In this document: piece after piece, positions 1 through 64,000 of the stretch
Position numbering within the stretch: position 1 is the stretch's first letter
Layout of the letters: each line of letters begins with the position of its first letter
Source of the DNA: Pseudoalteromonas distincta
GTDB taxonomy: Bacteria; Pseudomonadota; Gammaproteobacteria; Enterobacterales; Alteromonadaceae
Direction: 5' to 3'
DNA length: 64,000 bases
Assembly (NCBI RefSeq): GCF_000814675.1
Contig: NZ_JWIG01000015.1
Span: forward strand, 1-64,000
Translations under genes and position numbers: made by a program
Notes under the pieces: model-generated
Databases searched by the model: none
What the model was told of the DNA's origin: nothing
The model's input: the letters and a program-made list of their open reading frames with translations, nothing else

Positions 1-658
1 GGTTTAACAGGCCTAAAGAATAATATCCTTTATCAAACATAGTCAGTGAATTATCTGGTGTACGTTCAATTAAACGCTCAGCTAATTTCATCTCGTTGGT
101 TTTATAGTTATCAAACTCGCTACTGAGAAGTTGATGGCTGGTCAATTCCATATGACAGACCATGCGTATTTGAGGAAAGGCTGTATCACCGTATTGGTTG
201 CTACCTGAAGAGAAGGCTTTACGATTATCAGGCGTGTCGGCTGTTCGCCACACAACACCGTCAACAGCTAATAGGTTCAAACCATTCCATGTTTCGAATG
301 ACTGTTGCTTATACATTGATTGAGCAGATTTATTGAAAACGTGTTTAACGGAATCATCACCTAACCTTTGTCTCGCCTGTACCATCGCACTTGGAGCAAC
401 GAGTTGGTTCTTGCCAGGTAACATGATATCTAGCTTATTAGCGATATTCCAAACTGATTCTTTTCGAAACAATGCCATGCCAATAACTGACCACAAAACG
501 GCTTCAAGCGGTAATCTTCGCTTACGAACGGTTGCAATCCCTGCTTGTTGAAAACCTTGTTCAATGATTTCAGGGTCAAGAATTTCTGATAATTTTTCAA
601 AGGTATGGTATCGGCTGCTTTCTTCAAGTGTTGCTTGCAGTGCTTGTTCTATATTCAC
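1..658 (-). CDS. IS4-family transposase, N-terminal 219 codons (partial)
   Basis: This open frame begins at GTG (656-658) and runs off the left edge without a stop. The translation starts [20 protein letters not shown]. It has the IS4 N-terminal domain (about residues 15-90, with [20 protein letters not shown]), then the first catalytic aspartate region ([15 protein letters not shown], about residue 130) and a second in [12 protein letters not shown] near the edge. The catalytic glutamate would lie outside. The enzyme cuts and pastes the element as a DDE transposase. A short ACGGA stretch about 10 nt upstream could be the ribosome site, but it sits within the base of the upstream hairpin, which would limit translation. 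There are no frameshifts in the visible part, so the copy may be active. Confidence 0.9.
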
Positions 659-660
659 AA

Positions 661-694
661 AAAATCCGTAGTTAGTTTCCTAACTACGGATTTT
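661..694. other. Perfect 14-bp inverted repeat ahead of the transposase start
   Basis: The arms at 661-674 and 681-694 pair over 14 bp around a 6-nt loop, ending 3 bases before the transposase start codon. Such structures in IS10/IS50-type elements sequester the transposase ribosome site in read-through transcripts from outside. That role here is an inference. Confidence 0.75.
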
Positions 695-728
695 GCATGA
701 TCGTTTGGATCGGTCAACCGGTCATTTT

Positions 729-746
729 CTTAACTGATCGGCATTA
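729..746 (-). repeat. Terminal inverted repeat of the IS4-type element
   Basis: On the minus strand the bases read TAATGCCGATCAGTTAAG and match my recollection of the IS4 left end. The partner repeat is outside the window. Confidence 0.75.
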
Positions 747-786
747 AGCCTGGGCTCCTTTTTAGTATGCTATTAATAGCATTTAA
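747..786 (-). other. Probable remnant of the suhB terminator, interrupted by the IS
   Basis: Between the suhB stop and the IS there is a 16-bp perfect palindrome (767-782, ATGCTATTAATAGCAT). After it, on the minus strand, comes AAAAAGGAGCCCAGGCT (747-763), which looks like the A-tract and left arm of a rho-independent terminator. The matching right arm (GGCTCC plus a T-run) is not on this side, as if the IS had inserted into the hairpin. Confidence 0.4.
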
Positions 787-1590
787 TTAGCGAAGTAACG
801 ACTCAGTTAATACTGGACGAATTTCGCGAATAATTGCTTGAGTCAGTTTTGGTGAACCACAGATAATATTGCCGCTGTGGTTATAGTTATTACCACCGGC
901 GAAATCTACAACCATACCGCCCGCTTCTTTAACCATTAGTTCGCCCGCAGCAGAGTTCCAAGGTTTTAAACCAATTTCAAAAAATCCATCAACACGGCCA
1001 GCTGCAACGTATGCCATATCTAAAGCAGAACAACCTGCACGGCGAATATCAGCAGTGTGTACAAATAATGCTTTAAACGCTTCAGTGTATGCATCCATGT
1101 GGTTTTTGTTTTTGAAAGGGAAACCAGTAGCAAGTACAGTGCCTGCAAGAACCGTAGTTTTGCTAACGCGTAGACGTTTACTGTTTAACTGAGTGCCTTG
1201 ACCGCGAGATGCAGTGAAAAGCTCACCACGAATTGGATCATAAATAACAGCTTGGTCTAAACGACCTTTAACTTTAAGTGCGATAGAAACCGCGTAATGA
1301 GGGATACCTTTGATGAAGTTAGTTGTTCCATCGATAGGATCTACAATCCATTGGTAATCATCATCCTTGCCTTTATGCTCACCTAGTTCTTCACCAACAA
1401 TTGAGTGAGTAGGGTAAGACTGTAAAATAGTGTCACGAATTACGGCTTCGGCTTCTTTATCAATGTTAGTTACTAAGTCGTTAGCGCCTTTTTGTTGCAC
1501 TTCAACTTTTGATAAATCTTCACTTGCGCGAAGTAAAATTTTGCCTGCGTTGCGCGCAGCGCGAACCGCAATGTTTAACATTGGATGCAT
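787..1590 (-). CDS. suhB: Inositol-1-monophosphatase / SuhB
   Basis: The product (267 aa from ATG at 1590) is an inositol monophosphatase family phosphatase. In enterics SuhB also joins the rRNA antitermination complex and acts in the cytoplasm. The metal-binding signature is WIVDPIDGTTNF (about residues 80-91), GEELGE lies upstream of it, and the C-terminal motif appears as PWNSAAGELMVKEAGG, where most relatives have WDxAAG. Upstream in-frame codons extend the frame by 23, but AAAGG sits 7 nt before ATG 1590 and the family normally begins at MHPML. The gene is single in this direction. Its 3' end abuts the IS4 element, which may have damaged its terminator. Confidence 0.93.
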   Translation of the reverse strand: MHPMLNIAVRAARNAGKILLRASEDLSKVEVQQKGANDLVTNIDKEAEAVIRDTILQSYPTHSIVGEELGEHKGKDDDYQWIVDPIDGTTNFIKGIPHYAVSIALKVKGRLDQAVIYDPIRGELFTASRGQGTQLNSKRLRVSKTTVLAGTVLATGFPFKNKNHMDAYTEAFKALFVHTADIRRAGCSALDMAYVAAGRVDGFFEIGLKPWNSAAGELMVKEAGGMVVDFAGGNNYNHSGNIICGSPKLTQAIIREIRPVLTESLLR

Positions 1591-1833
1591 GGTATTACCT
1601 TTGGGTTGTAAAAGAACGTTTATATATTTCAGCCGGCGTATTTTAGCGACTTTTGCCATAAAGTAAACAATAAACCCTAAATACTTGTGTTTGTTTTTTA
1701 TACAAGATTGAAAAGTTTAAATATTTTTAAAAAATAATTATCTGCATTTAAATAAATTAATTTTAAATAACACTTTACCTAAAGTTAACTTGAGGTTTTA
1801 TCGTGCTCCTAACTTAACTGATAGGATAACATT

Positions 1834-2250
1834 ATGTATTTAGAGCACGTAAACTTAGTCGTGAGTGATATAGATAGTATGCTTACATTTTATCGCGCTG
1901 TATTTCCGCATTGGTCAATCAGAAGTGAAGGCAGAGGTGATTGGCATGGAAAACCAAGACGCTGGGTACACTTTGGAGATGACACGCATTACATTGCGAT
2001 AAGCAGTCATGGGGAGGGTGAAAACAGAAACTTATCGGGCCATCAAATTGGTTTTGCACACTTTGCTTATGTAACTAATAATTTAAGCGCAGTAGTAATG
2101 CGCTTAAATAAAGCGGGTTTTACTCTAAGCAAGCAAGGTAGCGAGAATCCTTTCAGAAAGAATGTCTACTTTATTGATCCTGCAGGGTTTGAAGTTGAGT
2201 TTGTAGAGTATTTAAGTGATATACCAAGCGAGCGAAATAACGATTTATAA
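1834..2250 (+). CDS. VOC (glyoxalase/bleomycin-resistance fold) family protein
   Basis: This 138-aa cytoplasmic protein has the vicinal-oxygen-chelate fold. An N-terminal MYLEHVNLVVSDIDSMLTFY strand-helix, a middle GFAHFAYVTNNL repeat and a C-terminal YFIDPAGFEVEFVEY strand carry the expected metal ligands (His near residue 5, Glu near 125). Members range from glyoxalases to dioxygenases and drug-binding proteins, so the substrate cannot be read from sequence. GGATAAC precedes the ATG at a good distance. It stands alone between the minus-strand suhB and the minus-strand LiaF-like gene. Confidence 0.82.
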   Translation: MYLEHVNLVVSDIDSMLTFYRAVFPHWSIRSEGRGDWHGKPRRWVHFGDDTHYIAISSHGEGENRNLSGHQIGFAHFAYVTNNLSAVVMRLNKAGFTLSKQGSENPFRKNVYFIDPAGFEVEFVEYLSDIPSERNNDL

Positions 2251-2288
2251 TAAAATACCAAGCAGCACGTTAAAGTGCTGCTACTCAA

Positions 2289-2957
2289 TTATAGTGAGCG
2301 GTTATTATTACCCGTGCCAAACTGGGTTTTTAGCTCATTTGCAAAGCTTATAAATTTTTCTTTAATTGTGCGCTTTATTTTCACTTCAACCGAGCCCATT
2401 ACTGCCTTTCCTTCAATATGAATTGTAGGGCCTTGGCGTTTGTTAAGCGACACAGATTTATTTTCAAGGCTACTTAAAATACAAAACATTTTAGACACTA
2501 CATTGACATGCTCTGGTACGTAAATTTCATCGCTACCAAAAATACAGTTAACGTGAATAGTTACATTTTGATGCGCAAAAATAGCATCGGTAAAATCAAG
2601 CACCACCGATCCCATAAAGTTACTCAAATATATATTTTTTGGCACAACCCACTGACCACTTCGCTCGTTAGATCCTAAAATACTGCGTAATGTAAAATCA
2701 TCATCACTGTTTTGCTGTGCACTATAATGTGGTGTAAATTGCGATTGTTTTTCTGCTTTATATTGCTGATCGGTATTAAGTGTTAAATCTTCTACTAAGG
2801 CTAGCAGTGCTTCGTTATTAGGTGCATCCATCGCATTATCTAAACGTCTTTCAAATGCATCAACAGAAATAACACCATGACTGTAATTATAAATTAATTG
2901 ATCAATCACTTGTTCGCGTACTTGTTCTATTGGGCGGTCTTCAACTTTTACAGACAT
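2289..2957 (-). CDS. DUF1707/LiaF-like domain protein
   Basis: The 222-aa protein has an N-terminal SHOCT-like DUF1707 segment (about residues 5-60, with a YSHGVISVDAFERRL pattern) and a C-terminal beta-rich domain (about 95-200) resembling the C-terminal domain of LiaF and cell-wall-active antibiotic response proteins: repeated short strands such as LSNFMGSVVLDFTDAIF and VNCIFGSDEIYVPEHV. No signal peptide or membrane helix is visible, so it is probably cytoplasmic. LiaF proteins dampen envelope stress signalling in Firmicutes; the role in marine gammaproteobacteria is unknown. Divergent from the BON-domain gene. Confidence 0.7.
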   Translation of the reverse strand: MSVKVEDRPIEQVREQVIDQLIYNYSHGVISVDAFERRLDNAMDAPNNEALLALVEDLTLNTDQQYKAEKQSQFTPHYSAQQNSDDDFTLRSILGSNERSGQWVVPKNIYLSNFMGSVVLDFTDAIFAHQNVTIHVNCIFGSDEIYVPEHVNVVSKMFCILSSLENKSVSLNKRQGPTIHIEGKAVMGSVEVKIKRTIKEKFISFANELKTQFGTGNNNRSL

Positions 2958-3284
2958 GAGTTATTCCTTCTTATATTTACTATTGATACTGCTCTTGTAG
3001 TTAAGCTGCAAACCGCGTACCAAATATAATTTCATTAATTATCAATTGGTTATTTTTAACGGTGTTTTTTGTTTTGTTATATTAACGATAGATTAACCAA
3101 AAGAGCAATTATCTAGCTATTTTCACTATTTGAGAAAGTTTTACCGAGTAGCCTGTAAATAGTTACACAAACATAGATAAGGCTTTATCTTTTAATTAAC
3201 TCAAGCCCTTGAATTTTAAGTATAAATAAAGTTGGCCTGAAGCTCGCATTAGTTAAAGTGTCTTTAATCAAAAGGAGAAAGATT
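2958..3284. promoter_or_regulatory. Divergent intergenic region between the LiaF-like and BON-domain genes
   Basis: This 327-bp A+T-rich stretch must hold promoters for both divergent genes. I see a short perfect inverted repeat AGATAA-GGCT-TTATCT at 3175-3190 followed by TTTT. No confident -35/-10 pair stands out. An AAAGGAGAAAG ribosome site lies directly before the plus-strand start. Confidence 0.4.
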
Positions 3285-3851
3285 ATGAAAACATTTAACA
3301 AATCTATTATCGCAGCTCTAGTTCTTGGTACTACGGCTATGGGTGCCCAAGCAAACAGCTGGGAAAACGAAAGTAAAGATGCTTGGATTGATGGTAAGGC
3401 AGAAACCGTTCTACTTATGAACACTAATCTAAACAACTTTGACATTAACACTGATGTAAAAAATGGCAAGGTAGTACTTACAGGTAAAGTTAATAGCGAA
3501 CTTGATAAAGAGCTAGCAGAAGAACTTGTACTTAGCCTAGATGGTGTAACTGATGTTGATAACAGCCTTACTGTTGTTAAAAGCATGGACACCGAAGATA
3601 AAAGCAACGACATGATGGACGATGATGATAACGACCTAACGGACGCTAAAATCACCACTGTAATCACAACTCGATTCCTGTTTGACTCAGAAGTAGGTGG
3701 TACAGACATTGATGTTGATACCGACAACGGTGTGGTAACTCTGAATGGCTCTGTAGAGTCTGAAGCTGAAAAGCAACTAGCAGTTAAAATTGCTAAAAAT
3801 GCTGAAGATGTTCGCGACGTAGTTGATAAACTAGCTATTGTTGCTGAATAA
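3285..3851 (+). CDS. Periplasmic BON-domain protein (OsmY-like)
   Basis: The protein (188 aa from ATG 3285, with AAAGGAGA just upstream) has a Sec signal peptide (MKTFNKSIIAALVLGTTAMG, cleavage near AQA-NSW). Two BON domains follow (about residues 30-95 and 125-188), each with the alpha/beta pattern and the VVTLNGSV-type strand. An acidic linker (DTEDKSNDMMDDDDND) separates them. OsmY-type proteins are periplasmic chaperones induced by osmotic stress and stationary phase. Strongly acidic composition fits a marine periplasm. The in-frame ATG 27 bases earlier lacks a ribosome site. Confidence 0.85.
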   Translation: MKTFNKSIIAALVLGTTAMGAQANSWENESKDAWIDGKAETVLLMNTNLNNFDINTDVKNGKVVLTGKVNSELDKELAEELVLSLDGVTDVDNSLTVVKSMDTEDKSNDMMDDDDNDLTDAKITTVITTRFLFDSEVGGTDIDVDTDNGVVTLNGSVESEAEKQLAVKIAKNAEDVRDVVDKLAIVAE

Positions 3852-3866
3852 TACAGTATAGTTAAG

Positions 3867-3889
3867 GCCCAGTAATGCTGGGCTTTAAG
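3867..3889 (+). terminator. Rho-independent terminator after the BON-domain gene
   Basis: GCCCAG (3867-3872), a 5-nt loop and CTGGGC (3878-3883) form a GC-rich stem followed by TTTAAGTCTTTT. Confidence 0.7.
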
Positions 3890-3923
3890 TCTTTTCAATG
3901 TTTAATTTAAATGGAGTTTGATC

Positions 3924-4082
3924 ATGGATATTATTCGTATAATACTTTCGGTTTTATTACCGCCATTAGGTGTGTTTTTGCAAGTTGGCTTAGGGATGCA
4001 TTTTTGGTTAAATATTCTATTAACACTGCTAGGTTATTTCCCAGGGTTAATACATGCAATCTACATTATTGCGAAAAAATAA
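3924..4082 (+). CDS. Pmp3/YqaE (UPF0057) family small membrane protein
   Basis: This 52-aa peptide starts MDIIRIILSVLLPPLGVFLQ and has two hydrophobic segments (about residues 3-23 and 28-50) separated by GMHFWLN, with GYFPGLIHAIYII in the second. That is the Pmp3/YqaE proteolipid pattern (LPPLGVFL and LPGxxHA-like). Family members sit in the inner membrane and affect ion leakage and salt or cold stress; the bacterial role is poorly defined. GGAG lies 9 nt before the ATG. The gene follows the OsmY-like gene and its terminator, so two stress-type envelope genes are adjacent. Confidence 0.88.
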   Translation: MDIIRIILSVLLPPLGVFLQVGLGMHFWLNILLTLLGYFPGLIHAIYIIAKK

Positions 4083-4093
4083 TGACAGGTTAT

Positions 4094-4164
4094 ATATTGT
4101 GTAAGCCGACTGCTGAGGTTTAGCTAAATACTTCAGTACCGATCGGCTCACAATATTAGTTTTT
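4094..4164 (+). terminator. Long hairpin terminator after the Pmp3-like gene
   Basis: An imperfect stem pairs ATATTGTG...AAGCCGA...CTGA on the left with TTCAG...CGATCGGCTCACAATAT on the right (4094-4156). A T-run begins at 4160. It is longer than a typical terminator but has the right shape. Confidence 0.55.
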
Positions 4165-4200
4165 AGAGAGTTTTTAGAGCGTTTTTAGATAGTTTTTAGG
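4159..4200. repeat. Four 11-bp tandem units with phased T-tracts
   Basis: GTTTTTAGA occurs at 4159, 4170 and 4181, with GTTTTTAGG at 4192, so the period is 11 bp. T5 tracts repeated once per helical turn are expected to bend DNA intrinsically. No gene product is involved. Confidence 0.75.
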
Positions 4201-4473
4201 TTAAATCCAATTTTTAAAGCTCTTCAACCCATTAATTCACTTCCTTAACTCACTCCCAATATTATTTTAAAATTATACTTATTGTTTACTAATAAGCTTT
4301 CCAGCTAACAGTCGCGCTCAGATTCTGACTTGATGCCATTTAGGAAGTCTTCAACATTAGCGTGTTTATACATCTACAATATACAATCAAATACTTTATT
4401 ATTTAGTGACAATATTACCTTCACTTCTAGTGTTATCATTAAACTAGGTTTTTAGGCATATTGAGGTAGTAAA

Positions 4474-4971
4474 TTGAATATTCGACTTATACTGTCAGGT
4501 GTTGTGTCTTTCGTTTTTTATTTTAGTTGGGCCTACTGGGCAAATAGTGCGGCAGACATTGCTAAATCGGTTACGCTTCAAGCTGCATTAGTGCAAGGTT
4601 TGTATAGTGGATTTGTAACGCTTTTTTTTACCTTTATTTTAGAAAGGGTCGTCAACAAGTATAAGTTTAGTTATGTAACGCTTGCGTTTGTAACTCCAAT
4701 TATTTGTATGTTTCATTCTAAAACACCACAAAACGTAGCAATACGACAAAGTTTTAACAATGCAATTAACTCTAGCGCCTCGTATTTAAGTAATAAAAAA
4801 ATAGCAGGCGTACTTTTTGCTCCTATTATTCCGATTACTGTTCAATCGAGCTTAGTGATTATGGTAAATGTAATTAATCAGACACCTAATTTGGCACTGA
4901 CAGTAGCCCCAAGCATATTTTTTACAGCCTTGTATGCCTATACATATATGTTAGCTTTGCTTAAAAAGTAG
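4474..4971 (+). CDS. Small integral membrane protein, family not recognised
   Basis: The 165-aa product has about four hydrophobic segments (roughly residues 5-25, 38-58, 68-80 and 110-160) and few charged residues, so an inner-membrane location is likely. A conserved-looking stretch TLQAALVQGLYSGFVTLFFTF sits in the second helix. The start is TTG with GAGG 7 nt upstream; no in-frame ATG or GTG gives a better fit. The 391-bp region ahead of it (4083-4473) holds the long hairpin and the phased T-tracts but no gene I can support. Function unknown. Confidence 0.65.
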   Translation: MNIRLILSGVVSFVFYFSWAYWANSAADIAKSVTLQAALVQGLYSGFVTLFFTFILERVVNKYKFSYVTLAFVTPIICMFHSKTPQNVAIRQSFNNAINSSASYLSNKKIAGVLFAPIIPITVQSSLVIMVNVINQTPNLALTVAPSIFFTALYAYTYMLALLKK

Positions 4972-5126
4972 AGGGTTAAATATAAAAGACTATATGGGAT
5001 AGGGTTTTTTATAATTTAATGCAGTGAATAACACGGGAAATATCTTACATTTTATGTTTATGCCCACTTAAAAGATTACTATTTAAGCAGTTAGCTTGTT
5101 GATTGTTAAAATAAAGGTTTTTGGTA

Positions 5127-5155
5127 GTGACAAGCACCTAAAAAGTTTTTATACT
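5127..5155 (+). promoter_or_regulatory. Sigma-70 promoter of tRNA-Met
   Basis: GTGACA (5127-5132), a 17-bp spacer and TATACT (5150-5155), followed by a C-rich start region, lie about 70 bp ahead of the tRNA. Confidence 0.65.
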
Positions 5156-5224
5156 GCAACCCGCTTTAGTCGCTCTGTGACTGAACGCTTCAAAAATTAA
5201 CTGTCTAGCAGTTATATAAAAGTT

Positions 5225-5301
5225 GGCCCCTTAGCTCAGTTGGTTAGAGCACACGACTCATAATCGTTAGGTCCCCAGTTCGAGTCTGGGAGGGGCCACC
5301 A
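5225..5301 (+). tRNA. tRNA-Met (elongator, anticodon CAT)
   Basis: The 77-nt gene begins GGCCCCTTAGCTCAG and ends GGGGCCACCA, so CCA is encoded. The acceptor stem GGCCCCT/AGGGGCC pairs fully. The D-arm GCTCAGTTGGTTAGAGC and T-arm CCCAG-TTCGAGT-CTGGG are standard. The anticodon loop is CTCATAA, giving CAT. The elongator type is inferred from the paired first base pair and the D-arm, as opposed to initiator features. The lowest pair of the anticodon stem is a C-T mismatch. It could also be the CAT tRNA modified to lysidine (Ile2), but the body resembles elongator Met. Confidence 0.92.
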
Positions 5302-5543
5302 CTTTTACAAAATTCCCAAGTAAACACCTATCCAAATTATTTCAAGCTACATTAATTTAATATTGTGTAATTTTTATTCTTTAGTTACCCCTAATAATAA
5401 ACGTAATCTAAATAAAGTTAATCCATAGATTAAGCTAAGCTTTCTTAAATTTGGAATAGTGCGAATGCACTATTAAATTCCAGCGTTAGATCAGATGCTT
5501 TGCTTTATAAGTGACAGTGATCAGCATTTAATTTCAGAAGACA

Positions 5544-5567
5544 AAAAAGCCCCTATTGGGGCTTTTT
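5544..5567. terminator. Bidirectional terminator between tRNA-Met and the tautomerase gene
   Basis: A-tract, GCCCC-TATT-GGGGC, T-tract. It serves the minus-strand gene at 5612 and can also stop tRNA read-through. The rest of 5302-5611 shows nothing else I can name. Confidence 0.88.
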
Positions 5568-5611
5568 ACTTACTAGTGTTTACTTTTATTGCTCAAAACT
5601 ACAAGAGTTAA

Positions 5612-5941
5612 CTAATTTTTACGGTATATCTCATGCTCAATATCGTAAATATTTACGCTTAGACTGTCTGATGCTCTGCAATATGTTTTTAAACATGAAA
5701 GTAGCAGTTCGCTTAACATTTGTTTTTGCTCAATTGAGCGTCCTGCCAAAATATGTACCGCGATATGTATAAACCCTGATTTTCCTGCGCCAAGTTGATA
5801 TTGCTGATAAGCAATAGCACGTGTTTTTATGGTTTCTAATTCAAACAAGTTACTTTCGAAAGCGGTTGTATGAATTTTTTCTACCAGTACTTGAGGTAAA
5901 ACGGGGAGGTCTTCTGAGTGTTCAATAATAATGTGCGGCAT
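5612..5941 (-). CDS. 5-carboxymethyl-2-hydroxymuconate isomerase-like tautomerase
   Basis: The 109-aa protein starts MPHIIIEHSEDLP, so Pro-2 is exposed after Met removal as the catalytic base of the tautomerase/MIF superfamily. AGKSGFIHIAVHILAGRS in the middle matches the CHMI (HpcD) pattern, where members isomerise the dienolate in homoprotocatechuate breakdown. No other homoprotocatechuate genes are nearby, so the true substrate is uncertain. It is a single gene with its own terminator. Confidence 0.8.
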   Translation of the reverse strand: MPHIIIEHSEDLPVLPQVLVEKIHTTAFESNLFELETIKTRAIAYQQYQLGAGKSGFIHIAVHILAGRSIEQKQMLSELLLSCLKTYCRASDSLSVNIYDIEHEIYRKN

Positions 5942-6148
5942 TTAGGCGTTTCCTATTATGAGTTACTGCATGAGCGAGAGGTAATTGTATCAAATACAAG
6001 AGGGGTCACTAAACCCTGAGCTATCTAAAATCTTTACTTTAAACTAATTTAGTCGTATTTATTTTTGATGTTAGTATAAAAACAAACAGGTGAACCTTCG
6101 CTTAGTAACTTATCTACTAAGTTACCTATATATTGATTAAGGATAAGT

Positions 6149-6634
6149 ATGAAATTACCACAAAAATTTAAACGTTTAGCTTTACTTGCAGGTGCAATTT
6201 TTACGTTAAGTGCTTGCTCTGACGATGTTGCGTCGGTAAGCCTTGGGTTATTTACAACTAAAGATGTTGTGGTGAATTCGCAGCAAGATCCTATTGTTGA
6301 GGGCGTTACTTGTCATATTAGTCATATAGAGGCTAATTTGGACTTTTCTGATCCCTCTGATATGTCTATAGCGTGTCGTCAAACGGGGCCAATTACAGCG
6401 CAGCAGCTACAAAAAATAGACCGTAGCAAGTCGGGCGAAGTGATCTTTAAATCATCTAAAAGTATATTATTTAAATCACTAAAAGTGCGTCGTATTTACG
6501 ATGCTGAAAATCGTACTTTATTGTACTTATCGTACTCAACTAAAGAGTCCAGTGGTAGCCACCACCATGCGCTATCAACAGTGCCGCTATACAATACTCA
6601 AGCGTGGGACTGGGCGCTTACACAAAAAGACTAA
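6149..6634 (+). CDS. creA: CreA-family lipoprotein
   Basis: The 161-aa protein has a lipoprotein signal (KRLALLAGAIFTLSAC, lipobox LSAC near residue 22). Serine at +2 suggests the outer membrane. The CreA domain follows: ASVSLGLFTTKDVVVNSQQDP, then TCHISHIEAN and a later SIACRQTGPI, with paired cysteines. The biochemical role of CreA is unknown. It heads a compact plus-strand run through 10184 with intergenic gaps of 47, 11, 27 and 15 bp, suggesting one transcript. Confidence 0.88.
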   Translation: MKLPQKFKRLALLAGAIFTLSACSDDVASVSLGLFTTKDVVVNSQQDPIVEGVTCHISHIEANLDFSDPSDMSIACRQTGPITAQQLQKIDRSKSGEVIFKSSKSILFKSLKVRRIYDAENRTLLYLSYSTKESSGSHHHALSTVPLYNTQAWDWALTQKD

Positions 6635-6681
6635 GTTAGCACCTACGTAAGCACCTAAACTAAAACCTAAAAGAGCACACT

Positions 6682-7455
6682 ATGTTAGCTTTATTTAAAT
6701 CAAAGCCATTATTAGAGCAGCAAGAACAGCAATGGCTTATTGATACATTTATTTGGGCTGTAGAAAACTTTGATGCTGAGTTTTTTACAAAGCACACTCA
6801 AATAATACTGCCAACGGCTACTTTTTTCCCTGATTCGGTATCGAGCATTGAAGAAATGGCGAGTAATGTTTTTAACCGCGTTACTAATTACGCGGGTATG
6901 AACGCATGGCCTATCCAACTAGTTGCACCGCAGCAATTACAACCGCAAGTTTTTCCACACTTTGAATTTAGCAATGAAATACGTGGCGAAGGCAGCCATC
7001 TAATTGTGCCGCCAAGCCATACGATTAATATTTCTTTTAATCCTAACCAGATTAATCAGCCACAAGATTTAGTGGCAAGTTATGCAGGTACTCTGGCCAC
7101 CATACTTATTCATCACGTTGGGGTGCTACCGCCAGGTGGTAGGGAGTATTTACCACAAGCTGCTGATGCACTTGCTTGTTTTTTAGGGTTTGGTGTGATG
7201 ATGAGTAATACGGTGTATCAGTTTAAAGGCGGGTGTGGCTCTTGCTATAACCCATACGCTAACCGTGAAGCTAAGTTAAGTGAAACGCATACGGTATTTA
7301 TGCATGCCCTAATTAGTTACTTTAAAAACGATAAGGTGTCTAAAAAGCACTTAAAGCCGCATTTACGTGGTCAGTTTAAAAAAGCACAAAAAGAAATTAA
7401 AGCATTGGTAGATAATTCGGCCAACCCGCTGTTATTAGCTTATTCGCCAAACTAG
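6682..7455 (+). CDS. Conserved-looking hypothetical protein in the creA operon
   Basis: I do not recognise a family for this 257-aa soluble protein. The N-terminal half is helical and hydrophilic. A central segment (about residues 130-160) reads SYAGTLATILIHHVGVLPPGGREYLP, and about 160-195 has QAADALACFLGFGVMMSNTVYQF followed by GGCGSCYNPY. The HH pair, the two close cysteines (CGSC) and a following TH (ETHTVFMHA) could form a metal site, but this is only a suggestion. The C-terminus is Lys-rich. No signal peptide is seen. It lies between creA and a LysE exporter in a tight plus-strand run. Confidence 0.7.
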   Translation: MLALFKSKPLLEQQEQQWLIDTFIWAVENFDAEFFTKHTQIILPTATFFPDSVSSIEEMASNVFNRVTNYAGMNAWPIQLVAPQQLQPQVFPHFEFSNEIRGEGSHLIVPPSHTINISFNPNQINQPQDLVASYAGTLATILIHHVGVLPPGGREYLPQAADALACFLGFGVMMSNTVYQFKGGCGSCYNPYANREAKLSETHTVFMHALISYFKNDKVSKKHLKPHLRGQFKKAQKEIKALVDNSANPLLLAYSPN

Positions 7456-7466
7456 CAAGGATTTGC

Positions 7467-8105
7467 GTGGAATACTTAGATGAATTTTTACTGATTGTTA
7501 TTGCTCATTTTTTTGCAGTAGCAAGCCCTGGGCCTGACTTTGCCGTAGTACTTAAGCAAAGTGTGCAACAAGGAAGGCGCAATGCATTGTGGACAAGCGC
7601 CGGTGTTGGCGCTGCTATTTTACTGCACGTTGCCTATTGCGTTTTAGGTGTTGCGCTTATTTTAACGCAATCGCCTAGTTTATTTATGGCGCTTAAGTAC
7701 CTTGCTGGTGCATATTTAGCTTACTTAGGCGTACAAGCTCTTAGAGCTGCAAAACCGCCTGCAAGTAATGAAGGCGAGGCTGTAAAAGATGTTGAAAACA
7801 AAACCGTTCAAGAGGAACCCGTTTGGGTGGCTTTTAGGCGCGGCTTTTTCACCAATGCATTAAACCCAAAAGCCACGTTATTTTTTATGTCGTTATTTAC
7901 ACTCGTGATTAGCCCAACAACACCTACTAGCATACAGATTGGCTACGGCGTGTACATGGCATTGGCTACTTGGGCGTGGTTTTCAATGCTTTCAATGATG
8001 CTTTCTCGCGATAATGTAAGGGGCTTTTTCCAACAACGCGGTTATTGGTTTGACCGTGGAATTGGCATTATCTTAATTGCACTTGCAGTACGTGTTGTTA
8101 TTTAA
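7467..8105 (+). CDS. LysE/RhtB family amino-acid exporter
   Basis: The 212-aa inner-membrane protein has about six hydrophobic segments and the LysE-family signature near the N-terminus (FAVASPGPDFAVVLKQSV). FTNALNPKATLFFMSLF at about residues 127-143 is also typical. A hydrophilic loop (about 92-117, Glu/Lys-rich) separates the halves. The start is GTG with AAGGA 7 nt upstream. Members export amino acids such as lysine, homoserine or threonine; the substrate cannot be told here. Confidence 0.88.
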   Translation: MEYLDEFLLIVIAHFFAVASPGPDFAVVLKQSVQQGRRNALWTSAGVGAAILLHVAYCVLGVALILTQSPSLFMALKYLAGAYLAYLGVQALRAAKPPASNEGEAVKDVENKTVQEEPVWVAFRRGFFTNALNPKATLFFMSLFTLVISPTTPTSIQIGYGVYMALATWAWFSMLSMMLSRDNVRGFFQQRGYWFDRGIGIILIALAVRVVI

Positions 8106-8132
8106 CTTATTCAAAAAGCGCAGGAGATAAAA

Positions 8133-8627
8133 ATGCCGCTATATAATTTTTCGTTTGGTTCTAATATGTCATCTAATCGTTTGTTAGCGCGCTTGCCCAA
8201 TGTAAAGCGTGTAGGAACTGCGGTACTTAAAGGCTACGAGCTTACTTTTGATATGCTATTTAAAGATGGCTCAGGTAAATGCAGTATTTGTCCAAGCGAT
8301 AAAGAAGATGCATTGGTTTACGGCGTTATTTATGAGCTCAATGAAGAAGAAAAAGCTATTTTAGACAGTATTGAAGGGCCAGGTTACGATTGTGTAGATA
8401 TAGCCCCAACGCTTTTAACGGGTGAGACTGTAGCCGCACATTGTTATATAGCTAATACCCATGACAGCGATGTACTACCATATGATTGGTATATAAAACA
8501 CGTTCATCGCGGTTCACTTGAAGCGGGCGTACCAAAAGAATACAGTGATGCCATATTAAATCGCGCACAAAAAAGCGACACCAATCAAGAGCGCGCAGCA
8601 ATTGAATTTGCAGTTCATCAAAAATAA
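8133..8627 (+). CDS. Gamma-glutamylcyclotransferase-like (AIG2 fold) protein
   Basis: This 164-aa cytoplasmic protein starts MPLYNFSFGSNMSSNRL, the YxxYGSN-type motif that binds the gamma-glutamyl group. VYGVIYELNEEEKAILDSIEGPGY contains the catalytic glutamate of the fold (about residue 81). Members convert gamma-glutamyl peptides to 5-oxoproline or act as small amidotransferases. Strong AGGAGAT precedes the ATG. The neighbouring amino-acid exporter is compatible with peptide or amino-acid handling, but no link is shown. Confidence 0.85.
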   Translation: MPLYNFSFGSNMSSNRLLARLPNVKRVGTAVLKGYELTFDMLFKDGSGKCSICPSDKEDALVYGVIYELNEEEKAILDSIEGPGYDCVDIAPTLLTGETVAAHCYIANTHDSDVLPYDWYIKHVHRGSLEAGVPKEYSDAILNRAQKSDTNQERAAIEFAVHQK

Positions 8628-8642
8628 TAAAATAGGATTGAT

Positions 8643-10184
8643 ATGAAATTAACCAAACTTGCCGCAATTGCACTATTAGCAGGCACTACGTTTAGCAGCT
8701 GGGCACAAGTTGATACCAACAAAATTGACGACGTAATTAAAGCGTCAATGGCACGTTTTGACGTACCCGGTATGGCAGTTGCCATTGTTGAAAACGATAA
8801 AGTAATATTTGCTAAAGGCTTTGGTGTAACTAATCTCGATACCAACAAAAAAGTAAACAAAGACACTTTATTTGGTATTGCTTCAAACACAAAAGCATTC
8901 ACTACTGCGGCACTGGCAAAGTTGGTTGATGAAGGTAAATTAAGCTGGGATGACCGCGTAATTGATCATTTACCAGAGTTTAGATTGTACGACTCGTACG
9001 TAACACGCGAAATGCGTATTCGTGACTTATTAAGCCATCGCAGTGGGCTTGGGCTTGGGCAAGGCGATTTAATGATTTGGCCAAGTACCGATAAATCAGT
9101 TGATGAAATTTTAGCGGGATTACAGTATTTAAAACCAGCGAGCAGCTTTCGTAGTAAGTACGCTTATAACAACTTGATGTTTGTTACCGCTGGTGAAGTG
9201 GTTGCACGTGTGTCGGGTATGAGCTGGAACGATTACATCGAAAAAAATATATTACAGCCGCTGCACATGGATAACTCACGCGCGGGCTTTTCACGTATTC
9301 CTAAAAGTAATAAAAACTGGGCGACAGGTCATATTCCTATGGATGGCACGCTTCATCCATTTTTTGTGAACTACCTTGAGGACTTTAGAGGCGCAGGCGC
9401 CATTGCTTCAAGTGTAAGCGACATGAGCCAATGGCTTCGTACGCAATTAGCGGGCGGTAAAATGCCTAATGGCGAGCAGCTGTTTAGCGAAAAGCAACAA
9501 GCGCAAATGTGGCACCCACATATTACGTCTATGGCGTCTAAAAGTGCGTTTGAATCGTATCATCAGCAGTTTAGGGGTTATGGGTTAGGCTGGAGTATTG
9601 AAGACTACCACGGCTTTAAAAAGCTAGGTCACGGCGGTGGTATTTTGGGAATGGTATCGCAAGTTACTTTATTGCCTGAGAAAAACCTCGGTATTGTTAT
9701 TTTATCTAATCAACAAGCTTTTGGTGCACTTTCGGCAGTAACCCATGAAGTGCTTGAAGATGCACTTGAACTTGAAGATAAAGACTGGGTAGAAGATTTA
9801 GCTAAAAGTCATTTTGAAGGCAAGCAACAAGCGTATGCTAATGCAAAACCAGAAGCCCCCGCTGACTACCAACCACAATTACCAAATATTAATTACACCG
9901 GAACATTGCAAGATGATTGGTACGGCGATGTAATTATTGAGCAGTTAGATGGTAAATTACGCATTGATTTTACCCACACTAAACGCTTGAAAGGCACTCT
10001 TGAGCATTACACTGGTAATACATTTATTGTTAAGTGGGATGAAAGGCTACTAGAAGCAGATGCGTTTATTCGTTTTGAAATGAGCTCACAAAATCGTGTA
10101 AACAGTGCCAAAATGCGCGCGGTATCAACACAAGTGACCGACTTTAGCTTTGACTTTAGAAACCTACATTTAAAAGCAAAATAG
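8643..10184 (+). CDS. Exported class C beta-lactamase-like serine hydrolase
   Basis: The 513-aa protein has a Sec signal peptide (cleavage near SWA-QVD, residue 20) and a beta-lactamase/PBP4* domain (about 25-370). It has the three motifs: SxxK as SNTK in GIASNTKAFTTAALAKL, YxN as YNN in KYAYNNLMFVTAGEVV, and HGG in KLGHGGGILGMVSQV. A DUF3471-type C-terminal beta domain (about 410-510) follows. Such proteins are periplasmic esterases, peptidases or D-aminopeptidases more often than true beta-lactamases. It is last in the creA run and is followed by a terminator. Confidence 0.88.
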   Translation: MKLTKLAAIALLAGTTFSSWAQVDTNKIDDVIKASMARFDVPGMAVAIVENDKVIFAKGFGVTNLDTNKKVNKDTLFGIASNTKAFTTAALAKLVDEGKLSWDDRVIDHLPEFRLYDSYVTREMRIRDLLSHRSGLGLGQGDLMIWPSTDKSVDEILAGLQYLKPASSFRSKYAYNNLMFVTAGEVVARVSGMSWNDYIEKNILQPLHMDNSRAGFSRIPKSNKNWATGHIPMDGTLHPFFVNYLEDFRGAGAIASSVSDMSQWLRTQLAGGKMPNGEQLFSEKQQAQMWHPHITSMASKSAFESYHQQFRGYGLGWSIEDYHGFKKLGHGGGILGMVSQVTLLPEKNLGIVILSNQQAFGALSAVTHEVLEDALELEDKDWVEDLAKSHFEGKQQAYANAKPEAPADYQPQLPNINYTGTLQDDWYGDVIIEQLDGKLRIDFTHTKRLKGTLEHYTGNTFIVKWDERLLEADAFIRFEMSSQNRVNSAKMRAVSTQVTDFSFDFRNLHLKAK

Positions 10185-10242
10185 CTAATAACATTAGTAT
10201 TTAAAGTACCGATATTTAAAGTGTCGATATACACCAAAGTCG

Positions 10243-10266
10243 CAAAGCCACCATTAGGTGGCTTTG
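10243..10266 (+). terminator. Terminator of the creA-to-serine-hydrolase run
   Basis: Perfect 10-bp stem CAAAGCCACC/GGTGGCTTTG with ATTA loop. The following T-run is weak. Confidence 0.7.
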
Positions 10267-10306
10267 TTATATTAAACACTCAATTTACTTTGGCTAGGAG
10301 CATTTT

Positions 10307-11224
10307 ATGCGTACTGCAGTTATTTCACACCCTCATTGCCGTAAACATAAAATGATAGACGACCATCCTGAGTGCCCAGAGCGTCTAGATGCCATAACAG
10401 ATCGATTACTTGCCAGCGGCGTAGATGTTGGCTTAACACACCTACAAGCACCCAAGGCCGAGCGTGAACATTATCTACTTGCTCACGATGAAGCTTTACT
10501 TAAACACGTAGAAAATACGCTACCAACAGAAGGGCTGGCTAATTTAGATGGCGATACGTGGCTGTGCCCCGATTCGTTTAAAGCGATTGAGCGGGCAGTC
10601 GGTGCAGGATTGTTAGCTGTTGATGAAATACTTGCCGATAAACTCGATGCTGCTTTTTGCTCAGTACGCCCGCCAGGGCATCACGCTAATAAAAACTCAT
10701 CATCTGGGTTTTGTGTGTTTAATAACTTAGCTATTGCTGTTAAGTACGCACAAAGCAAAGGGATTAAGCGCATTGCTATTGCGGATTTTGATGTACACCA
10801 CGGTAATGGCACGCAAGATATTTTTATTGATGACGAAAATGTACTGCTTTGTTCGTTATTTCAGTATCCGTTTTATCCAAATACAGCGGTTAAAAATAAT
10901 AGCCATATAGTTAATTCACCTCTGCCAATTGCCAGTAATGGCGACGATTTAAAAGAGGTGTTTACTGGGCAATGGCTACCAAAATTAAAAGCGTTTAAAC
11001 CTGAATTACTTTTTATAAGCGCAGGGTTCGATGCTCACCTAGAAGATGATATGGCAAGCTTAAAATTTGTTGAAGATGACTATATTTGGCTTACCGAGCA
11101 ACTATGTGGTGTTGCTAAAGAGGGCGGTTGCAAAGGGGTTATTTCGTATTTAGAAGGTGGCTATGCGCTATCAGCTTTAGGTCGCAGTGCTGTAGCGCAT
11201 ATAAAAGTGCTTACTGAGGTTTAA
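10307..11224 (+). CDS. Histone deacetylase-like / acetylpolyamine amidohydrolase family protein
   Basis: The 305-aa zinc hydrolase has the class II HDAC features: HPECPERLDAI near the N-terminus, the RPPGHHA active-site histidines (about residue 122), FDVHHGNGTQDIF with zinc ligands (about 160-172), SAGFDAH (about 240) and EGGY near the end. Bacterial members deacetylate acetylpolyamines, acetoin-type substrates or proteins. The substrate is unknown. TAGGAG lies at proper distance from ATG. It is followed by a convergent minus-strand gene. Confidence 0.9.
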   Translation: MRTAVISHPHCRKHKMIDDHPECPERLDAITDRLLASGVDVGLTHLQAPKAEREHYLLAHDEALLKHVENTLPTEGLANLDGDTWLCPDSFKAIERAVGAGLLAVDEILADKLDAAFCSVRPPGHHANKNSSSGFCVFNNLAIAVKYAQSKGIKRIAIADFDVHHGNGTQDIFIDDENVLLCSLFQYPFYPNTAVKNNSHIVNSPLPIASNGDDLKEVFTGQWLPKLKAFKPELLFISAGFDAHLEDDMASLKFVEDDYIWLTEQLCGVAKEGGCKGVISYLEGGYALSALGRSAVAHIKVLTEV

Positions 11225-11237
11225 ATAAAGAGAGTGT

Positions 11238-11531
11238 TTATAGCCCTAGTAAATCAAACGCCTGCGCTGTGCTTAGGGTTTTGATTTTACCAAGGCAGCA
11301 TTGTCCTTCATTTAATAAGTAAGCTGTAACAAGCTGTGCTAGTTGCTCGCCATTCAATTTAGGGCAAACAGTGCCTTGTAAATTAAGGTAGTCACCTTGC
11401 TTGTTAAGTACTCGCACATCGCTTAGCTCACTTTGCGTAACGCTGTGTAAGCACTCTTGTTGCTCTTGTTGGTTATGGGCTATCTCAAGCTCATTATAAA
11501 TAACCAATAATTGTGGGTAGCTGTTTAACAT
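11238..11531 (-). CDS. Small hypothetical protein next to the DUF2797 gene
   Basis: This 97-aa acidic protein has no signal peptide or membrane segment. It begins MLNSYPQLLVIYNELEIAHN and contains two central cysteines (VCPKL, QCCLGKI). I do not recognise it with certainty; it may belong to one of the small uncharacterised gammaproteobacterial DUF families. It follows the DUF2797 gene by 6 bp and so is probably cotranscribed. Confidence 0.6.
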   Translation of the reverse strand: MLNSYPQLLVIYNELEIAHNQQEQQECLHSVTQSELSDVRVLNKQGDYLNLQGTVCPKLNGEQLAQLVTAYLLNEGQCCLGKIKTLSTAQAFDLLGL

Positions 11532-11537
11532 AGCCCG

Positions 11538-12347
11538 TTAGCCTACGGTTACTTCATAAGACGTAAATTTACGTATATTAATAACGCCTTTTTCAAAGAT
11601 TAAGTACTGACCTTTAATACCTTGTAAAACACCACTTACAACAGGGTCTTTATCAAAGTTAAATGAGCTGATTTTTGTTGGGTATTCGGTTACTGGAAAG
11701 TTTAAATCAACCACATCTTCATCAAGTTGCTCTATGGCTGTTGCGCCAAATAATTCACTGAGCTCGTTTAGCTTTTCGCTAATTTGTGGGATCAGCTCGG
11801 CTGCCGCTGCCTTTAAGTCAATTGCGTCGTTTTGACCTTTTAGCATATTGCGCCAATTAGTTTTGTCGGCAATAAATTCAGCCAATGCAACTTCTACTAA
11901 ACCGGATTGCAGGCGAGTTTGCACTTTAAAAATAGGTAATGCCTGAGTAGCGCCTTGATCAACCCAGCGAGTTGGTATTTGTGTGTGGCGGGTAATACCT
12001 ACCTTTAAACCTGAGGTATTAGCGAGATACACATAGTGTGGGATCATGCAGTTTTCTTCGCCCCATTGCGGCTCTCGGCAAGTGCCTTGATCGTAGTGGC
12101 AGGTTTCTGGTTTCATTATGCACATATCGCAACTAGCAAGCTTGCGCATGCATACAAAACAGTGACCTTGAGAATAGCTTTTTTTTGTTTTTTTACCGCA
12201 GTTAGAACATAAAATAGTGCCACTAAAGGTAAGCGTAAGCTCCTTACCTATAAATGCATTTAAGTCTACTAAGTGCTCACCCACAGGTAAGTGATATTGT
12301 ACTGGTTCGGTTAAGCTCGATTTTAGTTTACGCAGTGTGCCTTGCAT
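11538..12347 (-). CDS. DUF2797 family zinc-ribbon protein
   Basis: The 269-aa protein has an N-terminal region with many cysteines (CSNCGKKTKKSYSQGHCFVC, then CDMCIMKPETCHYDQGTC; about residues 48-98) expected to bind zinc. Next comes HYVYLANTSGLKVGITRHTQ and RWVDQGAT (about 113-140), reminiscent of a GIY-YIG-like fold core. That arrangement is how I recognise DUF2797. The function is unknown; a nuclease-like or nucleic-acid-binding role is a guess from the fold. It is downstream of the EAL gene (22 bp gap) and upstream of the small gene by 6 bp. Confidence 0.78.
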   Translation of the reverse strand: MQGTLRKLKSSLTEPVQYHLPVGEHLVDLNAFIGKELTLTFSGTILCSNCGKKTKKSYSQGHCFVCMRKLASCDMCIMKPETCHYDQGTCREPQWGEENCMIPHYVYLANTSGLKVGITRHTQIPTRWVDQGATQALPIFKVQTRLQSGLVEVALAEFIADKTNWRNMLKGQNDAIDLKAAAAELIPQISEKLNELSELFGATAIEQLDEDVVDLNFPVTEYPTKISSFNFDKDPVVSGVLQGIKGQYLIFEKGVINIRKFTSYEVTVG

Positions 12348-12369
12348 CTTTACTTGGCCCCTAAAGATG

Positions 12370-14910
12370 TTAAAAAGAGGAGTCTAACATTTTTAAGCTA
12401 TATTGGCTTTTTAAGAAGTGTAAATAGTCGGTGTAAGGCAGTGCTTTTGCGTATAAATAACCTTGGGCGCAATCAGCGTTCATATCTTTGAGCAAGTGAT
12501 GGATTTCTTGGGTTTCTACCCCCTCAATTGTTATTGATAAATTGAGGTTATGCGCCATATCAATGGCTGTTTGTACAATAACTTGGTGAGTTGGGTTATT
12601 AGGCAAATCAAAAACAAATGACTTATCTATTTTAAGCTCACTAAAGTGATAATTGACTAAGTAGCTAAGTGACGCGTAGCCTGTCCCAAAGTCATCCAGT
12701 ACCACTTTAATACCTAATGCGGTTAACTCATCAACTAACTTTATAAGTGCATCTTGACTATCTACGAAGGCCGATTCGGTTAGTTCAAATTTAAGTAAGT
12801 GTGCCGGCACTTGGTATTTAATTAAAATATTTTCTACTTTTTCGGCTAAATTATTTATGGTTAAGTTTTTAGCACTTAAATTTACGCTAATTGTGTGCTC
12901 GTTATAGCCATTTTTTGTAAGCTCAACTATGTCTTTACAAGCTTGCTCTATTACCCACAGTGTTAGCTCGTTAATAATACCTGTGTGTTCAGCAAGTATT
13001 ATTAGCTCTTCAATTGATAAGTTGCTGTAAGTTGGGTCGGGCCAACGTAATAAAGCTTCAGCACCACTTACGTGGTTACTTAATAAGTTTATTTGAGGTT
13101 GGTAGTAAAGCGCCAGTTGATTTGTTTTTATGGCTTGTTGCAGCTTAGCGGCTAGAGCAACGTCCATCATCAGATTATTACCGTTTGACGATGACCCAAC
13201 TTGATTAACGCTACCTTTTGCTTTTTTAAGCGCTAAATAACCACGCTTTAACCAATATTCAAAGTCGTTACTCTTGCCTGCACTACTAATACCTATACTG
13301 TAACTAAGCTGCAGGTTTAGCCCTTTAATTTCATATTGTTTTGGTAGGCTACTAATTATTTTAGTCAGTAGTGCTTCTAGCATTTCTTGGTTTTGTGTTT
13401 TTGTAGAAATACAGGCAAATACACCACTGCTTAAATCGGCTAAGCGAGGACTGGTGTTTAAATCTGTTTCGAGGTTTGTAAATTCACGTTCATGGCTGAG
13501 TTCTAATTCAAGCTCTTTGGCTATATGCTTTATAAGTGTGTAGCCCTGAGAAGAGGTAATAATCGTATTGAGTGAATTAAAGTGACGTATTTTTATTAAA
13601 CACAACGTTGTTGAGCGGTTTTGGCTCTGTAGTGTCATAAATGCTTGTTTTAGCTTGGAGCTATTAAGTAATCGTGTTTGTTGTGTATGCGTGGCATGAT
13701 AAAGCGCACGTTCGCGCTGATACCTTACCCTGTCTGCTAATGCCATCGCCATTAAAATAACTTCGCACAAAATAGCGACTAAAAAGGCATGGCGGGTTGC
13801 AAAGGTATACGGTAAAACGCCAGTGAGTTCCATGGGTTGAATTGCCGCACCAAAAATTAGCGGTATCCATGATAAAACATAAAACTTAGCCCACCTAAAA
13901 CCACTGCGTAACTTGTTATATATTAAAATAATACAAGTAATATAAAGCAGTACCATTACACCAAAAAATATAGGAGCCGCTATATTTTCAGGAATAAACA
14001 AGCTACATACAGCAAGAGTAAACATAAGCCAAAGTAGAGCTATGCTCATTTTGTAACGCCAACATTTATCTTTATGATAGCGCAAAAACATGGTGCAAAA
14101 AGCAAGGGTGAAAAAGGCGACCCCATAATTACTAAACACAATTTGTTCGTGAATAAAGAGCTGCCATTGCTTAGGCCATAAGTAAAAACCAAAGCCCAGT
14201 ACAGCACCCATTAGTGTAATAGCGCTGACGATGTAGCCAATATAAATTAAATAAACACGGTCTTTTATACCAAAATAAAGCACCAAGTTGTAAAGCGCAG
14301 CCATCAATAGCACGCCTACAAAAATACCCCAGATCCCAGTTTGAGATCGCACTAAGTCAATAAACTCTTTATCACGATACAAGTTTACAGGTGTTTTACT
14401 TATGCCTATTGTGTCTATTTTTATTACTAGGCGTTGTGATGATTTTCTTTCTACTAAAAAGCGAATATGCGGTACGCTGTATTCAAACAAAGAGAGGGCT
14501 TCTTCTTTATCGCCGAGTTTGTATGTTTCAATTAGTTTGTTATTTTTATCGAGGCGATAAACCGTAAGGTGATCGACCATAGGGTTGTCAAAATGTGCCA
14601 CAACATTTTGCTTGTTAAGGCTTTTATTTTCTAAATCAAGAAACAACCAATAATTTTGTTGGCTAAAGCTCCATGGAACATCTGAAAATGGTTGATGAGT
14701 AAGTAATTCAGGTTGGTTAATGATGGTATCGAATGTTTTAGTTTTGGTTTTGTCAATATAGTAGGCGTAATCGAGGTACATTGGAGCCGTTTTATCAATT
14801 GTATATCGTGTAGGCACGACTAAGTTTGATGCCAATGTACTGATTATAAAAAATATAAAAATCAGTATGGCAACAGCAATTGCATGGTAACGTAAAGTTC
14901 TTAGTTCCAA
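12370..14910 (-). CDS. 7TMR-DISM sensor with degenerate GGDEF and intact EAL domain (c-di-GMP phosphodiesterase)
   Basis: The 846-aa membrane protein has an N-terminal helix (about residues 10-30), a periplasmic 7TMR-DISM extracellular domain (about 40-170), seven helices (about 190-390), GGDEF (about 415-560) and EAL (about 585-830). The GGDEF signature is replaced by LSSGVF, so cyclase activity is unlikely. EAL residues are kept: AEALLRW, VNLSAKN, ELTES, DDFGTGYASL, ELKIDKS, IEGVET and AQGYL. So it should hydrolyse c-di-GMP in response to an extracellular or membrane cue. The start is TTG with no clear ribosome site and no better codon nearby, so the N-terminus is uncertain. Confidence 0.85.
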   Translation of the reverse strand: MELRTLRYHAIAVAILIFIFFIISTLASNLVVPTRYTIDKTAPMYLDYAYYIDKTKTKTFDTIINQPELLTHQPFSDVPWSFSQQNYWLFLDLENKSLNKQNVVAHFDNPMVDHLTVYRLDKNNKLIETYKLGDKEEALSLFEYSVPHIRFLVERKSSQRLVIKIDTIGISKTPVNLYRDKEFIDLVRSQTGIWGIFVGVLLMAALYNLVLYFGIKDRVYLIYIGYIVSAITLMGAVLGFGFYLWPKQWQLFIHEQIVFSNYGVAFFTLAFCTMFLRYHKDKCWRYKMSIALLWLMFTLAVCSLFIPENIAAPIFFGVMVLLYITCIILIYNKLRSGFRWAKFYVLSWIPLIFGAAIQPMELTGVLPYTFATRHAFLVAILCEVILMAMALADRVRYQRERALYHATHTQQTRLLNSSKLKQAFMTLQSQNRSTTLCLIKIRHFNSLNTIITSSQGYTLIKHIAKELELELSHEREFTNLETDLNTSPRLADLSSGVFACISTKTQNQEMLEALLTKIISSLPKQYEIKGLNLQLSYSIGISSAGKSNDFEYWLKRGYLALKKAKGSVNQVGSSSNGNNLMMDVALAAKLQQAIKTNQLALYYQPQINLLSNHVSGAEALLRWPDPTYSNLSIEELIILAEHTGIINELTLWVIEQACKDIVELTKNGYNEHTISVNLSAKNLTINNLAEKVENILIKYQVPAHLLKFELTESAFVDSQDALIKLVDELTALGIKVVLDDFGTGYASLSYLVNYHFSELKIDKSFVFDLPNNPTHQVIVQTAIDMAHNLNLSITIEGVETQEIHHLLKDMNADCAQGYLYAKALPYTDYLHFLKSQYSLKMLDSSF

Positions 14911-14952
14911 CGTTAATTTACTTTTAAAAAACCTTTTAATTAGTGTAGCACT

Positions 14953-14981
14953 AAAAAAGCGCAGGGAAACTGCGCTTTTTT
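14953..14981 (-). terminator. purD terminator
   Basis: A6-GCGCAG-GGAAA-CTGCGC-T6 hairpin, downstream of purD on the minus strand. Confidence 0.9.
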
Positions 14982-14998
14982 AGTTAAATTAATTGGTT

Positions 14999-15016
14999 AT
15001 ACCAATGAATAGGTAT
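14999..15016. repeat. Short ATACCAAT/AGGTAT inverted repeat near the purD stop
   Basis: ATACCAATGAATAGGTAT has the same ends as the 161-bp intergenic elements at 19001 and 32669 but almost no interior. It may be a deleted copy or chance. Confidence 0.3.
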
Positions 15017-15022
15017 TATAGG

Positions 15023-16306
15023 CTATTGCTCGCGTGCAATAGCACGGTAAGCTATATCTGTACGATATTCCATACCATCCCAGCTAATTTGTTTAACAAG
15101 CTCATAGGCGCGTTGCTGCGCTTGCGTAACAGTGTTACCAAGTGCTGTTGCGCATAATACGCGACCGCCTGCGGTTACAACGTCATTGCCACTTTGTTTA
15201 GTACCCGCATGAAACACTTTTTCACCTGCAGGGTAATCCACTTTTAGCCCCGAAATAGCGTCACCTTTAGGGTAATCACCAGGGTAGCCTTTAGCGGCAA
15301 GTACAACACCAACGGCTGCGCGTGGGTCAAACTCAATTGTTGTTTTATCAAGTTCTACACGGTTAGCAGCTTCAATCAATTCAACCAAATCTGATTGCAA
15401 ACGTAGCATCATTGGTTGAGTTTCAGGATCGCCAAAGCGACAATTGTACTCAATTACTTTAGGGGTGCCTGTTTCGTCAATCATTAAACCTGCATATAAA
15501 AAGCCGGTGTACGGATGGCCTTCGCTTGCCATGCCTTCTACCGTAGGGTAGATCACTTCGTTCATAATACGCTGGTGGATTTCATCAGTAACAACTGGCG
15601 CAGGTGAGTATGCACCCATGCCACCCGTGTTAGGACCCGCATCGCCATTGTAAGCGCGTTTATGATCTTGGCTTGTTGCAAATGGTAATACGTTTTTACC
15701 ATCAACCATTACGATGAAAGACGCTTCTTCACCGTCTAAAAACTCTTCAATAACAACACGACTTCCTGCATCGCCAAAAGCATTACCCGCAAGCATATCG
15801 CGAATAGCTTCTTCGGCATCGGCTTGCGTCATGGCTACAATTACGCCTTTACCCGCAGCCAAACCATCTGCTTTTACAACAATTGGCGCGCCTTTCTCTT
15901 TTAAATAAGCAAGGGCAGGCTCAATCTGTTCAAACGTTTGGTAGTCGCCCGTAGGGATTTTATGACGTGCTAAAAAGTCTTTAGTAAACGATTTCGAACC
16001 TTCAAGTTGAGCTGCGCCCGCCGTTGGTCCAAAAATAGCCATGTTATGTTCACGAAACTTATCAACAACACCCAGTACTAACGGTATTTCTGGACCTACA
16101 ATAGTAAGCTCTACCTTATTTTGCTGTGCAAAACTAAGTAAACCATCTAAGTCGTCAACGTTTATAGCTACGTTTTCAAGTTTTGGTTCAAGTGCAGTAC
16201 CTGCATTACCAGGGGCTACAAATACAGTATTTACTTTGGTGTTTTGAGCGGCTTTAAACGCAAGTGCGTGTTCGCGGCCGCCGCTGCCAATGACTAAAAC
16301 ATTCAT
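15023..16306 (-). CDS. purD: Phosphoribosylamine--glycine ligase (GAR synthetase)
   Basis: The 427-aa ATP-grasp enzyme joins phosphoribosylamine and glycine, step two of purine synthesis. It starts MNVLVIGSGGREHALAFKAA (N-domain) and contains APIVVKADGLAAGKGVIV (ATP-binding), HKRAYNGDAGPNTGGMGAYSP, the family signature, and IEYNCRFGDPETQ with metal-binding residues. Length matches the family. It lies 15 bp behind the methyltransferase gene and near purH, the usual purHD pairing. Confidence 0.97.
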   Translation of the reverse strand: MNVLVIGSGGREHALAFKAAQNTKVNTVFVAPGNAGTALEPKLENVAINVDDLDGLLSFAQQNKVELTIVGPEIPLVLGVVDKFREHNMAIFGPTAGAAQLEGSKSFTKDFLARHKIPTGDYQTFEQIEPALAYLKEKGAPIVVKADGLAAGKGVIVAMTQADAEEAIRDMLAGNAFGDAGSRVVIEEFLDGEEASFIVMVDGKNVLPFATSQDHKRAYNGDAGPNTGGMGAYSPAPVVTDEIHQRIMNEVIYPTVEGMASEGHPYTGFLYAGLMIDETGTPKVIEYNCRFGDPETQPMMLRLQSDLVELIEAANRVELDKTTIEFDPRAAVGVVLAAKGYPGDYPKGDAISGLKVDYPAGEKVFHAGTKQSGNDVVTAGGRVLCATALGNTVTQAQQRAYELVKQISWDGMEYRTDIAYRAIAREQ

Positions 16307-16321
16307 GGCGAAAATTCCTAT

Positions 16322-17143
16322 TTAAAGCGGTTTCTTAAATTTCAGCGTCATGCGGTCGCTTTCACCAATGGCTTTATATTTGTCAGCATCTTGTTCGCCG
16401 AGTCTTAAGCTTGGTGGTAGCGTCCATACACCTTTAGGGTGATCGGCTGTATCTTTTGGATTTGCATTTATTTCACTGCTTGCTACTAATTCAAACCCTG
16501 CTTGTTTAGCAAGGTCTACTACGTAGCTCTGCTTCATATAACCTGATGTTTTTTGATCTTCATCAGCACGCTCTTCAGCTAAACGGTGTTCAACTAAACC
16601 TAATGTACCACCTGGTTTAAGGGCTTTATAAAAAGCTTGGAATGCACTTAATGCACCGCTTTTATCTTTGCCCATGTACCAGTTATGTACATTACGAAAT
16701 GTTAAAACCATATCGGCACTGCCAGCTGGCGCAATATCTAAATGTGTTACAGGTGCAAACTCAGTAATTTTAACGCTACTAAAGCGCTCATCTTCAGCTA
16801 CTTTTTGTTTAAAGCCTGCAAGAGAGCGCTGGTAGTAGCCAACTGATGAATCAGCAGGAAAGTGCGCGGCATAATAAGTGCCTTGCTCTTTTAATGCTGG
16901 CGCTAAAATTTCACTATACCAACCACCACCGGGTGCAATTTCAACAACTGTCATGGTTGGTTTAAAGCCAAAAAATGCAAGTGTTTGAGCTGGGTGACGA
17001 TATTCATCACGAGCGCTGTTTTTAGCATTGCGTTCGCTTGATTGAAGTGCATGTTCAAGGCTTGATTCGTGGTTATGGCTAAGCGCCATAGTCGATGTCA
17101 TTGTTAGTGTGGCTACAAGTAGCGATTTTAGCGCAAATTTCAT
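16322..17143 (-). CDS. Exported SAM-dependent methyltransferase-like protein
   Basis: The 273-aa protein begins with a clear Sec signal peptide (MKFALKSLLVATLTMTSTMALS) and then has a class I methyltransferase fold: VVEIAPGGGWYSEILAPAL (SAM motif I, about 66-84), ADMVLTFRNVHNWYMGK (motif IV region) and LKPGGTLGLVEHR (about 178-190). ATG 17143 has AAGGA 8 nt upstream; the frame extends to a GTG at 17158 with no site. A periplasmic SAM enzyme is puzzling because SAM is cytosolic. Related proteins are annotated as predicted methyltransferases without known substrate. It lies between purH and purD, downstream of a purH terminator. Confidence 0.82.
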   Translation of the reverse strand: MKFALKSLLVATLTMTSTMALSHNHESSLEHALQSSERNAKNSARDEYRHPAQTLAFFGFKPTMTVVEIAPGGGWYSEILAPALKEQGTYYAAHFPADSSVGYYQRSLAGFKQKVAEDERFSSVKITEFAPVTHLDIAPAGSADMVLTFRNVHNWYMGKDKSGALSAFQAFYKALKPGGTLGLVEHRLAEERADEDQKTSGYMKQSYVVDLAKQAGFELVASSEINANPKDTADHPKGVWTLPPSLRLGEQDADKYKAIGESDRMTLKFKKPL

Positions 17144-17215
17144 TGTTTGTTCCTTCACATTATAATTTTAAATAGGTTATTGAATAATCAGAATACGTGA
17201 ATTTATAGCAAACAA

Positions 17216-17243
17216 AAAGGGTTAAACCAACGTTTAACCCTTT
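17216..17243 (-). terminator. Terminator between purH and the methyltransferase
   Basis: Perfect 12-bp stem AAAGGGTTAAAC/GTTTAACCCTTT with a 4-nt loop, followed on the minus strand by TTTTTGTTT. The purH message should mostly end here, so purD and the methyltransferase may depend on read-through or an internal promoter. Confidence 0.8.
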
Positions 17244-17249
17244 GTGTGA

Positions 17250-18836
17250 TTAGTGGCGGAAATGGCGCATACCAGTTAGTACCATTGCCATGCCAGCTTC
17301 ATCAGCAGCTGCAATCACTTCTTCATCACGCATTGAGCCTCCAGGCTGAATTACCGCAGTAATGCCAGCGGCTGCTGCTGCGTCAATGCCATCACGGAAT
17401 GGGAAGAATGCGTCAGACGCCATAACTGAACCTTTAACTTCAAGGTTTTCGTCGGCGGCTTTTATACCTGCAATTTTAGCTGAGTATACGCGACTCATTT
17501 GGCCTGCGCCCACACCAATGGTCATACCGTCACGGGCATAAACAATTGCGTTTGATTTAACAAACTTAGCTACTTTCCAGCAAAACAGTAAATCTTTAAG
17601 TTCTTGCTCAGAAGGCTGGCGCTTAGAAACAACTTTTAAGTCGCCTTGCGTTACCATGCCTAAGTCGCGGTCTTGAACTAAAATACCGCCGTTAACGCGT
17701 TTAATATCTTGGCCAGCTGCTTTACCTGTCCACTGTCCACACTCTAATAGACGAACGTTCTTTTTAGCTTCAACAATTTTTGCAGCCTCGCTCGAAATAC
17801 TAGGTGCAATAATTACTTCAACAAACTGACGGTCAACAATTGCTTGTGCAGTTGCTGCATCTAGCTCTCGGTTAAAGGCAATAATGCCACCAAATGCTGA
17901 TGTAGGGTCTGTTTTAAAAGCGCGCTCGTATGCTTGTAGAATGTTGTCCCCAATTGAAACACCACACGGATTAGCATGTTTTACAATTACGCACGCAGGT
18001 ACGTCAAATTCTTTAACACATTCAAGGGCTGCATCGGTATCGGCAATATTGTTAAACGAAAGGGCTTTACCTTGCAATTGAGTTGCTGTTGCAACTGATG
18101 CTTCAGCAATGTCATTTTCAACATAAAAAGCAGCATCTTGATGTGAGTTTTCACCGTAACGCATATCTTGCTTTTTAGTGAACTGCATATTGATAGTACG
18201 TGGGAATTTAGTCTCTACAGCAGCTTCCTCGGTGTAATCAGGCACCATTTTACCGAAGTAGTTAGCAATCATGCCATCGTATTGTGCAGTGTGCTCGTAG
18301 GCGGCAATCGCTAAATCAAAACGTGTTTTGTACGTTGTTGAACCATTGTTGTTTTGCATTTCGCTAATAACACGGTCGTAGTCGCTCGCGTTTACCACGA
18401 TTGTTACATCTTTGTGGTTTTTAGCTGCTGCACGAACCATTGTAGGGCCGCCAATATCAATATTTTCAATGGCATCTTCAAGGCTGCAGTTTTCTTGAGC
18501 GACTGTATTCGCAAAGGGGTATAAGTTAACTACAACTATGTCGATAGCAGAAATGTTGTTATCTGCCATTACGCTTTCATCTTGTCCGCGACGAGCTAAT
18601 ATGCCGCCGTGAATTTTTGGGTGAAGAGTTTTTACGCGACCATCCATGATTTCAGGGTGGCCTGTGTGATCTGATACTTCAGTCACTTTTATGGCGTTAT
18701 CAGCAAGTAGTTTACATGTGCCGCCAGTTGATAAAATATCAACGCCTTGCGCTTCAAGTGCGCGGGCAAATTCAACAATACCGGTTTTATCAGACACACT
18801 TAATAGTGCGCGACGAATGGGACGATGAGTATCCAT
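17250..18836 (-). CDS. purH: Bifunctional AICAR transformylase / IMP cyclohydrolase
   Basis: The 528-aa enzyme catalyses the last two steps of IMP synthesis. The N-terminal cyclohydrolase (about 1-200) begins [20 protein letters not shown] and has STGGT and [19 protein letters not shown]. The C-terminal transformylase (about 205-528) has [26 protein letters not shown] with the catalytic Lys-His, [11 protein letters not shown], and ends GMRHFRH, which is the family terminus. Length is normal. It is the first gene of the purH-methyltransferase-purD set. Confidence 0.98.
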
Positions 18837-18967
18837 TGTAGTTTGATTTCCTCAGTTAATGAGCTAGCTTAGAAGCGGGCATTTTAACTGATTACTACTC
18901 AAAAAACGACTTATAAAGGCTCAATAAGCGTGAGCATTTTGCAATTTAGTTAATAAACTGTAGGCAT

Positions 18968-18995
18968 AAAAAAAGCACCCTAAGGTGCTTTTTTT
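18968..18995 (-). terminator. fis terminator
   Basis: A7-GCACC-CTAA-GGTGC-T7 hairpin, about 165 bp downstream of fis on the minus strand beyond the palindromic element. Confidence 0.85.
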
Positions 18996-19000
18996 GCATA

Positions 19001-19161
19001 ATACCAGTTGTATTGGATTAGTAAGTAGTAATAACGATAGAAAAACAAGTCTATAACAAGGCAAAAATTTTGCAGTGTAGTTATTCTACATAAAAACTTT
19101 TAACGACGTTATGGGCTTGTTTAGCTCGTTAGAATACTTACGCTTTCAATATAATTGGTAT
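19001..19161. repeat. Intergenic palindromic element, 161 bp, copy 1 (MITE-like)
   Basis: The ends are ATACCAG and ATTGGTAT (inverted). The interior contains CAAGTC...GGCTTG inverted arms and a TGTAG-TTAT-TCTACA hairpin. A copy of nearly identical length lies at 32669-32830 and shares the core at 19081-19105 in opposite orientation. No ORF. The element directly abuts the fis stop codon. Confidence 0.6.
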
Positions 19162-19451
19162 TAGTTCATGCCGTATTTTTTAAGCTTTTTACGTAAAGTA
19201 CCACGGTTGATACCTAGTAAAATTGCTGCACGAGTTTGGTTACCACGTGTATATGTCATTACTTCTTCAAGTAATGGCGCTTCTAGCTCTGAAAGAACAA
19301 GGTCGTAAACGTCTTGCACATCTTGACCGTTAAGCTGCTTTAAATAGTGGTGAACAGCTTTTTTTACTGCATCACGCAATGGCTGCGGTTTCTCGTGTGA
19401 CTGAACATGAGGGTTAGTGATAAATGGAGAAGTCACGTTTTGTTCGAACAT
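19161..19451 (-). CDS. fis: DNA-binding protein Fis
   Basis: The 96-aa nucleoid protein bends DNA, activates rRNA promoters and helps site-specific recombinases. The C-terminal helix-turn-helix reads [26 protein letters not shown], the canonical Fis end (enterics end KYGMN as here). The N-terminus [10 protein letters not shown] is also Fis-like. It lies 19 bp behind dusB, the classical dusB-fis operon, and is driven from the dusB promoter with a GC-rich discriminator. The stop codon is the first base pairs of the neighbouring palindromic element. Confidence 0.98.
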
Positions 19452-19470
19452 TATTAAGTCTCTTTCTTTC

Positions 19471-20442
19471 TTAGTTAGCTGCTAGTGTTTTAAAGTATTG
19501 CTCTAATGCGACGACCTGTGCCTGTGGGTTGTCGAGCGCATTAAATACTCGCCTAAACTGACCATCACTGTCATGGGTTTGCAAATACCAAGATACATGT
19601 TTGCGAGCAATTCGCGCTCCCATTGGCTCACCGTAAAACATATGGAGGTTTGTTAAATGCTCCATTAATATACTGCGCACCTCTGCAATAGCAGGTGGCT
19701 GTAAATGTTCCCCAGTTCGCAAATAGTGGTCTATCTCCCTAAATATCCAAGGGCGACCTTGGGCGGCTCGGCCAATCATAATGGCATCTGCACCCGTATA
19801 GTCTAAAACCTGTTTTGCTTTTTCTGGTGATGTAATATCACCATTGGCAACAACAGGAATCGACACTGAACGTTTTATATCCCTAATCGTGGCGTACTCA
19901 GCATCACCTTTGTACATACATGCACGCGTACGCCCATGTACAGCAAGTGATGCAATGCCATAACGTTCAGCTATTCTCGCAATCTCTACACCATTACGGT
20001 TATCCGGATCCCATCCTGTACGGATTTTAAGTGTCACAGGTATATCAACAGCATTAACGACTGCATCAATAATCTCTTCCACAAGTTCAGGAAACTGTAA
20101 TAAGGCAGAGCCTGCGAGTTTCTTGTTCACTTTTTTTGCTGGGCACCCCATATTGATATCTATGATCTGTGCACCATTAGCAACATTGAATTGTGCGGCC
20201 TGCGCCATAAGCTCAGGATCTGCTCCTGCAATTTGCACCGCGCGTATACCCGACTCACCGCTGTGATCCATACGGTTCATCGACTTTTCTGTTTTCCAAA
20301 CCTTAGGATTTGACGATAGCATTTCAGACACAGCTAAGCCCGCACCTAAGCGTCGACAAAGTTGTCTAAATGGTCTGTCTGTAATGCCTGCCATTGGCGC
20401 GACAATTACATTATTCTCAAGTTGGTATTTACCGATACGCAC
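19471..20442 (-). CDS. dusB: tRNA-dihydrouridine synthase B
   Basis: The 323-aa FMN enzyme reduces uridine in the D-loop of t[25 protein letters not shown] (FMN site), [21 protein letters not shown] with the catalytic cysteine, and [11 protein letters not shown] plus [18 protein letters not shown] mark the TIM-barrel. I chose GTG at 20442 (MRIGKYQL by family comparison). TTG at 20451 or 20466 would extend it, but the promoter predicts transcription starting near 20469, which excludes 20466. It heads the dusB-fis operon. Confidence 0.93.
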
Positions 20443-20475
20443 TATATTCAATAGGCCTCTTTTCAAGGGGCGCTA

Positions 20476-20504
20476 AGTTTACGGTTTTTTTCACAAAAAT
20501 CAAA
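20476..20504 (-). promoter_or_regulatory. dusB-fis promoter with GC-rich discriminator
   Basis: On the minus strand TTTGAT (20504-20499), a 17-bp spacer and TAAACT (20481-20476) are followed by TAGCGCCCC around the expected start. A G+C-rich discriminator is the mark of stringently controlled promoters such as fis of enterics. Confidence 0.65.
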
Positions 20505-20653
20505 GGCTATAAATTGAACAAAAGTAACTTTTTTTTGCCCTTTTCGTATTGACATTTGATAACCACATGACAAGTAGGTTGATTTGTTTGAAATTCATAC
20601 AGATTTTATTTTTTACAAGATAACTAGAAAGTTTTTGGATATGTAAAAAAATA

Positions 20654-20680
20654 GTAAAGCCTGTTAAATACAGGCTTTAC
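20654..20680 (-). terminator. prmA terminator
   Basis: Perfect 10-bp stem GTAAAGCCTG/CAGGCTTTAC with a 7-nt loop; on the minus strand it is followed by TATTTTTTT. Confidence 0.85.
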
Positions 20681-20724
20681 ATGCATGTTTTGAGTTAATG
20701 CTCTAGATTTGATTGTTCGATTTA

Positions 20725-21606
20725 TTACGCTTTTTTAGTGCCACTTACTCGAGTCCAATCACCTTCAACGGCAACGTCATCTAGTTCAATAAACGGTGCA
20801 TAAATGTCAGCAACCGATTGCGCTTGTTCTTCTAAAATACCCGACATGGCAATTTTACCACCTGGTTTTAATAACCCTAAAATCACACTATGTAATTCGC
20901 GAAGTGGCTGGGCTAAAATGTTTGCCACTACTATATCTGCACTAAACTCAGGTTGGTTTTCTGGAAGGTATACTTCGAGTTTGTCTGCAACACCATTTCG
21001 GTTCGCGTTATCAAGGCTTGCTTCAAGCGCTTGAGGGTCAATATCTATCCCAATCATACGCTCTGCACCTAGTTTTATAGCTGCAATACCTAAAATGCCT
21101 GAACCACAACCAAAATCAACAACCGTTTTACCCGTCAGATCTTGGCTTTCTAACCACTTAAGGCACAAGGCCGTTGTTGCATGTGTGCCCGTGCCAAAAG
21201 CAAGGCCAGGGTCTAGCAATACATTTACAGCATCAGGGTCAGGAATATCGCGCCAGCTTGGGCAAATCCATAGTTTTTCGCCAAATTGAATAGGGTGGAA
21301 GTTATCCATCCATTCACGTTCCCAGTCTTTATCTTCAAGTTGCTCGATTTTGTATACTAAATTGTCTTTTAGCTCATCATGGCGCTTTAATAACGCAACG
21401 ACTGCGTTCATATCATGATTAGCTTCGAACAAGCCAATAACCGTGGTATCAGCCCAGAACACAACGGTGCCAATTTTAGGCTCGTAGATAGGGGTGTCTT
21501 TTGCGTCAATAAAGGTTACTGAAGCGCTACCCGCTTCCATTAATAGATCGCTTACGGCATCAGCTGTTGCAGCATTGGCATTAATACGAATTTGGATCCA
21601 AGCCAT
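20725..21606 (-). CDS. prmA: Ribosomal protein L11 methyltransferase
   Basis: The 293-aa SAM enzyme trimethylates ribosomal protein L11. The N-terminal L11-recognition domain ([12 protein letters not shown], about 1-60) is followed by the catalytic part with [40 protein letters not shown] (motif I) and [15 protein letters not shown] (catalytic NILA). ATG 21606 has AAGGA 7 nt upstream; an in-frame TTG 15 bases earlier is unneeded. It is a single gene between the rpoD terminator and its own. Confidence 0.97.
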
Positions 21607-21626
21607 GGTTATTTCCTTCAAATAGA

Positions 21627-21652
21627 AAAAAGGCCGCTATAGCGGCCTTTTT
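21627..21652 (-). terminator. rpoD terminator (end of the MMS operon)
   Basis: A5-GGCCGCT-AT-AGCGGCC-T5, a very strong hairpin immediately behind rpoD on the minus strand. Confidence 0.92.
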
Positions 21653-21673
21653 AGTTTATATAGTAGCGCTAAA

Positions 21674-23524
21674 TTATTTAGCGTCTAAAAAGCTTTTCAG
21701 TAAATCTGAGCGAGAAGGGTGGCGTAATTTACGCAGCGCTTTCGCTTCTATTTGACGAATACGTTCACGTGTTACGTCAAACTGTTTACCTACTTCTTCT
21801 AAGGTGTGGTCGGTATTCATATCAATACCAAAACGCATACGTAGTACTTTAGCTTCACGAGCTGTTAAGCCTGCAAGTACATCGTTAGTTGCGCCACGAA
21901 GAGATTCCATTGTTGCCGAATCGATTGGCGAATCAATAGTTGTATCTTCGATAAAGTCACCTAAGTGAGAATCTTCATCATCACCGATTGGTGTTTCCAT
22001 TGAAATTGGCTCTTTAGCAATCTTAAGTACCTTACGGATTTTATCCTCAGGCATCATCATGCGTTCTGCTAATTCTTCTGGATTTGGCTCACGACCCATT
22101 TCTTGTAACATTTGACGAGAGATACGGTTAAGTTTATTAATCGTTTCAATCATATGTACAGGAATACGGATTGTTCTTGCTTGGTCAGCAATAGAGCGTG
22201 TGATTGCTTGACGTATCCACCACGTAGCATAAGTAGAGAACTTATAACCACGGCGATATTCAAACTTATCAACCGCTTTCATCAGACCAATGTTACCTTC
22301 TTGGATTAAATCTAAGAATTGTAAGCCACGGTTTGTGTATTTTTTAGCAATTGAGATTACAAGACGTAAGTTAGCTTCAACCATTTCTTTTTTCGCACGG
22401 CGTGCTTTCGCTTCACCTATGCTCATTCGACGGTTGATGTCTTTAATACGCTCAATGCTTAAACCTGTTGTTTGTTCAATAACAGATAATTTATTAATGC
22501 TACGAATGATTTCTGGCTTAACTTCTTCAAGTTTAGCTGAATACTTTTCGTTACCTGAAATTTCTAAATCAACCCAAGAAGCGTCAGTTTCGTTATTAGC
22601 AAAATGCTTAACGAATGTTTTCTTTGGTAATTTAGCAATTTGAACAGCTTGCTTCATGATTAGGCGTTCTTGAACACGAACACGATCCATCATTTCACGC
22701 ATGTTATTTACCATGCGGTCAAACTGTTTAGGTATTAATTTAAATGTTCTGAAAAGCTCACCAATTTCAAAAATGGCTGCTTGTGATTCAGGATGCGAAC
22801 GACCTTTAGCTTCAAACGTATCACGTGCTTTATTATATAAATCACGTAAATTTTCAAAATGAATACGAGCTTCTTCAGGATCTGGTCCTGTGTCTATCTC
22901 TTCTTCATCTTCATCATCGCTATCAGCATCATCTTTGTCATCTTTATCGTCGTCCTCAAGTTGCTTAGCACTTAATTCTGAACCGATGTTAGTTGCTGAA
23001 ATTGGCGCTGTATCTTCATTAGGATCGATAAAGCCAACGATAATATCGCTTAAACGCATTTCTTCAGCTTCAAACTTATCCCACTGCTCTAGTAGGTAAG
23101 TGATTGCTTCAGGGTACTCTGCAACAGAAATCTGTACTTGATTAATGCCTTCTTCAATACGTTTAGCGATTACAATTTCGCCTTCACGTGTAAGAAGTTC
23201 AACAGTACCCATTTCACGCATGTACATGCGAACTGGATCCGTTGTACGGCCGATTTCTTTTTCTACAGTCGCAAGGGCTGCTGCGGCAGCTTCAGCTGCG
23301 TCTTCGTCTGTCGTTGTTTCTTGCATCATTAATTCATCAGCATCAGGCGCGTTTTCGCTAACCTTGATACCCATGTCATTAATCATGCTTATGATATCTT
23401 CTACTTGATCTGAGTCTATAATGTCTTGTGGAAGGTGATCATTTACTTCTGCAAAAGTTAAGTAGCCTTGCTCTTTACCTTTCTGAATCAGAAGTTTTAA
23501 TTGTGACTGAGGAGTTGGATCCAT
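21674..23524 (-). CDS. rpoD: RNA polymerase primary sigma factor RpoD (sigma-70)
   Basis: The 616-aa vegetative sigma factor starts [20 protein letters not shown] (region 1.1), has region 1.2 ([16 protein letters not shown]), an acidic non-conserved insert ([20 protein letters not shown], about residues 185-205), region 2 ([37 protein letters not shown]), region 3 and region 4 ([31 protein letters not shown]). The frame extends 12 codons upstream, but the family start is MDPTP at 23524. It is the last gene of the rpsU-yqeY-dnaG-rpoD set, separated from dnaG by a MITE-like element. Confidence 0.98.
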
Positions 23525-23649
23525 AGAGATTGTTTCTTCCACTCTGATAAGTTGATACAACAGGCGCCATCATGTAGTTTGCATTAAAGCTAACTAGAAT
23601 AATGTGACGCAGTGAATAGCACAGTATAACAGTTTAAATCAATTTTGAC

Positions 23650-23917
23650 TAGGGTCTGTTGGTCTTTCAGGATTAAAGTTTGTTCTATCCAAGGGGGGTT
23701 TAATCGCGGCGCGAGGTTTGTAACCTAGTGGGCTAAGTAAAAACCGAGCAACAAAGAATAAACCTCCCTTGGGTAGAACCCAAAGGGCAGCGCGTGTTTG
23801 GCATTTATGCTGCGTTATCGCCTATTTATGTGGAATAACCACACTACATAGGCTCTGTCTTGTCTAAATACCAAACACACTGCTGTAAACTTAACTTCGA
23901 AAGATAAACAGACCCTA
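23650..23917. repeat. MITE-like element of 268 bp with TAGGGTCTGTT ends between dnaG and rpoD
   Basis: The ends TAGGGTCTGTT (23650-23660) and AACAGACCCTA (23907-23917) are perfect 11-bp inverted repeats, extended imperfectly by GGTCTTTC versus GAAAGAT. Inside are a TATGTGG-AATAA-CCACACTACATA hairpin (about 23826-23851) and no ORF of note. The right end supplies the TAG stop codon of dnaG. The remaining bases to rpoD (23525-23649) show no feature other than the rpoD ribosome site region. Confidence 0.7.
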
Positions 23918-25666
23918 ACTGTTAGTCGCTTTTAACGCTGTCATTAACAAATGACACTCAAGCCTTTCATCGCTACTGAGGCCTTGCGTCTTGTCCTTTA
24001 TTAATAGGGTCTCGAGTCGATAATTTAAACACTGATCTTCAATAAACTTGAAAGTATTTTTAAAAACCGTCTCTAAACGTTCTTCATTTATCTCATGTTG
24101 CCACGTTGCAAGCTTGATTAATGGCTCGTAATCTTCAGTTCCTCGAAAAAACTCGAGCAGTTGCGCTGTGGTCACATTTTCTTTTTCTAAAGCTTGTTCT
24201 TGTAATCGTAATAACAGCCCTATGCCAGCAATGTTCATTTGTGCAAGCTCAGGTAAATACGGCACACTTTTAGCTAAATTAGGGTGCTGGATCAATATAC
24301 CGATAGCTTGGCGCATAGGTGTTATTTTAAATTTACGTTCAATAGAGTGTTGCTGTTTAGGCGTTTTTAAACGGCTATTCAACTGCTCACGCGTTCTGCC
24401 AATTAAGCGTCCTAATTGTTCAAGAATGTTTTCTTGATAAAACTCACTTGGAATTTTTTCAATTAGTGGAAGTGCTGCACTAAGAAGTTTAGCTTTTCCT
24501 GAATCGATTGTTAAATCAACTTCTTGGCTTAATTTATTAAATAATACTTTGGTAAAGTCATCTGCTTGGCTTAGGCGCAATTCGAATTGCTCCTTACCTT
24601 CTTTTTGTACAAGCGAGTCAGGGTCTTCGCCATCTGGTAAAAATGCAAATTGTAGTGCTTTACCATCGTTTAAATAAGGGAGTGCATTTTCAAGTGCCCG
24701 CCAAGCAGCATCACGGCCAGCCCTGTCGCCATCGTAACAACAGATTACTTTATCAGTAGTTCTAAATAAAGTGTGCATGTGCTCGCTTGTTGTTGCTGTC
24801 CCCAGTGATGCAACTGCATATTCAATCCCTTGTTCAGCTAAGGCAACAACATCCATATAACCTTCAACAATCATTACATGATCAAGTTTTTTATGGGCTT
24901 GCTTTGCTTCGTAAAGTCCATAAAGCTCAAAGCCTTTATGGAAAATTCGGGTTTCTGGCGAGTTTAAATATTTTGGCCCTTGGTCGGCTTGCATTACACG
25001 CCCACCAAATGCAATAACGCGTCCGCGTTTATCGCGAATAGGGAACATTAGGCGATCGCGGAAAAAATCAAATTGTCTGCCTGGTGTTTTTTCTGAAGCG
25101 AGCTTTAGCTCAACCAATTGCTCTTTTTGTTCTTTATTACGACCAAGCTGTAGGCATAGCCCATCCCATTCACTGGGAGCGTAGCCAATCATAAATTTTT
25201 TAACAGTTTCACCGCTTAAACCACGGCCTTTAACATACTCAATAACAGTAGCAGAATTACTATGGTGTTTTAATTGGTGCTGATAAAAGCGAGCAGTATG
25301 AAGCATTAAGTCGTAATCGGAGCGCTTTTGCGCAGCCGTACGCTCTGGTGCTGAGTTTGCGCCTTGTTCTCGAGGTACTTCTAAGTTAAGCATGCTAGCT
25401 ATTTCTTCAATAGCATCTACAAACTCTAGCTTTTCGTACTCCATTACAAACGAAATTGCATTACCATTAGCGCCACACCCAAAGCAGTGATAAAACTGTT
25501 TGTCTTGCGATACAGTAAATGAGGGAGATTTTTCGTTATGAAATGGGCAGCAAGCTTGATAATCCTTACCTGCTTTTTTTAGACCTACTTTTGAGTCTAT
25601 CAGGTCGACAATATCGGTTCTGGCAAGTAAATCGTCTATAAAGTTACGTGGGATCTTTCCGGCCAT
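23915..25666 (-). CDS. dnaG: DNA primase DnaG
   Basis: The 583-aa enzyme makes RNA primers for replication. The N-terminal CHC2 zinc finger (CPFHNEKSPSFTVSQDKQFYHCFGCG, broken by standard spacing, about 40-65), the catalytic core with FPIRDKRGRVIAFGGRV and the TOPRIM motif (VMIVEGYMDVVAL, YDGDRAGRDAA, about 255-320), and a helical C-terminal helicase-binding domain are in order. Length is normal. The stop codon lies inside the terminal repeat of the adjacent element, so the last codons could have been changed by the insertion. Confidence 0.97.
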   Translation of the reverse strand: MAGKIPRNFIDDLLARTDIVDLIDSKVGLKKAGKDYQACCPFHNEKSPSFTVSQDKQFYHCFGCGANGNAISFVMEYEKLEFVDAIEEIASMLNLEVPREQGANSAPERTAAQKRSDYDLMLHTARFYQHQLKHHSNSATVIEYVKGRGLSGETVKKFMIGYAPSEWDGLCLQLGRNKEQKEQLVELKLASEKTPGRQFDFFRDRLMFPIRDKRGRVIAFGGRVMQADQGPKYLNSPETRIFHKGFELYGLYEAKQAHKKLDHVMIVEGYMDVVALAEQGIEYAVASLGTATTSEHMHTLFRTTDKVICCYDGDRAGRDAAWRALENALPYLNDGKALQFAFLPDGEDPDSLVQKEGKEQFELRLSQADDFTKVLFNKLSQEVDLTIDSGKAKLLSAALPLIEKIPSEFYQENILEQLGRLIGRTREQLNSRLKTPKQQHSIERKFKITPMRQAIGILIQHPNLAKSVPYLPELAQMNIAGIGLLLRLQEQALEKENVTTAQLLEFFRGTEDYEPLIKLATWQHEINEERLETVFKNTFKFIEDQCLNYRLETLLIKDKTQGLSSDERLECHLLMTALKATNS

Positions 25667-25855
25667 TAGTAAAATACAGTCCTGAAATAATAAGAAGAAG
25701 AACGAATATGAAATTTACTTTTTTATACTTGCTTGATGCAAAATATAGTGTGCTTTAACTTACCAAAATGACAGCGAAATAAATAGGGAAGCTATAAAAA
25801 ATTTCATTTTAAAGTAACCTAATCGGTGTACTTTTTATTAAAGTTAAAAACAAAG

Positions 25856-25878
25856 AAACCGAGCGCTAGGCTCGGTTT
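25856..25878 (-). terminator. Terminator/attenuator after yqeY
   Basis: AAACCGAG-7 nt-CTCGGTTT stem, followed on the minus strand by CTTTGTTTTTAA. It sits between yqeY and dnaG, like the partial terminator known between rpsU and dnaG in enterics. Confidence 0.7.
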
Positions 25879-25910
25879 ACTTCAATCATACTTTAATGTA
25901 TGTGGGAGTA

Positions 25911-26357
25911 TTAGGCAGTTAATCGTTGCTTAATTAAACCAGAAATCTTACCCATATCGGCTCGACCTTCAGCTTTGCTTTTGATTATACCCATTACTTT
26001 ACCCATGTCTTGCATACCTGCTGCATTAGTATCAGCAATAGCCGCGTCAATGAGAGCAATTATTTCTTCTTCACTCAATTGTTGAGGTAAAAAAGTTTCA
26101 AGCGCTACTATTTCATTGGCTTCAATATCAGCTAAATCATCACGCCCAGCATCTTTGTACTGAGTGTAAGAGTCACGACGTTGTTTAACAAGCTTCACTA
26201 TAACGGAGGTAATACCTGCGTCGTCTAGCGTTGTTTGCTCGTCAATTTCACGTTGCTTGATTGCAGCAAGTACCATACGAATAGGGTTAAGACGTTGCTT
26301 GTCTTTAGCTCTCATCGCATCTTTTTGCGCATCTTTTAGCGTTATTAAAAGGCTCAT
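25911..26357 (-). CDS. yqeY: GatB/YqeY domain protein
   Basis: The 148-aa YqeY protein is helical, starts MSLLITLKDAQKDAMRAKDKQRLNPIRMVLAAIKQ and ends with ADMGKISGLIKQRL, both typical. It resembles the C-terminal tRNA-binding domain of GatB; a role in tRNA handling is inferred by family. It lies 19 bp after rpsU and before dnaG, a common insertion in this operon outside the enterics. Confidence 0.9.
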   Translation of the reverse strand: MSLLITLKDAQKDAMRAKDKQRLNPIRMVLAAIKQREIDEQTTLDDAGITSVIVKLVKQRRDSYTQYKDAGRDDLADIEANEIVALETFLPQQLSEEEIIALIDAAIADTNAAGMQDMGKVMGIIKSKAEGRADMGKISGLIKQRLTA

Positions 26358-26376
26358 TTATACAAGACCTAATATA

Positions 26377-26592
26377 TTAGTATAATTTAACGCGACGAGC
26401 GTTATCACGAGAAAGTTTTTTCATGTGACGTTTAACTGCAGCAGCTTTTTTACGCTTACGCTCAGCTGTTGGTTTTTCATAGTGCTCGCGACGACGAACT
26501 TCTGAAAGGATTCCTGCTTTTTCACATGAACGCTTGAAGCGACGAAGTGCTACGTCAAACGGTTCGTTCTCTCTTACTTTAATTACTGGCAT
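26377..26592 (-). CDS. rpsU: 30S ribosomal protein S21
   Basis: The 71-aa basic protein ([21 protein letters not shown] ... [10 protein letters not shown]) is the small-subunit protein that helps start selection. Length and sequence match the family almost throughout. It is the first gene of the macromolecular synthesis operon and is preceded by a sigma-70 promoter. Confidence 0.98.
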
Positions 26593-26670
26593 TAAAAATT
26601 CACCTACCTAAATTATGAGCGTTGCTCAAGTTGATCAAACATTGATCAAGTGGTTCAAAAATGGTGCGGT

Positions 26671-26700
26671 ATTGTAATCCGAAGCAACACCACATGTAAA
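26671..26700 (-). promoter_or_regulatory. Sigma-70 promoter for rpsU
   Basis: On the minus strand TTTACA (26700-26695), an 18-bp spacer and TACAAT (26676-26671), then ACCGCACC near the start. Confidence 0.6.
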
Positions 26701-26737
26701 GGACAATATTAACAGAAACGCATTACGTTAAACAGTA

Positions 26738-27343
26738 TTAATTTGCTTGGCGCTGGTACAGTTGGCAAAGTACTTGTCCCGCCTTTTTTTCTTTAATTAA
26801 CAACCAGTTGGTTGGTATTTCTAAGGCGGCTAGCTCTGCCTCTACTTCAACATAAATTAAAGCGTCGTTGCTTAACCATTGGTTTTTTTCTAATAAATTG
26901 CAGGTTGTTTGCGCTAAATCTTTACGAAATGGTGGGTCAACAAATACAAGATTAAAAGCTTCGTTTGTGTTTTTTTGCTCTAAAAAGGAGAGCGAATTGG
27001 TATGTTTAACGTATGCGTTGTCGAGCTTTAAAGTGCTAATATTTTGTTCTAATTGCTTAGCAGCTAATGAGTCGAGCTCGATAAATGTAGCGCTTTTAGC
27101 AAATCGAGACAGTGCTTCAAATCCCAATCCACCAGAACCTGCAAAACAATCAAGTACATTTGCGTCACGCGTATCTTGCATTAGCCAATTAAATACAGTT
27201 TCTTTAATTCGATCGGTAGTAGGTCTCAAGCCTTCTACGTTTTTAACAGGGAGTTTACGGCCTCGAAATTGACCACTAATCACTCTAATAAAGCCATCAT
27301 TGGGCTTGTTAGCAGCTTTATTTTGCGTTGTTTTTTTTCTCAT
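26738..27343 (-). CDS. rsmD: 16S rRNA (guanine-966-N2)-methyltransferase
   Basis: The 201-aa enzyme methylates G966 of 16S rRNA. GFIRVISGQFRGRKLPV, GLRPTTDRIKETVFNWL, the SAM motif VLDCFAGSGGLGFEALSR and the catalytic FVDPPFRK are all family marks. It is divergent from ftsY with 207 bp between, the usual rsmD/ftsY arrangement. Confidence 0.97.
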   Translation of the reverse strand: MRKKTTQNKAANKPNDGFIRVISGQFRGRKLPVKNVEGLRPTTDRIKETVFNWLMQDTRDANVLDCFAGSGGLGFEALSRFAKSATFIELDSLAAKQLEQNISTLKLDNAYVKHTNSLSFLEQKNTNEAFNLVFVDPPFRKDLAQTTCNLLEKNQWLSNDALIYVEVEAELAALEIPTNWLLIKEKKAGQVLCQLYQRQAN

Positions 27344-27550
27344 TTAGCTCACTAAAAAATGGTATATGGTATCTAGCTCAGATAATATTATGGGCGATTA
27401 CGTGTAGCTTCATTTTTCAACCGCATTAAAAGTGTTACTATTGAACACTTACGTTTTGGATGGTTGTATTTATTAGCAACTATTGCTGGGCATTGCCAAG
27501 CTATTTCAAATTTTAGTTTATCAGATTTTTATAAGTGGTTATTAGCAAGT

Positions 27551-29599
27551 ATGACAAAAAAAAGTAAATTCATGTCGTGGCTCGGTTTTGGCAAGTCAGA
27601 TAAAAAAGAAGCAGAGCAAAAAGCAGCAGCTGATAAACAACAAGTATTAGCGCAAGAAGAGGCGCAGAAGCTAGAGCAAGCTGAAGCTGATCGTTTAAAA
27701 GCTGAGGCTGAAACAGAGCGCTTAGAGCAAGAGCGTATCGCTGCTGAAAAAATTGAAGCAACACGTTTAGAGCAAGAAAAACTAGCGCAAGAGCAAGCTG
27801 AAGCTGAACGGTTAAAAGCAGAGGCTGAAACAGAGCGTTTAGAACAAGAACGCCAGCGTGCTGAAAACGCGGAAAAGATTGCCATTGAGCAGGCCAATGC
27901 TGAATTGCTTGCAAAACAGCAAGCAGATGCCGAGGCGCAAAGACAAGAACATGCGCAACGTTTAGCCGATCAAGAAAAAGAGATGCGCTTAGAGCAAGAA
28001 CGATTAGCGGCAGAAAAAGTAGAGGCTGAGCGACTAGAGCAAATACGCCTTGAAAAACAAGATGAGGCGATCAAAGCCGAAAAGCTTGCAATAGAGCAGG
28101 CGAATGCTGAGTTATTAGCAAAAGAACAAGCGGACGCTGAAGCTCAAAGGCAAGAGCAAGCGAAGCGCTTAGCAGAACAAGAAGCGCAGATGCTTTTAGA
28201 GCAAGAATGCATTGCGGCTGAAAAAGCAGAAAATGAGCGCTTAGAGCAAGTGCGTATTGCAGCTGAAAAAGCAGAAAATGAGCGCTTAGAGCAAGAACGC
28301 CTTGTTGCTGAAAAAGCAGAGAATGAACGATTAGAGCAAGAACGTATTGCAGCTGAAAAAGCAGAGAATGAACGCTTAGAGCAAGAACGCCTTGCAGCTG
28401 AAAAAGCAGAAAATGAACGTTTAGAGCAAGAGCGCATTACTGCTGAAAAAGCAGAAAACGAACGTTTAGAGCAAGAACGCATTGCAGCTGAAAAAGCAGA
28501 AAATGAACGTTTAGAGCAAGAGCGCATTGCGGCTGAAAAAGCAGAAAACGAACGTTTAGAGCAAGAGCGCATTACTGCTGAAAAAGCAGAAAATGAGCGT
28601 TTAGAACAAGAACGTATAACAGCAGAGCTTGCAATTGAAGAAGCTAAAAAAGCAGAAAAGCCGAAAAAAGAAGGGTTTTTCTCTCGTCTTAAAAAGGGCT
28701 TGTTAAAAACTCGCGTTAATATAGGTTCTGGTTTTGCATCTATTTTTAGTGGTAAAAAAATAGATGACGAATTATTTGAAGATCTTGAAACACAGCTGCT
28801 CACCGCCGATTTAGGCGTTGATACCACCATGAAGTTGATTGATAGCTTAACTGATGCTGCAAACCGTAAACAGTTAAAAGATGGTGATGCGCTTTATGAA
28901 TTAATGAAACAAGAAATGGCTGCGATGCTTAAAACGGCAGAACAGCCTTTAGTCATAAGCGAAGATAAAAAGCCGTTTGTTATTTTAATGGTAGGCGTAA
29001 ATGGTGTTGGTAAAACAACGACTATTGGTAAAATGGCTAAGCAATTTCAAAACGAAGGTAAGTCGGTTATGCTGGCTGCTGGTGATACGTTTAGAGCGGC
29101 AGCTGTTGAGCAGCTTCAGGTTTGGGGTGAACGTAACAGCATTCCCGTTATTGCACAGCATACAGGTGCAGATAGTGCATCAGTTGTGTTTGATGCATTC
29201 CAAGCGGCTAAAGCACGCAATATAGACGTGTTAATTGCTGATACAGCTGGGCGCTTGCAAAATAAAGATAACTTAATGCAAGAGCTTGAAAAGATAGCTC
29301 GTGTAATGAAAAAGATTGATCCTGATGCGCCGCACGAAGTGATGTTAACTATCGATGCAGGCACAGGGCAAAATGCAATTAGCCAAGTAAACCTGTTTAA
29401 TCAATGTGTTGGTTTAACTGGTATTACGCTTTCAAAACTTGATGGAACTGCAAAGGGTGGTGTTATTTTTGCGGTTGCAGATAAGTTTAATATTCCAATT
29501 CGTTACATTGGTGTTGGTGAAGGTATTGATGATTTACGCGCTTTTAAAAGCGATGACTTTATTGATGCGTTATTTAGCCAAGATGAGGACGACGTTTAA
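27551..29599 (+). CDS. ftsY: Signal recognition particle receptor FtsY, with a long repetitive N-domain
   Basis: The 682-aa GTPase docks ribosome-SRP complexes at the inner membrane. The C-terminal NG part (about residue 375 on) has GFFSRLKKGLLKTR, the P-loop GVNGVGKTTTIGK, AAGDTFRAAAVEQL, ADTAGR, and LSKLDGTAKGG. The N-terminal A region (about 20-375) is a Glu/Ala/Lys-rich coiled coil, including nine 15-residue repeats AEKAENERLEQERIA (residues 223-357). That makes it much longer than the 497-aa E. coli protein. I chose ATG 27551 (MTKKSKF); MSWLGFG at 27572 is also possible, and the upstream frame to 27464 lacks support. Confidence 0.95.
   Translation: MTKKSKFMSWLGFGKSDKKEAEQKAAADKQQVLAQEEAQKLEQAEADRLKAEAETERLEQERIAAEKIEATRLEQEKLAQEQAEAERLKAEAETERLEQERQRAENAEKIAIEQANAELLAKQQADAEAQRQEHAQRLADQEKEMRLEQERLAAEKVEAERLEQIRLEKQDEAIKAEKLAIEQANAELLAKEQADAEAQRQEQAKRLAEQEAQMLLEQECIAAEKAENERLEQVRIAAEKAENERLEQERLVAEKAENERLEQERIAAEKAENERLEQERLAAEKAENERLEQERITAEKAENERLEQERIAAEKAENERLEQERIAAEKAENERLEQERITAEKAENERLEQERITAELAIEEAKKAEKPKKEGFFSRLKKGLLKTRVNIGSGFASIFSGKKIDDELFEDLETQLLTADLGVDTTMKLIDSLTDAANRKQLKDGDALYELMKQEMAAMLKTAEQPLVISEDKKPFVILMVGVNGVGKTTTIGKMAKQFQNEGKSVMLAAGDTFRAAAVEQLQVWGERNSIPVIAQHTGADSASVVFDAFQAAKARNIDVLIADTAGRLQNKDNLMQELEKIARVMKKIDPDAPHEVMLTIDAGTGQNAISQVNLFNQCVGLTGITLSKLDGTAKGGVIFAVADKFNIPIRYIGVGEGIDDLRAFKSDDFIDALFSQDEDDV
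28217..28621 (+). repeat. Nine tandem 45-bp repeats inside ftsY
   Basis: Each unit encodes A/T-A-E-K-A-E-N-E-R-L-E-Q-E/V-R-I/L with only a few base changes. The repeat is in frame, so copy number changes would keep the gene open. Confidence 0.92.
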
Positions 29600-29606
29600 T
29601 TTACCA

Positions 29607-29630
29607 AAAAAGGGAGCTAGCTCCCTTTTT
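29607..29630 (+). terminator. Terminator between ftsY and ftsE
   Basis: A perfect palindrome, A5-GGGAGCTAGCTCCC-T5. ftsE must have its own promoter or rely on read-through. Confidence 0.85.
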
Positions 29631-29686
29631 AATTGCGAGGAATACTAATTTCATTAGTGTGTTAATGGAGTTGGCATAATAAAAAG

Positions 29687-30364
29687 ATGATAAATTTTCA
29701 GCAAGTAAGTAAGACCTATCCTGGAGGACACCGCGCCCTCGAAAAAGTTAATTTTCATATTAAACCGGGTGAACTTGCCTTTTTAACTGGCCACAGTGGT
29801 GCGGGTAAAAGTACGTTGCTTAAGTTAATTAGCTTAATGGAACGTCCTTCAGCAGGTAGTGTATTTATCAACGGTGTTGATTTAAACAAAGTAAACTCGC
29901 GTCAAATTCCTTATGCTCGTCGTGATATAGGTATTATTTTTCAAAATCATAGGTTATTAGAGCGCTATACTATTTTTGATAACGTGGCATTACCTCTCAT
30001 TATTGAGGGGACTCACCATAAGCAAATAGCTAAACGGGTCCATGGCGCGCTTGACAAGGTAGGCCTAATTGACAAAGTGAAATGTCATCCTTCAATGCTC
30101 TCTGGAGGCGAACAACAACGTGTTGGTATTGCTAGAGCTATTGTAAACTCCCCACCAATTTTACTAGCTGATGAACCAACAGGTAATCTTGACCCAGAGC
30201 TTTCAATGGAAATACTAAAGTTGTTTGAAGACTTTAATAAACACGGTACCACTGTTCTTATCGCAACGCATGATTTGGGTTTGGTTGCACGTATGAAGTA
30301 CCGTAGTTTAACCTTAAAAGATGGCCGTATGCTTCAAGACCCGCTTGCTGAGGGGGCACTATGA
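29687..30364 (+). CDS. ftsE: Cell division ATP-binding protein FtsE
   Basis: The 225-aa ABC ATPase powers FtsX to activate periplasmic amidase activators such as EnvC. Walker A GHSGAGKSTLLKL, Q-loop, signature LSGGEQQRVGIARAI and Walker B ILLADEPTGNLD are all intact, and it begins MINFQQVSKTYPGG. It overlaps ftsX by the four bases ATGA, so the pair is translationally coupled. Its partner EnvC is encoded in this window at 34981. Confidence 0.98.
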   Translation: MINFQQVSKTYPGGHRALEKVNFHIKPGELAFLTGHSGAGKSTLLKLISLMERPSAGSVFINGVDLNKVNSRQIPYARRDIGIIFQNHRLLERYTIFDNVALPLIIEGTHHKQIAKRVHGALDKVGLIDKVKCHPSMLSGGEQQRVGIARAIVNSPPILLADEPTGNLDPELSMEILKLFEDFNKHGTTVLIATHDLGLVARMKYRSLTLKDGRMLQDPLAEGAL

Positions 30365-31347
30365 GTTTACTTTTTAAAGGTCGCCAAAATAGTAACGACA
30401 AGCAAAAAAAATCAGTATTAGCTGGCGGTTACTTTTTTATTATTAATATTTTTCGCCAAGGTGTGCATAGCTTAGGTGAAATGTGGCGCACGCCGCTTGC
30501 GTCTATGATGACTATCGCTGTACTTGGTTTGAGCCTAACGTTACCTGCAACACTTTACTTAGTCGTTAAAAACGTACAGCAAGTGAGTAGTGGCTTTGAA
30601 GAGGCGAGTGAAATATCGTTGTTTGTAAAAGAAAGTATGAACGAGCAAGAAACGCAAACATTAGTAAAGCGTTTAGCACTTTACCCAGAAGTGGAAAGTG
30701 TTGAATTTATTTCAAAACAACAGGCATTAACTGAATTTAAAGACGTATCTGGCTTTGGGCAAGCTTTGGAGTATTTAGATAAAAATCCATTACCGGATGT
30801 GGTACTCGTTACTCCAACAAAACGTCACAGACATCCAAATGCAGCTAAAGTACTGCTAACTAAATTAGAAAGTGAACGTGAAGTTGATTTTGGTAAGCTC
30901 GATATAGCCTGGTTAGAGCGTTTAAATGCATTACTAGATTTACTCAAAGAAAGTGTAATAACCATCGCATTATTACTACTTACCTCAGTGACACTTATTA
31001 TTGGTAACACCATTCGTTTGTCGATCATGGATAAAAAAGAAGAAATACAAGTAATGAAGCTAGTAGGCGCAACGAACACCTTTATACATGCCCCATTTTT
31101 GTGGACCGGTATTTGGTATGGTGTAATAGGTGGTTTGTTTGCCTTTATATGCGTAGGTCTGATGATGTGGTGGCTTTCAAGCGCTGTGAGCAGTGTAGCG
31201 GGGGTGTATCAAACAAGTTTTTCGTTAATAGGATTATCGCTTAATGAACTCGGCTTTTTAGTGTTACTTGCAACAAGCTTAGGATTTGTAGGCTCGTACC
31301 TTTCTGTAAATCGATATATTAAAGAAATAGAACCCGATAAAGTATAA
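30361..31347 (+). CDS. ftsX: Cell division membrane protein FtsX
   Basis: The 328-aa inner-membrane protein has four transmembrane helices (about residues 50-70, 195-220, 250-275 and 290-315) and a large periplasmic loop between the first two (about 75-190) which binds EnvC in enterics. The N-terminal cytoplasmic stretch is Lys/Gln-rich. MEVxxxxGAT appears as IQVMKLVGATNTFI in the cytoplasmic loop. Order ftsY-ftsE-ftsX-rpoH is standard. Confidence 0.97.
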   Translation: MSLLFKGRQNSNDKQKKSVLAGGYFFIINIFRQGVHSLGEMWRTPLASMMTIAVLGLSLTLPATLYLVVKNVQQVSSGFEEASEISLFVKESMNEQETQTLVKRLALYPEVESVEFISKQQALTEFKDVSGFGQALEYLDKNPLPDVVLVTPTKRHRHPNAAKVLLTKLESEREVDFGKLDIAWLERLNALLDLLKESVITIALLLLTSVTLIIGNTIRLSIMDKKEEIQVMKLVGATNTFIHAPFLWTGIWYGVIGGLFAFICVGLMMWWLSSAVSSVAGVYQTSFSLIGLSLNELGFLVLLATSLGFVGSYLSVNRYIKEIEPDKV

Positions 31348-31373
31348 AAAACCCTGCAAACTATAAGTGAACC

Positions 31374-31410
31374 AACCCAGCTTGATATGCGTATCGTATC
31401 GAACTGGGTT
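31374..31410. other. Hairpin downstream of ftsX
   Basis: AACCCAGCTTGATA pairs with TATCGAACTGGGTT (12 of 14 pairs, 9-nt loop). No T-run follows, so it may be a weak terminator or a processing/stability structure. Confidence 0.5.
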
Positions 31411-31473
31411 GTACCTCCCGTTATTAAAACTGTCATATTTGTGTACTATCCTCCCATAAAGTAATGAGTTGTA

Positions 31474-31528
31474 AATAAGGTGATGCTGTTAGGTTAATTG
31501 GCTGCAATCCCTCAATTCATCACTTATT
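31474..31528. other. Nested hairpin upstream of the rpoH promoter
   Basis: AATAAGGTGATG ... CATCACTTATT enclose an AATTG ... CAATT stem. It lies between ftsX and the rpoH promoter; role unknown. Confidence 0.4.
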
Positions 31529-31567
31529 CAGTCGCTTGTAGTAGACTAAACACATACTAAAAACTGC

Positions 31568-31596
31568 TTGATTTATACTTTTAAAAAGTTTTAAAT
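31568..31596 (+). promoter_or_regulatory. Sigma-70-type promoter of rpoH
   Basis: TTGATT (31568-31573), a 17-bp spacer and TTAAAT (31591-31596). The expected start near 31603 falls within the CIRCE operator. Confidence 0.6.
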
Positions 31597-31601
31597 TGGG
31601 G

Positions 31602-31628
31602 TTAGCACTCTTAGAGAAAGAGTGCTAA
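31602..31628 (+). promoter_or_regulatory. CIRCE operator (HrcA site) at rpoH
   Basis: TTAGCACTC, nine bases, GAGTGCTAA: the exact CIRCE consensus with exact spacing. It lies just behind the -10 box and 33 bp before the rpoH start, a repressor position. CIRCE is the operator of HrcA, the heat-shock repressor of dnaK/groE in Firmicutes and several other phyla. Confidence 0.9.
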
Positions 31629-31661
31629 GATAGTTTCAAATGTTTATCACCGAGGTGAAAA

Positions 31662-32525
31662 ATGAGTAAAGATTTATACGCAATGGCACTTACAGTCGGA
31701 CAACAAAGCGCAAGCATGGACGGTTACCTTCAAGCGGTAAGCACTATTCCTATGCTTAAAGTTGAACAAGAGCAAGAACTTGCTAAAAGACTTCAGGAAG
31801 AAGGCGATCTTAGTGCTGCCAAGCAACTCATTATGTCGCATTTACGCTTTGTAGCACATATTGCTAAAAGCTACTCGGGATACGGCTTACCACAAGCTGA
31901 CCTTATTCAAGAAGGTAATATAGGCCTGATGAAAGCGGTTAAACGTTTTGACCCTACAGTGGGTGTACGTTTAGTGTCGTTTGCAGTGCATTGGATTAAA
32001 GCCGAAATTCACGAGTTTGTTCTTAAAAACTGGCGAATAGTTAAAGTTGCAACCACTAAAGCGCAACGTAAATTGTTTTTTAATCTTCGTAAAAACAAAA
32101 AGCGTTTAGGCTGGTTCAACCAAGCTGAGGTTAGCACTGTTGCTAGCGAGCTAGGTGTGAGTGAAAAAGAAGTACGTGAAATGGAATCGCGCATGAGCGG
32201 CCAAGACATGGGCTTTGACCTAACTGGTGACGATAACGACGATGCACCAACAAGTACATACTCTCCAGTACAGTATTTAACAGATGGCGCAGCAGACTTA
32301 GCTGACGACGTTGAACAAGAGCAGTGGAAAGAGCAAGCGCATACTCGTTTATTTAGCGCACTTAAAACACTAGATGAACGTTCACAAGATATTGTTAGCG
32401 CACGTTGGTTGTCTGATGATAAAGCGACGCTTCAGGAGCTTGCACAAAAGTACAGTGTATCTGCTGAGCGTGTTCGTCAGCTTGAAAAAACAGCGATGAA
32501 AAAGTTACAAAGCGCTATGAGCTAA
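31662..32525 (+). CDS. rpoH: RNA polymerase heat-shock sigma factor RpoH (sigma-32)
   Basis: The 287-aa sigma factor starts [24 protein letters not shown], with region 2 ([25 protein letters not shown] and [24 protein letters not shown]), the RpoH box region ([18 protein letters not shown], about 130-150) and region 4.2 ([23 protein letters not shown]). It turns on chaperone and protease genes on heat shock. GAGGTG lies 6 nt before the ATG. The leader carries a CIRCE element. Confidence 0.98.
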
Positions 32526-32547
32526 TATTGCTCAAGCAGCAAAATTT

Positions 32548-32579
32548 AAAAAGCCCTGCATGAAAATGCGGGGCTTTTT
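32548..32579 (+). terminator. rpoH terminator
   Basis: A5-GCCCTGCAT-GAAA-ATGCGGGGC-T5, a strong hairpin. Confidence 0.9.
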
Positions 32580-32587
32580 GCTTTTGA

Positions 32588-32618
32588 GTAGGTTGGTTTG
32601 AGCGAAGCGAAACCCAAC
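32588..32618. repeat. GTAGGTTGG/CCAAC dispersed palindrome
   Basis: GTAGGTTGGTTTGAGCGAAG then CGAAACCCAAC forms an imperfect stem. The same kind of sequence (GTTGGGTTTCGC...) is, as I recall, scattered between genes in many gammaproteobacteria. Confidence 0.4.
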
Positions 32619-32668
32619 GATAAAATATCTAATCAAGTAATACCGATACTCTGCATTATCGAATGGTT

Positions 32669-32830
32669 ATACCAATCCGCAATAATACTTAATCATTTTA
32701 CGGGGCTAAACGTGTCGCTACCTGCGTTAAAAAATTCTCATTTAGAACAACTGAATAGTGAATTTTTTGCCTAGCTATCAACACGTTTTTCCGCCCTCAA
32801 AATAGACCACTTAATTAAGCGAATTGGTAT
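32669..32830. repeat. Intergenic palindromic element, 162 bp, copy 2 (MITE-like)
   Basis: Ends ATACCAAT and ATTGGTAT are perfect inverted repeats. The arms pair imperfectly over most of the length (for example ACTTAATCATTTTACGGGG against the complement of CCGCCCTCAAAATAGACCAC). The core 32725-32750 is a reverse-oriented relative of the core of the element at 19001. No ORF. Confidence 0.65.
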
Positions 32831-32869
32831 TAGTTTATTATTCGGATATAGCATTATTTAAAGCTTATA

Positions 32870-33679
32870 TCACCTAGCACTCACTCCTTTTCCCTCAGCA
32901 TGCGCTAACTGAATGTACTTACGTTCAACTAATTGCGAAACCGGTACGAGTTCAAAACCTTGCTTAGTTAGCTCTGGTAAGGCATGGCGTAAAAATTCGA
33001 TGGTTTCAGGGTAAGGATGAGCAATTGCAATGGCAAAGCTATGGGAAATGGCTAATTGTTTTAACTCTTCAAGCCTTAGCTGCAGTTGTTCTGGTGTAGT
33101 TATGTTGTCTAAAAACACTTGGCGACTAATATTAGCAACACCCAAAAAGTTAGCGGCATTTTGTGCCTGGCTCAAATCGGTTGTGCGACTATCTAAAAAA
33201 TATAAATGACGCTTTTTAAGTACTTCCATTGTCCACTTCATAGCTTGGCTTTTTTGCGTAAGCGCTGAGCCCATGTGGTTATTAACGCCTTTAACTTGCG
33301 GTAAACTAGCGAGAGCTGTTCCAAGAGTTTGCTGAAGCTGCTCTTTATTCATATTTAAAGTAAGCGCACCAGGCCCTAGTTCTTTACCGTTAAGTGCTTG
33401 CATAGGTACATGAAGCAATAACTCTTTATTTGATTGACTGGCAAGTGTTGCAAAAATTTGCGAATAAGGGGTATGGGGCAAAATTGAATACGACAATTGC
33501 CCAGGTAAGGAAAGGAACTCTAAGTCCCGTTGATGATAGCCTATATCGTCTATCACTATTGCTATTTGCTTGGCGCTAATTGTTGCAGAGCTAAAACAAA
33601 TAACTAATGTTAGCCATTTTATTATTTTCACGTTTATAGTTTTTATTATCTTTTTAGCTTTGTTTAACAGCTTATACAA
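32870..33679 (-). CDS. yibQ: Divergent polysaccharide deacetylase family protein YibQ
   Basis: The 269-aa protein has a hydrophobic N-terminal segment (about residues 18-35, WLTLVICFSSATISA) ending like a signal peptide, then a divergent deacetylase barrel: IAIVIDDIGYHQRDLEFL (the conserved Asp-Asp), LLLHVPMQAL, GVNNHMGSALTQ with NHMGS and FLDSRTT. A periplasmic role in cell-envelope sugar processing is likely but unproven. The start is uncertain: TTG at 33679 follows the upstream stop by one base, and GTG at 33631 would begin directly at the signal. It is the last gene of gpmI-envC-ctpA-yibQ. Confidence 0.85.
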   Translation of the reverse strand: MYKLLNKAKKIIKTINVKIIKWLTLVICFSSATISAKQIAIVIDDIGYHQRDLEFLSLPGQLSYSILPHTPYSQIFATLASQSNKELLLHVPMQALNGKELGPGALTLNMNKEQLQQTLGTALASLPQVKGVNNHMGSALTQKSQAMKWTMEVLKKRHLYFLDSRTTDLSQAQNAANFLGVANISRQVFLDNITTPEQLQLRLEELKQLAISHSFAIAIAHPYPETIEFLRHALPELTKQGFELVPVSQLVERKYIQLAHAEGKGVSAR

Positions 33680-33680
33680 G

Positions 33681-34946
33681 CTATTGCATGCTGAGTAATT
33701 GTTTGGCTTTAACCAACTGTAAATCGGTTAGATTACCAGTAAGTAATTGCGCATTATTGTTAGTGTGTTCATTTTTTATTATAACGGCTTTATTACTTTG
33801 TGAAAGGTTTGTTTGATTAACCGCCACATCTGGGGTTATTCCTATTCCATCAATCGATTTACCTAACGGTGTGAAGTATTTCGCTGTGGTGAGCTTTAAT
33901 GCGGTATTGCCATCACCGAGTGGAATGAGTGATTGTACAGAGCCTTTCCCAAAAGATTGGCTGCCAACAATGGTTGCTCGTTTATTATCTTTAAGTGCTG
34001 CTGCAAGTATTTCGGCTGCAGAGGCTGAATTTTCGTTTATAAGCACAACTATGGGCGCATTTTTTAGAATATCTCCACGCTTTGCGTAAAATGCTTGGTT
34101 GGCATCGTAAAAACGTCCTTTAGTCGTCACTATAGTCCCACTTTGTAAAAATAGGTCTGATACCGCCACTGCGCTTTGTAATGTCCCCCCTGGGTTATCA
34201 CGTAAATCAATTACTAAGCCTTTAAGTGGGTAGCCAAAATGGCTTTGCAGGGCGGCAACTTGTAGTGCAACTTCATGTAATGTGTGGTTAGAGAAGTTAT
34301 TGATAGCTATGTAACCAGTTCCATAATCTAAACGTTCGCTTGTTACACTTTCGAGGTTTATTTGGCGACGTGTGACATGAAAAGTGAGTGGGTTTTTATT
34401 GTTATCGCGATTTACAATTATATCTATATTCGAAAATTCACTGTCTCTTATTAGTGTTGCTACTTCGTCGATAGTACGGTTTTGAGCTGCGTTGTTGTTT
34501 ACACTTACAATAATATCGCCTGGTAAAATACCTGCCGCTTTTGCGGGCGAATTATTAACCACGTTAACAATAGTCATATTCTCGTCTATGTTTTTAACTT
34601 CTATACCAATACCTGTGTAACGACCATTTGTGTTATCAAATAATGAGGCTAATTCATACTCATTTAAGTACTTAGAATAGGAGTCGAGTTTTGAATATAA
34701 ACGCTCAAACTGCTGGTTGTTATATTTAATATGGTGGCTATTTTGTAAGGTGAGATCTTCAACGTAATAGGTATGAATGTTAAAGAGTATTTCGTCTATT
34801 TGTTGTCTTTTAAGATCTTTAATTGAGCTTGCTAGTGCATTACTAGTAAAGGTAATTAGGGTTAGTAATACAAGCAAGTACAGACTTATATAAAAGTCTG
34901 CACTTTTTTTATTAACGGTATTTATTGTGTGTTTTTTAGTTGTCAT
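33681..34946 (-). CDS. S41-family carboxy-terminal processing protease
   Basis: The 421-aa protein has a signal or anchor helix (about residues 20-40), a PDZ domain (about 105-185: GRYTGIGIEV, GILPGDIIVSVNN) and the S41 tail-specific protease domain (about 195-370). LVIDLRDNPGG, the catalytic serine in NENSASAAEI and the lysine in SFGKGSVQSL are present. It acts in the periplasm on misassembled or tagged proteins; CtpA-type enzymes also regulate murein hydrolases, which fits the neighbouring envC. Confidence 0.92.
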   Translation of the reverse strand: MTTKKHTINTVNKKSADFYISLYLLVLLTLITFTSNALASSIKDLKRQQIDEILFNIHTYYVEDLTLQNSHHIKYNNQQFERLYSKLDSYSKYLNEYELASLFDNTNGRYTGIGIEVKNIDENMTIVNVVNNSPAKAAGILPGDIIVSVNNNAAQNRTIDEVATLIRDSEFSNIDIIVNRDNNKNPLTFHVTRRQINLESVTSERLDYGTGYIAINNFSNHTLHEVALQVAALQSHFGYPLKGLVIDLRDNPGGTLQSAVAVSDLFLQSGTIVTTKGRFYDANQAFYAKRGDILKNAPIVVLINENSASAAEILAAALKDNKRATIVGSQSFGKGSVQSLIPLGDGNTALKLTTAKYFTPLGKSIDGIGITPDVAVNQTNLSQSNKAVIIKNEHTNNNAQLLTGNLTDLQLVKAKQLLSMQ

Positions 34947-34980
34947 CAGCTGCTCCAGGGCGGTGCAGCGATTTATCTAA

Positions 34981-36120
34981 TTAAATACGTTTGCACCATT
35001 TTACAGGATTTACTGCGCGTCCTTTGTGGCGTATTTCAAAGTATAGACCAGAACTTGCCTGTCCGCCGCTTTGGCCTACCAAAGCGAGGGTTTCGCCTTC
35101 ACGTACCATATCCCCTACATCTCTTAGTAGCGTTTGAGCGTGGCCATATAGGCTCATAAAACCTTCACCATGGTCTACAACAATTACCCATCCATAACCT
35201 TTTAGCCAATCGGCAAATACAACTTGGCCGTTGTGAACGCTATTAATATTAGTGCCTTCTTTTGCACCAATTAATACGCCTTTCCAATCAATACCACCAT
35301 GCTTACGTTGGCCGAATGTGTGCTCTAACTTGCCTTTGCTCGGCCAGTCTAATTTTCCCTTACTCTTTTTTAGGCCAAGTAATTCTATTTTTTGTGTTTT
35401 TTCTTTTTCGAGCTCTTTAATCGTTGTTACTAAAGTTTGTTGGTTTTCTTTTAAATAATTTATTGAGCTTTTAGTGCTGTTGAGCTGAACTTGTAAGTTT
35501 TTAAGATTAGCTTGGCGTTCACTTTGTGCATTAAGTAATGCAGTTTGGCGCCTTTTTTGTTCATCAAATAAAAGCTCTAGTTTTTCTTGTGTTTTAACGA
35601 GCTCTTCTTGGTTTTGTACTATTTGCTGTTGAAGATCTTTTAGATCTTCGATTTGTTCAATACGGGCTTTATTTAAGTAATTGTAATAGCTAAGTGTGCG
35701 CTCAAACTTGGCTGTGTCTTCTTGATTCAACAGCATTTTAGAGTAGTCGTCGCCACCGGCCATATAGGCACTTTTGAGTTGCGCGGCTAAAACTTTCTGA
35801 AACTGAGTGTGCTTTTTATCAAGCTCATCGGCTTTACTTTGTAACTCTTTTTGCTGTGTTCTGGTCTCTTTTACGGATTGCTCTGCCATGTTAAGTGCTT
35901 TAGCATTTTTAGCTATATCGAGTTCATGGCTTTTTAGATTTTTTTGTAGCGACGCTATTTTTTTTCTTTGGGCGTTATATTCAGCTTGGCTTTGCTCAAG
36001 TGCATTTTGAACCTCTGATAAGTCTTTTTTAGTACGATCTTCATTAGCAACTGCAGATGCAGCCACTAATGAAGTTAGTATCAAACCGCACTTAATTAAC
36101 CGGTTAATACGTTTGTTCAT
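34981..36120 (-). CDS. envC: Murein hydrolase activator EnvC
   Basis: The 379-aa protein has a signal peptide (MNKRINRLIKCGLILTSLVA, cleavage near SAVA-NED), a long coiled coil (about 30-240) and a C-terminal LytM/M23 domain (about 270-379: HGGIDWKG, GWVIVVDHGEGFMSLYGHAQ). The final metal-ligand pattern is degenerate (YGHAQ), as in activators rather than enzymes. It would activate amidases at the septum under FtsEX control; ftsEX is in this same window. It follows gpmI with only 3 bp between. Confidence 0.95.
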   Translation of the reverse strand: MNKRINRLIKCGLILTSLVAASAVANEDRTKKDLSEVQNALEQSQAEYNAQRKKIASLQKNLKSHELDIAKNAKALNMAEQSVKETRTQQKELQSKADELDKKHTQFQKVLAAQLKSAYMAGGDDYSKMLLNQEDTAKFERTLSYYNYLNKARIEQIEDLKDLQQQIVQNQEELVKTQEKLELLFDEQKRRQTALLNAQSERQANLKNLQVQLNSTKSSINYLKENQQTLVTTIKELEKEKTQKIELLGLKKSKGKLDWPSKGKLEHTFGQRKHGGIDWKGVLIGAKEGTNINSVHNGQVVFADWLKGYGWVIVVDHGEGFMSLYGHAQTLLRDVGDMVREGETLALVGQSGGQASSGLYFEIRHKGRAVNPVKWCKRI

Positions 36121-36123
36121 GTG

Positions 36124-37668
36124 TTATTTCAACATCATGATAGGCGTACCAGTCATTTCTTTTGGTTGCTCCATACCCATTAAGTGAAGCATTGTTGGGG
36201 CTACATCACTCAAGGCTTTACCTTGCATTGGCTCTGCATCGCGACCAACATAAATAAAATGCACCGGTTCGCTAGTGTGGGCAGTATGTGCTTGGCCTGT
36301 TTTGAGATCAGCCATTTGCTCAGCATTACCATGATCGGCTGTAATTAGTGCTTCACCACCAAACTCTTCTAGCGCATCAACAACACGTCCGATACAGCTA
36401 TCTACAGCTTCACAAGCTTTAACAGCGGCTTCAAATACACCTGAGTGACCAACCATATCGCCATTAGGGTAGTTACAAATAATAGCATCGTATTTACCGC
36501 TTTTAATTGCTTCTACTAGTTTGTCGGTTAGCATTTCTGAGTTCATTTCAGGTTGTAGGTCGTAGGTTGCTACTTGCGGCGAAGGAATTAGCTCGCGTGT
36601 TTCACCTTTAAATTCGCTTTCACGTCCGCCACTAAAGAAAAATGTAACGTGTGCGTATTTTTCGGTTTCTGAAATACGAAGCTGTGTTTTATTATTTTTT
36701 TCAAACCATTCACCAAGTACGTTTATTAGTGGTGTAGGTCCAAATGCAACAGGTGCGTCTATATCGGCTGCATACTCTGTCATCATTACAAATGCGCTAA
36801 GCTCTGGCGTTCTTTTTTTAGTAAAACCATCAAATTCAGGCTCAACAAAAGCGCGGGTAATTTCGCGGGCTCTATCTGCTCTAAAGTTAGCAAAAATAAC
36901 GGTGTCACCATCGTTTATTGAAGCCGGAGTGGCACCTGTTGGCGTAATAGTCGTAGCTGCTACAAACTCGTCGTTTTCGTCGCGCTCGTACGCTGCATTA
37001 AGTGCTTCAACACCATTATCAAAATTAAAGTCGCCTTCGGCGAGCGTCATTACGTTGTAAGCTTTTTCTACACGGTTCCAACGGTTGTCTCTGTCCATTG
37101 CGTAGTAACGGCCAATAAGTGATGCCAAACGTCCGCACTTAAGTTTACTAAATAACGCTTCAATTCGTTCTATTGATGCTTTTGCGCTACGTGGGGGGGT
37201 GTCACGGCCATCTAAAAATGCATGGAAATAGACTTCTTTAGCACCACGTTTTGCCGCCAGCTCAATACTTGCAACTATATGATCTTCATGGCTATGCACA
37301 CCACCTGGGCTTAAAAGACCCATTATGTGAACCGCTTTACCAGCACTTACTGCTTTGTCTATGTTTTCAACTAAGGCTGGGGTTGAATCAAACTCGCCAT
37401 CGTTAATTGCTTTGGTGATACGGGTAAAATCTTGATACACAATGCGCCCTGCACCTAAGTTTACATGACCAACTTCTGAGTTACCCATTTGACCATCAGG
37501 AAGACCAACATCTAAACCCGAAGCAGATATTAATGTGTGTGGGCGGGTGGCCCATAAGTTGTCTAATACAGGTGTGTTAGCTGCAAGAATAGCATTACTT
37601 TGCGTATCTTCGCGGTATCCCCAACCGTCTAAAATCATTAATACCAGTGGTTTTTTATGCTCTGTCAT
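36124..37668 (-). CDS. gpmI: 2,3-bisphosphoglycerate-independent phosphoglycerate mutase
   Basis: The 514-aa manganese enzyme interconverts 3- and 2-phosphoglycerate in glycolysis. It has [14 protein letters not shown], the catalytic serine in [60 protein letters not shown], and [11 protein letters not shown] near the end. Length is normal. AGGAGC precedes the ATG, and a small AGTATC/GATACT hairpin (37687-37706) sits in the leader. First gene of the operon with envC. Confidence 0.97.
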
Positions 37669-38006
37669 AATAGCTCCTGAAAATTAGTATCTGTTGATGG
37701 ATACTGTGCACCTAAAAAGGTTTATTAGCGTGGTTTTAGCATACCGTGTTTTTAAGCTAGGATCAGCATTGAAAACAAGATATTAAATATTTTTACTTAT
37801 ACCTTATTGACTAACATGAACTCTGCTTGAGATAGATTTATTATCTAGAGTTCTGTTAACTATATATGGGGGGCTTTATCGTTTTTTAAACGTCTCTAAG
37901 TGCTCCTAAACTCGCATTTTAGGTTGGTTTGGGTATACTTGCGTGGCTAAAGTACAAAATAATTAAAACATCACGTTTTAAAACATAATTTCATAGTGGA
38001 AGTAGA
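37669..38006. promoter_or_regulatory. Divergent intergenic region between gpmI and the rhodanese gene
   Basis: The 338-bp stretch is A+T-rich. It holds the AGTATC-8-GATACT hairpin next to gpmI, and a TATACT (about 37934) that might be a -10 box for the plus-strand operon, though no good -35 fits. No RNA gene or ORF is apparent. Confidence 0.35.
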
Positions 38007-38438
38007 ATGGATCAATATATTGAATTTATTACAAATCATCCCATTTTAAGCCTTGCTTGGGTTGGTATTGTTTTCCTTATTGTTAGTGGCTGGATAAAAA
38101 GTAAGCTTTCAGCTGTTCGTCAAATAAATCCCCAGCAGCTTACGTTACTTATTAACCGTGATGACGGTCAAGTAATCGATATACGTGCGCAAAAAGAGTT
38201 TAATGCAGGGCGTATTTCTGGTGCTGAGCACTTAAGCCCAGAGAATGCGAAAAAATCTGACTTTTCAAGCCTTGAAAAGTACAAGACTAAACCCATTATA
38301 GTTGTATGTACTACAGGTATGACTGCCCAAGGTACTGCAGCCGCTATGAGTAAAGCTGGTTTTGAACGAGTTTACTTATTAGCAGGTGGCATGGGTGCGT
38401 GGCAATCTGCCAGCTTACCAACTACAACAGGTCGCTAA
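38007..38438 (+). CDS. Membrane-anchored rhodanese-like protein (YibN type)
   Basis: The 143-aa protein has one N-terminal membrane helix (about residues 14-32) and a cytoplasmic rhodanese domain (about 45-140). The domain has VIDIRAQKEFNAGRISGAEHLSP, the active-site cysteine in VVCTTGMTAQGTAA and LAGGMGAWQSASLP. It is expected to carry persulfide sulfur or act as an unknown membrane partner. It heads a four-gene run with grxC, secB and gpsA (gaps 31, 34 and 3 bp), matching enteric yibN-grxC-secB-gpsA. Confidence 0.9.
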   Translation: MDQYIEFITNHPILSLAWVGIVFLIVSGWIKSKLSAVRQINPQQLTLLINRDDGQVIDIRAQKEFNAGRISGAEHLSPENAKKSDFSSLEKYKTKPIIVVCTTGMTAQGTAAAMSKAGFERVYLLAGGMGAWQSASLPTTTGR

Positions 38439-38469
38439 TCAGTTTAGCTAGGCCGATAGAGGATTTATT

Positions 38470-38727
38470 ATGAGTAATGTTGTTTTATACACCAAGGCGT
38501 ATTGTCCATTTTGTCAGCGTGCTCTTTCGCTTTTAAACAGCAAAGGCGTTGAATACACAAATTATGATATTGGTGTGCAGCCTGAGCTACGCGATGAAAT
38601 GATTGCCAAAGCAGGTGGTGCAAGCACAGTACCGCAAATTTTTATTAATGATGAACATATCGGTGGCTGCGACGACATGATGGCTATTGAAGCGCAAGGT
38701 AAACTTGACGCTAAGCTAAACGCTTAA
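38470..38727 (+). CDS. grxC: Glutaredoxin 3
   Basis: The 85-aa thiol-disulfide protein has the CPFC active site (residues 12-15), [17 protein letters not shown] with the cis-proline and the glutathione-binding loop. It reduces disulfides with glutathione. It lies between the rhodanese gene and secB. Confidence 0.96.
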
Positions 38728-38761
38728 TTTAATTATAATAACGAACAAGTTAGGAATAACA

Positions 38762-39247
38762 ATGAACGAAGAAAATCAAAACGTAGCAGCTGCAGAAGCT
38801 GGCGCACAATTTACTATTCAACGCATTTACACTAAAGATGTATCGTTTGAAACGCCAAACTCTCCGGCCATCTTTCAAAAAGAATGGACACCAGAAGTTA
38901 AGCTAGACCTAGATACACGCTCAAACAAGTTGGACGAAGGTGTATTTGAAGTTGTTTTAGCGCTAACTGTAACTGCATCTATTGGTGAAGAAACTGCGTT
39001 CTTATGTGAAATTCAACAGGCAGGTATTTTTACTATTGCTGAAGTTGAAGAAGTGCAACTTGCGCACATGCTAGGTGCATTTTGTCCTAACGTATTATTT
39101 CCATATGCACGTGAAGCTGTTTCAAACCTTGTTAACCGTGGTACTTTCCCACAGCTTAACCTTGCGCCAGTTAATTTTGATGCGTTATTTGCACAATACA
39201 TGCAACAACGTACTGCGCAAGCTGACCAGGCTTCAGCAGACGCATAA
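38762..39247 (+). CDS. secB: Protein-export chaperone SecB
   Basis: The 161-aa acidic tetrameric chaperone keeps preproteins unfolded and hands them to Sec[52 protein letters not shown] (segments of the family signature) and APVNFDALF are visible. The C-terminal tail is Gln/Ala-rich. Order grxC-secB-gpsA is conserved. Confidence 0.97.
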
Positions 39248-39250
39248 CTT

Positions 39251-40258
39251 ATGAGTACAGCAACTACAGCTGTTACTGTATTAGGGGCGGGGTCTTACGG
39301 CACCGCCCTTGCTATTTGTTTAGCCCGAAATGGTCACCAGGTGACACTTTGGGGAAGAAATAGCGACGACGTTGCCACGCTTGCAGCTGAGCGGAAAAAT
39401 CAACGTTACTTACCTGATGCTCCTTTCCCAGATACTCTTACTCTTGAAGCTAACTTACAACATGCCGTTGCTAGCAGTGCTATTGTACTTGTTGTTGTGC
39501 CAAGCCATGCTTTTGGCGACACGCTTGCGCAGATAAAACCTGCATTGCAAGACGGTGCTAAAGTAGCGTGGGCAACTAAAGGGCTTGAGCCTAATACTGG
39601 ACGTTTGTTACAAGAAGTTGCTTTGCAAGAATTGGGTGATGACATTCCACTTGCGGTACTTTCGGGTCCTACGTTTGCAAAAGAAATGGCGATGGGGTCA
39701 CCTACAGCTATTTCAGTGTCTTCTACGTCACCTGAATTTGCTCAGCAGCTGGCTGATTTACTTCATTGTGGTCGCTCATTCCGTGTGTATAACAATGATG
39801 ACTTTATTGGTATACAGCTCGGTGGTGCGGTTAAAAATGTAATTGCAATTGGCGCTGGTATTTCGGACGGTGTAGGTTTTGGCGCTAATGCGCGTACCGC
39901 GCTCATTACCCGAGGCCTTGCAGAGCTCACTCGTTTAGGTTGTGCTCTGGGTGCTAAGCCAGAAACCTTTATGGGAATGGCAGGCCTTGGTGATTTAATA
40001 CTAACCTGTACAGATAACCAATCACGTAATCGTCGATTTGGTTTGGCGTTAGGTAAAGGCGAGAGTGTTAATGCTGCTATTGAGTCTATTGGCCAAGTAG
40101 TTGAAGGCTTTAGAAACACTAAAGAAGTGTATTTACTAGCGCAGCGTGCTGGCGTAGAAATGCCAATCACTGAGCAAATTTATAAAGTACTTTATGAAAA
40201 TAAAGACATGAAAGAAGCCGCTATGGCTCTTTTAGGACGAGAACAACGCGCTGAATAA
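39251..40258 (+). CDS. gpsA: Glycerol-3-phosphate dehydrogenase [NAD(P)+]
   Basis: The 335-aa enzyme makes sn-glycerol-3-phosphate for phospholipids. [20 protein letters not shown] (NAD site), [19 protein letters not shown], the catalytic lysine in [14 protein letters not shown] and [17 protein letters not shown] are all present. It starts 3 bp after secB and is followed by a terminator. Confidence 0.97.
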
Positions 40259-40281
40259 GCGCTTGAGCTAGGCCTTAACTA

Positions 40282-40308
40282 AAAAAACCGACATTATGTC
40301 GGTTTTTT
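40282..40308. terminator. gpsA terminator (also able to serve trmL)
   Basis: A6-CCGACA-TTA-TGTCGG-T6, symmetrical between convergent genes. Confidence 0.9.
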
Positions 40309-40327
40309 ATTGCCTAACGGATTATAT

Positions 40328-40792
40328 TTACTGGGCGTTAGGGAAGCCCAACTGACGCCACGACTCGTAGACAAACACCGCGACTGCATTTGACAGGTTC
40401 ATACTACGGCTATTTGCTTGCATAGGAATACGTACACGCTGATCGTTTGGTAATGCTTGAATCATTTCATCAGGCAGGCCGCGTGTTTCAGGACCAAACA
40501 CTAAACAGTCGCCAGCTTCGTAACTTGCTTCATGATGAAATTGACTGCCTTTAGTTGTACAGGCATACACTTTTTTAGGTTTGCATTTTTCAAGGTAGTC
40601 TTCAAATGAGGCATGGCGTTGAACATGGCTAAATTCATGGTAATCAAGGCCCGCACGTTTCACGCGTTTATCGTCCCATTCAAAACCTAATGGCTCAATT
40701 AAATGTAATGCATAGCCAGTATTGGCACATAGGCGAATAATATTACCTGTGTTAGGCGGTATTTCAGGTTGGTATAAAACAATATCCAGCAT
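40328..40792 (-). CDS. trmL: tRNA (cytidine/uridine-34-2'-O)-methyltransferase
   Basis: The 154-aa SPOUT methyltransferase modifies the wobble base of tRNA-Leu isoacceptors. [24 protein letters not shown] is the family start, so I used ATG 40792 (AAGG 8 nt upstream) instead of the frame start at 40840. [11 protein letters not shown] and [15 protein letters not shown] form the trefoil-knot SAM site. Confidence 0.95.
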
Positions 40793-40857
40793 AATGAGCC
40801 TTATAAAATAATCTGTAGTTTGACGAAGGGCAGTATACACGAAACCTTTTAAAAAAA

Positions 40858-40866
40858 TGATATACT
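40858..40866 (+). promoter_or_regulatory. Possible extended -10 promoter for fieF
   Basis: TGATATACT matches TGn-TATAAT in 5 of 6 hexamer bases, 24 bp before the ATG. There is no convincing -35. Confidence 0.4.
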
Positions 40867-40889
40867 CAACACATTCAATACAGTGATTA

Positions 40890-41816
40890 ATGGATACACG
40901 CGTGCATAACCGTAGCTACGAATTTTGGGTTAAAACTTCCAGCATTGTTACCATGGTCATGGTTAGCTTAATGATCGGCGCAAAAACATGGGCCTGGCTG
41001 GCTTCTGGCTCGGCTTCAATGCTTGGCTCGTTAACTGATTCGTTAATGGATATTACTGCCACCGCTATGAGCTTTTTAGTGTTGGGTTACGCACTGCGCC
41101 CAGCAGATGATGACCATAGATTTGGGCACGGAAAAGCTGAAGCACTTGCAGGACTTGGCCAAGCCGCATTTATTGCAGGCTCAGGTTGCCTACTTGCTTT
41201 TCATGGTATTGAGCGATTATTTAACCCTATACAGTTAAGCCATTCTTTATTAGGTGTGTGGGTAAGTATTTTTGCTATTGCGTGTACGCTCGTCATTGTA
41301 TTTGTACAAAACAAAGTGGTTAAGTATACCGATTCAATTGCAATAAAAGCCGACTCAGTGCATTACAAAGGCGATTTAATATTAAACGCTGCGGTGCTGT
41401 TAGCTATTTTGTTAGCTTATTATGGCGTGTTGTATGCAGATCCTATTTTTGCAATAGGTGTAGCGGGTTACTTACTTTATAACAGTTGGGATATAGCTCG
41501 CGATAGTGCCGATCATTTAATGGATAAAGAACTTCCTGATGATGAAAAACAAAGCATATTTGACATAGCCAAAGCTCATGCTGATGTACATGGCGTGCAT
41601 GACATTCGTACTCGCCAAGGCGGTAAAGTTAAGTTTATTCAAATGCACTTAGAGCTTGATGATCATTTAAGTTTGATTCGCGCGCACAATGTAGCTGATG
41701 AAGTGGAGGCAATGCTCAAAGAACGTTTTGAGTCTGAGGTAGATATACTGATCCACCTCGACCCTTTGTCAGTACTTGTTAAGCCGTCACCGATTCACAA
41801 AATTGATAAAAGTTAG
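40890..41816 (+). CDS. fieF: Cation diffusion facilitator FieF
   Basis: The 308-aa inner-membrane antiporter has six helices (about residues 15-210) and a C-terminal cytoplasmic domain with a histidine-rich metal site ([27 protein letters not shown]). [15 protein letters not shown] and [16 protein letters not shown] are the metal-binding signatures; [19 protein letters not shown] carries the HxxxD pair of helix five. It exports Fe2+/Zn2+ in exchange for protons. Its 3' end overlaps the convergent hydrolase gene by 38 bp. Confidence 0.94.
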
Positions 41817-42726
41817 TTAATAGCGGCTTTCGAATTTCGTCACGTTCAAAAAGTAGCTCGTGTTTAGCCCCTTCAAAATTCTCAATCGTTGCATGAGCAT
41901 GCCTTTTTGCAAGACCGTACTGTGCTTCATTGTTTACCACTGTATCGCTAGCTGCACTTGCTATAAACAAAGGGATTGGTACGTTTAGGTTATCAATAGA
42001 CTTTAAAAACGATATTGTAGCTGCTAGCCAGCCAAACGTAACGCCACCTAATTGTATGTTAGGTTCTAATTTATAGGTTTGCCTAAAGTAGGTGTAACGC
42101 TTCTCGCTGCTAGTAAGTACGTTTTCGGTAAATGGGATCGGGTTGTAGTTGCCTTGTCCAAATGCATAGCAAGAGTGTAAACCAAGTAAAGTGGCTAATT
42201 TAACAATAAACTTCGTTGGTATTTTTGGTACGTCTTTTGTAAAAATATCAAACATAGGGGCAGACAAAAACACGCCTTTATAGCTATTTTCAAATTTTGC
42301 TAAATAATCAATAGCAATGGCGCCACCCATTGAATGAGCCAGCATGACTTTTTTACCTTGCCAATGTTTTGAAACTATTTGCTGATCAAAGTTATTTAGG
42401 TCACTGCTGTAGTTATTATAATGTTTTACAAAGCCTTTATGTTTATTTTTAAGGTGCCTGTAAGAGCGGCCCTGACCTTGATGATCCATAATAAACACAG
42501 CAAAATTATTACAATACAGCTCCCAGAGTAGTTCTTTATATTTTTCTAGGCCTTCAATACGCCCTGTACTTACTACTATTGCGGTTGTCGCGTTTTTAGG
42601 GATTGCGTATGCGTAAAATAGCTTTCCTGATGGCGTATCTAAGTAGCTTTTAATTAAATTTTCAGTATAAAAAACATTAATGGCCTCTTGATTGCTCTCA
42701 AGCTGGGCTTCTGAACTATAAAACAT
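41779..42726 (-). CDS. Alpha/beta hydrolase, lysophospholipase (PldB)-like
   Basis: The 315-aa protein has an alpha/beta hydrolase fold with oxyanion region, MDHQGQGRSYR, the nucleophile elbow AHSMGGA (about residue 130), ASAASDTVV for the acid and GAKHELLFE for the histidine. These match monoacylglycerol/lysophospholipid lipases of the PldB type. No signal peptide. It starts 3 bp after the CpxA-like kinase gene, so it is likely the third gene of a cpxR-cpxA-hydrolase operon, hinting at membrane-lipid repair. Confidence 0.82.
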   Translation of the reverse strand: MFYSSEAQLESNQEAINVFYTENLIKSYLDTPSGKLFYAYAIPKNATTAIVVSTGRIEGLEKYKELLWELYCNNFAVFIMDHQGQGRSYRHLKNKHKGFVKHYNNYSSDLNNFDQQIVSKHWQGKKVMLAHSMGGAIAIDYLAKFENSYKGVFLSAPMFDIFTKDVPKIPTKFIVKLATLLGLHSCYAFGQGNYNPIPFTENVLTSSEKRYTYFRQTYKLEPNIQLGGVTFGWLAATISFLKSIDNLNVPIPLFIASAASDTVVNNEAQYGLAKRHAHATIENFEGAKHELLFERDEIRKPLLTNFYQFCESVTA

Positions 42727-42729
42727 GCT

Positions 42730-44145
42730 TTACTCTTTTATTAATGGCAAGGTTATATTAGCACACAAGCCACCTAGTTCTTTATTTGATAATACTAAAC
42801 TGCCGCCATGCGCAGTAATAGCATTTTTAGCAATCGCCAGCCCTAAACCCGTGCCGCCACTTACGCGATCCCGCGCATCTGATTGCCTAAAAAAGGGATC
42901 ACAAAGCTTGCTCAGTTGATCATCTGGCACACCAGAGCCATCATCACATATTTCTATATAAATGGCATCTGTGTGCTTTAGAGTAATGCTAATTGTATTG
43001 TTTGCGTATTTAATAGCGTTACGAAGTAGGTTTTCAAGCGCACTGGCAATAAGTGTTTCGTCGCAATTAATATTTACGTCTACAGCGCCCACTATATTTA
43101 GCTGCTTATTATTTTGTTTTGCTTCAAACTGCGCATCGTTAATAACGTGATCTACAATTATTTGTAATGATTGTTTTTGCAGTGAAAGCGCCTGGCTTTT
43201 TGCTTCTAAGCGAGAAACTTGCAGCACGTCGGCAATCATCTTATCAAGTTGGTTTGCTTCTTTTTCTATGCGTAATAAATACGATTGGCTAGCGTCGTTA
43301 GCTTGCATTTGCGCAAGACCGGTAGCCATTTTTAAACGCGTAAGGGGCGAGCGTAACTCATGTGATATGTCGGCTAATAAGCGTTTTTGTGAACTAATTA
43401 AAAGCTCTAATTGATTGGCCATGCTGTTAAAGTCTCGCCCAAGTATTCCTAGCTCATCTTTTCGGTTTACAGAAATGTCGGCTCTTGCGCTTAGGTTGCC
43501 CGCTGATAGTTTAATAGCTGCTTTTTTAAGACTATTTATAGGGGCTATTAAGTTACGGCTAAATACAAAGCTTAAAATAAGAGAGGCAACAATTGCGATG
43601 ACTATTTTCATCCAATTAGGCATAAGCTTAAAGCGCATTAATAGCGGCGGTTGATGGTTAATATCTATTTCATAAAGATAAAAACTCCCTTCAGGCACGT
43701 TTATATTAACAGGGCCGAAGGCTTGATATTTTTCAGTAAAAATAATTTGTGGTGACATATTTTGAGTAAAGTTTAATAAACTTAAGTCGATGCTCTCTGG
43801 CACCTCTTTACTGCTAAGAGAGTCCTCGCTTTGAGCTGCGCTTAAGTATAAAAGTTTACGCTTTGATAGGCGAGGGTGTACTAATACATCGCTTAGGCTG
43901 CGCTTATGTTTAATAGCAGTGCGCTCAATACTTTTGGCGGTATATATTAGGTTTTTTTTCATAGGGCCATAAAGCGGCTCGTTAGTTACCGCGTTAATAG
44001 CGGTAATGTTACTTAAAAATATAAGCGCTGCAACGGTGCCGATTATAGTTAACCAAAACCAAATAAATATCTTAAAAAACAGGTAGTGCCCAGGGTGTTT
44101 TAACCAAGCAAAGTAAGTGCTTTTATTCGCCTTGGATAAAGACAT
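42730..44145 (-). CDS. cpxA: Sensor histidine kinase CpxA-like
   Basis: The 471-aa inner-membrane kinase has helix one (about residues 25-50), a periplasmic sensor region (about 55-180), helix two (about 183-205), HAMP (about 206-258) and HisKA with the phospho-acceptor histidine in LLADISHELRSPLTRLK. The ATPase motifs are ENLLRNAIKYA, DDGSGVPDDQ and GGTGLGLAIAKNA. CpxA senses envelope stress. The name rests on the adjacent CpxR- and CpxP-like genes. It overlaps the regulator gene by 23 bp. Confidence 0.82.
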   Translation of the reverse strand: MSLSKANKSTYFAWLKHPGHYLFFKIFIWFWLTIIGTVAALIFLSNITAINAVTNEPLYGPMKKNLIYTAKSIERTAIKHKRSLSDVLVHPRLSKRKLLYLSAAQSEDSLSSKEVPESIDLSLLNFTQNMSPQIIFTEKYQAFGPVNINVPEGSFYLYEIDINHQPPLLMRFKLMPNWMKIVIAIVASLILSFVFSRNLIAPINSLKKAAIKLSAGNLSARADISVNRKDELGILGRDFNSMANQLELLISSQKRLLADISHELRSPLTRLKMATGLAQMQANDASQSYLLRIEKEANQLDKMIADVLQVSRLEAKSQALSLQKQSLQIIVDHVINDAQFEAKQNNKQLNIVGAVDVNINCDETLIASALENLLRNAIKYANNTISITLKHTDAIYIEICDDGSGVPDDQLSKLCDPFFRQSDARDRVSGGTGLGLAIAKNAITAHGGSLVLSNKELGGLCANITLPLIKE

Positions 44146-44812
44146 AACCCGTACCTCTCATTGTTTTAATTCGCTCACCTGGAATATGCTCTGCTATTTT
44201 TTTGCGGATATTACTTACATGCATATCGATAGAGCGATCGAAAGAAGCTAAACGCCTACCTAGTACTTCTTCGCTAATTTGCTCTTTACTAACCACTTCA
44301 CCTGCATTTTTACACAATAGCGTGAGTATTTCGTACTCTGTACCTGTAAGGGTTAGTGTTGAGCCGTCTATTGAGGCTTCTCGAGCTGCAAGGTTAACAG
44401 TAATGCCATTAACGAGTAACTTACTCGTTGTAGCTACATTTAAGCTATTAATGTGCTCAATACGGCGAGTTATCGCTTTTACGCGGGCTAGTAATTCACG
44501 ATGATTAAAAGGCTTTGGAATGTAATCGTCAGCGCCTAGCTCTAGACCAAAAATACGGTCAAAGTCTTCACCTTTTGCTGTAAGCATTATTACCGGTGTG
44601 AGTTTTGTTTGCCTAAGTTGTTTAAGTACTTCAAAACCATCAAGCGTTGGTAACATTACATCTAGCAATATAAGGGCGTAGTCATTTGCTTGTGCTAGTT
44701 TAAGGCCTTGTTCACCGTCGTGTACGCTTTGTATTTCAAAGCCTTGGGCAGTTAAATATTCACTTAATAGCTCACAAAGGCCAGTGTCGTCATCAATCAT
44801 TAATAGTTTCAT
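44123..44812 (-). CDS. cpxR: OmpR-family response regulator CpxR-like
   Basis: The 229-aa regulator has a receiver domain with DDD at 7-9, phospho-acceptor Asp-51 (LILLDVMLP) and Lys in PKPFNHRELLARV, then an OmpR winged helix (about 130-229: LTGTEYEILTLLCKNAGEVV, SIDMHVSNIRKKI, IKTMRGTGYVF). Near-identity of these with enteric CpxR is apparent. It faces the divergent cpxP-like gene, with CpxR-type half-sites between the two. Confidence 0.86.
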   Translation of the reverse strand: MKLLMIDDDTGLCELLSEYLTAQGFEIQSVHDGEQGLKLAQANDYALILLDVMLPTLDGFEVLKQLRQTKLTPVIMLTAKGEDFDRIFGLELGADDYIPKPFNHRELLARVKAITRRIEHINSLNVATTSKLLVNGITVNLAAREASIDGSTLTLTGTEYEILTLLCKNAGEVVSKEQISEEVLGRRLASFDRSIDMHVSNIRKKIAEHIPGERIKTMRGTGYVFIQGE

Positions 44813-44874
44813 TTACAAACCCTTAGAGTTGTTTATAGCGTTATTTTACCCGCTAAATAGTGCAAAGGTGAATC

Positions 44875-44927
44875 TTTACACAACCTTTACACTGCTTTGC
44901 GTTACTTTGCGTTGAGTTAGGTATAGT
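44875..44927. promoter_or_regulatory. Phased CpxR half-sites and cpxP -10 box
   Basis: On the minus strand GTAAA-6-GTAAA (44875-44890), the CpxR box, and two GCAAA half-sites at 44896-44900 and 44906-44910 are spaced by 10-11 bp. TATAGT (44922-44927) follows as a likely -10 for the plus-strand gene. It is between the divergent cpxR-like and cpxP-like genes, as in enterics. Confidence 0.72.
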
Positions 44928-44977
44928 TAACTCACTGGCTTAGCAGCCACAACCAACCCAATATTAAGGTAATGATT

Positions 44978-45466
44978 ATGACTAAATTAAACACACTTTC
45001 AAAATTAGTACTTATCTGTGGCTTAGCAACAGCAACGCTTGGTGCTGGTAGCGTGTTAGCTAAAGGCGACGGACATAAGCAAGGCCATTCTCAAGCTCGT
45101 TTTTTACTTTCTGAGCGCGGCGTTGAAAAATTAAACCTAACAGATGAGCAGCAAACTAAGCTAAAGGCTATTTTTGAAGCGCAAAAAACACAAATGAAAG
45201 CACTGCGTGGCGACGATAAAGAAGCCCGTAAAGCGATGCGTGAAGCGCACAAAGCAAAAATGGATGCGTTACTTTCGGCTGCAACATTTGACGAAAATGC
45301 AGCAAAAGAGCTATTAAATGAACGTCATGAAAAAGGTGAGCAATTTGGTTTAATTAAACTAAAAACACAACACCAAGTAATGCAAGTGCTTAACGCTGAG
45401 CAAAAAGAGAAGTTTGCTAAAATGCAAAAGCGTATGAATAAAAAGCACCGTAAACAAAAAAGTTAA
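44978..45466 (+). CDS. Spy/CpxP-family periplasmic protein
   Basis: The 162-aa protein has a signal peptide (cleavage near VLA-KGD) and a helical Spy/CpxP domain with two LTxxQ-type motifs (LNLTDEQQTKLKAIFE and LNAEQKEKFAKM). It is highly charged, ending with basic MNKKHRKQKS. CpxP binds misfolded envelope proteins and damps CpxA. ATG 44978 has AAGG 8 nt upstream; ATG 44972 sits too close. It is divergent from the cpxRA-like genes. Confidence 0.88.
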   Translation: MTKLNTLSKLVLICGLATATLGAGSVLAKGDGHKQGHSQARFLLSERGVEKLNLTDEQQTKLKAIFEAQKTQMKALRGDDKEARKAMREAHKAKMDALLSAATFDENAAKELLNERHEKGEQFGLIKLKTQHQVMQVLNAEQKEKFAKMQKRMNKKHRKQKS

Positions 45467-45487
45467 TTTTACTTTTTTGTAAATACT

Positions 45488-45513
45488 AAAAAACCAGCGT
45501 AATGCTGGTTTTT
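45488..45513. terminator. Terminator between cpxP-like and yacG
   Basis: A6-CCAGC-GTAAT-GCTGG-T5, symmetrical and shared by convergent genes. Confidence 0.88.
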
Positions 45514-45538
45514 GTATTTAGGGCATTATGAAGATAAA

Positions 45539-45769
45539 TTATTTAAAAAAGTCATCTTCATTTTTAGCCATCATTGCCTCAATATCTTCTATCATGTCTT
45601 GGCTAAACTCTTCAGCCGAGGTAATTGGTGCAGAAATTTTATTATTTTCGAACGACCATTCACCTAAATCAATTAGTTGGCAGCGCTTTGAGCAAAAAGG
45701 GCGAAATGGGCTTTGCTCTGACCATTCAACTTTAGTTTTACAGGTTGGGCAGTTTACAACAGTAGGCAT
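45539..45769 (-). CDS. yacG: DNA gyrase inhibitor YacG
   Basis: The 76-aa zinc protein has CPTC (residues 7-10) and FCSKRC (about 26-31), four cysteines in the CxxC-x15-CxxxC pattern, followed by [15 protein letters not shown]. YacG binds GyrB and inhibits gyrase. It is the last gene of the pil cluster, a conserved position behind coaE in many gammaproteobacteria; here pilB lies between. Confidence 0.95.
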
Positions 45770-45827
45770 AAATTACTCTCTACAAATTTTTGGTGCATAT
45801 TACATTACTTAGATATGAGTCTCTAGC

Positions 45828-45862
45828 TATAAGGCTCTGAGCTTAAAGCTTAGAGCCTTATA
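45828..45862. terminator. Perfect 11-bp hairpin between pilB and yacG
   Basis: TATAAGGCTCT pairs with AGAGCCTTATA around a 13-nt loop. The T-run is weak on either strand, so termination is only partial at best. Confidence 0.5.
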
Positions 45863-45880
45863 TCTTTTACTGTGGGACTT

Positions 45881-47557
45881 TTAAAAATTGGTTACGCGGT
45901 TAATTTCACCAAGGGATGTAAGGCCATCGGCTGCTTTGCGTAAACCCGATAAACGTAAATTATTAAAACCGGCTTTAAGTGATACCTCTGCTATTTCAAG
46001 CGAATTACCACCGCGCATAATAATTTGGGCAATTTCAGGAGTAATTTGCATTACTTCGTAAATACCCACACGCCCTTTGTAACCATCAGTACAGCTATCA
46101 CACCCTTTAGGCATATATAACGTCATTTCTTCAATTTGCTCGGCACTAAATCCTTGGCGAGCAAGTTCTTCACTCGGAAGTTGTTCTGGCGTTTTACATT
46201 TAGGGCACAAGCGACGTGCTAAACGCTGGGCTATTATTAAGCTAATCGAACTTGCTACGTTATAAGCGGGTACACCCATATTTAATAAACGAGTGATTGT
46301 TTCCGGCGCTGAGTTTGTATGCAATGTTGATAAAACCAAGTGACCTGTTTGCGCCGCTTTTATTGATATTTCTGCGGTCTCTAAGTCACGTATTTCACCT
46401 ACCATAACTACATCAGGATCTTGACGTAAAAATGCGCGCAGTGCGTTGGCAAAAGTCATGTCGGCTTTAATATTTATTTGTACTTGGTTTACACCTTCAA
46501 GGTTAATCTCAACCGGATCTTCCGCAGTACTAATATTACGCTCAGGTTGGTTTAATATATTTAAACCTGTGTATAGCGATACTGTTTTACCAGAACCCGT
46601 TGGCCCTGTTACAAGTATCATCCCTTGAGGCTGGGCAAGCGCATCCATGTAGAGCTTTTTCTGCTCAGGCTCATAGCCTAATACATCAATGCCTAACATA
46701 GCGCTTGATGAATCAAGGATACGCATTACAATTTTTTCGCCCCACAAGGTAGGCATGGTACTTACACGAAAATCGATACTTTTGCGTTCAGTAATTTTTA
46801 GCTTAATACGACCATCTTGTGGTTTGCGTTTTTCGGCAATATCGAGTCTCGACATAACCTTAATACGCGCAGAAAGCTTGGTGGCTAATGTATTGGGTGG
46901 GCTTGCAACTTCATGCAAAATACCATCAATACGAAAGCGAATACGGTACTTGTGCTCATACGGTTCAAAGTGTAAATCAGAGGCGCCTTTTTTAATGGCA
47001 TCCATTAAAATTTTGTTGATATATACGATGATAGGCGCATCATCTTTGTCGTCATCTTGTGGTGCTGTATCTCTTTGGCTTTCTGAGTCTAAGTCAGCAA
47101 ATTCTTGAAACTCGTCATCAGTTAGATTTAAGCTGCCAGTGGCATCTAGCAATTGCTCAATTTTGTTATCGAGTTGAATATAATCAACAACAACAATTTC
47201 GCATGAAAGACCTGTACTAAACTCAAAGTTTTCGAATGCGCCGTAATCTGTTGGGTCTGATGCTGCTATATAAACTTTTCGATCTTTTTGAACAAGCGGT
47301 AAAATGTGATGTTTACGTATGAGTTTTTCTTTTACGAGATCGGCCGGGATTCTTGTAGGATCAAAATCTTTTAAATCAAAATAAGGTACGCGAAACAAAT
47401 CAATGCATTGTTCAGCTAAATCTTTACTATCGATTTTTCCACATTTAGAAATAAGCTCAGCTGTTGAGGCAAATTCATTTTGTTTGTTTTTAACCGTGTC
47501 GGCATCAATGCGGCCAAGGGTTATAAATTTTCTCAATAACGGTGAGTTAATATTCAT
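45881..47557 (-). CDS. pilB: Type IV pilus extension ATPase PilB
   Basis: The 558-aa GSPII_E family motor polymerises pilin. N-terminal region (about 1-170) with [13 protein letters not shown], Walker [16 protein letters not shown] (about 330-345), Asp box [27 protein letters not shown], Walker [16 protein letters not shown], His box [15 protein letters not shown], and the tetracysteine CPKC ... CDSC. All look intact. It is displaced from its usual place between pilA and pilC to downstream of coaE. Confidence 0.95.
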
Positions 47558-47683
47558 TGCGCACCTGTTTTATTCCTTCAATAGTAAGCAATTTATCAGA
47601 AAAAAGAAGGTGATTACATCACCTTTCATTCTTTGTTGTGATTTTACTAACTAAAATACGAGTTTGTGTGAGTTAGGACAGTG

Positions 47684-48325
47684 TTAATGTGAGTTAGTTT
47701 TGTTGTGTAATGCATATTGTAGGTACTTTTTATGCAGATCAACAAGTTCTATATGCACTAGGTTTAAACTACGGTCGTTATTTAAAATATCATCCGCTTT
47801 TTGCTGTTTATCGGCACGTGGCATTTGCGAGGCAATAATACTTTTAACTTGCTCACGACTTGTGTTGTCACGTTTTGCTGTACGCGCTATTTGTACACAG
47901 CTTGGTACGTCAATAAGTAAGGTATGGTCGCAATATTTATCAAGGTTGTTTTCAAATAATAAAGGCGCTACTAAAACAACATAAGGGCTAGTTGCACTAT
48001 TTAAATCGTTTAGTATTTTTGCGCGAATAAGAGGGTGTAGCAACGCATTAAGCCATTCTTTGTCACTGTTGTTAGTGAATATTTTTGCGCGCAATTCTGC
48101 TCTATTTAATGTGCCATCAGGCAATAAAATATCTTTGCCAAAGTGTGCTGTAATCGCTTTTAGCCCTTTGCTATTTGGGAGTACGACTTCACGCGCAATT
48201 ATATCGGCATCAACTATTGTAATACCAAGCTCTTCAAACATGTTACTGATGGCCGTTTTACCACAGCCAATACCGCCTGTTAAGCCTAATACCCAGCTGT
48301 TTACTTTAGTTATTTGCTCACTCAT
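47684..48325 (-). CDS. coaE: Dephospho-CoA kinase
   Basis: The 213-aa enzyme phosphorylates dephospho-CoA in the last step of CoA synthesis. GLTGGIGCGKTAISNMFEELG (P-loop), VDADIIAREVV, HPLIRAKI and VVLVAPLLFEN are family marks. It starts one base after the pilD stop codon; the pilD-coaE order is standard. Confidence 0.96.
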   Translation of the reverse strand: MSEQITKVNSWVLGLTGGIGCGKTAISNMFEELGITIVDADIIAREVVLPNSKGLKAITAHFGKDILLPDGTLNRAELRAKIFTNNSDKEWLNALLHPLIRAKILNDLNSATSPYVVLVAPLLFENNLDKYCDHTLLIDVPSCVQIARTAKRDNTSREQVKSIIASQMPRADKQQKADDILNNDRSLNLVHIELVDLHKKYLQYALHNKTNSH

Positions 48326-48326
48326 T

Positions 48327-49223
48327 TTAATAACCTATTAAATTAAAATAAGCGCCTTGAATTTGGTTGCCCCAAAGCATAGTGATCCAGCCTGCTATCG
48401 CTAAATAAGGGCCAAAAGGGATAGGGGTCGCTTTGTCTTTACCTTGTATGCTTAACAGTGCAATACCTATAATGGCACCCACTACGCTCGAAAGCAGAAT
48501 AATAGTAAGTAATGACTGCCAGCCAAGCAAAGCGCCAAATACAGCAAGCAACTTAAAATCGCCATAACCCATGCCTTCTTTACCGGTTAATAACTTAAAT
48601 AGCCAAAACACACTCCATAGACTTAAATAACCGCAAGCTGCGCCAATAATGGCATCGGTAGGTGTAATTGTGTAACCCATTACAGAGGCTATAAGTGCAA
48701 GCCAAACAAGCGGAAGTGTAAGCTGATCCGGCAGTAACATGTGGTCAATATCAATAAAGGTTAGTGCTACTAAAATCCACGTTACAAAAATATATAAAAG
48801 GGCTTGCTCGGTCGCACCAAAACTATAGGCAACATTTAAACTTAATAAGGCAGTAATTAGCTCTACAGCAGGGTATCGGACCGAAATAGGATTACTGCAG
48901 CTTGCGCATTTACCTTTAAGTATTAACCAACTAATAATAGGAATATTCTGCCAAGGCTTAATGGCTGTTTTGCATTTAGGGCAGGTAGAGTTGGGTTTTA
49001 CTAAGTTAAAAGGCTTATTGATATTGGCTTGTTTAGATTTATTAGCTGTAAGTTCATCTTCTAACAGTAGTCTGCATTCGCTTTGCCACTCACGTTGCAT
49101 CATCAGCGGTAAGCGATAAATAACCACATTTAAAAAACTACCGATACATAAACTAATTAAGCCAATTGTGGTTAAATAAAACCACAGTTGGCTTTGCATT
49201 ACTTCAATAATACTTTGCATCAT
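48327..49223 (-). CDS. pilD: Prepilin peptidase / N-methyltransferase PilD
   Basis: The 298-aa inner-membrane protein cleaves and methylates type IV prepilins. It has GSFLNVVIYRLPLMM, the zinc-type cysteines CPKC ... CASC (about residues 80-110), FIDIDHMLLPD (first catalytic Asp) and GMGYGDFKLLAVFGALLGW (GxGD second Asp). It has about eight helices. It follows pilC and precedes coaE. Confidence 0.96.
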   Translation of the reverse strand: MMQSIIEVMQSQLWFYLTTIGLISLCIGSFLNVVIYRLPLMMQREWQSECRLLLEDELTANKSKQANINKPFNLVKPNSTCPKCKTAIKPWQNIPIISWLILKGKCASCSNPISVRYPAVELITALLSLNVAYSFGATEQALLYIFVTWILVALTFIDIDHMLLPDQLTLPLVWLALIASVMGYTITPTDAIIGAACGYLSLWSVFWLFKLLTGKEGMGYGDFKLLAVFGALLGWQSLLTIILLSSVVGAIIGIALLSIQGKDKATPIPFGPYLAIAGWITMLWGNQIQGAYFNLIGY

Positions 49224-49383
49224 ATTACCTGAAAATTATTTTAAAAATTAAGCGTTTAAAAATTAAGTGAAGTATTTATCACAAAGAGAAGTGAAAGAGA
49301 GTAAATGAGAAGACATTAATAGACATACCTTAACAAAAAAGTAAGCCTCTCTTTTATTTCCTGTAAATTGTTATTTTTGGTAA

Positions 49384-50613
49384 TTAAACAACAGCACCAA
49401 GTTGGAAAATAGGTAAGTACATCGCAACAATCAAGCCACCAACAAGTACACCCAGCACAGCCATAATAAGTGGCTCAAGCAAGCTTGAAAGGCCGTCTAC
49501 TGCATCATCAACTTCTTGCTCGTAAATAGTCGCTACTTTAGCAAGCATACCGTCTAGTGAGCCAGATTCTTCACCAATCGCGACCATTTGTATTACCATA
49601 TCAGGGAATATTTTTGAGTTACGCATTGCCCAGTTCATTTGATTACCAGAGCTCACTTCAACTTTAATATCTAAAATGGCATATCGATAAACAGCGTTAC
49701 CTGAAGCGCCTGCGGCAGAGTCAAGCGCATCAACCAGCGGCACACCTGCAGCAAACGTAGTCGAAAGAGTTCGTGCATAGCGAGCAACAGCTGCTTTATT
49801 TAAAATCATACCTATAACAGGGAGTTTAAGTATGGCTCTGTCTGTAGCATCTCTGAGTTTTAAACTTCTGAGCTTGGCTTCTTTAAAAAGCCAACCTGCA
49901 CCAACAATTGCTATCAGCATCATCCACCAATATTCTTGCATAAATTCAGATATACCAATTACAAATAGAGTAAAAGCAGGAAGTTCAGCGCCGAAGCCAT
50001 TAAAAATATCTTGAAATTGTGGAACTACAAATATTAATAAAATAGAAGTAACGATAAGAGCAATAACAAGTACAGCTATGGGGTAAAACATCGCTTTTTT
50101 GATTTTTGATTTTAATGCTTCTGATTTTTCTTTATAAATAGCGACACGATCAAATATTCTATCAAGCGCACCGGATTGCTCTCCTGATGCAACTAAATCA
50201 CAATATAAATCGTCAAAATAACGGGGGTGTTTTCTAAGTGCTGTAGATAATGGTTGGCCTGCCTTAACTTCATCAGCAATTGTTTCCATTAATTTACCAA
50301 TACTTTTATTTGTAGAGCCTGATCCAATCATTTCTATTGATTGTATTAGTGGCACTCCAGCCATCAGCATTGTCGCTATTTGGCGAGTAATAAGCGCAAT
50401 ATCTTTTGGTGTAATTTTTTGAACACTTTGCAAACCAAATAAAGGTTTTGCTTTACGTTTTACTTTTGAAGGTGTAATGCCTTGTTTGCGAAGTTGTGCT
50501 TTAACAAGTGCAATACTATTACCTGTAATTTCTCCTTCTAGACGTTTACCTCTATTACTCACCCCAACCCATTGGAATACATCGAGAGATTTTTTTTCTT
50601 GTTTTTTTGTCAT
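49384..50613 (-). CDS. pilC: Type IV pilus inner-membrane protein PilC
   Basis: The 409-aa platform protein has the duplicated T2SF domain: about 70-195 and 275-395, with three helices (about 175-195, 220-240, 375-400). FQWVGVSNRGKRLEGEI at the N-terminus and ITRQIATMLMAGVPLIQSIEMI plus YARTLSTTFAAGVPLVDALDSAAG are family marks. It works with PilB. It is preceded by a 220-bp gap which holds the 44-nt hairpin behind pilA. Confidence 0.96.
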   Translation of the reverse strand: MTKKQEKKSLDVFQWVGVSNRGKRLEGEITGNSIALVKAQLRKQGITPSKVKRKAKPLFGLQSVQKITPKDIALITRQIATMLMAGVPLIQSIEMIGSGSTNKSIGKLMETIADEVKAGQPLSTALRKHPRYFDDLYCDLVASGEQSGALDRIFDRVAIYKEKSEALKSKIKKAMFYPIAVLVIALIVTSILLIFVVPQFQDIFNGFGAELPAFTLFVIGISEFMQEYWWMMLIAIVGAGWLFKEAKLRSLKLRDATDRAILKLPVIGMILNKAAVARYARTLSTTFAAGVPLVDALDSAAGASGNAVYRYAILDIKVEVSSGNQMNWAMRNSKIFPDMVIQMVAIGEESGSLDGMLAKVATIYEQEVDDAVDGLSSLLEPLIMAVLGVLVGGLIVAMYLPIFQLGAVV

Positions 50614-50731
50614 AAATAACTTTCAAGCAAATTAATTTATTAGAAAAATATTATAAGCGGAAATAGTATCAACGCTATTTTTTTAGACGAAATATCGTAT
50701 TAGATGTGTATTTGTGGAGTAACGACTTGTA

Positions 50732-50775
50732 AGTTATTCTCCTGATTCAATTATAATTGAAACAGGAGAATAACT
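50732..50775. other. Near-perfect 44-nt hairpin between pilA and pilC
   Basis: AGTTATTCTCCTG (50732-50744) pairs with CAGGAGAATAACT (50763-50775). The interior TTCAATTATAATTGAA (50746-50761) is itself a perfect palindrome; one A-A mismatch separates the two parts. There is no T-run on either strand, so it is not a standard terminator. Confidence 0.85.
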
Positions 50776-50833
50776 GACTAGCAAGGAAGGTTAATAAACG
50801 ATTCAAACTAGTCTCTCTTTATACTGACGGTTA

Positions 50834-51298
50834 CTAACCTTCACCTTCACTTTCACTTTCAGCCTCAGCTGGGGTGTCAGCTAAACAGCTTGATGGTTTA
50901 TGTTCTTCATCAGCGTCAGTAGAACAAGTCCAAGAACCAGCTGTTGAGCGAGTTAAAGTTATTTTTTTACCTGATACAGCTGGACCACCCGCAACAGTAC
51001 CTACAATTGAACCTGAACCGTCTGCCGGTGTCGATGTAATTACAGTTTCAGAACAAGCTTTATTATTTATCCCCATTTGGGCTTTAGTCATAGTTGCAGA
51101 GGCAGAGCCTTCGTTCATCTTTATTTCGAAAGCAGTTTTGCCTGGCGATATTTCAGCTAAACAAGCCGTGACTTGTGATTTAGAAGTGTAATTTTGATAT
51201 GCAGGCAATGCAATTGCTGCAAGAATACCGATGATTGCTACTACAATCATTAATTCAATTAGGGTGAAACCCTGTTGTTTTTGAGTCATTGTTTTCAT
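50834..51298 (-). CDS. pilA: Type IVa major pilin PilA
   Basis: The 154-aa prepilin has a short basic leader, the PilD site [28 protein letters not shown] (break after G10) and a globular part with four cysteines, the last two ([16 protein letters not shown]) forming the usual D-loop. It ends in an acidic tail, [22 protein letters not shown] precedes the ATG. It is polymerised by PilB/PilC into pili for twitching, adhesion and DNA uptake. Confidence 0.95.
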
Positions 51299-51787
51299 GT
51301 TTCCTCTCCTAAAGGATAGATTTTTGTAACTTAAATCACTTAAGCGGCAAAATGCCTCACTTAATTTAACTGATTTACTTTACAGTTTTACTTAAAATTA
51401 ATTTTATTACACTTTAGCTTTAGAGTATGAAACACAAAAGCCGAATGTGAATTCATTATGTTTAGTACTAATTATAAAAGTTTACTAAGTGCACTACATG
51501 TTGTAGCAACAAATAGTATAGGCATAAAGTAAGTAGTTTAGTTGCTTTAGTTTTTAATTATGTCTTTAAAAAGTAAAGGTACTAGTTATTTATGACTACC
51601 TTTTTAAATAAAATAGTACAACAGAATTAGTCTACCATTTTATTTTAGTATTTAGCACGTATCTTCTTATAAAAAAGCGATTTTATTTAACAATTTGTTA
51701 CAAAGTAAGCCTTTTGGGTTATTTAATGCTTTTTTACTTAACTTGTCAATTAATTAGCGGTATTAATTACCCATTATTGCTTTAAAA
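51299..51787. promoter_or_regulatory. pilA upstream region
   Basis: The 489-bp A+T-rich gap must hold the pilA promoter. I see a leader hairpin TTAAG-c-GGCA...TGCC-tca-CTTAA (about 51340-51364) near the ribosome site and a CTACA-TGT-TGTAG dyad (about 51497). I could not find a convincing sigma-54 (GG-N10-GC) or sigma-70 promoter. No gene is apparent. Confidence 0.35.
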
Positions 51788-52633
51788 TCACTCAAAACGC
51801 ATCGATAAATCGATTGATTGTAAGTTTTTTGTTAATGCTCCGCTTGATATAAAATCGACACCTGCTTGTGAATAAGTTTTGAGCGTTTCTAGGGTCATAT
51901 TGCCTGAAACCTCTAGTTTTGCGCGCTTATTGGTTAAAATTACAGCTTGCTTAATTTGCTCTACGCTAAAGTTGTCTAGCATAATTATGTCGGCGCCAGC
52001 TTCAATTGCTTGCTTAAGTTCTGGGAGTGATTCTACTTCTACTTCGACAGGTTTGTTTGGGTGATTTTGTTTAGCCTGAGTTACGGCTTTGTTTATTGTG
52101 CCACAAGCCGCTATATGATTTTCTTTAATTAAAAATGCGTCAAATAAACCAATACGGTGATTTGCACCGCCGCCACATTTTACTGCGTATTTTTGAAGTG
52201 CTCTAAGGCCTGGTATGGTTTTACGTGTATCGAGTAGTTGCGTTGTTGTACCACTTAGCTCTTTTACATAATGTGCTGTAGTAGTGGCTGTACCCGATAA
52301 CGTTTGCACAAAGTTAAGTGCAGTACGCTCGGCAGTTAATATTGAACGCGCTGAACCAGTGGCTGTAAATAATGTGCTGTTTGCTTTAACTGCGTCGCCA
52401 TCATTAATGAGTACATTAACCTTAACGCTTGGGTCTACCTGTTTAAATACTTCAAGGATGATGTCTTTTCCGCAAAAAATACAGTCTTCGCGAGTGATTA
52501 CTTTGGCGTTTGCTTGCTCATTTTGAGGGATCAATTGCGCGGTAATATCGCCTTCTTGTGCGGTTTGATAATTTAAATCTTCGTCAAGTGCTAGAGTAAC
52601 AAGCTGAGTAATAAGAGTGTGCGAAATAGACAT
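51788..52633 (-). CDS. nadC: Nicotinate-nucleotide pyrophosphorylase (quinolinate phosphoribosyltransferase)
   Basis: The 281-aa enzyme makes nicotinate mononucleotide from quinolinate in NAD synthesis. DEDLNYQTAQEGDITA, AERTALNFVQTLSG, LLDTRKTIPGLRALQKYAVKCGGGANHRIGLFDAFLIKENH (given by separate parts) and ADIIMLDNFS are visible. It is divergent from ampD, the usual nadC/ampD arrangement next to pil genes. Confidence 0.97.
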   Translation of the reverse strand: MSISHTLITQLVTLALDEDLNYQTAQEGDITAQLIPQNEQANAKVITREDCIFCGKDIILEVFKQVDPSVKVNVLINDGDAVKANSTLFTATGSARSILTAERTALNFVQTLSGTATTTAHYVKELSGTTTQLLDTRKTIPGLRALQKYAVKCGGGANHRIGLFDAFLIKENHIAACGTINKAVTQAKQNHPNKPVEVEVESLPELKQAIEAGADIIMLDNFSVEQIKQAVILTNKRAKLEVSGNMTLETLKTYSQAGVDFISSGALTKNLQSIDLSMRFE

Positions 52634-52734
52634 GGAATGCTCATAAGCGTTAATAAATTAAGCAAATTTTACTATGTTTATAAAAGAAAGAGAAGCGATT
52701 GCCTTTTCACCAATATAAAGATAAGCGCGTATAG

Positions 52735-52788
52735 TAAATTAGTATCTACGTGTGGGCTTGTATTATCTGTAGGTGAGGTTTTATACCT
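52735..52788. repeat. 54-bp direct repeat, unit 1
   Basis: Starts TAAATTAGTATCTACGTGTG and ends TTATACCT. It aligns gap-free to unit 2, 92 bp further on, with about 80 percent identity. AGGT...ACCT within the unit can pair. Confidence 0.6.
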
Positions 52789-52826
52789 CGCTTTTAATTT
52801 CAAAAGTTACGTTACATGAGCAGGCG

Positions 52827-52880
52827 TAAATTAGCACCTACGTGTGGGTTTGAATTATTTGCAGGTAGGGCTTTATACCT
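52827..52880. repeat. 54-bp direct repeat, unit 2
   Basis: Starts TAAATTAGCACCTACGTGTG and ends TTATACCT; CAGGT...ACCTG flanks form a small stem. It lies in the nadC-ampD divergent region (52634-52959), which otherwise shows no gene. Confidence 0.6.
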
Positions 52881-52959
52881 GTTTGTCACTATCATTGTTT
52901 TAATAAATCCTTTAGCATCAGTGCTATGTATATCTTGATATTTATATAATAAACGTATC

Positions 52960-53514
52960 ATGAAAATAGATTTAAACGGTGTTTTAAGTACTGTAGCGCA
53001 GCGGCCTTGTTCGCATTTTGATGAACGCCTTGATGAGGCCGATATTTCTTTATTGGTTATTCACAATATATCTTTGCCAGCCGGGCAGTTTGGTACATCT
53101 TTTGTTGATGAGTTATTTATGGGTAGCATTGACTGCAATGCTCACTCGAGTTTTAGTGACTTAAAAAATTTACGTGTATCGGCCCATTGCTTTATAAAGC
53201 GCACCGGTGAGGTTATACAATACGTGCCTTTTGAAAAACGTGCTTGGCACGCTGGCCAATCTGAGTTTGAGGGCGTATCTGCTTGTAATAACTTTAGCAT
53301 TGGCATTGAGCTTGAAGGTACCGACACCACGCCATACTCTTTAGCGCAATACGAAGTATTAGCTACACTTAGTAAATCTATAATACAACGCTATCCAAAA
53401 ATTACCCCTTCGCGTATTGTTGGGCATTGCGATATTGCTCCAGGACGTAAAACCGATCCTGGCAGTAGCTTTAATTGGCCATTGTTTTTTAATATGCTTG
53501 AACAACTAAGTTAA
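52960..53514 (+). CDS. ampD: 1,6-anhydro-N-acetylmuramyl-L-alanine amidase AmpD
   Basis: The 184-aa cytoplasmic zinc amidase recycles peptidoglycan fragments. LLVIHNISLP (zinc His at about 35), SAHCFIKRTGEVIQYVPFEKRAWHAGQS, FSIGIELEGTD (catalytic Glu) and VGHCDIAPGRKTDPG (zinc His and Asp) are all conserved. It lies 13 bp before ampE. Confidence 0.96.
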   Translation: MKIDLNGVLSTVAQRPCSHFDERLDEADISLLVIHNISLPAGQFGTSFVDELFMGSIDCNAHSSFSDLKNLRVSAHCFIKRTGEVIQYVPFEKRAWHAGQSEFEGVSACNNFSIGIELEGTDTTPYSLAQYEVLATLSKSIIQRYPKITPSRIVGHCDIAPGRKTDPGSSFNWPLFFNMLEQLS

Positions 53515-53527
53515 GAGAGTTATTCCC

Positions 53528-54379
53528 ATGATTTTAGTTTCTATAATAATTGCATTAATTCTGGAGCGTTTAGGGGCTCGGTCTAATTACTGGCAGATAA
53601 GCTACTACACAAATGGTTATTTAAATCGCTCTAATAAACTACTAGGTGACAAAGGGTTATTTAGTTCTGCACCGGGCTTTTTAATTTGGCTTTTACTCCC
53701 CGTAATAGCAATAGCGTTTATTTATTGTTTATCTGATTTTGTACTATGGCAGTTAGCTATTAATATTGCTGTGCTTTTGGTTTGCTTTGGTTGTGCTAAG
53801 CAGCGCGCTTTATATAAGTCTTACTTAAATGCCTTAACGCGAGATGACGGTACTGCTGCATCTTTATATGCGCTGCAAATAGGTCAAAAGCGTACTGATG
53901 ATCAAGATGGTGGCGAAACCTTTGGGCAAACATTGGCATGGGTAAACTTTAGATTTTACTGTGCGGTGATTTTTTGGTTTGTTGTTTTAGGCGCGCCAGG
54001 CGCGGTTTTATATGCACTGGTACGTACTTTAGCTGATTTAGTACGAGATGATCATAAAGTAATATTTGCGAAGCGTTTTAAACTTATACATAAACTACTG
54101 TTCTGGCTTGACTGGTTACCTGCACGCATCACCAGCTTTGGTTATTTAGTAATAGGTAACTTTAATAAAGGCACAAGTTGTTGGCTACGTTACGTACTTA
54201 ACTTTAAATCTCCAAATCGCGAAGTAGTAACATGTACTGCACTTGCTGCAGAGCAAGTTGAAAAGCGTTATTACGGCTGTACCTACGAAGCCACGTGTAT
54301 GATTAAACTTGTTAAGCGTAATGTATTATTTTACTTAGTACTTATAGCGTTGCTTACATTATTTGGTGGGCTGTCTTAA
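53528..54379 (+). CDS. ampE: AmpE inner-membrane protein
   Basis: The 283-aa protein has about four membrane helices and the AmpE/CobD-like pattern: MILVSIIIALILERL, then GARSNYWQISYY, QTLAWVNFRFYCAVIFWFVVLGAPGAVLYALVR and a C-terminal helix. AmpE is the companion of AmpD in the ampDE operon; its function is not settled. It is followed by a terminator. Confidence 0.92.
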   Translation: MILVSIIIALILERLGARSNYWQISYYTNGYLNRSNKLLGDKGLFSSAPGFLIWLLLPVIAIAFIYCLSDFVLWQLAINIAVLLVCFGCAKQRALYKSYLNALTRDDGTAASLYALQIGQKRTDDQDGGETFGQTLAWVNFRFYCAVIFWFVVLGAPGAVLYALVRTLADLVRDDHKVIFAKRFKLIHKLLFWLDWLPARITSFGYLVIGNFNKGTSCWLRYVLNFKSPNREVVTCTALAAEQVEKRYYGCTYEATCMIKLVKRNVLFYLVLIALLTLFGGLS

Positions 54380-54396
54380 GTTAATACCTTTTTAAT

Positions 54397-54425
54397 AAAG
54401 TACCTTATGCAATGTAAGGTGCTTT
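54397..54425 (+). terminator. ampDE terminator
   Basis: AAAGTACCTTA pairs with TAAGGTGCTTT (one mismatch), 7-nt loop, followed by AATCTCTT. Confidence 0.65.
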
Positions 54426-54480
54426 AATCTCTTCCTGCAGTTTTTAAGTACTATAAAATAGAGCTAATATTCTAATTCAT

Positions 54481-54496
54481 TCTGGTCAGACCAATT
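54481..54496. promoter_or_regulatory. PdhR-like box 1
   Basis: TCTGGTCAGACCAATT matches the ATTGGT-N3-ACCAAT palindrome in 4 of 6 and 6 of 6 half-site bases. Confidence 0.45.
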
Positions 54497-54637
54497 GTTT
54501 TCATCCCAAATACGTTATAACAATTTTTGCAAATTGCGCATTGTTTGATCTTCGTTCAAAATGCGTTACGCTACTTTAATTGCTCAAACTACCTGTAAAT
54601 TGACAGCTAATAGTGTTTTTGATACCGTATTGAAAAT

Positions 54638-54654
54638 TTTTGGTATGACCAATT
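54638..54654. promoter_or_regulatory. PdhR box 2 upstream of pdhR
   Basis: TTTTGGTATGACCAATT fits ATTGGT-N3-ACCAAT, the PdhR operator, 78 bp before pdhR. An ATTTACC-5-GGTAAAT dyad (54652-54670) overlaps it. The rest of 54380-54731 holds the ampDE terminator and an imperfect CGCATT...AATGCG stem (54537-54565). Confidence 0.65.
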
Positions 54655-54731
54655 TACCTTTTGGGTAAATCATACTACTTAAAGCCCCGTTTTATGGGCT
54701 CTTGGTATTTATACAACGCGGACGTTGATTC

Positions 54732-55481
54732 ATGTCTTTAAAGATTAAAGCAGCAAAATTATCTGATGTTATTTTACAGCAACTTGAGAATATGATTCTT
54801 GAAGGCTCGTTAGCACCAGGTGAAAAGTTGCCACCAGAGCGTGAACTAGCAAAGCAGTTTGAAGTGTCTCGCCCGTCACTGCGTGAGGCAATTCAAAAAT
54901 TAGAAGCGAAAGGTTTAGTTACGCGTCGCCAAGGTGGCGGCACGTTTGTAAAAAATCAGCTCGAAGAAGGGCTTACTGATCCACTTTTTGATTTGATTAG
55001 TAAACACCCTGAATCGCAGTTTGATTTACTTGAATTTCGTCATGCATTAGAAGGGATTGCTGCTTACTACGCTGCACTGCGCGGGACCAGCAACGATTTT
55101 AGCAAAGTAAAACAAAGCTTTGATGAAATTGCCTTAGTTAATGATGATTTACAGCAAAAAGCAAAAGCAATTAATGCATTTCACTTTAGCGTGGCAGAAG
55201 CCTCGCACAATGTGGTGTTACTGCATTTAGTTAGAGGTATGAAAGCGCTGCTTGAGCAAAATGTATTGCAAAATTTAACTGTTCTATTAAAAAAGTCAGA
55301 TATTAGCAGTCAGTTAGCCCAACACAGGCGTTTATTAATGGATGCCGTTATTGACGGTAATCCAGAGCAAGCCCGTTTAGCAAGTAATGCGCACTTAGCA
55401 TTTATCGAAGAAGCACTACTTGAAGCAGGCAAAGAACATTCGCGAATTGAACGTAGTTTAAGACGCACTAAACAAAATTAA
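54732..55481 (+). CDS. pdhR: Pyruvate dehydrogenase complex repressor PdhR
   Basis: The 249-aa GntR/FadR-family repressor has a winged helix (about 10-75: LENMILEGSLAPGEKLPPERELAKQFEVSRPSLREAIQKLEAKGLV) and an all-helical FCD effector domain (about 95-240: FDLLEFRHALEGIAAYYAA, FHFSVAEASHN with metal-type histidines). It represses the pdh operon until pyruvate binds. It precedes aceE by 90 bp and is itself preceded by PdhR boxes, so autoregulation is likely. Confidence 0.95.
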   Translation: MSLKIKAAKLSDVILQQLENMILEGSLAPGEKLPPERELAKQFEVSRPSLREAIQKLEAKGLVTRRQGGGTFVKNQLEEGLTDPLFDLISKHPESQFDLLEFRHALEGIAAYYAALRGTSNDFSKVKQSFDEIALVNDDLQQKAKAINAFHFSVAEASHNVVLLHLVRGMKALLEQNVLQNLTVLLKKSDISSQLAQHRRLLMDAVIDGNPEQARLASNAHLAFIEEALLEAGKEHSRIERSLRRTKQN

Positions 55482-55571
55482 GTTAGTACATAACTACTTT
55501 GAACACACAAATTAAGTAGCTGTGATATTAAATTAACAATATTCGTATTTTAAACATAAGGAAACCTCCAT

Positions 55572-58238
55572 ATGTCTGAAGTCAATAAAATTGACGTAGA
55601 CGCGCTAGAAACACAAGAGTGGTTACAAGCTCTTGAATCAGTTGTGCGCGAAGAAGGTGTTGAACGAGCTCAGTTTTTACTTGAGCAAGTATTAGAGCAA
55701 GCCCGTTTAGACGGCGTTGATATGCCAACGGGTATTACCACGAACTACGTTAATACTATTCCTGTAGATCAAGAGCCTGCTTACCCAGGTGATGTAAATC
55801 TTGAACGTCGTATTCGTTCAATTATACGTTGGAACGCGATTATGATCGTTCTACGTGCATCTAAAAAAGATCTCGACTTAGGCGGCCATATGGCGTCTTA
55901 CCAATCATCTGCTGCATTTTATGAAGTGTGTTTTAACCACTTCTTTAAAGCACCAAATGATGTAGACGGTGGTGACTTAGTTTATTACCAAGGTCATATT
56001 TCTCCAGGTATTTACGCACGAGCATTTGTTGAAGGTCGTTTATCGGCTGCGCAACTAGATAACTTCCGCCAAGAAGTTGATGGCGAAGGCTTACCATCGT
56101 ACCCACACCCTAAGTTGATGCCTGAGTTTTGGCAGTTCCCTACGGTATCAATGGGCTTAGGTCCTATTTCATCAATTTATCAAGCACGCTTCTTAAAATA
56201 CTTAGATGGTCGTGGCTTAAAAGACACTAAAAACCAACGTGTATATGCGTTTTTAGGTGACGGTGAAATGGATGAGCCAGAATCACGTGGTGCTATTTCT
56301 TTTGCTGCACGTGAAAAACTAGATAACCTTTGTTATTTAATTAACTGTAACTTACAGCGTTTAGACGGCCCAGTTATGGGTAACGGTAAAATTATTCAAG
56401 AGTTAGAAGGCTTGTTTAAAGGCGCTGGCTGGAACGTAATTAAACTAGTGTGGGGCAGCGGTTGGGATATTCTGCTTGCTAAAGACACAACAGGTAAATT
56501 ACTACAATTGATGAACGAAACAATTGATGGCGATTACCAAACTTATAAAGCTAAAGATGGTGCGTACGTGCGTGAGCACTTCTTTGGTCGCTACCCTGAA
56601 ACAGCTGCCCTTGTTGCAGATATGACAGATGACGAAATTTTTGCGCTTAAGCGTGGTGGTCATGAGCCATCAAAACTATTTGCTGCATTTAAAAAAGCAG
56701 AAGAGACAAAAGGTCGTCCAACTGTAATTCTTGCTAAAACTGTAAAAGGTTACGGCATGGGTGAAGCAGCTGAAGGTAAAAACATTGCGCACCAAGTGAA
56801 AAAAATGGACATGTCGCATGTTGCACATTTACGTTCACGCCTTGGTCTTGACGACTTAGTATCTGAAGAGCAATTAAAAGAATTACCATACCTAGAGCTT
56901 GAAGAAGGTTCACCTGAGTACAAGTACCTACATGCGCGTCGTGATGAGCTTAAAGGTTACACACCTAAGCGTATTCCACGTTTTAGTGAAAAACTTACGT
57001 TGCCAGAAGTAGATGCATTTAAGCCACTACTTGAAGAGCAAAAGCGTGATATATCTACTACTATGGGCTTTGTTCGTGCACTTAATATCTTATTAAAAGA
57101 TAAAGGCATTGGTAAAAATATCGTACCAATTATTGCAGATGAAGCGCGTACATTTGGTATGGAAGGTTTATTCCGTCAAATCGGTATTTACAACCCGCAT
57201 GGCCAAAACTACACGCCACAGGATCGTGATATTGTTTCTTACTATAAAGAAGCAACTTCAGGTCAAGTATTGCAAGAAGGTATCAATGAGTTAGGTGCTA
57301 TGTCGTCATGGGTTGCTGCTGCAACATCATACAGCACTAACGATTTACCAATGATCCCATTCTACATTTACTACTCTATGTTTGGTTTCCAACGTGTTGG
57401 CGACATGGCATGGATGGCGGGCGATCAACAAGCACGTGGTTTCTTATTAGGTGCTACAGCGGGTCGTACAACGCTAAATGGTGAAGGCTTACAACACGAA
57501 GATGGTCACAGCCACATTCTTGCAAACACGGTTCCTAACTGTGTTTCTTATGACCCAACTTACGCGTTTGAAGTTGCTGTTATTGTACAAGACGGTATTC
57601 GTCGTATGTACGGTGACGACCAAGAAAATATTTACTACTACCTAACGCTTATGAACGAAAACTACCATCAACCAGCTATGCCAGAAGGCGCTGAAGAAGG
57701 TATTCGTAAAGGTATTTACAAGCTTGAAAGTTACGAAGGTAAAAAAGCCAACGTACAGCTATTAAGCTCAGGTACTATTATGACTGAAGTGCGCAAAGCT
57801 GCTTCAATCTTAAGCGAAGAATATGGTATTGCATCAGATGTTTACTCAGTAACATCTTTCAATGAGCTAACGCGTGATGGTCAAGATGTTGAGCGTTTCA
57901 ACATGCTTAATCCTGAAAGCGAGCAAAAAACAGCATTTATCACAAGCGTATTAAACGACTCTGTGACTGTTGCAGCAACGGATTACATGAAAAACTACGC
58001 AGAACAAGCGCGTTCATTCATTCCAAGCAGCAACTACAAAGTGTTAGGTACAGATGGTTACGGTCGTTCTGATAGCCGTGAAAACCTACGTCGTCACTTT
58101 GAAGTTAACGCAAGCTACGTTGTTGTTGCTACGTTATCTGAACTTGCTAAACGCGGTGAAGTTGAGAAGTCAGTAGTTGTTGAAGCACTTAAAAAGTTCA
58201 ACATCGACACTAACAAACTTAACCCACTGTACGCATAA
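55572..58238 (+). CDS. aceE: Pyruvate dehydrogenase E1 component (homodimeric)
   Basis: The 888-aa thiamine-diphosphate enzyme decarboxylates pyruvate and acetylates the lipoyl arm of E2. [35 protein letters not shown] (TPP motif, about residues 230-243) and [13 protein letters not shown] form the cofactor site; the C-terminal domain is the transketolase type. Length matches enteric AceE (887). AAGGA precedes the ATG by 7 nt. First gene of aceE-aceF. Confidence 0.98.
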
Positions 58239-58248
58239 GAGGTTTGCA

Positions 58249-60165
58249 ATGAGTATTGAAATTAAAGTACCTGATATTGGTGACGACGAAGTAGAAGTAA
58301 CCGAAATATTAGTAAGCGTTGGCGATAAAGTAGATGTTGACCAATCATTACTAAATGTTGAAGGCGACAAAGCATCAATGGAAATACCTGCTTCTCAAGC
58401 GGGGACTGTAAAAGAGATTAAAGTTAACGTTGGCGACACCGTTACAACAGGCTCTTTAGTATTTTTGTTTGAAGGCGAGAGTGAAGGCACTGATGAGAAA
58501 AATACATCAGCCGCTGCTCCAGCTAAATCTGAAGAGGCAGCACCAGCTGCTTCTACAGGTTCTTCAATTAAAGAAGTAACCGTACCAGATATTGGCGATG
58601 ATGAAGTTGAAGTAACTGAAATCATGGTTGCTGTTGGTGACACTGTTGAAGAAGAGCAATCTATCTTAAACGTGGAAGGCGACAAGGCAGCAATGGAAGT
58701 TCCAGCTCCATTTGCCGGCACAGTTAAAGAAATTAAAGTAGCCGCTGGCGACACAGTTAAAACTGGCTCGTTAGTGTTTGTTTTTGAAGTGGCAGGAAGT
58801 GAATCTGCAGCACCGGCTAAAGAGTCGGCTTCTGTAGAAGCGCCAGCTGAGAGCTCAACAGCAAGTTCGGCACCAAGCACTAAAGAAGTTAATGTGCCTG
58901 ATATTGGTGGCGATGAAGTTGAAGTAACTGAAATTATGGTTGCCGTTGGCGATGAAGTTTCAGAAGATCAATCAATCTTAAACGTTGAAGGCGACAAAGC
59001 TGCAATGGAAGTGCCAGCTCCATTTGCAGGTACAGTTAAAGAAATTAAAGTAGCCGCTGGCGATAAAGTATCGACTGGTTCATTAATTTTTGTATTTGAA
59101 GTTGCAGGCAGTGCGCCAGCGGCATCTGCACCAGCTGAAAAATCAGCACCTGCAGCAGCGGCTAAAACTGAGTCAGCACCGGCTCAAGCAGCACCTGCAA
59201 AAGCAAGTAATGAAAGCTTCACAGAAAACAGCGCGTATGCTCATGCATCACCCGTTGTTCGCCGTTTAGCGCGTGAGTTTGGTATTAACCTAGCTAACGT
59301 TAAAGGCACTGGTCGCAAAGCCCGTATAGTTAAAGAAGACGTGCAAAACTACGTTAAAAACTTAGTTAAGCAAGTTGAATCTGGTCAATTATCTGCAGGT
59401 AGTAGCGCAGGTGGTAGTGAGCTTGGTCTTATTCCATGGCCTAAAGTAGATTTTGCTAAATTTGGCGAAATTGAAGAGAAAAAACTGTCTCGCATTCAAA
59501 AACTATCAGGTAAAAACTTACACCGTAACTGGGTACAAATCCCACATGTTACACAGTTTGATGAAGCTGATATCACAAGCCTTGAAGTATTTCGTAAAGA
59601 GCAAAATGCACTTAGCGAGAAGAAAAAGCTTGGCGTTAAAATCACACCACTTGTGTTTGTGATGAAAGCAGCGGCTAAAGCACTTGCAGACTTCCCAACA
59701 TTTAACTCTTCACTGTCTAGCGACGGCGAAAGTTTAATTCTTAAGAAGTACATTAACATTGGTGTTGCTGTTGATACGCCAAATGGTTTAGTAGTGCCAG
59801 TGTTTAAAGATGTTGATAAAAAAGGCATTATTGAATTATCACGTGAACTAATGGAAGTATCTGTTAAAGCCCGTGACGGTAAGCTTACATCGTCTGATAT
59901 GCAAGGCGGCTGTTTTACTATCTCTAGCCTTGGCGGTATCGGCGGTACGGCATTTACGCCGATTGTTAATGCGCCAGAAGTTGCTATTTTAGGTGTATCT
60001 AAATCTGAAATGAAACCTAAATGGAATGGCAAAGAGTTTGAACCAAAACTAATGGTTCCGCTGTCTATGTCATACGACCATAGGGTTATTGACGGAGCAT
60101 TAGCTGCACGCTTTACTGTGACTCTTGCAAGTTACATGAGCGATATTCGCCAGTTGGTGATGTAA
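58249..60165 (+). CDS. aceF: Dihydrolipoamide acetyltransferase (E2)
   Basis: The 638-aa core of the complex has three lipoyl domains (about 1-75, 105-180 and 210-285), each with a GDKA-S/A-ME lysine site, joined by Ala/Pro linkers. The E1/E3-binding domain follows (about 330-370: [14 protein letters not shown]), then the catalytic domain (about 400-638) with [16 protein letters not shown] used ATG 58249 ([13 protein letters not shown] 7 nt upstream), 10 bp after aceE. The upstream in-frame ATG at 58177 lies inside aceE and is a shadow. Confidence 0.97.
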
Positions 60166-60208
60166 CCAGTTTAGTAAAATTGGTATACGCAATAAAATAA
60201 ATAGAATC

Positions 60209-60242
60209 AAATCCCAGCCAGTTGTTTTTAGCTGGGATTTTT
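60209..60242 (+). terminator. aceEF terminator
   Basis: AAATCCCAGC/GCTGGGATTT with a 12-nt loop and T-run, so lpd is partly separated from aceEF. Confidence 0.75.
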
Positions 60243-60370
60243 ACCATTTGCAATGATACAATCTTTGTACGAATTGCATCACTTTGTGCGCTGCTCACTC
60301 TTTCTGCCTTGCAGAAACATGGCAGTTAAATTTTAGGGCAGTGTCCCGTTCAAACAATTAAGGTAAAAGC

Positions 60371-61795
60371 ATGAGCAACGAATTAAAAACTCAAGTTGTT
60401 GTACTAGGCGGTGGTCCTGGTGGTTATTCTGCGGCTTTCCGTGCTGCTGACTTGGGCTTAGAAGTTACATTAGTAGAATCTCGCGAAACATTAGGTGGCG
60501 TATGTCTTAATGTTGGTTGTATTCCTTCTAAAGCACTTTTACACGTAGCTAAAGTGATTGATGACGCAGCAGAAATGTCATCTCACGGTGTTACTTTTGG
60601 CGCACCAAAAATCGATCTTGACCAAGTTCGTACTTGGAAAGATTCTGTAGTTGGCCAGTTAACTGGTGGACTAGAAGGTATGGCCAAAATGCGTAAAGTG
60701 AAAGTTGTATCTGGATACGGCAAATTCACTGGCAGCAATACTTTAGTAGTTGAAGGCGCAGACGGCGCTACAACTATCACGTTTGATAACGCGATTATTG
60801 CAGCAGGTTCTAAACCAGTTAACTTACCTTTCATCCCAGAAGATGACCGTGTAATTGATTCAACTGGTGCATTAGAACTTAAAGACGTACCAGAAAAACT
60901 ACTTGTATTGGGTGGTGGTATTATCGGTCTTGAAATGGGTACGGTTTACCGTGCGCTAGGTTCTGCAATTGATGTTGTAGAATTTGCTGATCAATTAGTA
61001 CCAGCCGCTGATAAAGACATTATCAAAATTTACCAAAAATACGTAAGCAAAAAATTCAACGTAATGCTTTCAACTAAAGTTGTTGGTGTTGAAGCTAAAG
61101 AAGACGGCTTATACGTAACGTTTGAAGGTAAAAACGCACCAGCAGAACCAGTACGTTACGACAAAGTACTTGTTGCAGTTGGCCGTACTCCAAACGGTAA
61201 CTTACTTGATGCTGAAAAAGCAGGCGTAAACGTTGATGAGCGTGGCTTTATTAATGTTGATAAGCAATTACGTACTAACGTAAGCCATATTTTTGCAATT
61301 GGTGACTTAGTTGGACAGCCTATGCTTGCGCATAAAGCGGTTCATGAAGGTCATGTTGCTGCAGAAGTTATTTCTGGTCAGAAGCATTTCTTCGACCCTA
61401 AATGTATTCCTTCAATTGCGTACACAGACCCAGAAATCGCTTGGGTAGGTGTTACTGAGAAAGAAGCAAAAGAGCAAGGCTTAAAAGTTGAAACTGCGGT
61501 ATTCCCGTGGGCAGCATCTGGTCGTGCAATTGCATCTGCTCGTACTGAAGGTTCTACTAAACTTATCTTTGATAAAGAAAGTGGCCGTATAATCGGTGGT
61601 GCTATGATCGGTATTAACGCGGGCGAAATGCTTGGCGAAATCGGTTTAGGTATTGAAATGGGTGCTGATGGTGAAGACTTAGCGCTTACAATTCATGCTC
61701 ACCCAACATTGAACGAATCAATCGGCCTTGCAGCTGAAATTTTTGAAGGTTCAATCACTGATTTACCAAACAAAAAAGCAGCTAAAAAGAAGTAA
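60371..61795 (+). CDS. lpd: Dihydrolipoamide dehydrogenase (E3)
   Basis: The 474-aa flavoprotein reoxidises dihydrolipoamide for the pyruvate, 2-oxoglutarate and glycine complexes. VVLGGGPGGYSAAFRAADLG (FAD), GGVCLNVGCIPSKALL (redox cysteines), LGGGIIGLEMGTV (NAD), AIGDLVGQPMLAHKA and HAHPTLNES (catalytic His-Glu) are all present. It has its own terminator; a terminator lies between aceF and lpd. Confidence 0.98.
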   Translation: MSNELKTQVVVLGGGPGGYSAAFRAADLGLEVTLVESRETLGGVCLNVGCIPSKALLHVAKVIDDAAEMSSHGVTFGAPKIDLDQVRTWKDSVVGQLTGGLEGMAKMRKVKVVSGYGKFTGSNTLVVEGADGATTITFDNAIIAAGSKPVNLPFIPEDDRVIDSTGALELKDVPEKLLVLGGGIIGLEMGTVYRALGSAIDVVEFADQLVPAADKDIIKIYQKYVSKKFNVMLSTKVVGVEAKEDGLYVTFEGKNAPAEPVRYDKVLVAVGRTPNGNLLDAEKAGVNVDERGFINVDKQLRTNVSHIFAIGDLVGQPMLAHKAVHEGHVAAEVISGQKHFFDPKCIPSIAYTDPEIAWVGVTEKEAKEQGLKVETAVFPWAASGRAIASARTEGSTKLIFDKESGRIIGGAMIGINAGEMLGEIGLGIEMGADGEDLALTIHAHPTLNESIGLAAEIFEGSITDLPNKKAAKKK

Positions 61796-61818
61796 TTTAA
61801 CTTTTTAGTATTTGCTTG

Positions 61819-61847
61819 AAAAACCCAACTTCGGTTGGGTTTTTTTA
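61819..61847 (+). terminator. lpd terminator with UUCG tetraloop
   Basis: A5-CCCAAC-TTCG-GTTGGG-T7, an extra-stable hairpin. Confidence 0.93.
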
Positions 61848-61931
61848 TGTCTATTTTTAACTTAGATAAATATAAGATTAAATAACAAGAAGTCGTTACA
61901 ATGCGCGCTTAATTAATTGAAGGTAAATACA

Positions 61932-62612
61932 GTGAAAAACTCAGTTTTAGCATTACGCGCTCAACAAATAAGTGAATCTCGTCGAGAGTTTAATGCTCGA
62001 GGCGGTAAATTAGATCGCTGTGAACAATGCCTGATTGCTAAGCACTACTGTATTTGTAAAGGTGTTGAGCATGCAGATTGTAAGGCCGCTGTATGCTTAC
62101 TGATGTATCATAATGAAAGCTTTAAACCTTCTAATACAGGGCGTTTAATTGCTGAAATAGTGCCAGAAAACCACGCATTTAGATGGGATAGAACAGATCC
62201 TAACCCCGCTCTTTTAGCTTTAATAAATGATTCGCAGTATCAGCCTATGGTCGTCTTTCCCGCTGAAGATGTAGAAGAGGGCAGAGCCATTACAGAAGTG
62301 AGTATTGAATCAGGTAAAAAGCCGCTATTTATATTCTTAGATGGTACGTGGCGCGAAGCTAAGAAAATGATTCGCAAAAGCCCTTATTTAGATAACTTGC
62401 CTGTACTTTCTGTTACTGCTGATAAACTATCTGATTACCGATTACGTGTAGCCCCTCATGCACATCAACTAGGCACTGCTGAAGTGGCTATTATGGTATT
62501 AGCACTTGCGGGCGAAATGGATGCATCGACAAAATTAGAGCAGCATTTTATTAAGTTTCGTGATGCGTATTTATTGGGTAAGCGCAACAAGGGACGACCG
62601 CTAGAAGATTAA
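61932..62612 (+). CDS. DTW-domain protein (tRNA-uridine aminocarboxypropyltransferase type)
   Basis: The 226-aa protein has an N-terminal zinc-type cluster (RCEQCLIAKHYCICK, about residues 30-46) and the DTW motif as FLDGTWREAKKMIRKSPYL (about 137-155), then LGTAEVAIMVLAL. DTW proteins such as TapT and TSR3 transfer the aminocarboxypropyl group of SAM; TapT modifies tRNA U47. That specific substrate is inferred. GTG 61932 has AAGG 8 nt upstream; a TTG 15 bases earlier is less likely. It is convergent with the next gene, 10 bp apart. Confidence 0.82.
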   Translation: MKNSVLALRAQQISESRREFNARGGKLDRCEQCLIAKHYCICKGVEHADCKAAVCLLMYHNESFKPSNTGRLIAEIVPENHAFRWDRTDPNPALLALINDSQYQPMVVFPAEDVEEGRAITEVSIESGKKPLFIFLDGTWREAKKMIRKSPYLDNLPVLSVTADKLSDYRLRVAPHAHQLGTAEVAIMVLALAGEMDASTKLEQHFIKFRDAYLLGKRNKGRPLED

Positions 62613-62622
62613 TTTTACGAAG

Positions 62623-63138
62623 TTAAGCAAATGCTTGCTGATTTTTTAAGTGAGCAAGTGCTTTATTTTGAATAGCTCTGAAGCCTTCTTCAGATGTTAA
62701 TTGTAAAACAGTATTATACAATTGACTTATACTATTATGCACTTGAATAAACGAGATACAGTCTTCACCAATCATTTCTTTTGCTTCTTCAACTCGTTTC
62801 AAAAAGTAGCAGCTAATGTCTATTTTGCCATTAAATTGAGTCGTTGCAATTGCGTTTGCTATTCTATTAAGTTGATAGCTAAACTCATCAGGTCGAGCAC
62901 CTTCACCCCACTTGCTAATACGAATGTCGCGTTCTAACTGAATAATTTCGTTAAGTATATTTTTAAACTCACTCATTGGCATATTTAAAAAGTTATAACC
63001 TTTGGGGTTAAATAAAGCTTTATAGGGATTTTCGTCGGGGGTTTGGGCACTAAATACACCAATTGGTTTTGCTGTACTTGCGTCTGATACTTTACATAAA
63101 AAGGTATTACTTTGAGATGTTTTAAAATTCATATCCAT
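62623..63138 (-). CDS. Hypothetical protein next to the CsrB-type RNA
   Basis: I do not recognise this 171-aa soluble protein. The N-terminal half (MDMNFKTSQSNTFLCKVSDAS ... GYNFLNMP) appears globular, the rest helical with QLERDIRISKWGEGARPDEFSYQL and a C-terminal QNKALAHLKNQQAF. No signal peptide. Start: ATG 63138 or 63132, neither with a strong ribosome site. Lower G+C than its housekeeping neighbours. It lies between the DTW gene and the csrB-like locus, in the same direction as the RNA but beyond its terminator. Confidence 0.6.
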   Translation of the reverse strand: MDMNFKTSQSNTFLCKVSDASTAKPIGVFSAQTPDENPYKALFNPKGYNFLNMPMSEFKNILNEIIQLERDIRISKWGEGARPDEFSYQLNRIANAIATTQFNGKIDISCYFLKRVEEAKEMIGEDCISFIQVHNSISQLYNTVLQLTSEEGFRAIQNKALAHLKNQQAFA

Positions 63139-63313
63139 TGAGTATTTATGATCCTTGCGTTATTTAGTTATCGGCGCAATTAATAAAAAACTTAGCGAAA
63201 TTTAAAATATTAATAAAGTATTTTAAGGTCTTAGCATTGATTTGCTGTGACGCGATATTACTAGTAAAGATTAGTGATAGTTGCTCAGTGCTTTACTCAC
63301 CCAAATTTTAGGC

Positions 63314-63346
63314 AAAGAAAAGCGCGCTCTATCTCTAGGCGCGCTT
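63314..63346 (-). terminator. Terminator of the CsrB-type RNA
   Basis: AAGCGCGC and GCGCGCTT form a perfect 8-bp GC-rich stem with an 11-nt loop; on the minus strand it is followed by TTCTTT. Confidence 0.85.
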
Positions 63347-63787
63347 GCGGAATCTTCTAATTTTCTGCATCCTGCAATTGAACTTAATCAACTCCAATTT
63401 TCACTAATCCATGTTTATTACTATATTACTTTTTAGTTCTATGTAATGTAGACCATCCGGGCCTGTATCCTTTAATTCCTAAACATCCTGTAGGGTAAAT
63501 ACTATTACCAAATCCTTAATTACACTTCCTAGTGTATCCTTGTTTTAACCAATCCCTTGTGTTGCCTTAAAGGCCTGTCCATTTATTCCTTCAACATCCT
63601 GTTGAACAACTTAGCCTTGTTGTTATCCTTTTCGCATCTTCCTGACGCTGTCCTTTTTACAACATTGCGTTGTGATACTCATCCTGAGCCTGTCCTAAAG
63701 TCCGTGTTGTCCTGATAACCTAATCATTGGTTGGTTGAGTAAGCAGTCCGTTTCCTTTTACTCAATAAGCGTCATTGCTTGGTTGAT
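63314..63787 (-). ncRNA. csrB: CsrB/RsmZ-type regulatory RNA (sponge for CsrA)
   Basis: On the minus strand this stretch holds about 23 GGA motifs in under 400 bases (about six expected by chance), 16 of them AGGA. Many sit in loops of small perfect hairpins: TGCA-GGA-TGCA (63366-63376), TTCAACA-GGA-TGTTGAA (63590-63606), CTCA-GGA-TGAG (63678-63688) and ACACT-AGGA-AGTGT (63522-63535). CAGGATG occurs repeatedly, the CsrB repeat. A TATAAT box and a terminator bracket it, and a GacA/UvrY box lies upstream. It would titrate the translational regulator CsrA. The 5' end (63787) is predicted from the -10 box; length about 474 nt. Confidence 0.9.
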
Positions 63788-63793
63788 GCGTAA

Positions 63794-63799
63794 ATTATA
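63794..63799 (-). promoter_or_regulatory. -10 box of the CsrB-type RNA
   Basis: A perfect TATAAT on the minus strand with no recognisable -35, as expected for an activator-dependent promoter. Transcription should begin near 63787. Confidence 0.65.
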
Positions 63800-63945
63800 G
63801 TGCAATAGAGCAACTAAAATAGAGATAAAACTACATTCAATTAGTGTTTTTGCAATAGTAATAAAAATAAATTTAATATAATTCATGGGTTTAACTGTTT
63901 TTAGGTTGTTTTTTATCTTGTTTTTTACTCATTAGCTGTCACATC

Positions 63946-63963
63946 CGTAAGACATCTCTTACA
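63946..63963. promoter_or_regulatory. GacA/UvrY (SirA) activator box upstream of csrB
   Basis: CGTAAG-ACATCT-CTTACA fits the TGTAAG-N6-CTTACA palindrome with one mismatch, about 160 bp upstream of the predicted start. This resembles the upstream activating sequence of rsmZ/csrB genes. Confidence 0.85.
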
Positions 63964-64000
63964 CCGTATTTCCTTTTTGGGCGTTATTTACATATTTACA

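What the first reader, a model, noticed from the sequence alone, without database searches (positions are those of the whole stretch)
63314..63787. A CsrB/RsmZ-type RNA gene hidden in an apparently empty region
Reading the minus strand of this gene-free stretch gives about 23 GGA motifs, 16 of them AGGA, with several in loops of small perfect hairpins, a GC-rich terminator and a TATAAT box. This is the architecture of CsrA-sequestering RNAs. Standard ORF or tRNA annotation would leave the region blank. At about 474 nt it would be longer than the 369-nt E. coli CsrB, and it lies beside an unrecognised gene.
Basis: partly seen in the sequence, partly recalled or inferred. Interest (0 to 1): 0.85.

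Follow-up and report, generated by a model that had tools for sequence, protein, structure and literature searches.

The report
CsrA-sponge small RNA of Pseudoalteromonas
The apparently empty stretch almost certainly makes a small RNA that soaks up the global regulator protein CsrA; it is real and conserved in its marine genus, but RNAs of this kind are already published for a relative, so it is a sound find rather than a new kind of thing.

Summary
In detail: the minus strand of 63314-63787 has 23 GGA, 16 of them AGGA; 12,706 same-length windows average 2.2 and the best elsewhere has 10. The reading as a CsrB/Rsm-type RNA is supported. GGA sites are kept in 39.5 of 45 orthologues on average, other triplets in 22.2; hairpin stems covary. 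A GGA-rich RNA of this type is seen in 103 of 107 congeneric genomes examined. CsrA and UvrY/GacA genes are present. Rfam CsrB gives only a sub-threshold hit (21.8 bits against 71). Csr RNAs Pf1-Pf3 of Pseudoalteromonas fuliginea, with CsrA-related tests, are in print; this is most likely the Pf2 orthologue (not provable here). Transcription and CsrA binding are not shown for this locus. Most open point: an invariant GCAGGA-AAGATTCCG element just before the terminator, perhaps a decay switch. Real, but a new member of a known kind.

The parts
63946..63963 (-). UvrY/GacA-type 18-bp box TGTAAGAGATGTCTTACG, centred about 167 bp before the inferred start
   Evidence: Exact pattern match; 15 of 18 identical to the E. 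coli csrB site; at most 1 mismatch in 45 of 45 aligned orthologues
63794..63799 (-). -10 box TATAAT
   Evidence: Read; conservation 0.94 in 45 orthologues; not listed by the promoter scan
63314..63787 (-). Inferred CsrB/Rsm-type sRNA gene, about 474 nt, 23 GGA
   Evidence: both ends inferred from -10 box and terminator, not mapped
63677..63689 (-). Hairpin GCUCAGGAUGAGU, GGA in loop
   Evidence: Helix 4, paired in 100% of cells; GGA kept in 45 of 45
63634..63648 (-). Hairpin GCGUCAGGAAGAUGC, GGA in loop
   Evidence: Helix 5, 3 of 5 pairs with changes on both sides; GGA kept in 34 of 45
63592..63604 (-). Hairpin CAACAGGAUGUUG, GGA in loop
   Evidence: Read from the sequence; GGA kept in 39 of 45
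63522..63535 (-). Hairpin ACACUAGGAAGUGU, GGA in loop; stem changes between lineages
   Evidence: Seen by eye; GGA kept in 41 of 45
63367..63375 (-). Last CsrA-type hairpin GCAGGAUGC
   Evidence: GGA kept in 45 of 45; GCAGGA and the following GC invariant in 32 diverse rows
63348..63358 (-). Conserved AGAAGAUUCCG element before the terminator, possible decay-control site
   Evidence: GATTCCG downstream of at least 8 GGA in 100 of 107 genomes; AAGATTCCG invariant in 32 of 32 rows, which were chosen by GATTCCG
63314..63346 (-). Intrinsic terminator hairpin and T-rich tail
   Evidence: Helix 14; stem covaries; not listed by the simple scan

Best explanation
This is the gene of a CsrB/Rsm-type small RNA of a Pseudoalteromonas species. 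Phosphorylated UvrY/GacA would bind the 18-bp box about 167 bp upstream and switch on transcription from the TATAAT promoter. The RNA of about 474 nt presents about 23 GGA sites, many in hairpin loops, binds many CsrA dimers and so releases CsrA-controlled mRNAs. Shown here: motif content, promoter-like and terminator sequences, conservation, covariation, presence of CsrA and UvrY/GacA genes. Inferred from known systems: transcription, UvrY binding, CsrA binding. It is probably the orthologue of P. fuliginea Pf2 (about 0.75), otherwise of Pf1.
For: GGA excess; GGA triplets kept far better than other triplets; covariation, 15 pairs with changes on both sides against 5.9 in shuffles; box at fixed distance in 45 of 45; box and AGGA clusters found by separate genome-wide searches coincide at two places; 14 of 15 loci fetched around exact boxes of the genus have 19-23 GGA per 300 nt starting 181-269 nt downstream, one has 9; CsrA and UvrY/GacA above NCBIfam cut-offs; published Csr RNAs Pf1-Pf3 in the same genus.
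Against: No Rfam match at the gathering score; the sub-threshold RF00018 search at E up to 10 also rings in 8 of 14 control genomes. No expression data. A looser box pattern matches exactly at C14:121915 with no GGA cluster. Three window GGA sites are poorly kept (14, 20 and 30 of 45). 'Further pair types' does not exceed shuffles (138 of 500). Simple promoter and terminator scans list nothing here.
Confidence: 0.95

Rival explanations
1. A chance or compositional GGA-rich run in a region that is not transcribed as an RNA gene.
For: Transcription is not shown; no Rfam hit at threshold.
Against: Far outside the background; GGA sites selectively kept, stems covary, box at fixed distance.
Confidence: 0.02
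2. A long 5' leader of the 171-aa gene (62623-63138), with CsrA control of that gene.
For: Same strand, the gene starts 176 nt downstream of the inferred RNA end.
Against: A terminator lies between them; in 30 of 38 genomes with the RNA near the DTW gene the gap is too short for the 171-aa gene; relatives with EMSA and glycogen data act as free sRNAs.
Confidence: 0.02
3. The upstream box mainly serves the divergent solute-binding-protein/ABC-transporter operon that begins just beyond the window, not the RNA.
For: The operon begins on the other strand about 110 bp from the box if its ATG is used (L003:4075); the box is nearly palindromic.
Against: Distance to the RNA start is fixed across 45 orthologues, and boxes at other loci also precede GGA-rich RNAs. 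Both roles could hold.
Confidence: 0.05

Closest known systems
Pf2 and Pf1 Csr sRNAs of Pseudoalteromonas fuliginea BSW20308 (PMC11882849, PMC9927453; abstracts, named sections and passages read)
   Same: Same genus; intergenic; many GGA (Pf2 21, Pf1 25), rho-independent terminator, upstream GacA-type box; the Pf1 box as printed differs from the + strand of this box at one position.
   Different: Here 23 GGA. The printed Pf1 box reads in sense in the other Csr RNA class (L136, L137), which is why Pf2 is preferred for this locus.
E. coli CsrB (RF00018)
   Same: GGA number (22 against 23), hairpin loops, UvrY box far upstream (-182 against about -167), terminator.
   Different: Little sequence similarity; 369 against about 474 nt; Rfam score far below the cut-off. 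The positional counterpart of csrB in this genome seems to be the other RNA, at C9.
Aln1a-c of Alteromonas macleodii Te101 (PMC5864184, passages read)
   Same: Csr-type sRNAs of another marine gammaproteobacterium with many A(N)GGA motifs in single-stranded regions.
   Different: Three RNAs from one 404-nt intergenic region; here one RNA of about 474 nt at another place.

Membership tests
CsrB/Rsm-type CsrA-sequestering sRNAs (functional family) | Many GGA sites, well above background | tested here: met
   23 in 474 nt against mean 2.18
CsrB/Rsm-type CsrA-sequestering sRNAs (functional family) | GGA in conserved hairpin loops | tested here: met
CsrB/Rsm-type CsrA-sequestering sRNAs (functional family) | UvrY/GacA box upstream | tested here: met
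   (sequence only; binding not tested)
CsrB/Rsm-type CsrA-sequestering sRNAs (functional family) | CsrA and UvrY/GacA genes in the genome | tested here: met
   CsrA 112 bits (cut-off 73), UvrY/SirA/GacA family 393.8 bits (cut-off 280)
CsrB/Rsm-type CsrA-sequestering sRNAs (functional family) | RNA is made and binds CsrA | not testable with these tools
   Needs RNA-seq or Northern and gel shift
Rfam CsrB RF00018 | Score at or above the gathering score of 71 bits | tested here: not met
   21.8 and 13.3 bits
Orthologue of P. fuliginea Pf2 | Sequence match and same neighbours D172_RS02370/02375 | not tested
   Pf2 sequence and the products of these genes were not available in what I could read
Orthologue of P. 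fuliginea Pf2 | 21 GGA motifs | tested here: inconclusive
   23 in the window, 22-27 in most aligned congeners
CsrD/RNase E-controlled turnover as in E. coli CsrB | Segment before the terminator flanked by a CsrA site | tested here: inconclusive
   A conserved element sits there; whether it is unstructured or cut is unknown
CsrD/RNase E-controlled turnover as in E. coli CsrB | CsrD orthologue in the genome | tested here: inconclusive
   Best candidate C32:11092-12345: CsrD model is its top NCBIfam family (217.4 bits) but far under the cut-off of 663; a second candidate fits other families better

The most novel reading that the evidence does not exclude
The invariant 3' element is a CsrA-sensitive decay switch. 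The last GGA either sits in a small hairpin loop and binds CsrA, or pairs with the UUCC of AAGAUUCCG, thereby exposing or hiding an RNase cleavage site just before the terminator: a genus-wide form of CsrB turnover control, not mentioned in the parts of the Pf1-Pf3 papers that I read, in a lineage where only a divergent CsrD candidate was found.
Probability: 0.15. Interest if true: 0.5.

Novelty: new member of a known kind. Interest (0 to 1): 0.33.

Why it matters
A hand reading of raw sequence found a global-regulator RNA that Rfam's CsrB model leaves below threshold. The published BLAST survey found Pf1, Pf2 and Pf3 matches in 37.5, 45.1 and 69.9% of 672 Pseudoalteromonas genomes and called them widespread, not ubiquitous (PMC11882849, section read). 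Using gene neighbourhood and the 3' element as well, an RNA of this type is found in 103 of 107 species genomes examined here. A covariance model of the 3' element separates the genus (six genomes not used to build it: 59.4-71.5 bits) from listed matches in other genera (29.7 bits or less), so annotation pipelines could call it.

Tried and rejected
Coding explanation: rejected, 9-15 stops in each minus-strand frame. Chance GGA run: rejected. Leader of the 171-aa gene: disfavoured by the terminator and by its lack of room in 30 of 38 related loci. Rfam at the gathering score: only a tRNA in the whole window. Reaching outside the genus with model R1: 187 of 295 genomes of the family gave E up to 0.01, but scores split: 16 congeners listed at 55.3-77.2 bits (10 of these 16 were in the model), other listed matches at 29.7 or less; the 14 non-genus loci fetched (L237-L250) have no GATTCCG and at most 11 GGA per 350 nt. 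I take the latter as ordinary terminators; the E-values of this briefly calibrated model are too generous. The AGGA-spacing control is uninformative, since the reversed pattern is the same pattern. A third Csr RNA (Pf3-like, 9 GGA) in this genome was not found, but the patterns used would miss a 9-GGA RNA. CsrD: inconclusive. Kulkarni 2006 (PMC1488887) is not held, so whether it predicted this locus is unknown. Literature searches on Pseudoalteromonas Csr RNAs; 'DTW domain' with 'Csr sRNA': 0 papers.

Searches were made after it, to verify gene names. Mended then: the AGGA-cluster statement (a third, simple-repeat cluster exists), the calls cited for the 103 of 107, and which model matches were in the model itself.

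Full report
What is there. On the minus strand, from 63787 to 63314, lies a 474-nt stretch with 23 GGA, 16 of them AGGA. A TATAAT box precedes it (63799-63794) and a GC-rich hairpin with a T-rich tail ends it (63346-63314; read). No minus-strand frame is open for more than 31 codons. In 12,706 windows of equal length on both strands of the 64 kb the mean is 2.18 GGA (sd 1.82) and the best outside this element is 10; 2,000 dinucleotide shuffles of the element itself reach at most 19. The simple promoter and terminator scans list nothing here, probably because they require a -35 hexamer and a loop of at most 8 nt.

An 18-bp inverted repeat TGTAAGAGATGTCTTACG lies at 63946-63963. It is identical at 15 of 18 positions to the repeat in front of E. 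coli csrB, which UvrY binds (PMC4682653, passages read). In E. coli it is centred at -182, here 167.5 bp before the inferred start. In the whole genome a box with the csrB-like core occurs with at most one mismatch at two places, here and at C9:62218-62235. A separate search for three AGGA close together gives 33 matches; more than one match in the same place occurs here (4), at C9:61673-61988 (7), and at C32:59862-59897 (3, a short AGGAATAT simple repeat). So the two box sites and the two non-repetitive AGGA clusters coincide. Against: a looser box pattern also matches exactly at C14:121915, where there is no GGA cluster.

Conservation. BLASTN with the RNA matches 71 of 108 genomes of the genus: 48 strongly (E 7.4e-58 or better) and 23 only weakly over short pieces near the 3' end. 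Of the 48, three were dropped before counting (L033 and L036 with a large deletion, L124 with an insertion) and 45, the window's own included, were aligned. GGA triplets of the window are kept in 39.5 of 45 on average (22 sites between 63380 and 63787; the 23rd, at 63372, in 45 of 45), other triplets in 22.2. The weakest sites are 63515 (14 of 45), 63589 (20) and 63479 (30). Mean column conservation is 0.79 in the RNA, 0.94 in the -10, 0.83 in the box, 0.58-0.62 around the box and 0.34 just after the terminator. Searched with a degenerate pattern (which I had drawn up from some of these boxes), the box is present in 45 of 45 with 0 (25) or 1 (20) mismatch, centred at -165 to -168 (one at -178); the reversed pattern does no better than 4-6 mismatches. 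Across the genus the same pattern occurs without mismatch in 51 of 108 genomes and its reversed control in none. Of 15 loci fetched around such boxes (L136-L140, L142-L151), 14 have 19-23 GGA per 300 nt starting 181-269 nt downstream, and one (L143) has 9.

Structure. On 25 of the 45 rows, chosen by me for diversity (A1), the consensus structure was reduced to 64 local pairs and counted: 98.7% of cells pair, against 28-37% with the 3' partners slid by 1-3 columns; 15 pairs have changes on both sides (shuffles 5.9; 0 of 500 as high). 'Further pair types' does not exceed shuffles (138 of 500 as high). The structure came from the same alignment, so the slid control flatters it; related rows can also inflate the shuffle control. 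The hairpin at 63535-63522 changes its stem between lineages while mostly keeping a GGA loop, as seen by eye.

How far it reaches. A DTW-domain gene (61917-62612; PF03942) is nearby. Comparing places by eye, in 38 of the 48 strong genomes the RNA lies on the same contig within 5 kb of this gene, and in 30 of these 38 the gap is under 230 nt; in the other 10 it lies elsewhere or on another contig. The strong 48 have 17-31 GGA in the RNA. For the 23 weak genomes a GGA-rich stretch lies at the match (21 with 16-25 GGA per 350 nt; L125 and L126 with 17 and 21 per 300 nt). Of the 37 no-match genomes, 36 have the DTW gene; beside it, in the expected orientation, 32 of 36 have 13-27 GGA per 350 nt, and L168, L174, L175 and L176 have 4-7. 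One genome, G010, was not examined. So an RNA of this type is seen in 48 + 23 + 32 = 103 of 107 genomes.

The 3' element. In 100 of the 107 loci GATTCCG follows at least 8 GGA within 350 nt. In 32 diverse rows, chosen by that key, the terminator stem changes with pairing mostly kept (both-side changes in 5 of its 7 pairs), while GCAGGA, the GC two bases later and AAGATTCCG do not change. In E. coli CsrB, RNase E cuts an unstructured segment just before the terminator, CsrA on two adjacent GGA sites protects it, and CsrD overcomes the protection (PMC5027483, passages read). The element here sits at the same place. RNAalifold pairs the last GGA with the UCC of AAGAUUCCG (25 of 25 rows, 32 of 32), which excludes the small hairpin that would present this GGA. 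As nothing varies there, the pairing is a hypothesis without covariation support. The best CsrD candidate (C32:11092-12345) has the CsrD model as its top family but at 217 bits against a cut-off of 663.

The system. One CsrA gene was found and a UvrY/SirA/GacA-family regulator above cut-off. The second GGA-rich RNA of this genome ('class B', C9, terminator end at 61481, minus) lies near genes for a DUF446 protein (YqcC type), a pseudouridine synthase, a flavodoxin, DUF3549 and DUF3301. E. coli csrB lies beside yqcC, annotated DUF446. Class B is thus the likely positional csrB, and the RNA of this finding a further Csr RNA near the DTW gene.

What is known. Wen et al. 2023 (PMC9927453: abstract, sections 5 and 12, passages) describe Pf1 of P. 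fuliginea as a CsrB-family RNA acting on CsrA and glycogen. Duan et al. 2025 (PMC11882849: abstract, sections 6, 7 and 19, passages) add Pf2 (21 GGA) and Pf3 (9 GGA), with promoter fusions, CsrA gel shifts and glycogen assays. The Pf1 box as printed reads in sense in class B of G001 and G016 (L136, L137), and L137 counts 25 GGA, the figure the 2025 paper gives for Pf1 (the start used in that count is a loose guess; L136 counts 29). So Pf1 is most likely class B and this locus most likely Pf2. Against: the EB27 orthologue of this locus (L005, L011) has the same 18-mer on the other strand, the 2023 paper gives 21 GGA for Pf1, and this locus has 23, not 21. Whether the window's own genome is in the paper's list was not checked, as supplements could not be read here.

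Verdict. A real CsrB-type sRNA gene, correctly read by the first stage, very probably orthologous to a published RNA of the same genus. Ordinary in kind, useful as annotation, with one open question in the invariant 3' element.

Noticed in passing
L127 (G000:C9:58000-66000); box C9:62218-62235, terminator end C9:61481, minus: A second GGA-rich Csr-type RNA of this genome, near DUF446, pseudouridine synthase and flavodoxin genes, like E. coli csrB beside yqcC; likely the positional csrB.
   Followed up: partly
L127:3601-3919 and L136:1632-1969: The second RNA contains an internal tandem repeat of about 109 bp (2.3-3.1 copies); none is reported in L137, so its GGA number seems to change by tandem duplication between species.
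   Followed up: partly
63348-63375: GCAGGA and AAGATTCCG before the terminator are invariant in 32 diverse rows while the terminator stem changes; the GGA can pair with the UCC.
   Followed up: partly
62623-63138: A 171-aa protein without Pfam match, found by a close-relatives scan in only three named Pseudoalteromonas contigs; probably a recent insertion between the RNA and the DTW gene.
   Followed up: no
L168, L174, L175, L176: Four congeneric genomes have no GGA-rich stretch beside the DTW gene; whether the RNA was lost or moved is not known.
   Followed up: no
63946-64000 and L003:4075-7760: The UvrY-type box also lies about 110 bp before a divergent solute-binding-protein/ABC-transporter operon; shared control is possible.
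   Followed up: no
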